Shown here one piece after another: positions 1-21,595 of a stretch of 21,595 nucleotides of DNA. The stretch lies in the IMG/VR virus record IMGVR_UViG_3300042434_000470, positions 1 to 21,595 of that record; one strand, given 5' to 3'. The notes below the pieces were generated by a model that made no database searches, was not told the origin of the DNA, and saw only the letters and a program-made list of their open reading frames with translations. A program made the position numbers and the translations under genes. Source of the stretch: a virus. Each line of letters begins with the position of its first letter. Within the stretch, counting starts at the first letter, position 1.

Positions 1-216
1 AATGAAGATAACGTACATGGGCAATGTGTTTACTGCAATCAACATCAGCATGGCAATCAAATTGAATACGGGTTAAGATTACCTTTAAGAATAGGTCAAG
101 ATGCTTACAATAGACTAATGAATAAAAGAGGGGATGCGCTTAAATTAACATTAGATGAAATAAAAGAACTAATTAAAATTTACAAATTAAAAATCAAAGA
201 ACATGGAAAATTATAA
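1..216 (+). CDS. ninG: NinG/Rap-like recombination protein, C-terminal part (5' end outside window)
   Basis: Frame 1 is open from the first base to the TAA at 214-216, giving the last 71 residues of a protein that starts upstream. The visible part opens with DNVHGQCVYCN followed by HQHGNQIEYGLRL. This fits the zinc-binding C-terminal half of the lambda NinG (Rap) family, where a Cys-x2-Cys pair lies next to an NVHGQC-type segment and is followed by an EYRxGL-type helix. NinG acts in phage recombination by processing branched DNA. The rest is Lys-rich and helical, ending in EHGKL. The stop overlaps the next gene by 14 bases. The N-terminal zinc ligands cannot be seen, so the assignment rests on the C-terminal motif alone. 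Confidence 0.72.
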   Translation, partial: NEDNVHGQCVYCNQHQHGNQIEYGLRLPLRIGQDAYNRLMNKRGDALKLTLDEIKELIKIYKLKIKEHGKL

Positions 217-397
217 AGATGGAGACAAAATAAGAATATGGTTAGAAGATAACATGGAATCCGAAGGTGGCACATGGTGTTATGGTAAAATAGAAGAAAT
301 AAAAATTATTAAAAAAATCTTTGTTCAGGATGGGTTTAAACTTGATCCTGAAAACGAGATTGAAGATTTTAAAGGTTACAAAATAGAAAAATTATAA
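203..397 (+). CDS. Small hypothetical phage protein (64 aa)
   Basis: The ATG at 203 lies inside the end of the NinG-like gene, and TAA at 395-397 is followed two bases later by the next ATG. The 64-residue product is strongly charged and contains YKDGDKIRIWLEDN near the start and GGTWCYGKIEEI in the middle. The spacing of Gly, Trp and beta-prone residues suggests a small SH3-like or beta-barrel fold, but this is inference only. No family is recognised. Coding is supported by tight packing between overlapping neighbours in the same direction. Confidence 0.6.
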   Translation: MENYKDGDKIRIWLEDNMESEGGTWCYGKIEEIKIIKKIFVQDGFKLDPENEIEDFKGYKIEKL

Positions 398-399
398 TT

Positions 400-684
400 A
401 TGGAAAAAGCACTAACAACTGAACAGGCAAAAGTAGAATTTGAATCACATCTTCTAATTGGTTTATTTAAATCAACAGTTGAGCAATCAACACAATTAAC
501 TGGTAAATTTAAACATAAGATGAAAGCTGATTTTAATCTATGGCAAAAACAAGGCTTTAAAATAGTTGAAGAACTTGAAAAAAGAAACATAACAGACGTT
601 GAGTACTTAGATAAAATAGGCGATATTTATCATACTATGAACTCAAATATGCGTGAAGAATTTTACAAAGGTTTGAAATCATGA
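400..684 (+). CDS. Hypothetical helical phage protein (94 aa)
   Basis: The ATG at 400 follows the previous stop by two bases, and the stop overlaps the methyltransferase start as ATGA at 681-684. This points to translational coupling. The product looks almost wholly alpha-helical, with KVEFESHLLIGLF in the N-terminal half and IVEELEKRNITDVEYLDKI in the second half. It has no Cys cluster, signal peptide or membrane segment. It resembles the many small phage proteins found between recombination and replication genes. No function is assigned. Confidence 0.62.
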   Translation: MEKALTTEQAKVEFESHLLIGLFKSTVEQSTQLTGKFKHKMKADFNLWQKQGFKIVEELEKRNITDVEYLDKIGDIYHTMNSNMREEFYKGLKS

Positions 685-1340
685 AATTAACTGATAAAAT
701 AGAAATTACTAATGAAGATAACATGGTTTTAATGGCTCGATATCCTGATAACTATTTTGATTTGGCAATAGTTGACCCGCCTTATGGGATTGATGCCGAT
801 GTGAAAAACTCACAAAACAAAGTGCAAAGTAAAAAATCAGCAACTAAATCAAAAAAGTATGGCTCTCAATTATGGGATGCAAATATCCCAACAGATGAGT
901 ATTTTGATGAGTTGATGAGAATTAGTAAAAAGCAGATTGTTTGGGGTGCAAATTATTTTGGGTTAGTTGGTGGAATGATTTATTGGCATAAGAATGTAAC
1001 AATGCCCACTTATAGTACTGGAGAATTGGCTTGGGTTAGTTGGTTAAATAAATTAGACTTTATTGATATAGCGTGGCACGGAATGATACAACATGATATG
1101 AAAAACAAAGAAACGAGAATACACCCCACTCAAAAACCCGTAGCACTTTACAAATGGATTCTTGACAAATACGCGAAAGAAGGCGACAAGATACTTGACA
1201 CCCATCTAGGCTCAGGCTCAATAGCAATAGCTTGTCACGATTATGGTTTTGATTTAACCGCCTGTGAATTAGATAAAGAATACTTTAATAAGGCAATAAA
1301 AAGAATTAACAATCATGTTGCACAATTAAAATTAATTTAG
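681..1340 (+). CDS. DNA methyltransferase (N6-adenine/N4-cytosine type, beta-class order)
   Basis: This 219-aa protein is a probable solitary DNA methyltransferase using S-adenosylmethionine. Catalytic motif IV is DPPYGI at residues 32-37. A variable stretch that may recognise the target follows, then HPTQKP at 148-153, and SAM-binding motif I is DTHLGSGS at 173-180. Motif IV before motif I is the beta-class arrangement. Motif I is altered from the usual DPFxGSG form, a variant often seen in phage enzymes. Length is at the short end for the family, so the target-recognition region is small. No restriction gene is adjacent, so a self-protection or regulatory role is more likely than a restriction-modification pair. 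The -33 part of a promoter lies within its last codons. Base specificity cannot be read from the sequence. Confidence 0.9.
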   Translation: MKLTDKIEITNEDNMVLMARYPDNYFDLAIVDPPYGIDADVKNSQNKVQSKKSATKSKKYGSQLWDANIPTDEYFDELMRISKKQIVWGANYFGLVGGMIYWHKNVTMPTYSTGELAWVSWLNKLDFIDIAWHGMIQHDMKNKETRIHPTQKPVALYKWILDKYAKEGDKILDTHLGSGSIAIACHDYGFDLTACELDKEYFNKAIKRINNHVAQLKLI

Positions 1341-1348
1341 TATATTTG
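1318..1348 (+). promoter_or_regulatory. Bacteroidetes-type promoter (TTG-N20-TATATTTG)
   Basis: TTG at 1318-1320 and TATATTTG at 1341-1348 are separated by 20 bases. This matches the known Bacteroidetes primary sigma consensus of a -33 TTG/TTTG and a -7 TAnnTTTG. The -33 element lies in the last codons of the methyltransferase gene and the -7 element follows its TAG stop directly. Transcription should begin near 1353-1356, the base of the first hairpin of the RNA downstream. It is the only good match I noticed next to a gene start or gap in the window. Confidence 0.72.
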
Positions 1349-1352
1349 CACT

Positions 1353-1473
1353 ATCGGAGTAACGACCGATTTCAAGAAATACAATCACATTAAAACATTT
1401 AGCCTCTAAGTGTTCAGGTGCAGAGTGATTGCTGCATGGTTTCGTAAACCAACTGAACATTTAGGGGTTTTTT
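1353..1473 (+). ncRNA. Candidate structured phage RNA with pseudoknot and own terminator
   Basis: The 146-base gap between genes holds no open frame of note but a dense set of complementary segments. P1 is ATCGG (1353-1357) with CCGAT (1366-1370). P2 is a 15-bp stem, 1403-1417 with 1453-1467, including two G-U pairs. P2 encloses P3, TGCAG (1419-1423) with CTGCA (1432-1436), and P4, TGGTTT (1437-1442) with AAACCA (1446-1451), forming a three-way junction. Seven of the eight P3 loop bases, GTGATTG (1425-1431), are the exact reverse complement of the otherwise unpaired CAATCAC at 1382-1388. A T-run follows P2. A promoter ends five bases before P1. The result would be a transcript of about 120 nt. 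It could be a free small RNA or a leader attenuator for the replication gene at 1487. I do not recognise a known RNA family. Confidence 0.62.
1403..1473 (+). terminator. Intrinsic terminator formed by the long P2 stem and T-run
   Basis: CCTCTAAGTGTTCAG at 1403-1417 pairs with CTGAACATTTAGGGG at 1453-1467, and six T follow at 1468-1473. The stem is 15 bp with two G-U pairs and is G+C-rich next to the T-run. Unlike a usual terminator its 35-base interior is itself folded into two hairpins. The next gene begins 13 bases after the T-run and has no separate promoter that I can see, so read-through or conditional termination is likely. Confidence 0.6.
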
Positions 1474-1486
1474 AATTTATAAAATT

Positions 1487-2143
1487 GTGAGAAAATCATT
1501 TATATTACATATTGATAGTTTAGGTATTTTAAATGAATTAACTGATGAACAAGCTGGTCAATTATTTAAACTTATTTATAATTATTATAACCCAAACAAA
1601 CCCATTGAAACCCAAATAACCCAATTGGTTAATTTGGCTTTTTATCCATTTAAAAGTCAATTTGAAAGAGACTTACAGGCATATAATAAAGTATGTGATA
1701 GGAATAAAAATAATGGTATGTTAGGAGGTAGACCTAAAAAAAATAACCCAAACAAACCCAAAAAACCCGATAATGATAATAAGAATAAAAATAATAATGA
1801 TAATGATAATAATAATGATAATAAAAATAATAAGAATTTACCTGCTCTTAAAAATAAATATTTAGATTCAATTACTCTTTCAGATATTGAATATAATAAA
1901 TTATTATCTGAATATGCTCAGCATGAGGTTGATTGGATGATTGATTGTTTAAATAATTATAAAATGAGTAGTGGTGTTAGATACAAATCAGATTATCATG
2001 CTATTTGCAAGTGGGTTAAAGATGCTTTTAGAAAAGCAAAGGTTGATTTTATTAAAGACAATAATACAAGCGAAGTAAGAATAGCAACAGCAATGAAAGC
2101 AATTGAAAACATTAACTGGGACGATTATACAAACCAACTATGA
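1487..2143 (+). CDS. Phage replication protein, DUF6291 N-terminal domain, DnaD-like C-terminal region
   Basis: The start is GTG at 1487; the first in-frame ATG lies about 230 bases further in and would remove the conserved N-terminus. Residues 1-85 (FILHIDSLGILNELTDEQAG, then a hydrophobic helix and the MLGGRPKKN end) fit DUF6291, a domain at the N-terminus of phage replication or helicase-loader-like proteins. Residues about 86-118 form a linker rich in Asn, Asp and Lys. The C-terminal part, with SSGVRYKSDYHAICKWVKDAF, resembles the end of DnaD/replisome-organiser proteins. The likely role is bringing replication machinery to the phage origin. It lies directly downstream of the structured RNA and overlaps the next gene by ATGA. 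Confidence 0.68.
   Translation: MRKSFILHIDSLGILNELTDEQAGQLFKLIYNYYNPNKPIETQITQLVNLAFYPFKSQFERDLQAYNKVCDRNKNNGMLGGRPKKNNPNKPKKPDNDNKNKNNNDNDNNNDNKNNKNLPALKNKYLDSITLSDIEYNKLLSEYAQHEVDWMIDCLNNYKMSSGVRYKSDYHAICKWVKDAFRKAKVDFIKDNNTSEVRIATAMKAIENINWDDYTNQL
1771..1836 (+). repeat. AT-only low-complexity tract encoding an Asn/Asp/Lys linker
   Basis: A run of imperfect AAT, GAT and AAA-type triplets spans about 66 bases within the replication gene and contains almost no C. It encodes a flexible polar linker between the N-terminal and C-terminal domains. Period-3 units suggest slippage-driven length variation that keeps the frame. Confidence 0.7.
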
Positions 2144-2988
2144 ATCAAATAACAACAACAAATGGATTTTCAGCTTTAGAAGTTGAAGCCATGCAGAAAC
2201 TAAATGATTATTTAAAAACATTCATTGAAGTAAAAAATGAAGTTAAAATAATTCATAAAGACAAACAGGAAGTATTAACTCAACTTTATGCAATCGTAAT
2301 TAAGACAATTGAATTAAGCGGTGAAAACAAAAAATACAACTTAGATAATCAAACTATTAAAAACGTAGCTGGTTTTGTTTATGAGTACGTTTTAGAAAAT
2401 TATAAGGGTGCAACACTATCCGAGCTAAAAAAAGCGTTTAAAATGGGAATAAGTGGTGAATTTGGTGAATTTGTAGGGTTTGGTACTGTAACATTCACTA
2501 AGTTTATTAAAAGTTACATGAGCTATTCAAAAAGAGAACAAGCTATTAAAGAATGGTTTAAATACCAAACACCTACAACTGAAAAGCCAATCACTAAGTT
2601 TTTTGAGCAAAATTTACAGATAGCTAATTACTTTTTTAAAGTATGTGAAGAAAAAAACTCGGAGCGATTCCATACAATTTTAAACCATGAAGACAATGTA
2701 ATGCACTTACCTTCTATTTATGAGTTCCTATATGCTAATTATCAAATATCATTTACCGAAGAAAGCAAAGAAATAATTAAGAAAAAAGCTAAAATCAAAT
2801 ACAATAATTATATTAAAAAGTCAGGATTAAAAGATGCTGATTCAAAAGGTTATCAAAAAATAATTACTTCAGTAATAGATAATCAAAATAAAACATTTGA
2901 TAATTACCTTAAAACACAGGCTTTAATCTTTTTAACTTTAAAACTAAAGCAACAAGGTAAAACATTTGATAATTTAAAAAGAATATGA
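2140..2988 (+). CDS. Probable replication-module protein (unknown function, 282 aa)
   Basis: The gene overlaps both neighbours by ATGA (2140-2143 and 2985-2988). The 282-residue product is basic and mainly helical. The central segment GATLSELKKAFKMGISGEFG, followed by FGTVTFTKFIKSYMSY, resembles a part seen in proteins next to replication genes in Bacteroidetes phages and plasmids; this is recognition by eye, not a named family. A mostly polar C-terminal half ends in a helical KTQALIFLTLKLKQQGKTF. No Walker, zinc or nuclease motif is visible. Position after the DUF6291 gene suggests a helicase-loading, primosome or single-strand-binding accessory role, which remains a guess. Confidence 0.55.
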   Translation: MNQITTTNGFSALEVEAMQKLNDYLKTFIEVKNEVKIIHKDKQEVLTQLYAIVIKTIELSGENKKYNLDNQTIKNVAGFVYEYVLENYKGATLSELKKAFKMGISGEFGEFVGFGTVTFTKFIKSYMSYSKREQAIKEWFKYQTPTTEKPITKFFEQNLQIANYFFKVCEEKNSERFHTILNHEDNVMHLPSIYEFLYANYQISFTEESKEIIKKKAKIKYNNYIKKSGLKDADSKGYQKIITSVIDNQNKTFDNYLKTQALIFLTLKLKQQGKTFDNLKRI

Positions 2989-3788
2989 AAATAATAAATT
3001 CATTAAGTGGTGGCAAAACTTCAAGTTACATGGCATTCCATTATCCAGCTGATTATAATATATTTTCACTTGTTAGAATAGAAGATGTTAATTGTAAACC
3101 AAAAGATAAAAGTTTAATTAAATATGTTTCTGATAAAATAGGAATGGAATTTATAGCAACAGCAGAAAGTGATAAAACTCTTTATGTTATGAGAGACCTC
3201 GAACAATTAATTGGAAAAGATATAATTTGGGTAAGTGGGCAAACATTTGAAAAAGTGAATGGTAAAAGGTTACCTAATCAACAATGGAGATTTTGCACAA
3301 CTGAAATGAAAATGCGCCCAATATTTGACTGGTGGTTTAAAAATATATGTGAAAAAGTTAAAATGGGAATAGGTTTTAGATATGATGAAAAAGAAAGAGC
3401 TGAAAGATTAACAACTAAATTTAAAGGAATAGTAGGTAAAAGAGGAATAAAAAATAAATGGGAAGAAATTGAATGGAGAGAAGGTTACTTTCCTTTAATT
3501 GAAAATAAAATAAATCATTACCATGTAAATCAATGGGCTAAAAATACTAATTTATTGTTTCCTGAAGATTCAAATTGTGTAGGCTGTTTTTGGAAACCAG
3601 TCCAACAATTAAGAAAAAATTGGAATGATGAACCTGAAAAAATGCAATGGTTTGCTAATCAAGAAAATAAAATAAAAAGAACATTTAAAAAAGAAATTAC
3701 CTATGAACAAATAAAATCAATAGGAATTCAAAGTGATTTTATATTTGGAACAGGTAGTGGATGCCAAGCTGGTTATTGTACTGATTAA
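2985..3788 (+). CDS. PP-loop ATP pyrophosphatase, PAPS reductase/DndC-like (phage)
   Basis: This 267-aa protein belongs to the adenine nucleotide alpha-hydrolase (PP-loop) superfamily. The N-terminal NSLSGGKTSSYMA has the ATP-binding SGGKTS loop at residues 8-13. FCTTEMKMRP, with Cys104, matches the conserved segment that binds the nucleotide-sulfate side in CysH/DndC proteins. Further cysteines lie at 198 and 201 (NCVGCFW) and at 260 and 265 near the C-terminus, so an Fe-S or zinc site is possible. The CysH catalytic ECGxH tail is absent, so true PAPS reduction in cysteine synthesis is unlikely. Phage members are common and have no settled function; tRNA or DNA sulfur chemistry or nucleotide modification are candidates. 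No dnd or queuosine-pathway genes are nearby. Confidence 0.82.
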   Translation: MKIINSLSGGKTSSYMAFHYPADYNIFSLVRIEDVNCKPKDKSLIKYVSDKIGMEFIATAESDKTLYVMRDLEQLIGKDIIWVSGQTFEKVNGKRLPNQQWRFCTTEMKMRPIFDWWFKNICEKVKMGIGFRYDEKERAERLTTKFKGIVGKRGIKNKWEEIEWREGYFPLIENKINHYHVNQWAKNTNLLFPEDSNCVGCFWKPVQQLRKNWNDEPEKMQWFANQENKIKRTFKKEITYEQIKSIGIQSDFIFGTGSGCQAGYCTD

Positions 3789-3807
3789 TAAATAAAAACA
3801 AATAAAC

Positions 3808-3960
3808 ATGAAAACAAACAATCAAACAAATCTATCACTAATTTCTAAAATAGAATGGTGGGTAAAAAAATTAGATGTAAACTCAATTAGAGGAACTTTC
3901 GACTGGAATCAATACATGAAATATTTAAAGGCATTAGCAAATGAAAATAAAAAAAACTGA
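3808..3960 (+). CDS. Small hypothetical protein (50 aa)
   Basis: An ATG at 3808 after an A-rich leader (AAATAAAC) opens a 50-codon frame ending TGA at 3958-3960. The product is helical and amphipathic, with KIEWWVKKLDVNSIRG and TFDWNQYMKYLKALAN as visible segments. Four aromatic residues, three of them Trp, spaced along two helices suggest a packed small domain or a partner-binding peptide. It overlaps the next tiny gene by 20 bases. No family is recognised; coding is inferred from spacing, the leader and protein-like composition. Confidence 0.55.
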   Translation: MKTNNQTNLSLISKIEWWVKKLDVNSIRGTFDWNQYMKYLKALANENKKN

Positions 3961-4018
3961 TATTCAATTTATTTTAATTGCTGTTTTCTTATTAGTTTGT
4001 TTAATTTTGTCTAAGTGA
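3941..4018 (+). CDS. Single-pass membrane microprotein (25 aa)
   Basis: ATG at 3941 to TGA at 4016-4018 encodes 25 residues: a positively charged start (MKIKKTD) and then one hydrophobic segment (FILIAVFLLVCLIL) ending in SK. This is a minimal N-in transmembrane peptide. It overlaps the upstream gene by 20 bases and the sigma-like gene by GTGA (4015-4018), which ties it into the operon and supports translation. Its role is unknown; superinfection exclusion, membrane perturbation and a holin-like partner are all possible. Confidence 0.5.
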   Translation: MKIKKTDIQFILIAVFLLVCLILSK

Positions 4019-4512
4019 TTAGTGAGCTAGTAAATAACAAAATCTACAAACAAATTACTCGGAATGTATGCCACAATCACGAACTACAAGACGACCTTCA
4101 TTTTGAAGCTGTTTTAATTATTATTGAAAAGAAATTTGACTTAACCGAAATTAGAAACCTTAAACACTTTTTTTCAGCAGTAGTTTGGAGAACCTGGCAT
4201 TCAAATAAATTTAGAAAAAAGTATTTTGTAGACCATGTTAAGTTTGTAGACAATTTAAACGAGATTATAGAAGAAAAAGAAAATATTGATTATTCAGTAT
4301 TGATTAACTTTCTCGAGAGTTCACCACAAAATGAAACAGAATTTTACGAAGTCAATTTACTAAGATTGTATATTTTACATGGCGATGCAAAGAAATTAAG
4401 CAATAAAACAAAGATACCTTACAGAACAGTAGCAAACGATATTAAATTAATCAAAGACAAACTCAAACGACAGCACAATGAAAAAAATTCTGATAAAGGC
4501 GAATATGAATAA
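4015..4512 (+). CDS. Sigma-70-like RNA polymerase factor (phage)
   Basis: The start is GTG at 4015, overlapping the previous stop as GTGA. The 165-aa product has the layout of a small sigma-70/ECF-like protein. Residues about 1-70 resemble region 2 (YKQITRNVCHNHELQDDLHF, then AVLIIIEKKF and a Trp-containing FFSAVVWRTWHSNKFRKKY). An acidic linker follows. The end, LYILHGDAKKLSNKTKIPYR and TVANDIKLIKDKLKR, is a helix-turn-helix like region 4. Such proteins occur between early and late genes in Bacteroidetes phages and probably direct host RNA polymerase to phage promoters. Region 2 is divergent, so a DNA-binding regulator without core-polymerase contact remains possible. It overlaps the next gene by 35 bases. 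Confidence 0.65.
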   Translation: MISELVNNKIYKQITRNVCHNHELQDDLHFEAVLIIIEKKFDLTEIRNLKHFFSAVVWRTWHSNKFRKKYFVDHVKFVDNLNEIIEEKENIDYSVLINFLESSPQNETEFYEVNLLRLYILHGDAKKLSNKTKIPYRTVANDIKLIKDKLKRQHNEKNSDKGEYE

Positions 4513-5518
4513 CCTTAATGGGTTATCCTTTCACCGCTTAATAGTTCCATTCTCAAAAGTCTCTGACATGATAGACTTTCAATGTGATGTATTTCCAGAC
4601 TTAGATGCAGCGACTGATGAACAGCTTAAACAGTATTCAGCAGTTGTTTATCAAAGAGAAATAGATACAAACGGAAAATCACTTGAAATAATTAAAAAAT
4701 ATCATTCACTTGGAATTAAAGTGATATTTGACATTGACGATATTTGGACATTGCCTAAAAGCCATTATTTAAGTAGGCTTTATGAAATTCACAACATCCC
4801 AGCTCAAACAGTTGAAATACTTAAAAATGTAGATTTAGTAATAACCACAACTAAACATTTAGCATCAAAGATTAAAAAGTACAATAAGAATGTTGAGGTA
4901 ATTCCTAACTGTTTAGATCACGAAGATGAGCAATGGAAACCAAACAAAACTAAAAGTGATAAAATAAGATTTGGCTACATTGCCGGAATTTTTCACAAAG
5001 AAGATATTTCAATTTTAGAAATGCCAATTAGAAAGGTATTAAGGCATGATATAAACGCTCAATTTGTTTTAGGTGGATATAATGACAATGCAGATTATAA
5101 CTATTATGAAAAGGTAATGAGTGGTGGAACTTTAACCGACAAATACCAAAGAGTATATAGTTTACCTGTTCATGATTACGGAAAGGCTTATAATGAAACT
5201 GATGTTAGCTTAATCCCATTGCAATCTAACTCATTTACCGAATGCAAAAGCGAAATAAAGTTACTTGAAGCTGGGATGCATGGCAACCCTGTAATTGTTA
5301 GTGATGTACTACCATATAACATATTTCCAAAAGAAACTGCAATATTTTTAAATAATAGTGACATCAATGGCTGGTACAAGGCAATAAGAAACCTAAGCAA
5401 AGATGAATCAATGAGAAAAGAATATGCAGAAAGTTTACAAAAATATATTGAAAAACATTATAACATAAACAAATGGACTCAAATAAGAAAACAGATTTTA
5501 CAATCGGTATTGGCGTAA
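4478..5518 (+). CDS. GT-B glycosyltransferase, GT4-like
   Basis: This 346-aa protein has the two-domain GT-B pattern. The N-terminal half carries HRLIVPFSKVSD and FDIDDIW at residues 84-90, a motif seen in phage and LPS-type glycosyltransferases. The next segment is DLVITTTKHLASKI, then NVEVIPNCLD, which marks the link between the Rossmann domains. The C-terminal half has RFGYIAG, the ADVSLIP-like TDVSLIPL, and ECKSEIKLLEAG (255-266), where Glu255 and Glu264 sit in the donor-binding E-x(n)-E region. GNPVIVSD follows. It should transfer a sugar from a nucleotide-sugar donor in the cytoplasm. It is the first gene of the sugar cassette and overlaps the sigma-like gene by 35 bases and the next gene by 46. 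Confidence 0.88.
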   Translation: MKKILIKANMNNLNGLSFHRLIVPFSKVSDMIDFQCDVFPDLDAATDEQLKQYSAVVYQREIDTNGKSLEIIKKYHSLGIKVIFDIDDIWTLPKSHYLSRLYEIHNIPAQTVEILKNVDLVITTTKHLASKIKKYNKNVEVIPNCLDHEDEQWKPNKTKSDKIRFGYIAGIFHKEDISILEMPIRKVLRHDINAQFVLGGYNDNADYNYYEKVMSGGTLTDKYQRVYSLPVHDYGKAYNETDVSLIPLQSNSFTECKSEIKLLEAGMHGNPVIVSDVLPYNIFPKETAIFLNNSDINGWYKAIRNLSKDESMRKEYAESLQKYIEKHYNINKWTQIRKQILQSVLA

Positions 5519-6129
5519 CTACAACTCCAAATCGTAAAGAATACGTAAATAGATGGCTAGAATACTTTGAAAAGTTTAAACCTTCTAATTACCATCTGCA
5601 CATTCACGAAGATGTACACTACAAAGGTGTTGCATACTCAAAAAATCAAAACTTATATACTTTAAGAGACTGCGACTTTATTTTCTTATTTGACGATGAC
5701 TGCTATCCATTTGAAAATAATTGGGCTGAATATTTTATTAACTCAGGATATAATCACTTACTATACTTAAAACCTAGTCATAATTTAAAAGCTAAAATAA
5801 ACGATTTAGAGATATATCGAGATTGTGGTGGTGTATTTATATACTTAACAAAAGAAGTATTAAATAAAGTAGGTTATTTTAATTCTGAGTATGGGCAGTA
5901 TGGATTTGAACATGCAGGTTACTCAAACAGAATTTATAAAGCAGGATTAACCGATGCACCTTACCAACAACTTGAAGAAACTGATAAATACATTTGCGCC
6001 TTAGATTATATTATTGAACACAAATCAAGTATTCCTGAATATAAAAAAGGAAAGTTAATAGAAGAAAATCGAAAAGTATTTATAAAGGAATTGCAAAGCG
6101 AAACTATTTTTTATAACTTTGAAGAGTGA
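5473..6129 (+). CDS. GT-A glycosyltransferase-like protein
   Basis: The 218-aa product begins after a 46-base overlap with the GT4-like gene. GVTTTPNRKEYVNRWL at the N-terminus and CDFIFLFDDDCYPF, with Asp74-76, form the nucleotide-binding strand and metal-binding DxD region of a GT-A fold. The later DCGGVFIYLTKEVLNKVGYF and QYGFEHAGYSNRIYKAG resemble the acceptor-side part of GT2 and related transferases, where an E/D-H motif helps catalysis. No membrane segment is present, so it is probably soluble and cytoplasmic. Donor and acceptor are unknown. Confidence 0.75.
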   Translation: MDSNKKTDFTIGIGVTTTPNRKEYVNRWLEYFEKFKPSNYHLHIHEDVHYKGVAYSKNQNLYTLRDCDFIFLFDDDCYPFENNWAEYFINSGYNHLLYLKPSHNLKAKINDLEIYRDCGGVFIYLTKEVLNKVGYFNSEYGQYGFEHAGYSNRIYKAGLTDAPYQQLEETDKYICALDYIIEHKSSIPEYKKGKLIEENRKVFIKELQSETIFYNFEE

Positions 6130-6824
6130 ACGAACACATACTTTTTAAACTAGCAACTCGCAGCAGACCACAAAAAGCAAAAAAAGCAATTGATAATATC
6201 ATAATGCTTTGTAATTCAATGAATTATACTATTTTAGTTAGTATTGATGAAGATGACGAAAGTATGTTTGGTTTTAGTTATCCTGATGACAATGTATTTA
6301 TAAGTAGAGGCACTTCCAAAAATAAAATAGATGCCATTAATCGAGACATGGATATTTTTGAGGGTTGGGACATTTTAATCAATACTTCAGATGACATGGT
6401 ATTTGAAATTAAAGGATTTGACAATATAATTAGGCAAGACTTTAAAGGAAACTTCGACCAGGTTCTTCATTATACAGATGGCAATCAACACGCAAACATT
6501 ATGACTATGTCAATAATGGGCTTCGACTACTATAATCGTTTTGGTTATATTTACCATCCCGATTACAAGTCATTGTGGTGTGATGCTGAAGCTACAGAAG
6601 TTGCTCACCTTTTAGGCAAATATGAGTACATGGGTGATAGCAAAGTTTTATTTAGACATATGCATCCTGCATGGGGACTAGCAGATTACGATGAACAATA
6701 CAGAAAAACAGAAAGTCAAGAAATGTGGAACACAGATTATAATTTGTTTAAATATAGAAAGTCAGAAGATTATTTTTTACCTAAACATTTAATTATAAAT
6801 AAACCTAAATACAATAATGTATAG
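6126..6824 (+). CDS. GT-A-like glycosyltransferase
   Basis: The start is GTG at 6126, overlapping the previous TGA as GTGA. The 232-aa product has an N-terminal FKLATRSRPQKAKKAI typical of a GT2-like first strand and helix. An acidic VSIDEDDESM follows, then WDILINTSDDMVF with Asp89-Asp90 as the likely metal and nucleotide ligand. YKSLWCDAEATEVAHLLGKY and LFRHMHPAWG near the end fit the acceptor-side conserved region. It differs clearly in sequence from the preceding transferase, so the pair probably adds different sugars and is not a recent duplication. It overlaps the FkbM gene by 8 bases. Confidence 0.72.
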   Translation: MNEHILFKLATRSRPQKAKKAIDNIIMLCNSMNYTILVSIDEDDESMFGFSYPDDNVFISRGTSKNKIDAINRDMDIFEGWDILINTSDDMVFEIKGFDNIIRQDFKGNFDQVLHYTDGNQHANIMTMSIMGFDYYNRFGYIYHPDYKSLWCDAEATEVAHLLGKYEYMGDSKVLFRHMHPAWGLADYDEQYRKTESQEMWNTDYNLFKYRKSEDYFLPKHLIINKPKYNNV

Positions 6825-7419
6825 TCAAAATAACGAAGAACAAATTATATTAGAATACTTTAAAGATTTTAAAGGTCATTTATTAGATATTGGAGCAAAT
6901 GATGGTGTAACTTTATCAAACAGCAGAAAGTTAATTGAATTAGGTTGGAGTGCAGATTTAGTTGAACCTGCTCCTATTCCATTTAAACAATTACAAGAAC
7001 TTTATAAAGAAAATAACAAAGTTAAATTACATAATTGCGCTATAAGTGATTTTACTGGCATAACTTCATTTTATGTTAGTGGTGAACATTTAGGCAAAGG
7101 TGATAGTGGCTTGCTTTCTACTTTATCAATTAAGGATAAACAAAAATGGGAAGGCACAACTGATTATTTTGATTTAACAGTTCAAACTTATAATTGGAAA
7201 GATTTTAATAAATCCAAGAAATATGACTTTATTAGTATAGATGCTGAAGGATTTGACTTGTCAATACTTAAACAAATAAACTTAGATGAATTTAATGTTC
7301 AAATGGTTTGTGTTGAACATAATAACATAGATACTCAAATTTATATGGAATATTTAGAATCATTCTATTTTCAACCAATTTTAATAAATAACGAAAACAT
7401 AATAGCAGTAATATCATGA
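6817..7419 (+). CDS. FkbM-family SAM-dependent methyltransferase
   Basis: The 200-aa product shows the FkbM pattern. The SAM-binding strand-loop is HLLDIGANDG, with Asp24-Gly30 as the core. Then come SADLVEPAPIPFKQL (the acidic residue that contacts the SAM ribose), LHNCAISDFTG, and YDFISIDAEGFDLSIL with DAEG at 142-145. FkbM enzymes O-methylate sugars or sugar-like acceptors in polysaccharide and natural-product pathways. Here it sits between glycosyltransferases, so a glycan hydroxyl is the likely target. It overlaps its neighbours by 8 bases upstream and ATGA downstream. Confidence 0.88.
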   Translation: MYSQNNEEQIILEYFKDFKGHLLDIGANDGVTLSNSRKLIELGWSADLVEPAPIPFKQLQELYKENNKVKLHNCAISDFTGITSFYVSGEHLGKGDSGLLSTLSIKDKQKWEGTTDYFDLTVQTYNWKDFNKSKKYDFISIDAEGFDLSILKQINLDEFNVQMVCVEHNNIDTQIYMEYLESFYFQPILINNENIIAVIS

Positions 7420-8030
7420 GAGTTCATCCTGTTTATAGTTCTGAAGAGGTTTTAATATTTACCTATAAAATGTCAATTGATATTTTAGAAAAAGATATTA
7501 AAGGAGATTTTATTGAATGTGGAGTTGCTGCTGGTAGTCAAATAGGTGCAATGCAACAGGCAATGTTAGATAAACAAATATCAAGAATTATTTGGGGGTT
7601 TGATAGTTTTGAAGGAATACCATTTGCAGGAATAAATGATACAGAACAACCAGGAATAGGTGAAATTGATATAAATAAAATTGGAGTATTAGAAACAACA
7701 AGTATTGCATCATATTCACAAGAAGATGTATTAAAAAACTTTCAATTATGGAATTTACCAACTAATAATTTAAAATTGATAAAAGGATGGTTTGAAAATA
7801 CAATTGAACCAACATCAAAAGAAATAAAAGAAATTGCAATGTTAAGATTAGATGGTGATTTATATTCATCTACTTATGTTTGTTTAGAACATTTATTTGA
7901 AAAAGTAGTTATTGGTGGAATTATAATAATAGATGATTGGAATTTAACAGGATGTCAAAAAGCAGTAAAAAAGTTTATTGATGGAAGAAAAATAAAGAAA
8001 TTTAACGAAATAGCATATTTTATAAAATGA
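7416..8030 (+). CDS. TylF/MycF-type O-methyltransferase
   Basis: The 204-aa protein carries the TylF-family signature. It shows GDFIECGVAAGSQIGAMQQA (Glu34, Gly36 region) for SAM, WGFDSFEGIP, MLRLDGDLYSSTYVCLEHLF with Asp146 and Asp148, and GGIIIIDDWN with Asp173-Asp174. The acidic residues fit the Mg-binding site of macrocin O-methyltransferases. The family methylates sugar hydroxyls. It is near the short end for the family but has all main motifs. Two hand-counted 60-base lines in the gene gave 12 and 14 G+C, against 25 in one capsid-gene line, which hints at a different origin or weak selection on composition. It overlaps both neighbours by ATGA. Confidence 0.88.
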   Translation: MRVHPVYSSEEVLIFTYKMSIDILEKDIKGDFIECGVAAGSQIGAMQQAMLDKQISRIIWGFDSFEGIPFAGINDTEQPGIGEIDINKIGVLETTSIASYSQEDVLKNFQLWNLPTNNLKLIKGWFENTIEPTSKEIKEIAMLRLDGDLYSSTYVCLEHLFEKVVIGGIIIIDDWNLTGCQKAVKKFIDGRKIKKFNEIAYFIK

Positions 8031-8608
8031 TTTTATCAATCCTTATTCCTACTGTACCTCAACGTACTAACTTATTTTTAGAGTTACATTCTGAAATAAA
8101 TAAGCAGTTAGAGTTATCAAATTCTTTTGGCTTAGTTGAGGTTATTTCAGATGATGCACCAAAAGGAACTAAAACAACAGGACAAAAAAGAAACGATTTA
8201 CTAAATGCAGCGCAAGGAGAATATGTTTGGTTTATTGATGATGATGATATGATAATGCCTAATGCTATTTATAATATAATTACAGCCTTAGAACAAAAAC
8301 CTGATGCACTAGCCATTAATGGAATAATGACAACTAATGGAAGAGATAAAAAAGAATGGTATATTAGTAAGAATTTAGAATACACTGCTGACTGGTCAAA
8401 AGGTTATGAAATTTATTTAAGACCTACAAATCACATCACTCCAACAAAAAGAGATATTGCAAGACTAATAAAGTTTGAAGATAAAAGTAATTTTGAAGAT
8501 TATGCTTATTGCATGGAACTTAAAAGATTAGGTTTAATTAAAACAGAAGTAGAAATAAAAGAACCAGTTTACCATTACAGATACCAAGACTATGACAAAC
8601 TATACTAA
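8027..8608 (+). CDS. GT2-family glycosyltransferase
   Basis: This 193-aa protein is a short GT-A/GT2 enzyme. The N-terminal ILSILIPTVPQR is the classic first strand. TGQKRNDLLNAAQGEYVWFI leads into FIDDDDMIMPNAI with Asp71-74 as the DxD metal and nucleotide site. LAINGIMTTNG and NHITPTKRDIARLIKF, then NFEDYAYCMELKRLG, give the acceptor region with an ED motif that is the likely catalytic base. No membrane anchor is seen. It shares a 17-base overlap with the next gene. Donor and acceptor cannot be told from sequence. Confidence 0.88.
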   Translation: MILSILIPTVPQRTNLFLELHSEINKQLELSNSFGLVEVISDDAPKGTKTTGQKRNDLLNAAQGEYVWFIDDDDMIMPNAIYNIITALEQKPDALAINGIMTTNGRDKKEWYISKNLEYTADWSKGYEIYLRPTNHITPTKRDIARLIKFEDKSNFEDYAYCMELKRLGLIKTEVEIKEPVYHYRYQDYDKLY

Positions 8609-9302
8609 GGTAGCTATTGTTACTTTTTTTGATGACAAAGAAAAATATAAGTTAGCAGGTAAAAGACAAGCTGAATCTTTACAGGCTATAAACTTTCCAA
8701 TGGAAAACTATTTTCAGTTTAGAAACTTTGAACAAATTAACTCACCTGAACATTCCGAGATACCATACGCATTCAAACCTTATGCAATAAATGAAATTAA
8801 GAAAAAAGGATTTGAAATTGTAATATGGATGGATAGTCCTATTTATTGCATTAAGTCAATTGATAAATTTATTGAATACATAAATATTAACGGTTTTATA
8901 TTCTTTGACAATTTAGGTTATACAATAGGAGACTATACCTCAGACGAATGTTTAAATAACTATTCAATAAGTAGAGAAGAATCTTTTAAGCATGCTATGA
9001 TAATGGCATGTTTAATGGGATTTAATTTTAAAAACGAAAAAGCAAACAAACTATTCAAAGAATATTTTAATGCAACTAAAATAAAAGGATGTTATGAAGG
9101 AGACTGGACAAATGAAGCTAACCAAGTAAGTCAAGACAATAGAGTAAAAGGACACAGACATGATCAATCAGTAATGAGTATTTTATTAGCAAAAGAAAAA
9201 ATAAAACCTTTGCATCCTCATTCGACTTTCTTCGCTTATTTTGGGAATCCTGGTCATTTACCTCATGCAGAATCAGTTTGTTTATTAAGTCAAGGATACT
9301 AA
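8592..9302 (+). CDS. Glycosyltransferase-like protein (DxD-type, unclassified)
   Basis: The 236-aa product starts with YTKVAIVTFFDDKEKYKLAG and has EIVIWMDSPIYCIKS, where Trp79-Met80-Asp81 resembles the W(M/L)DxD/DSD step of galactosyl- and GT8-like nucleotide-sugar transferases. HRHDQSVMSILLAKEK (from His188) fits the 'HDQ' block seen late in such enzymes. The N-terminal KPYAINEIKKKG also fits this type. The metal motif has only one acidic residue, so activity is uncertain. It is the last transferase of the cassette. The stop TAA shares its last A with the following ATG. Confidence 0.65.
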   Translation: MTNYTKVAIVTFFDDKEKYKLAGKRQAESLQAINFPMENYFQFRNFEQINSPEHSEIPYAFKPYAINEIKKKGFEIVIWMDSPIYCIKSIDKFIEYININGFIFFDNLGYTIGDYTSDECLNNYSISREESFKHAMIMACLMGFNFKNEKANKLFKEYFNATKIKGCYEGDWTNEANQVSQDNRVKGHRHDQSVMSILLAKEKIKPLHPHSTFFAYFGNPGHLPHAESVCLLSQGY

Positions 9303-9523
9303 TGTTACAACTACTAGCAACTACATACATAATAGCAAAGTTCATTCCTAAACCTTTATGGTTACATCGTAAACCTTTTACTTGTCCGCTTTGCTTAACT
9401 TATTGGAGTTTCTTAATTTATCAAATAATTAACTTTACTAACTATTTTGATTTATTGACTATTCCTTTTACCTTTGCATTAATAGCTTCTCTCTTTGAAC
9501 GAATTAATGATAGGTATCTATGA
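9302..9523 (+). CDS. Small membrane protein with CPxC motif (73 aa)
   Basis: I chose ATG at 9302 because it overlaps the preceding TAA (TAATG); an in-frame TTG at 9278 would extend it by eight residues inside the upstream gene. The product has a hydrophobic N-terminus (LLATTYIIAKFI), then RKPFTCPLCLTYWSFLIYQI with Cys28 and Cys31 directly before a membrane segment, then a second hydrophobic stretch (LLTIPFTFALIASLF). A Cys-x2-Cys just before a transmembrane helix is reminiscent of DUF1360-like small membrane proteins. Topology suggests two or three passes. It may act in host-envelope change, but its function is unknown. Confidence 0.6.
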   Translation: MLQLLATTYIIAKFIPKPLWLHRKPFTCPLCLTYWSFLIYQIINFTNYFDLLTIPFTFALIASLFERINDRYL

Positions 9524-9723
9524 CCGAAGAAATAAAACAATCTTTGTTAAATTGGGAGTCAATGGGTAAAAACTATTCGCCTACATTTAACTGGACTGAA
9601 TTAAACGAAATAGCAATTAAGTCAGGAAACAAACCTTTTAATTTAGGATGCTCAGAATGTAGAAGACAATTACTTGAATTTTTACTAGCAACAATCAAAG
9701 ATGGAACAAGTAAACAACCCTGA
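9520..9723 (+). CDS. Small hypothetical protein with Cys-x2-Cys (67 aa)
   Basis: The gene starts with an ATGA overlap at 9520-9523 and overlaps the next start by 23 bases. The 67-aa product has an NWTELNEIAIKSGNK segment and FNLGCSECRRQLLEFLLATI, a Cys pair followed by a helix. A single Cys pair could bind metal only as a dimer or with a partner. Similar small proteins are found before terminase genes in Bacteroidetes phages, by recollection. No function is assigned. Confidence 0.6.
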   Translation: MTEEIKQSLLNWESMGKNYSPTFNWTELNEIAIKSGNKPFNLGCSECRRQLLEFLLATIKDGTSKQP

Positions 9724-9907
9724 ACACTACGGAGGTAAAGAAAACACCTACGAAGCTATAAAAGTAATTGAAGCATGGGATTTAAACTTTCATTTAGGCA
9801 ATGTAGTAAAGTATATTAGCAGAGCAGGGAAAAAAGATAAAACAAAGTTAAAAGAAGACCTCGAAAAAGCTAAATGGTATTTAGATAGATTTATTGGTAC
9901 TTTATAA
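9701..9907 (+). CDS. DUF3310 / SaV-like phage protein
   Basis: The 68-aa product is nearly all family signature: NNPEHYGG, then YEAIKVIEAWDLNFHLGNVV, KYISRAGKKDKTKLKEDLEK and AKWYLDRFI. This matches DUF3310 (SaV-like), a small domain widespread in phages. Lactococcal SaV has been linked to sensitivity to the AbiV abortive-infection system, and some larger phage nucleotide kinases are said to carry a related region. Its direct role here is unknown. It starts inside the preceding gene and ends 16 bases before the small terminase. Confidence 0.85.
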   Translation: MEQVNNPEHYGGKENTYEAIKVIEAWDLNFHLGNVVKYISRAGKKDKTKLKEDLEKAKWYLDRFIGTL

Positions 9908-9923
9908 GTAAAAAATAAAGAAA

Positions 9924-10301
9924 ATGGCATCAAATTCCGACATATTAAAAAAACAGATGCTTATAGCCTTAGAAAAGCATTTAAACGTTGTTTCTACAGC
10001 TTGTAAGGAAGTTGGTATAAATCGTGATACTCATTATGATTGGTTAAAGAAAGACAAAAACTATAAGAAATCTGTAAAAGAGATTGACAATGTAGCTTTG
10101 GACTTTGCGGAATCAGCTTTGCACCAGCAAATAAAAAAAGGAAATCCACTATCAACAATGTTCTATTTAAAATGTAAAGCAAAGAAAAGAGGCTACATAG
10201 AGCAGCAGGATGTGAAGATAACAGGAAATATGAAATTTAAAGCTGACTTTGGCGAAAGCAATACTATACAACCCACATCAGAATCAGAGGAAAATTCATA
10301 A
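9924..10301 (+). CDS. terS: Terminase small subunit
   Basis: The 125-aa product has an N-terminal helix-turn-helix (ILKKQMLIALEKHLNVVSTA, then CKEVGINRDTHYDWLKKD) of the type found in phage small terminases, followed by ALDFAESALHQQIKKGNPLS and TMFYLKCKAKKRGY, the oligomerisation and C-terminal helical part. It should recognise the packaging site on phage DNA and hand it to the large subunit. It is preceded by an A-rich leader (AAAAAATAAAGAAA). Its last 53 bases overlap the large-subunit gene in another frame. The final acidic/Ser-rich tail (SESEENS) may be the contact with the large subunit. Confidence 0.8.
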   Translation: MASNSDILKKQMLIALEKHLNVVSTACKEVGINRDTHYDWLKKDKNYKKSVKEIDNVALDFAESALHQQIKKGNPLSTMFYLKCKAKKRGYIEQQDVKITGNMKFKADFGESNTIQPTSESEENS

Positions 10302-11454
10302 TGCAATAAATAACGGAACTGAAAAATACTATGTTATTAATATAGGAAGGCAGTTCGGTAAAACTTTATTGGCATTGAATCAAATGTTATTTTGGGCTTT
10401 AAATAATAAAGGCTGTAAAATAGCATGGGTAAGTCCTGTTTACAAACAATCAAAAAAAGTATTTGAAGAAACGTTTAAGGCATTTGCAAAACGAATGGAG
10501 ATATACCGAAAGGTTAACCAGTCAGAGTTAATAATCGAATACATCACAGGCTCAACCATTCAATTCTTTAGTGCTGAAAGATACGATAATATTCGTGGCT
10601 TCACATTCGATTATTTAGTATGTGATGAGTTTGCCTTCATGGATGAAAAGGCATGGACTGAAGTATTAAGAGCAACTGTACTCGTAAAAGGTAAAAAGGT
10701 GCTTTTAATTTCAACTCCAAAAGGCAAAAACCACTTTTATAAGATGCATCAATTGGATGGCACTAATGAGCAGTACAAGTCATTCACAATGACTTCGTAC
10801 GATAACCCAATGATTAACCCATCTGAGATAGACGATGCAAAGTTAACCTTACCTGAAATGATATTCAGGCAGGAATACTTAGCTGAGTTCATTGATGGTT
10901 CTGCAATGCTATTCAATAACCGACAATTAACAGATAACAAATCTTATGGAAAAGCATTTGCAGGGATTGACTTAGGAAGGGCAGATGATTACTCGGTACT
11001 TTCTATATTCAATGAGAAAGGCGAACAGTTCTATATTCAACGTTGGAGACATAGCGACTGGTCCACAATAGTAAAGAATATTGCAAATGGATTAAGGACC
11101 AATAATGTCCAAACAGCATTGGTTGAGGTTAACTCTATTGGAGATGTTATTTTTGAAATGCTACAAAAGGAATGTTCAAGTTATTGCACTATTGAACCAT
11201 TTGTAACTACTAATCAAAGTAAAAAAGAAATAGTTGAAAGTTTAATAGTGGCAAATCAAAACAAAGAAGTTAAATTCTTAAATGTTGACTGGCTAGACAA
11301 AGAACTTGAAATGTTTACTTACGAATATAATCCAAAAAGTAGAGTAATTAAATATTCAGCAACAAGTGGTTTTCACGATGACGGAGTTATGGCATCATGT
11401 TTAAGTTTCCACGCTTACTCTAAATACAAAACAGGCAGATACACAATAATATAA
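10249..11454 (+). CDS. terL: Terminase large subunit (ATPase/nuclease)
   Basis: The 401-aa product pumps DNA into the prohead. The Walker A motif is GRQFGKT at 33-39, and Walker B is the YLVCDEFAF segment with Asp126-Glu127. The RNase H-like nuclease domain starts at AGIDLGRADD (Asp241) and ends with FHDDGVMASC (Asp377-Asp378). The coupling region LISTPKGKNHFY is also present. The start is unusual: no in-frame ATG lies before the Walker A motif, and the first stop-free codon is at 10234, so translation must begin at a TTG (10249) or another non-ATG codon inside the small-subunit gene. YNPHQNQRKIHNAI at the front is the typical terminase N-terminus and supports this. It is short but complete in motifs. 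Confidence 0.93.
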   Translation: MAKAILYNPHQNQRKIHNAINNGTEKYYVINIGRQFGKTLLALNQMLFWALNNKGCKIAWVSPVYKQSKKVFEETFKAFAKRMEIYRKVNQSELIIEYITGSTIQFFSAERYDNIRGFTFDYLVCDEFAFMDEKAWTEVLRATVLVKGKKVLLISTPKGKNHFYKMHQLDGTNEQYKSFTMTSYDNPMINPSEIDDAKLTLPEMIFRQEYLAEFIDGSAMLFNNRQLTDNKSYGKAFAGIDLGRADDYSVLSIFNEKGEQFYIQRWRHSDWSTIVKNIANGLRTNNVQTALVEVNSIGDVIFEMLQKECSSYCTIEPFVTTNQSKKEIVESLIVANQNKEVKFLNVDWLDKELEMFTYEYNPKSRVIKYSATSGFHDDGVMASCLSFHAYSKYKTGRYTII

Positions 11455-11473
11455 TTAAAAGGTACTTTTTAAA

Positions 11474-12100
11474 ATGATGACAATTGAATTACCAAATAGC
11501 TGGCATGATATCTCAATAGAGAAATTTCCTTTAATCTATGATATTGTTAGAGATGAGGATTTAGAAGATACAGAAAAAAAGATTAGAGTAATTTCAATCC
11601 TTTCATGCTTATCAGTAAATGAGTTAATGAAAATAAATATTGATTCAATTAATAAGCTAATAGATGAAATACAATTCATATTTAAAATGGAGTTTCCAAA
11701 GGAGCTACAAACATTTAAACATGATAAATACAGATGGGTAGTTAATTATGATATTACAAATTTAAGCGCAGCTGATTTTATAAGTTTAAGCAAACTAACT
11801 GAAAATGAAGATACAATTATTAATAATCTTCCCGAAATAACGTCTATATTTATTAAGCCTTTTGAATACAAGTGGTTTAAAAAAAGAGAAATTGAATTGA
11901 ACTACAAAGAAAAGGTAGCATTAATAAAAAAAATGAGTGTTGGAATTGTTTACCCGATTGCAGTTTTTTTTTGCTCGGTTATCGCCAGTTTACAAACAGA
12001 TATAGAGGACTATTTGGAAAAGCAGTCACAAGAAGTGATGAAGATAATGGAGAGCGAACTGAGCAACAAAAGCATGCAGAATACTGGAGTTGGTATTTAA
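11474..12100 (+). CDS. Tail assembly chaperone, G-like upstream frame
   Basis: The 208-aa zero-frame product begins IELPNSWHDISIEKFPLIYD, a start common to Bacteroidetes phage proteins in the tail chaperone position. The next part is acidic and helical. At residues about 160-166 the sequence VYPIAVFF is encoded partly by nine T, where a -1 shift would lead into the downstream frame. If no shift occurs, the protein continues for 42 residues and stops at 12098-12100. By analogy with lambda gpG/gpGT it should help the tape measure protein assemble and not be in the virion. It lies between terminase and tail genes, which fits. Confidence 0.65.
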   Translation: MMTIELPNSWHDISIEKFPLIYDIVRDEDLEDTEKKIRVISILSCLSVNELMKINIDSINKLIDEIQFIFKMEFPKELQTFKHDKYRWVVNYDITNLSAADFISLSKLTENEDTIINNLPEITSIFIKPFEYKWFKKREIELNYKEKVALIKKMSVGIVYPIAVFFCSVIASLQTDIEDYLEKQSQEVMKIMESELSNKSMQNTGVGI

Positions 12101-12216
12101 CACTTGATGCGATTAGTCAAAACGATAGGACAAAGTGGGATTACTATTTAAACATGAATGTAGTTAGTTTCTTAAACTATTTAAGTTATTTAAAAGACAA
12201 AGTAAAATGGCAATAA
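11474..12216 (+). CDS. Tail assembly chaperone fusion (GT-like) made by -1 frameshift
   Basis: After the T-run the -1 frame reads on for 81 codons to TAA at 12214-12216, giving a fusion of about 247 residues (join 11474-11971 with 11971-12216). The added part is protein-like: QQKHAEYWSWYLTLDAISQN, then DRTKWDYYLNMNVVSFLNYL and SYLKDK. The aromatic-rich pattern followed by a 'W-x-x-hydrophobic ... FLNYLxYLKDK' end resembles the T-domain of tail chaperones, whose C-terminus is often described as W..YL..L..FEKEK-like. The two frames therefore overlap over 11972-12100 and both look coding. It shares ATGGCAATAA with the next gene start. Confidence 0.58.
11964..11972 (+). other. Probable -1 programmed ribosomal frameshift site (T9)
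   Basis: Nine T at 11964-11972 provide a T-TTT-TTT heptamer in the zero frame (11965-11971). Slipping back one base moves reading from the chaperone frame into the frame open from 11896 to 12216. That frame has no ATG in its open stretch. An obvious stimulatory hairpin was not seen just downstream. Confidence 0.6.
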
Positions 12217-12722
12217 AGAACAGTAAGGAGTTAGATGACTTTCTTTCAATGGCTGAAAACATTGGAGGTGATACTGATTTAATTACCGAAGCCATAAATG
12301 ACTTTTTAAAGAAATCAAGAGATAATTTAATTAAGTATAAATTAGATGCGAGTGGTAATTTATTTCAATCTATTAAGGCATTACCAATTGGAAAAACAGT
12401 TGATGGAGTTACAAATGTAAAAATAGAAGCAGAAGATTATTTTGAAAGTGTTGAGGAAGGTACAAAACCACAAGGATATACAAAAGAGAATAGAAAAAAA
12501 CTGCAACCAAAGATATTAGAGTGGATAGGTTATAAACCTGAATTACAAACATTGGCGGGAAGTAAAGAAAAGGAACGCTCACTATCTTATGCAATAGCAA
12601 CAAACATTCTTAAAAAAGGAACTATTAAAAGATTTGGATATAAAGGTAAAAGATTTATGACTGATGAAATACCTTATTTACAGGAACAATTAACAAAAGG
12701 ATTTGAAGACAAATGGCAATAA
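12207..12722 (+). CDS. HK97-gp10-like tail/head-tail connection protein
   Basis: The 171-aa product has an N-terminal helical region (KELDDFLSMAENIGG), then the conserved-type SGNLFQSIKALPIGKT and YFESVEEGTKPQGYTKENRK, which resembles the 'YA..VE.GT.P' block of HK97-gp10-like and minor tail proteins. SLSYAIATNILKKGTIKRFG follows. Such proteins complete the tail tube or join head and tail. It starts inside the end of the frameshifted chaperone product and ends inside the next gene, with identical ATGGCAATAA overlaps at both junctions. The family call is moderate because the similarity is limited to the GTKP block and position. Confidence 0.58.
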   Translation: MAIKNSKELDDFLSMAENIGGDTDLITEAINDFLKKSRDNLIKYKLDASGNLFQSIKALPIGKTVDGVTNVKIEAEDYFESVEEGTKPQGYTKENRKKLQPKILEWIGYKPELQTLAGSKEKERSLSYAIATNILKKGTIKRFGYKGKRFMTDEIPYLQEQLTKGFEDKWQ

Positions 12723-13933
12723 CAATATACAATACACCTAACAGCTACGCACCAGTTTACAATCAAATGGTTTTTACTTTGAGTTCAACAAACGTTGCTC
12801 AATCTAATTTTCGTTACATAGCAGATATTTATGTAAATGGATCAAGTGATTATACTAGATTGGAAGTAGGCAGAAATCCAAGTAACAACTATGGAACATT
12901 TGATGTGGCAGGTATCATTCAAAACTTTTTAACTAGAGATGCAGATGACAATACAACTACATTTAAACAATGTGTAAACTCAATAGCATCTTATATAGTT
13001 CAATTTGGTGAGCAATATGGTCCAAGTAGTGGAATTACGAACTATCCTAACTTAACAACAAGTTCAGGTTATTGTTTTAATGGGGTGTTCAGTCCGTTAG
13101 ACTTTTTAGATTTCCAAACTAACACCTATGTACTTGAAAATAGTTCAAGTCAATTTCTTACTGACAGACCAACTTTTGAATCAAGAACAGGTGAAAAACT
13201 TATTTTAGGTTTTATGACTGATGCTGCAAATGAGGCAAAGTTTTTAGAGATTATAAGTTTTTATGATGAAGGTACAATATTTAATACAGTTACAGTTGCT
13301 AATCCTTTTACATCAATAACCAATAGGCAAGACCGTTCAATCAATGTAAGAGTAGATTATGACTGGTTAACTACATTAGTTAATGCAGACTTGTCAAGTG
13401 GTTCAACACCTATCTTCGTTGTTAATTGGGAATACTATGATTTAAGAATTAAAAACAGCACAGGAACGATAGTAAGTGAAACAATCCGTATATATCCTGG
13501 TGAAGATATTTGCTCAAAGTACACACCTATCCGTTTTAAGTTTATGAATAACTATGGTAAGTACGATTATTACACTTTTACAGGTGCAATGACTAAAAAC
13601 ACCAACATTAAAAGAAACACTTACAAAAGCAATCCTAATCAATGGAGTGGCACTAATTATAGCTACTCAACTACAAGTAGAGGATTAAGCCAATATGAAA
13701 CAATATTAGACGATACAATTACAATCAATAGTGATTGGATTACAGAAGCTGAAAGCATTTGGTTAGAACAATTAGTAACAAGTCCTGATGTTTATATTTA
13801 CGATGGCAGTAATTTAGTATCAGTCAACATAACAGATAGCAGTTATCAAACAAAATACGAAGCTAGTCAGCAGCTATTTAATTTAGTGGTTTCATTTACT
13901 TACTCACAAAACAGAAAAAGACAAAGAAGATGA
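12713..13933 (+). CDS. Tail-tip protein, distal-tail (Dit)-like candidate
   Basis: The 406-aa product is beta-rich with few charges, as expected of a virion protein. It begins with a strand-rich domain (MVFTLSSTN, then RYIADIYVNG and GTFDVAGIIQNFL). The centre has IRFKFMNNYGKYDYYTFTGA and TKNTNIKRNTYKSN, a block I associate with Bacteroidetes phage tail proteins without a formal name. The C-terminal part has SDWITEAESIWLEQLVTSPD and then a sandwich-like strand set ending in VVSFTYS. Its place before the large tail-tip gene suggests a distal-tail or baseplate hub role. It has no catalytic motif. It overlaps the next gene by ATGA. Confidence 0.5.
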   Translation: MAITIYNTPNSYAPVYNQMVFTLSSTNVAQSNFRYIADIYVNGSSDYTRLEVGRNPSNNYGTFDVAGIIQNFLTRDADDNTTTFKQCVNSIASYIVQFGEQYGPSSGITNYPNLTTSSGYCFNGVFSPLDFLDFQTNTYVLENSSSQFLTDRPTFESRTGEKLILGFMTDAANEAKFLEIISFYDEGTIFNTVTVANPFTSITNRQDRSINVRVDYDWLTTLVNADLSSGSTPIFVVNWEYYDLRIKNSTGTIVSETIRIYPGEDICSKYTPIRFKFMNNYGKYDYYTFTGAMTKNTNIKRNTYKSNPNQWSGTNYSYSTTSRGLSQYETILDDTITINSDWITEAESIWLEQLVTSPDVYIYDGSNLVSVNITDSSYQTKYEASQQLFNLVVSFTYSQNRKRQRR

Positions 13934-16890
13934 TTTTAACTAAAATTTACATTAACAACGAGCAGATAGATTTAAAAGAAGATGTTTCAATACCTCTTAA
14001 CTTTAATATTGCTGATATTAGAGAACCTGAAAAGCGCAGCACTACATGGAGCAAGACTGTTATATTACCAGGCTCTACTTTTAATAATGAATTGTTTTCG
14101 AATATATGGAATGTTAATGCAGTCATTAATAGTACAGGCACTACTAACTTTACTCCAAATTTTAACCCGAACTTAAAAGCAATAGCAGAAATAACTTATA
14201 ATGAGGCAACACAATTCAAAGGCATTTGTCAATTGTTAAATGTTAATGTTACTGATAAATATGAGATAGAATATGAGGTAGCTTTCTTTGGTGAGTTGCA
14301 GAATGTATATCAATTTTTTACTAATAAGTATTTAAGAAATATTGATTTAACTGAATTTAACCATCCTTATACATTAAATGAGCAGTATTTAAGTTGGTAT
14401 CGACCAGTAGGCAATGGATTCGTATATCCGATGTTAGATTACGGTAATTCAATTAATAGTGAATTTAGAGTACAACACATGTATCCTGCTATTTACATTA
14501 AGACAATTATTGATAAAATGTTTAGTGAAGCTGGATTTACATACCAATCAAATTTCTTCAATAGTGATTTATTTAAAAGATTAATCATGCCTTACAATGG
14601 CAAAAGTGATTTAAAATTAAATACAACACAAGTTAGAGATAGAAGTTTTAGAGCTGAAAAAACATCAGTTCAAACTTTAAGTATAAATAAAGTTTTTGCA
14701 AATTCACTACCTGATGGTTCACAAAATGCAAACATAATAGTTAACTTTCAAAATGATTCAACAGGTCTTAATTTTGATGATGGCAATCATTTTTACGATA
14801 TAAATGGCGGAACTAATCTAAATACTTTTATTGTACCAAGGTCTGGAGTTTATACATTTAAAACTCAACTTTATTGCAGTGCAAGTCATTACCCAAGTAC
14901 AGCAACGGCTGGAGTTAATTCAAGTTCTTTGGGAATGATTAAAATAGTAAAAAATCCACTAAACCAAGGTAGTGGATATCAATCTATTGCTAATGTACCA
15001 GTTTATTTAGCAATAAATTATGCTAGTTCACAAGTTGAGAATGCCTTTAATATTCCTGCAATAGCAAGTTATAATATAAGTGATGTAACTATTTCAAGTG
15101 GTACTACTGGTCCTGAAGTTTATGGCAGTTTAGAAATAACATCTTTTGTTGATGAAAATGATATTATTGAAATTAAATTTGATAGGTCTAATTTACCAGC
15201 TCCACCAACTGGACATGGAGCTTATTATACAGTTTCTCCTTTTTCAAGACAATTAACAAGCGCCACTTCTTATGTTGATGTAAATATTAATCTAAATAGT
15301 TATTTTACAGGCTTTCCTGCTGATAATAACATTCAAGAATATGATGAAGTTGATTTGAATTATAATTTACCTGACAATGTAAAGCAAAGTGATTTTTTCA
15401 ACTCGATAGTTAAAATGTTTAATCTATTTGTTGAGGTTGATAAATTTAATCCTAATAAACTTTATATTGAACCAAGACCGACATTTTATTCAAGTGGAGT
15501 TACACGTGACTGGTCGGAAAAATTAGATTACTCAAAAGAAACAAAGATTATCCCGATGGGTGAGTTAAACAATAAAACTTACCTATTTACTTACAAAGAA
15601 GATACTGATTTCTTTAATAATCAGTACAAGTCAAAATACGGTGAAATTTATGGAGAAAAACGTTATGATATTCAAAATGACTTTTTAAAAGGTGAGGTTA
15701 AAACAGAATTAATTTTTAGTCCTACTCCATTAGTAGATACAATTGGACATGATAGAGTATTATCTAAAATTTATACAGTTGACAATAACGGTCAAATAAA
15801 ACCTACAGGATCTAATATGAGAATATTATATTATGGTGGTTTAAAACAAACAAGTTATCCTTGGTCTCATATTGCAACAAGTGGTACAACTGTTAGAAAC
15901 GATTATCCATACGCAGGACATTTAGATGATGTTCAAGAACCAACATTAGATTTAAACTTTGGAATACCTAGACAAGTTTATTATACACCTTCACGTTATA
16001 CATCAAATAACCTTTACAATAAATATTGGAAAGATTATATTGAACAAATAGCAGATAAGGATAGTAAACTATTTACAGGTTATTTTTTAATTAATGAATT
16101 TGACATTCAAAGTTTAGATTTTAGAGATACATTCTTTTTTGAAAATGAGTATTGGAGACTTAACAAAATAATTGATTATGATAGAATAAATAACCAACCT
16201 ACAAAATGTGAGTTTATTAAATTAAAAACTTTACCTACTTACATTGATGATAATGGATTTGATAATAAAGGCGGTATAGAAGACAATGGAAATATTATAG
16301 CACCAACTGGTAGAATAACAGGCGGATACAATAATAACTTTTATCCTGAAGGCGCAATTGTTAGTGGTCGAAATAACGTAATTCAAAGTGGAGATGGAAT
16401 AATAGTAACTGGCAATAATAACTTTATTGGTATAGGTTCAAAGAATGTAACAATAACAAGTTCGAGCGGAGTTAATGTTTTAGGCGGTGTTTCAAATGTA
16501 AGTGTAACAAATAGTTCAGGAATAACAGTAACAGAATCCAATGTAACTTATAACAATGGAATTAAAACATTAAACAGTGTTAATTATAAAAAGTATGTTG
16601 CTTTATTAAATCAAACAGGCACAAATGATCCAACTGCATACGTTTTAGAAAATACATTAAGCTCGGGGATAGTATGGACTAGAGATACAACAGGAGAATA
16701 CTTAGGAACAGTAACAGGGGAGTTTACCGAAAATAAAACAGTTGCTTTTTTAACTATTACAGATAATGGAGAGGCAATGGCGGGAAGAAAAAATTCAAAC
16801 ACAATAGCTGTTTATACTTATAACTCAAGCGGAACAGCAACAGATGGTAAATTGACAAATTCAAGTATAGAAATACGAGTTTATTCATAA
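13930..16890 (+). CDS. Large tail-tip/receptor-binding protein with beta-solenoid (986 aa)
   Basis: The N-terminal part (VSIPLNFNIADIREPEKRST, then TWSKTVILPGSTFNNELFSN) is typical of Bacteroidetes phage baseplate/tail proteins in which the first 200 residues attach to the tail. The middle has long beta-rich segments and a VEVDKFNPNKLYIEPRPTFY stretch. Residues about 778-877 contain short repeats (AIVSGRNNVIQSGDGIIVTG, NVTITSSSGVNVLGG), which look like a left-handed beta-solenoid as in trimeric tip proteins. The last 100 residues (from KKYVALLNQTG) include SSGIVWTRDTTGEYLGTVTG and read like a C-terminal tip or trimerisation domain. The likely role is host binding. It would act outside the cell as part of the virion. 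Confidence 0.62.
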   Translation: MILTKIYINNEQIDLKEDVSIPLNFNIADIREPEKRSTTWSKTVILPGSTFNNELFSNIWNVNAVINSTGTTNFTPNFNPNLKAIAEITYNEATQFKGICQLLNVNVTDKYEIEYEVAFFGELQNVYQFFTNKYLRNIDLTEFNHPYTLNEQYLSWYRPVGNGFVYPMLDYGNSINSEFRVQHMYPAIYIKTIIDKMFSEAGFTYQSNFFNSDLFKRLIMPYNGKSDLKLNTTQVRDRSFRAEKTSVQTLSINKVFANSLPDGSQNANIIVNFQNDSTGLNFDDGNHFYDINGGTNLNTFIVPRSGVYTFKTQLYCSASHYPSTATAGVNSSSLGMIKIVKNPLNQGSGYQSIANVPVYLAINYASSQVENAFNIPAIASYNISDVTISSGTTGPEVYGSLEITSFVDENDIIEIKFDRSNLPAPPTGHGAYYTVSPFSRQLTSATSYVDVNINLNSYFTGFPADNNIQEYDEVDLNYNLPDNVKQSDFFNSIVKMFNLFVEVDKFNPNKLYIEPRPTFYSSGVTRDWSEKLDYSKETKIIPMGELNNKTYLFTYKEDTDFFNNQYKSKYGEIYGEKRYDIQNDFLKGEVKTELIFSPTPLVDTIGHDRVLSKIYTVDNNGQIKPTGSNMRILYYGGLKQTSYPWSHIATSGTTVRNDYPYAGHLDDVQEPTLDLNFGIPRQVYYTPSRYTSNNLYNKYWKDYIEQIADKDSKLFTGYFLINEFDIQSLDFRDTFFFENEYWRLNKIIDYDRINNQPTKCEFIKLKTLPTYIDDNGFDNKGGIEDNGNIIAPTGRITGGYNNNFYPEGAIVSGRNNVIQSGDGIIVTGNNNFIGIGSKNVTITSSSGVNVLGGVSNVSVTNSSGITVTESNVTYNNGIKTLNSVNYKKYVALLNQTGTNDPTAYVLENTLSSGIVWTRDTTGEYLGTVTGEFTENKTVAFLTITDNGEAMAGRKNSNTIAVYTYNSSGTATDGKLTNSSIEIRVYS

Positions 16891-16901
16891 TTGGTACTTA
16901 T

Positions 16902-17036
16902 ATGTTAGAGACAATAAAAAAAATTAGTGAAGATTTAAAGGTAGGATTTAAAGCAGCCTATTCAATCGCATCACTTTATAAAAATGATTCCTTTCAAAAA
17001 AAAGTTAAAAAGAAAATGAAATGGCAAAGAAAGTAG
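16902..17036 (+). CDS. Small basic hypothetical protein (44 aa)
   Basis: ATG at 16902 opens a 44-codon frame ending TAG at 17034-17036. It fills the gap between the tail-tip and tape measure genes and overlaps the latter by 16 bases. The product is strongly basic and helical (ETIKKISEDLKVGFKAAYSI, then ASLYKNDSFQKKVKKKMKWQ). The basic tail and position suggest a small tail-assembly accessory, but there is no recognised family. Support is positional and compositional. Confidence 0.45.
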   Translation: MLETIKKISEDLKVGFKAAYSIASLYKNDSFQKKVKKKMKWQRK

Positions 17037-19003
17037 TTTTACAAGTTGAAGTAGATGCAAGTGGAGCAGTCAAAGGAGTTAAGCAAGTAGAAAAGAAAGT
17101 TGATGAAATTGGCAAGAAAGCCGATGATAGCGCAAAGAAGGCATCAGGTTCATTCAAAGAGATGGCTACTAACATGGCTAAATCTTTGGGCATTATTGGA
17201 TTAATAGCAGGAGCAATCAATCTAATTAAAGATGCCTTTATGAGTAATCAAAAGGTAATGGATGTATTTAATGCGGTGATGGGTACTATTAGCACCATTA
17301 TTCGTGATTTCTTTAATTTTGTTTTTGATAATGCTGGAAAGGTAGTAGATTTTTTTAAGCAAATATTTGAGAATCCATTAGAAAGTATAAAGGCATTAGG
17401 TCAAGCAATAGTTGATAATCTTATTGAACGTTTTAATTCTTTACTTGATACATTTGGATATTTAGGTGAAGCATTAAGTAAATTATTTAGTGGTGACTTT
17501 TCAGGTGCATGGGAATCAGTTAAAAAAGCAGGAAAAGAATCTATTGATATAATTACAGGAGTTAATAATACTGTAGATAAAACAGTTGAGGTTATTAACA
17601 AAGCAACAGATGCTGTTACTGAATATGTTAAAGGTGTTTATGACCAAAATAAAGCATTAGTTGAAGCACAAAATCAAGCAAAGTTAGCAGCAGCTCAACA
17701 AGCGAGATTAAGTGAACAATACGATAGAGAAGCTGAATTATTAAGACAAAGAAGAGATGATGAAAGAAATTCTATTGTTGAAAGGATAAAGGCTAATAAT
17801 GATTTAAAAGAAACATTAGATAAACAAGAAAAAGCAATGTTGGCTGCTGCAAACGCACAGGTTAGAGCAGCGCAGTTAAATTATAACCTTAATAAAACAA
17901 TTGATAATCAAGTTGCATTAACTCAAGCATTGGCAAATGTAGATGGAGTAAGAGCAAAAATAGCAGGATTGAGAAGTGAACAGCAAATGAATGATTTGGC
18001 TCTGAATAAAGAGTACAATGAAATGTTAAAAGCACAATCACAGGCTACTGCACAATTAAATGTAAATGCTAATAAATTTGCAGCCGACCAAATATTCAAT
18101 AACATTGAAAGAATAAAAGCACAAAGGGAAGCATTAGAACAAGAATCAGCTATTGAATTAGAAAGACTACAAAACCAAATTAATTTATCAAAAGAAGGTA
18201 CACAAGCGAGAGTTGATGCTGAAATAGAGTTTAATGCTAAAAGACAGGAAATAGAGCAAAACTTACAACTAAAAGATAAAGAGTTAAGGGATGCGCAGAT
18301 AGCAAGAATAAACGAAAACAATACTATAAGAATAGGATTAATAAGAGGTGCAGAGCAACAAGCTACAGCAGCATTAGAACAAGAATATAATGAAAAATTT
18401 AGATTAGCTCAAGGGGATGCTGAAAAACTTGTTTTGTTAGAAGAAGAAAAACAAAAGAAGTTAAAAGAGATAAAGCATAATGCTTTAATGGCTGAAATGA
18501 AAATGGCATCAGATGCACTCGGAGCATTGATAGCTTTAAATGATGCTTTACCTAAAAAGACCGAACAACAAGCAAGAAGAAGTTTTCAAATTAATAAAGG
18601 ATTACAATTAGCTCAAGCAACTATAAACGGAGTACAATCAGTAATGACTGCATTGGCAGACCCTACATTAGTTGGTCCTGCAAGATATGTGGCAGCAGGT
18701 ATAGCAGGAGTAACGGCAGCAACAAACATAGCAAAGATAGCACAAACAAAATTTGAAGGTGGAGGTGGAGGAGCAAGTAGTGGTGGTGGTAACTTAGGAA
18801 CGTTTAGTCAAGGCGGTGGTGGTGGTCAGCCCCCTCAAGGATTAACAGCACAAAACACAGTAACTCAACTTAATCCTGATGGCACAGTAGCAGGACAAGG
18901 AAATAGAGAAGCAGCACCAATGAAAGCGTATGTAGTAGAAAGTGAAAGTAGAGCAGTAACAGAAAGAGTAAACAAATTAAGTAATAATTCAAAAATAGGA
19001 TAA
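17021..19003 (+). CDS. Tail tape measure protein
   Basis: The 660-aa product opens with a short region (KKVVLQVEVDASGAVKGVKQ) typical of tape measure N-termini. It has a hydrophobic segment MAKSLGIIGLIAGAINLI near residue 50 and another, VMDVFNAVMGTISTIIRDFF, near 85. A long coiled-coil follows, rich in Ala, Glu, Gln, Lys and Arg (for example LRQRRDDERNSIVERIKAN). Near the end a glycine tract (GGGGGASSGGG, then GGGGGQPPQG) leads to a short basic tail. It sets tail length; at about 0.15 nm per residue the tail would be near 100 nm, implying a siphovirus, which is inference. It is smaller than many tape measures, and its place after the tail-tip genes is unusual. Confidence 0.72.
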   Translation: MAKKVVLQVEVDASGAVKGVKQVEKKVDEIGKKADDSAKKASGSFKEMATNMAKSLGIIGLIAGAINLIKDAFMSNQKVMDVFNAVMGTISTIIRDFFNFVFDNAGKVVDFFKQIFENPLESIKALGQAIVDNLIERFNSLLDTFGYLGEALSKLFSGDFSGAWESVKKAGKESIDIITGVNNTVDKTVEVINKATDAVTEYVKGVYDQNKALVEAQNQAKLAAAQQARLSEQYDREAELLRQRRDDERNSIVERIKANNDLKETLDKQEKAMLAAANAQVRAAQLNYNLNKTIDNQVALTQALANVDGVRAKIAGLRSEQQMNDLALNKEYNEMLKAQSQATAQLNVNANKFAADQIFNNIERIKAQREALEQESAIELERLQNQINLSKEGTQARVDAEIEFNAKRQEIEQNLQLKDKELRDAQIARINENNTIRIGLIRGAEQQATAALEQEYNEKFRLAQGDAEKLVLLEEEKQKKLKEIKHNALMAEMKMASDALGALIALNDALPKKTEQQARRSFQINKGLQLAQATINGVQSVMTALADPTLVGPARYVAAGIAGVTAATNIAKIAQTKFEGGGGGASSGGGNLGTFSQGGGGGQPPQGLTAQNTVTQLNPDGTVAGQGNREAAPMKAYVVESESRAVTERVNKLSNNSKIG

Positions 19004-19004
19004 C

Positions 19005-20063
19005 ATGGAAAATTTACCAGTTTATAAATTAGTAATTGATGATAGTGATGAACTTGGAGTTGAGTATATTGCATTAGTAGACCAACCTGCAATAGAAACT
19101 AATTGGCATGCTTTTAAAGAACATCAATTTGAAAGTTATACTGATTACCCAAAACAAGCAAGTGAGAATGCTAAAATAGCTTTAAGATATGCAGAAGAAA
19201 ATGGATGGGGTGATTGTGGAACTCCTGTAGGTAAGATTAGAGCAAATCAATTAGCTAATGGTGAAGCTATAAGTAGAGATACAATTGCACGAATGGCTGC
19301 ATTTGAAAGGCACAGACAAAACTCACAAAAAGAGTTAGGCGATGGATGTGGTCGTTTAATGTGGTTAGCATGGGGTGGAGATGCAGGAATTGAATGGGCG
19401 CAAAGAAAATTAGAGCAAATTGATAGAGAAAAAATGGTTGTTAATCCAAGAGCAGGAGAAAGCAAAGATGAATTTGTTTCACGTTGCATTTCTGTTGAAA
19501 TAGGAAACGGAAAAGAACAAGAACAGGCTGCTGCTATTTGTTATTCAAAATGGGATGAACAAAACATGAAAGCTCAGTTTAAATTCTTTGCAGATAAAGA
19601 ACGAAGACTAATAAGCGGCGCACTCATGATCTCCGATTTGCCCATCTATCGTATGGATGATAGCGGAGAGTACTATGTAGTGTTTGACAAAGAACAGATT
19701 GAAAAAATAGCACAAAGATTTTTTAAAAAAGGCTTTACTCATAATGTAAACATGATGCACGATAGCGAAAGACAAGTTGATGGAGTTTACATGGTTGAAT
19801 CTTTTATCATTGACAAAAGTAGAGGAATAAAAACACCTGAAGGCTATCCTACATTAACAGAAGGTTCATGGTTCGGAACTTTCAAAGTAGACAATAACGA
19901 AGTTTGGAATGACTTTATAAGAACAGGAGTGTTTAAAGGATTTAGTGTTGAGGGTGCTTTTGCCCATAGAAAGCTAAAAGATGCGCCTGTAAGCGTTATC
20001 GAATCATTAGCCGATAGAATACACAACTTGAGAAAAAAAGTGGCAGAGATTGCAACTAAATGA
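19005..20063 (+). CDS. XkdF-type prohead protease with two inserted modules
   Basis: The 352-aa protein has an N-terminal IDDSDELGVEYIALVDQPAI, the start of XkdF/S78_2-type phage proteases. Two foreign-looking modules follow. The first, about residues 48-139, has CGTPVGKIRANQLANGEAIS and GDGCGRLMWLAWGGDAGIEW. The second, about 144-187, has NPRAGESKDEFVSRC and AAAICYSKWDEQ. The protease proper resumes at about residue 191 with LISGALMISDLPIYRM, YYVVFDKEQIEKIA, NVNMMHDSE (His candidate), GSWFGTFKVDN and GVFKGFSVEGAF (Ser candidates). It should cleave the scaffold and capsid N-termini during head maturation. Its placement directly before scaffold and capsid genes fits. The exact catalytic residues are not certain. 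Confidence 0.82.
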   Translation: MENLPVYKLVIDDSDELGVEYIALVDQPAIETNWHAFKEHQFESYTDYPKQASENAKIALRYAEENGWGDCGTPVGKIRANQLANGEAISRDTIARMAAFERHRQNSQKELGDGCGRLMWLAWGGDAGIEWAQRKLEQIDREKMVVNPRAGESKDEFVSRCISVEIGNGKEQEQAAAICYSKWDEQNMKAQFKFFADKERRLISGALMISDLPIYRMDDSGEYYVVFDKEQIEKIAQRFFKKGFTHNVNMMHDSERQVDGVYMVESFIIDKSRGIKTPEGYPTLTEGSWFGTFKVDNNEVWNDFIRTGVFKGFSVEGAFAHRKLKDAPVSVIESLADRIHNLRKKVAEIATK

Positions 20064-20093
20064 ATTTAATGTACTTTATAAAAAAACAACATA

Positions 20094-20696
20094 ATGGAAA
20101 ATAAAAAACAAACGTTCAAAGAAGTTTTTTCAGATATGAAAGAATTATTTAAGGATATTTTTCAAGACGAAGTAAAAGACTTGAAATTTGCTGACTACAA
20201 AGCAAAAGACGGTTCTATTGTTCGTACTGATACAGAAGAAATCGCAATCGGTTCTAAACTACAAGTAATAACTCCTGATGGCGTTATGGACTTACCAGTT
20301 GAAGTAACTGAAATGGTTATCATGGTAAATGAAATGCCAATGAAAGTTTACGTTGAAAACGGATTTGTAAAAGGCATTGAACCTGAAGAAGTAATGGAAG
20401 AACCTGTTATGGAAGAAATGGCATCTGATAACAATGAACAATTTGAAGCGAAGTTTGCTGAATTAAACGACAGACTATCTAAATTAGAGGCTGCATTAGG
20501 TTTATCTAATCAAGCATTAGAAGCTGCAAACGCATCTATCTTAGCACAAACAGATTTAAACAGAAAGTTATTTTCATTGATTGAAAAAGTTGCAGATGCT
20601 CCAAGTGTTGAGCCAAAGTCAACTTCAAAAGAAAACTTTAAAAAATCAAACACTACAAGTTTAGAAGAATTTAGAAAAAAAGTATATAACTATTAA
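20094..20696 (+). CDS. Capsid scaffold-like protein
   Basis: The 200-aa product lies between the protease and the capsid gene. Residues 1-30 are helical, followed by a beta-rich part (DGSIVRTDTEEIAIGSKLQV, then DGVMDLPVEVTEMV and MKVYVENGFVKGIE). An acidic stretch (EPEEVMEEPVMEEM) leads to a coiled-coil (FEAKFAELNDRLSKLEAALG) and a Ser/Lys-rich tail. That arrangement fits a Bacteroidetes phage scaffold that guides shell assembly and is then removed by the protease. No catalytic motif is seen. The leader before it is A-rich (ATAAAAAAACAACATA), without a Shine-Dalgarno site. Confidence 0.68.
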   Translation: MENKKQTFKEVFSDMKELFKDIFQDEVKDLKFADYKAKDGSIVRTDTEEIAIGSKLQVITPDGVMDLPVEVTEMVIMVNEMPMKVYVENGFVKGIEPEEVMEEPVMEEMASDNNEQFEAKFAELNDRLSKLEAALGLSNQALEAANASILAQTDLNRKLFSLIEKVADAPSVEPKSTSKENFKKSNTTSLEEFRKKVYNY

Positions 20697-20716
20697 CCAA
20701 TAAAACAAAAAAAAAA

Positions 20717-21595
20717 ATGGCATTTTCATTTGATTCAATGACTGCTTATGTTGAAGAAAACAGAGCAGACCTCATCACCAAAGCAATATTAGGTGGTGTA
20801 ACCTTAGGAAAAGGAGTTGACATCCGTACAGGTATCAAGTCAACAGAAAAAATCCCTGTATTAGAAAGTACAGTACCATTCCAAGCAGAAGCGTGTTCAT
20901 TCACAACTTCAGGAACTACTACTTTTTCACAGGTATCTATTGCAACTGTAGGTATTAACTTTGCAGAACAATTCTGTTTAAAAGACTTAAATACTTATTA
21001 CACACAAAAGTATTTACCAGCAGGAGCAAACAATGATTCTTTATCAATTGCACAAAACATTATCGACAGAAAATTAGCACAGGTTGCTAAGAATGTTGAG
21101 CAAATGATTTGGCAAGGTAAAACTACTTACACTAACTCAACTGTATTAAAACAAATGAATGGTTGGTTAGCAACAATTGATACAGCAGGAACCGCAGTAG
21201 CAGCAACAGCATCTACTTTGAATGCAACAAACGTGTTGACTATTTTTGATGATGTTTATTCAAAAGTACCAGCTGCTGCAATTGCAAATGAACCTATCGT
21301 TGCTTTCTGTGGATATGATACATTTAGAATTTTAGCTGCTAAGATTACATCAACTTATGGAATCTATGGTTCACAATACACAACTGATGGTGTATGGAAC
21401 AATTGGGAAATGATGTATCCAGGAACTAACATGAAAATTGTGGCCGTTCCAGGCATGAATAATGACAATGCAGTCGATACGGGTAGTCTTGCAACAGCTG
21501 CAAAAAATCGTATTATTGCAACTTACGCTTCTAACTTAGTATTCGGAACTGACTTACAATCAGACTTAGAAAACATCGAGGCATGGTATTCAAAA
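20717..21595 (+). CDS. Major capsid protein, HK97-fold (3' end outside window)
   Basis: ATG at 20717 follows an A-run (AAAAAAAAAAA) and the frame stays open to the end of the window, giving the first 293 residues. The start AFSFDSMTAYVEENRADLIT is a helical arm; KIPVLESTVPFQAEACSFTT and TFSQVSIATVGINFAEQFCL are E-loop and P-domain-like; KNVEQMIWQGKTTYTN follows. NEPIVAFCGYDTFRILAAKI and NMKIVAVPGMNN fit the A-domain of HK97-fold capsids of Bacteroidetes phages. It is likely the most abundant virion protein. Its codon use and G+C are higher than in the sugar cassette, as expected for a highly expressed gene. The stop lies beyond 21595. Confidence 0.8.
   Translation, partial: MAFSFDSMTAYVEENRADLITKAILGGVTLGKGVDIRTGIKSTEKIPVLESTVPFQAEACSFTTSGTTTFSQVSIATVGINFAEQFCLKDLNTYYTQKYLPAGANNDSLSIAQNIIDRKLAQVAKNVEQMIWQGKTTYTNSTVLKQMNGWLATIDTAGTAVAATASTLNATNVLTIFDDVYSKVPAAAIANEPIVAFCGYDTFRILAAKITSTYGIYGSQYTTDGVWNNWEMMYPGTNMKIVAVPGMNNDNAVDTGSLATAAKNRIIATYASNLVFGTDLQSDLENIEAWYSK

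Follow-up and report, generated by a model that had tools for sequence, protein, structure and literature searches.

A phage RNA with its 5′ end predicted to pair into its own terminator, a probable leader of replication genes in flavobacterial phages

Leaders that decide the expression of early or replication genes are known from a few enteric phages. The put antitermination RNAs of phage HK022 consist of two simple hairpins with no integrated terminator and are proposed to act on the elongating polymerase. In the rep attenuators of pT181/pIP501-type plasmids, the rep gene is separated from its promoter by a terminator, and a countertranscript from the opposite strand is used. A conserved antiterminator is the hallmark of the classical attenuator. 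In the Salmonella prophage Gifsy-1, transcription from a phage promoter gives IsrK, a small RNA that ends at its own terminator, and partial read-through gives the mRNA of the next phage genes (PMC4825925). The target of IsrK is an antirepressor gene of a temperate phage, and activation of its translation in trans has been shown (PMC4825925). In the immunity leader of phage P4 (CI RNA, seqA/seqC), pairing between RNAs accompanies premature termination in a replication operon and a processed RNA maintains lysogeny in trans, as described in PMC4825925.

The RNA described here was found in a window of 21,595 nt, positions 1 to 21,595 of the IMG/VR virus record IMGVR_UViG_3300042434_000470. A structured RNA of ~120 nt (1353-1473, + strand) lies in a gap of 146 nt (1341-1486) which, as originally predicted, is the largest of the window, although narrowly and with respect to called open reading frames of at least 50 aa; the second largest gap (130 nt, 16891-17020) has a weak fold. 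On balance, this element is probably a cis-acting 5′ leader with a conditional terminator that heads a phage early or replication operon. Its features are collected in Table 1.

Table 1. Features of the leader region and its neighbouring genes in the window.
Feature	Position	Strand	Basis or remark
Upstream gene: DNA methyltransferase	681-1340	+	Profile matches
Promoter: TTG, 20-nt spacer, TATATTTG	1318-1348	+	Fits Bacteroidota -33/-7 consensus
P1 hairpin: ATCGG/CCGAT, 8-nt loop AGTAACGA	1353-1370	+	Fold; first paired base is the predicted +1
PKa 5′ strand: CAATCAC, partner is the P3 loop (1425-1431)	1382-1388	+	Perfect complements in 23/23
Possible competing hairpin: ACATTTAG/CTAAGTGT, would sequester the terminator 5′ arm before the 3′ arm exists	1395-1413	+	Prefix folding
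P2 terminator stem: 15 bp, 1403-1417/1453-1467, encloses P3 and P4	1403-1467	+	Covariation
P3 hairpin: 1418-1423/1432-1437, 8-nt loop 1424-1431 (A + GTGATTG)	1418-1437	+	Covariation
P4 hairpin: 1438-1442/1446-1450	1438-1450	+	Covariation; TCGT (1442-1445) can kiss the P1 loop
U-tract of intrinsic terminator	1468-1473	+	Sequence; retained in nearly all relatives
A/T-rich spacer to start codon, 13 nt, translation start region	1474-1486	+	10-15 nt in nearly all long-class relatives
Downstream gene: GTG start, DUF6291 and replisome-organizer-like protein; proposed regulated gene	1487-2143	+	PHROG 13246, Pfam

From a direct reading of the window, TTG (1318-1320) is followed by 20 nt and then by TATATTTG (1341-1348). 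Promoters of the Bacteroidota follow a -33/-7 consensus (PMC7366714, PMC9723704) and the flavobacterial sigma-A box is positioned at -12 to -5 (PMC9723704). The window promoter presents TAnnTTTG at -12 to -5 and TTG/TTTG near -33, as a Bacteroidota sigma-A promoter does. Of the TAnnTTTG matches in the window, compared against the list of open reading frames, this site is the one that combines a gene-free gap with a correctly spaced TTG. Since the flavobacterial box sits at -12 to -5, the predicted +1 is A1353, where the pairing of P1 begins; the distance from TTTG to P1 is exactly 4 nt in 23/23 long-class relatives.

The MFE of the RNA is -39.3 kcal/mol compared to -24.0 ± 3.2 kcal/mol in dinucleotide shuffles (z = -4.75), and 0/200 shuffles were as good. 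The base of the terminator stem is CCUC/GGGG and is followed by UUUUUU, the sequence of an intrinsic (Rho-independent) terminator, and the conserved block extends beyond the U-tract to the downstream start codon at 1487. The original prediction had described a promoter with TTG and a 20-nt spacer ending at 1348, a first hairpin beginning at 1353 near the transcription start, a 15-bp stem enclosing two hairpins, and a T-run, and each of these is present where it had been placed. Two long-range pairings were absent from that description: 1382-1388 with 1425-1431 (PKa, 7 bp) and 1362-1365 with 1442-1445 (PKb, 4 bp). The original prediction had also been unable to match the RNA to a known family; a search of Rfam 15 with gathering and relaxed thresholds identified no family in the window or in 12 related loci, the best sub-threshold score being 19.1 bits against a gathering threshold of 100. 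A reading frame inside the leader was discarded as well since, by eye, the window RNA offers only ATG GTT TCG TAA.

Related IMG/VR contigs were gathered by protein searches with both neighbour genes, and the RNA was located within them by blastn and pattern scans. The resulting alignment of the long class, A1, contains 23 distinct sequences and 41 pairs. While the counts are not tree-corrected, 96.9% of the A1 cells are paired and 20 pairs (108 cells) are altered on both sides; shuffles gave 12.1 pairs and 30.5 cells, and slid partners no more than 5 pairs and 10 cells. In P2, 99.7% of the cells are paired with double changes in 7/15 pairs; P3 is 100% paired with double changes in 4/6 pairs, and in P4 double changes occur in 3/5 pairs. 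For PKa, ten different 7-mers are found that are perfectly complementary in all 23 sequences, as counted by direct 7-mer matching (MAFFT places the PKa strand one base off in 4/23 rows), and more variants are present in contig L207 and in the Cellulophaga phage Nekkels_1. PKb, formed by ACGA in the P1 loop and TCGT in P4, changes from G-C to U-A in two A1 sequences, and its partners are replaced wholesale by TGATGA/TCATCA in L207/L183 and by TTGGAA/TTCCAA in Nekkels_1. P1 is invariant across A1 and altered in L207/L183 and Nekkels_1. The compensatory change expected by the original prediction is strong in the IMG/VR relatives, with the variation in P1 appearing only beyond A1. From the aligned sequences, the number of distinct, perfectly compensated helices is a stronger argument than the raw covariation counts. 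G-U exceeds A-C by 72 to 9 in the long class and by 26 to 0 in the short class. Judging from this excess, the functional molecule is most likely the + strand RNA, and a function as a hairpin at the DNA level is argued against.

The same architecture was sought in unrelated sequences by scanning for TAnnTTTG followed by a 5′ segment (X) complementary over at least 7 nt to a partner (X′) inside a terminator hairpin. The scan returned 81 unique places from 2,888 promoter matches, compared to 8 from 2,999 in reversed sequence and 6 from 1,314 with a permuted promoter; a few of the 81 are located within genes or are duplicates in which two promoter matches lead to one element, and the number is not a frequency because the scanned loci were picked for related genes. 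Ten long contigs were scanned, and in nine of them the output showed, by eye, one to three convincing copies each. Class assignments other than long and short were also made by eye. In most elements outside the long class, X is located at +6 to +12 and X′ follows 46-58 nt later, a geometry that would be compatible with coupling to transcription. Among the relatives of one replication-initiator gene, those with their own promoter and gap carry such an RNA in unrelated sequence classes, as judged by eye, and the others directly follow an upstream gene. The design is kept across many flavobacterial phages though nearly all letters differ. Homologous phages with unrelated sequence between the same genes had been named in the original prediction as evidence against a functional RNA. 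Such sequence is literally what was found, but it is not counted against function because the architecture is the same.

The short class is represented by an alignment, A2, of 34 sequences. Its RNA is composed of P1, P3 and a terminator stem whose GAGUA/GAAAG internal loop is invariant, and a kissing helix of 7 bp joins the P1 loop to the P3 loop. A2 is 100% paired, with 13 pairs (130 cells) altered on both sides in counts that are not tree-corrected. The sole match to the short-class core in the GTDB collection was a Psychroflexus MAG phage contig bearing GTGGAGG/CCTCCAC. By eye, the classes share architecture and not unpaired sequence, and an unpaired pocket common to all members, as would mark a ligand-binding riboswitch, is not seen. 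Free-standing genes for NUMOD4/HNH homing endonucleases often follow immediately after short-class leaders (L166, L171, L194 and similar); Pfam matches were obtained in the three tested, and the U-tract nearly abuts the ATG. In a GATG subfamily (L014 3691, L008 3950, L111 1726), an open frame runs from P1 across the whole RNA. A coding role for this frame was dropped because the other short-class subfamilies have no start codon, and the frame is probably due to chance.

Isolated phages also bear the element, before replication genes and near a primase. A blastn search of the window RNA and of one short-class RNA against isolated phages identified no relatives, and the carriers were reached via protein and synteny. 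Model R1 detects Nekkels_1 (43.1 bits, E = 3.7e-8), which blastn missed, and here the long class directly follows an adenine methyltransferase as it does in the window. The Cellulophaga phages phi10:1 and phi19:1 have ~30 nt of upstream sequence in common with Nekkels_1 but carry a different class, GTACGAC/GTCGTAC. Flavobacterium phages lillamy9-1, hattifnatt9-1 and filifjonk9-1 present GTGAGACG/CGTCTCAC in the gap before the replication module, and further isolates of the lillamy-type study share the downstream spacer. That study comprises 38 virulent phages and one temperate phage (PMC7077304). Signs of lysogeny control were sought in 18 contigs, which may be fragments, and no Phage_integrase, no HTH_3 repressor above cut-off and no NusG-type antiterminator, the sole antiterminator type sought, was recognised. 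The absence of an integrase is weak evidence because the contigs are often fragments.

The placement of the element bears directly on its role. For 73 of the 81 scan elements a start codon lies within 150 nt, and the distance from the end of the U-tract to that codon has a median of 13 nt (IQR 11-17) compared to a median of 71 nt for ordinary terminators of the same contigs; a position directly 5′ of a gene at near-constant spacing is that of an attenuator-type leader. The long-class spacer keeps its length while the downstream genes belong to over a dozen unrelated families. Longer spacers of about 34-46 nt are found in some short-class members and in isolates such as lillamy9-1. The proteins encoded downstream of long-class and short-class elements fall into 23 clusters, with types that include DUF6291/replisome organizers, Lin1244-type proteins, methyltransferases, NUMOD4/HNH endonucleases and small proteins without an assigned role, and across these differing gene contexts the flanks are far less conserved than the RNA. 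In the window itself, the downstream product matches the replisome organizer PHROG 13246 (E=1.7e-19) and Pfam DUF6291 (E=7e-18). The pattern would be compatible with a portable promoter-leader-start unit and appears hard to explain for a free RNA gene. The near-fixed spacing could partly reflect an exchange of modules by recombination at the RNA. The original prediction had called the element a self-contained RNA gene and had offered a regulatory leader of replication genes as a second option. The promoter and terminator of its own remain; a free-standing gene is improbable because the U-tract sits near-constantly before the start codons of unrelated genes, and with a median spacing of 13 nt rather than 71 nt the second option has become the more likely of the two.

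Several further observations concern the neighbouring genes and spacers. The replication initiators encoded at 1487-2143 and downstream of the RNA in L014, L025 and L157 have a common C-terminal domain (EHEVxWMLxKLNDYKAS...), but their N-terminal domains are swapped, and the position of the RNA immediately ahead of the swapped portion suggests a recombination boundary. Longer spacers between terminator and start codon (about 35-45 nt) contain another similar stretch, about GGTnATCTTnAAACC, just after the U-tract (L110, L117, L181, L191, L294 (phi10:1) and L298 (lillamy9-1)). In L270 (~1880-2003) and L274 (~1895-2003), CTCACTA, which is the 5′ partner of the terminator-internal GTAGTGAG, recurs in this leader class at or just before the start codon, the start-codon copy of this region in L270 being ACTCACTATG. 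The inner GTAGTGAG segment could pair with either CTCACTA copy, a possible control of translation. Elsewhere in the window, a phosphoadenosine phosphosulfate reductase-like gene (2985-3788; PHROG 424, E=1.3e-27) adjoins the replication genes, and a cluster of glycosyltransferase-like and methyltransferase-like genes occupies 4478-8608 of this phage contig.

The proposed conditional-terminator leader may be considered in terms of what can be read from the sequences, namely the promoter, the fold, both back-pairings, the terminator, the start-codon distance and the swapping before many genes. We infer that termination is partial or regulated and that the back-pairing sets the level of read-through. 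Transcription would begin at 1353, with P1 and the single strand 1382-1388 made first. As the inner terminator hairpin emerges, its two loops would pair back to the P1 loop and to 1382-1388, which would tie the 5′ end to the terminator. Upon completion of P2 and the U-tract, RNA polymerase would stop and release a folded RNA of ~120 nt, and this stopped transcript would be an abundant small RNA. Polymerases that escape would produce an mRNA with its start codon 13 nt past the U-tract. Candidates for the trigger are the speed of RNA polymerase, a factor from the phage or its host, or the RNA that is released. The competing hairpin at 1395-1413 may represent the read-through state in the long class. 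It is predicted with P of at least 0.86 in 20/23 long-class prefixes and as a shifted 6-bp version in 2, for a presence in 22/23 members; it is absent in L125 and not apparent by eye in the other classes. If general, the modelled hairpin would be a classical antiterminator; however, a conserved antiterminator, considered as the general mechanism, is good in the long class but fails in L125 and is not apparent elsewhere by eye. The timing or stability of the back-pairing is proposed to set read-through because back-pairing is what the classes share.

Other explanations can be weighed against the conditional-terminator leader. A stand-alone phage small RNA, which would exert its effect in trans on an RNA of the host or the phage, on RNA polymerase or on a host defence, with its proximity to a start codon incidental to gene packing, is unlikely but deserves some weight. 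A dedicated promoter and terminator, the location of P1 at +1 and the compact fold with tied ends would be in keeping with it, and the one to three convincing copies seen by eye in nine of ten long contigs would suit it also; yet the near-constant short distance to the start codon is kept across more than 20 gene families, and a full terminator right before a gene with no intervening promoter would silence that gene. The paired segments vary freely with compensation and leave no fixed seed for a conserved target. This drift argues against a conserved base-pairing target for the small RNA, acting on host or phage targets, that the original prediction had considered. A further, improbable explanation, a dual RNA like Gifsy-1 IsrK, would have the released leader act in trans on its own nascent or read-through leader as a feedback on the replication operon. 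Pairing between copies is possible because every molecule contains both X and X′, the association with replication genes is frequent, and IsrK is a precedent for one promoter-RNA-terminator-gene unit working in this manner (PMC4825925), but the expectation is that X finds X′ within its own molecule.

An RNA tied to replication itself, as a primer or an origin structure, is very unlikely. Although the element often lies directly before a replication-initiator gene, and near a primase in isolates, one and the same class is also found before HNH endonucleases, methyltransferases and small genes without an assigned role, and there are contigs with two or three elements. An explanation by chance hairpins, or by an ordinary terminator that lacks a special fold, can be practically dismissed: terminators are common in phage intergenic regions, but the z-score of the fold and the control scans speak against this explanation and the covariation refutes it.

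Returning to the leader, a broader reading is offered tentatively and is doubtful in its full extent. The elements would form a large leader group of several classes with unrelated sequences, each with a 5′ end kissing the inside of its terminator, that gives flavobacterial phages self-contained control of replication genes; once released, the leader may exert feedback in trans and signal the dosage of the genome, and the kissing sequences may serve as private addresses that differ between co-resident elements. A single arrangement, in which the 5′ end of the RNA pairs with the terminator of the same molecule, is found repeatedly in flavobacterial phages under unrelated sequences and is missing from Rfam. 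This suggests that a widespread switch, so far undescribed, stands at the head of early genes in phages. The set is a natural mutation series on how a pseudoknot alters intrinsic termination, and the isolated carriers (Cellulophaga Nekkels_1, phi10:1 and phi19:1; Flavobacterium lillamy9-1 and relatives) make the design testable. It would yield new families for Rfam as well as compact parts for gene expression in Bacteroidota genetics.

Compared by description, the element resembles the HK022 put RNAs in being structured and in occupying the very beginning of early phage transcripts, and differs from them in its integrated terminator. With the pT181/pIP501-type attenuators it has in common a terminator between promoter and replication gene; in contrast to these, a countertranscript is not indicated, as no antisense TAnnTTTG, the only promoter type examined, is present on the minus strand near 1340-1500. 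As described in PMC4825925, the P4 immunity leader is likewise a phage replication-operon leader with RNA-RNA pairing at termination, whereas the pairing here is predicted within one molecule and the 18 contigs, possibly fragments, have no integrase. IsrK differs in its temperate setting, the carriers here including isolates from a study of mostly virulent phages, and the present element has no Rfam match and is known from sequence. The likeness to IsrK lies in a single promoter-RNA-terminator-gene unit with two products, known for IsrK and proposed here. The element is a new leader-RNA family that is closest in its working to Gifsy-1 IsrK and the P4 immunity leader.

Follow-up and report, generated by a model that had tools for sequence, protein, structure and literature searches.

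Both attenuators and leader RNAs of phages have been described, and several of these systems resemble the element reported here in one respect or another. Antisense RNAs of the pT181 and ColE1 type illustrate that RNA pairing via variable loops can set copy number; the C4 antisense RNA of P1- and P7-like phages is a leader RNA that contains strands complementary to each other and targets the start of the antirepressor; riboswitches of the crcB (fluoride) type contain a pseudoknot; and the put RNA of phage HK022 has no terminator of its own. According to excerpts of the literature, crcB-type riboswitches are structured leaders that overlap a terminator (PMC2864571, where the C4 family is listed as RF01695), HK022 put is an early leader RNA that itself suppresses pausing and termination (PMC9378689), and the CI RNA of phage P4 pairs with seqA and seqC, terminating transcription of the replication genes (PMC4825925).

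The window considered here is the whole of a 21,595-base virus record (IMGVR_UViG_3300042434_000470), in which a leader of approximately 125 nt, flanked by a promoter of the Bacteroidota type and by an intrinsic terminator, follows a DNA methyltransferase gene (681-1340) and precedes a replication gene (1487-2143). The putative promoter (1318-1348), on the plus strand like every feature of the leader described below, was located by a scan for TAnnTTTG with TTG upstream, which is the promoter consensus of Bacteroidota; it comprises TTG at 1318-1320 and TATATTTG at 1341-1348, and the latter shows no variation in alignment A1. Minimum free energy (MFE) folding of 1352-1480 gives four helices, P1-P4, at -39.1 kcal/mol (z -5.1, with none of 200 shuffles as good). 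P1 (1353-1370) is a hairpin of ATCGG and CCGAT with the loop AGTAACGA, and its stem is invariant in 18 aligned rows. The 5' strand of P2 (1403-1417), supported by fold and alignment, is followed by P3 (1418-1437; stem GTGCAG at 1418-1423 with CTGCAT at 1432-1437) and P4 (1438-1450; GGTTT with AAACC), both supported by fold and covariation, and the eight-nucleotide loop of P3 consists of A1424 and GTGATTG (1425-1431). By its letters, fold and alignment, the 3' strand of P2 (1453-1467) together with the T-run at 1468-1473 constitutes an intrinsic terminator (1453-1473), and the initial annotation had rightly taken P2 for the terminator stem, since sequence and MFE fold agree on this point; a simple terminator scan did not list it because that scan admits loops of 3-8 nt only and P2 is branched. 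A spacer (1474-1486) that includes AATTTA, a motif present in 35 of 35 contexts, precedes the start codon of the first gene after the leader. By sequence, a promoter, a structured leader and an intrinsic terminator ahead of the first gene of an operon form the arrangement of an attenuator leader; a search for tRNA and tmRNA genes in the window returned none.

Like P4 CI RNA, the leader of the window and its relatives (class I) combine a position at the head of a replication operon with short complementary strands and apparent premature termination (PMC4825925, excerpts), and, as with seqA, a 5' strand is complementary to a strand within the leader RNA of a replication gene. In class I, however, the arm of the terminator itself contains the complement, none of 31 contexts has a seqC-like copy of the 5' strand after the terminator (mean match of 3.39 nt vs 3.96 nt in shuffled sequence), and no integrase (PF00589) was detected in the 12 records searched, all possibly fragments; action in trans would be ascribed to class I by analogy. 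No Rfam family reached gathering thresholds for the window or for eight loci with other leaders, and the search of 1300-1560 gave just two chance miRNA matches below threshold (E 0.42 and 1.7) and no known aptamer family. This sets class I apart from C4 (RF01695), from which it also differs in that the start of the downstream gene offers no second target (31 contexts), and from the crcB type, with which it shares a structured leader overlapping a terminator; the paired bases of class I vary among its members. HK022 put, compared by description, is alike in being a phage leader RNA, and the pT181 and ColE1 systems differ from class I, for which a scan of the opposite strand from 1 to 4415 gave no promoter match.

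Relatives of the leader were collected by two IMG/VR pattern scans (50 contigs each, 53 together), and a covariance model yielded 72 matches of at least 121 bits over 97 overlapping sources. Sixty-two places were parsed, giving 61 full elements and 24 distinct sequences; the one truncated at the end of its contig was set aside, and the other 23 form alignment A2. Covariance-model matches at 16-31 bits were not counted as class I, being mostly opposite-strand matches at places already counted or belonging to the class II and III leaders described below. Of the 12 records searched whole, five gave additional matches, considered as second copies, which proved to lie opposite the first match on the other strand, leaving one copy per record. 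Bacterial genomes gave no match to the strict pattern and five to the loose pattern, none of which scored with the covariance model, and nucleotide similarity to the leader among phage records was limited to short matches (E 0.2-0.6).

The central observation concerns CAATCAC (1382-1388), which is exactly complementary to GTGATTG, seven of the eight loop bases of P3; the initial annotation had located both strands to the letter, had proposed a pseudoknot or kissing pair, and had judged the match unlikely by chance. In the window alone, shuffling the 30-nt linker 200,000 times produced CAATCAC in 659 cases, a frequency that makes the match improbable yet not decisive, and it is comparison with homologous sequences that is conclusive. 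Exact complementary 7-mers were found in all 23 distinct full-length leaders of A2, in nine types that are entirely Watson-Crick (CAATCAC, CATCAAC, GAGTAAC, GCTTAAC, CATCTAC, CTATCAC, CTATAAC, GAAGTAC, and CTGTAAC); the GCTTAAC pair of L015 and L063 came from a second analysis, the first script having taken the wrong hairpin as P3. Covariation, named beforehand as the decisive evidence, was counted in alignment A3, which holds 18 rows aligned in register by MAFFT and omits the five rows of the L026 group because MAFFT put them one column off; those rows carry an exact CATCTAC/GTAGATG pair. All 126 pair cells of A3 pair, with 34 changed on both sides and none on one side, the uncompensated kind of change that had been set down in advance as counting against the proposal.

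Compensatory changes affect five of the seven base pairs, G-U is absent from the pair in all 18 rows, in none of 500 shuffles is the share of paired cells or the covariation score as high, and versions of the pair slid out of register reach only 21-51% pairing. The pseudoknot is also more variable than any of the helices (0.375 pairwise differences per site, vs 0.281 in P3, 0.214 in P4, 0.125 in P2, and 0 in P1), and L013 and L020, which differ in one of 122 other columns, differ in six of the 14 pseudoknot columns. Such covariation of a hairpin loop with a distal strand is that of a loop-to-single-strand pseudoknot and, since related phages changed both halves together, the pairing is real. 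Its topology is less fixed: CAATCAC was described as otherwise unpaired, and it does pair with GTGATTG, but in the MFE prefix fold ending at 1452 the two strands form a nested helix that encloses another hairpin, with no knot, and by this prediction CAATCAC need not be otherwise unpaired or knotted.

Across the complete structure, all 684 cells of A3 are paired, 83 with both sides changed; both-side changes occur in some rows at four of the six pairs of P3 and three of the five pairs of P4, and P2 retains G-U pairs in most rows. Covariation is uninformative for P1, because P1 never varies. We therefore regard P2, P3, P4 and the 7-bp pair as demonstrated by sequence comparison, and P1 as a predicted, conserved and invariant hairpin. 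A further, competing helix may form early in transcription. AACATTTAG at 1394-1402 repeats the terminator 3' strand at 1456-1464 and is complementary to CTAAGTGTT at 1406-1414, within the 5' strand of P2; 97.5% of 162 cells of this hairpin pair in A3 (vs 23-52% when slid), and prefix folds predict it for transcripts ending at 1416-1458, with P2 replacing it by 1462 and beyond. Both-side changes affect two of its pairs and are confined to the rows L015 and L063. The alignment and the predicted folds are thus suggestive of an antiterminator, in part. Similarly, ACGA in the P1 loop can pair with UCGU in the P4 loop in 21 of 23 rows, and the other two have ACUA and UAGU instead, which suggests a possible P1-P4 loop contact; for this contact as for the early hairpin, compensatory change comes from a single lineage (L015 and L063). 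No counterpart of the early hairpin was seen by eye in class II leaders, so it is not general.

The same plan was found to recur in leaders unrelated to class I. Relatives of the gene at 1487 occupy 38 loci, 18 of which have a class I leader, and most of the other loci inspected have at this position an unrelated leader whose 5' strand or loop can pair with the terminator loop; the leader of L039 has no such complementarity, and the upstream sequences of L012 and L023 are too short to judge. In class II, whose core is TGAGTAGAG N7 CCTCGAAAGC and which was located in 58 stretches of contigs, one of these contigs being 266 kb long, the loop of a 5' hairpin and the terminator loop form an exact 7-bp kissing complement in 43 of 43 distinct copies (e.g., L016:2640-2734, L018:2901-2995, and L051:1675-1769). 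The pairs are of seven types, and the 5' stem occurs in four versions; if G-U is allowed, 38 of 258 combinations across types can pair, so these types are not fully distinct. Class II leaders also have a conserved GAGUA/GAAAG internal loop, which we take to resemble the loop-E motif, and some precede genes that may encode HNH homing endonucleases, judging by how they start. Class III (L031 and L032; e.g., L031:2643-2700) pairs its 5' strand with the terminator loop through a 10-nt complement and class IV (L010 and L166; e.g., L010:2929-2985) through a 7-nt complement; each is of one type and so provides no covariation evidence.

Cultured phages carry the plan as well. An exact 8-bp terminator complement accompanies GTGAGACG in lillamy9-1, GTGAGAAG in morran9-1 and GTGGAACG in mumin6-1, and snusmum9-1 is identical to mumin6-1 at that place (by eye, as the script ranked another match first). 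The complement in phi19:1 was likewise taken by eye or from a plan scan, a different one having been ranked first by the script. CTCTCACAA (9 bp) occurs in phi19:3, phi46:3 and phi13:2, and phi18:3 has CTTCTGAC there. The stretch L155:14080-14260 and its homologues in morran9-1, mumin6-1 and phi19:1 make up a leader family of cultured Flavobacterium phages with compensatory 8-bp pairs. The plan scan covered six cultured phages and the window, counting places with a match of at least 7 against the shuffled expectation; it gave 2 vs 1.45 in lillamy9-1, 2 vs 0.2 in phi19:3, 3 vs 1.4 in hemulen9-1, 1 vs 0.1 in the window, 1 vs 0 in phi19:1, and 3 vs 2.05 in RAP44 (two of them of 14 bp), as well as 2 vs 1.0 in 6H, where neither of the two places is convincing. 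The scan is weak on its own for lillamy, hemulen and 6H and, by number of places, for RAP44, and compensatory change was relied on instead; by that evidence from sequence, the pairing of a 5' strand with the terminator loop recurs in unrelated leaders of Flavobacteriia phages, with compensatory change in three families.

The Riemerella phage RAP44 has two leaders with complements of 14 bp (L160:13720-13900 on the plus strand and 30400-30580 on the minus strand), both upstream of antirepressor genes. In each, a 5' sequence of 12-14 nt has its complement within the terminator and is repeated at the start codon of the next gene; the two copies differ in a compensated manner. These features suggest antisense control, presumably of the C4 kind; by design the RAP44 leader compared with Rfam looks closer to C4 than class I does, but it gave only weak, unrelated matches. 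No leader of the 5'-strand/terminator-loop plan was seen upstream of the replication gene of RAP44 or in a Vibrio phage with a DUF6291 gene (L152).

What lies downstream bears on the mode of action. The product of the gene at 1487-2143 matches Pfam DUF6291 and a replisome organizer in PHROG, and its relatives adjoin an annotated DNA replication protein in Cellulophaga phage phi19:3 and an annotated primase in lillamy9-1, so the gene had been correctly designated a replication gene. Some relatives of the leader precede helicase/methyltransferase or PAPS-reductase genes. By their N-termini, the first genes sort into 16 groups, of which at least nine look unrelated by eye, and the domains in the first or next genes include DUF6291, Lin1244_N, DUF1376-like, an SNF2 helicase-methyltransferase fusion and PAPS reductase; the same leader thus heads an operon and is not tied to one gene. 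In all 35 distinct contexts (counted after two that were too short had been dropped), a start codon on the same strand lies 17-20 nt past GGGG, and the preservation of this spacing and of AATTTA before differing genes favours a cis-acting operon leader over a free small RNA. Farther along, the window also holds a PAPS-reductase-like gene (2985-3788) and three glycosyltransferase-like genes (4478-6824), all downstream of the replication genes, and a 986-residue protein without a PHROG match (13930-16890).

We consider it reasonably probable (roughly 0.6) that the element is the 5' leader of a replication operon and acts in cis as a transcription attenuator, with the pseudoknot setting the balance or serving as a switch or lock. 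Transcription would start near 1350; P1 would form first, then probably the hairpin of 1394-1402 with 1406-1414, and then P3, whose loop would pair with CAATCAC. This early fold would occupy the 5' half of the terminator and favour readthrough, until the emerging 3' strand of P2 (approximately 1458-1465) could displace the early hairpin and transcription would stop at 1468-1473, the pseudoknot setting the balance between the two outcomes. The two states that the initial annotation had envisaged thus gain a competing hairpin that it did not name, and the second pairing option of the terminator 5' strand, with 97.5% of cells paired, supports the attenuator; that termination is conditional, in which direction and upon what signal, we infer, and our guess is that the pseudoknot favours readthrough. 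Speculatively, the signal could be a terminated copy of the leader that pairs with the 5' strand of a transcript still being made, which would act as a dosage brake on replication. By predicted energies, the terminator state (-36.0 kcal/mol) is far more stable than the early state without the pseudoknot (-21.2 kcal/mol), so readthrough must be kinetic or aided, and the pseudoknot duplex is worth -4.8 to -7.1 kcal/mol. The pseudoknot might also coexist with P2 and would then not have to influence termination.

The same pairing could also operate between molecules. In this somewhat unlikely but still serious alternative, the leader is a self-specific antisense RNA acting in trans in the manner of P4 CI RNA: a terminated leader would pair through its loop with the nascent 5' strand of another transcript and force its termination, so that replication is limited by copy number or a like phage is excluded. 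The P4 precedent (PMC4825925, excerpts), the antisense look of the RAP44 leaders, the high variability of the pseudoknot, its block-wise change between L013 and L020, and the absence of G-U from the pair all fit this arrangement, although the block changes fit structure-keeping drift or recombination equally well, and neither a second, seqC-like site nor an integrase emerged from the contexts and possibly fragmentary records mentioned above. The Baltic Sea isolates of Flavobacterium are, moreover, called virulent (PMC7077304). No trans target was found besides the 5' strand itself. If the terminated leader, rather than acting on its own operon, acted on host or phage targets as a stand-alone small RNA of approximately 120 nt, with the pseudoknot lending compactness or stability, then a promoter-like sequence and a terminator of its own, a strong fold and at least one covarying tertiary pair would be expected, and all are present; but the start codon at constant spacing in 35 of 35 contexts, the AATTTA kept beyond the T-run, and the little space left for another promoter before 1487 make us doubt it.

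Protein-dependent antitermination, for which nut and UpxY/LoaP are models, would have a phage or host protein bind the fold, perhaps at P1, and carry RNA polymerase through the terminator. The invariance of P1 and near-invariance of its loop while other helices vary, as well as the position at the head of an operon, are in keeping with such a site; complementarity to the P4 loop also accounts for the conservation of the P1 loop, however, and the unrelated leader families have only the 5'-to-loop pairing in common, and we think a binding site of this kind improbable. A metabolite riboswitch with the terminator as its expression platform is considerably harder to sustain: a conserved fold with a pseudoknot does stand ahead of genes, but without an Rfam match at gathering score, with pseudoknot bases that vary freely, and before genes with no evident common pathway. 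Position ahead of a replication gene might likewise suggest an origin or cruciform acting as DNA, yet the G-U pairs of P2 are C-A mismatches on the other strand, and the promoter and T-run set a single reading direction, so that a DNA-level element appears barely credible.

Beyond attenuation in cis, Flavobacteriia phages may share a recurrent leader design that is independent of sequence, with a 5' end paired to the apical loop of the leader's own terminator; the pair would be a changeable self-recognition code by which a terminated leader recognises new transcripts of its own phage but not the transcripts of other phages. We offer this as a tentative and rather unlikely proposal. As far as we searched, this fold and the recurrent pairing of a 5' end with a terminator loop appear to be undescribed. 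The open-access literature, which is weak evidence of absence, yielded in the parts accessible to us no description of such leaders in Bacteroidota phages, and "promoter" and "terminator" do not occur in the main text, as far as available, of a study of 38 isolated Flavobacterium phages that are called virulent (PMC7077304).

The class I leader thus represents an RNA family without an Rfam match at gathering score, with unusually clean pseudoknot covariation, ahead of phage replication genes. If it is true that the pair is a self-recognition code, replication would be subject to an RNA brake that either counts copies of the genome or keeps out similar phages. Because the plan recurs, including in cultured Flavobacterium and Cellulophaga phages, the timing or limiting of replication genes in Bacteroidota phages becomes directly testable, and the L155-type leaders of cultured Flavobacterium phages provide a ready bench model.
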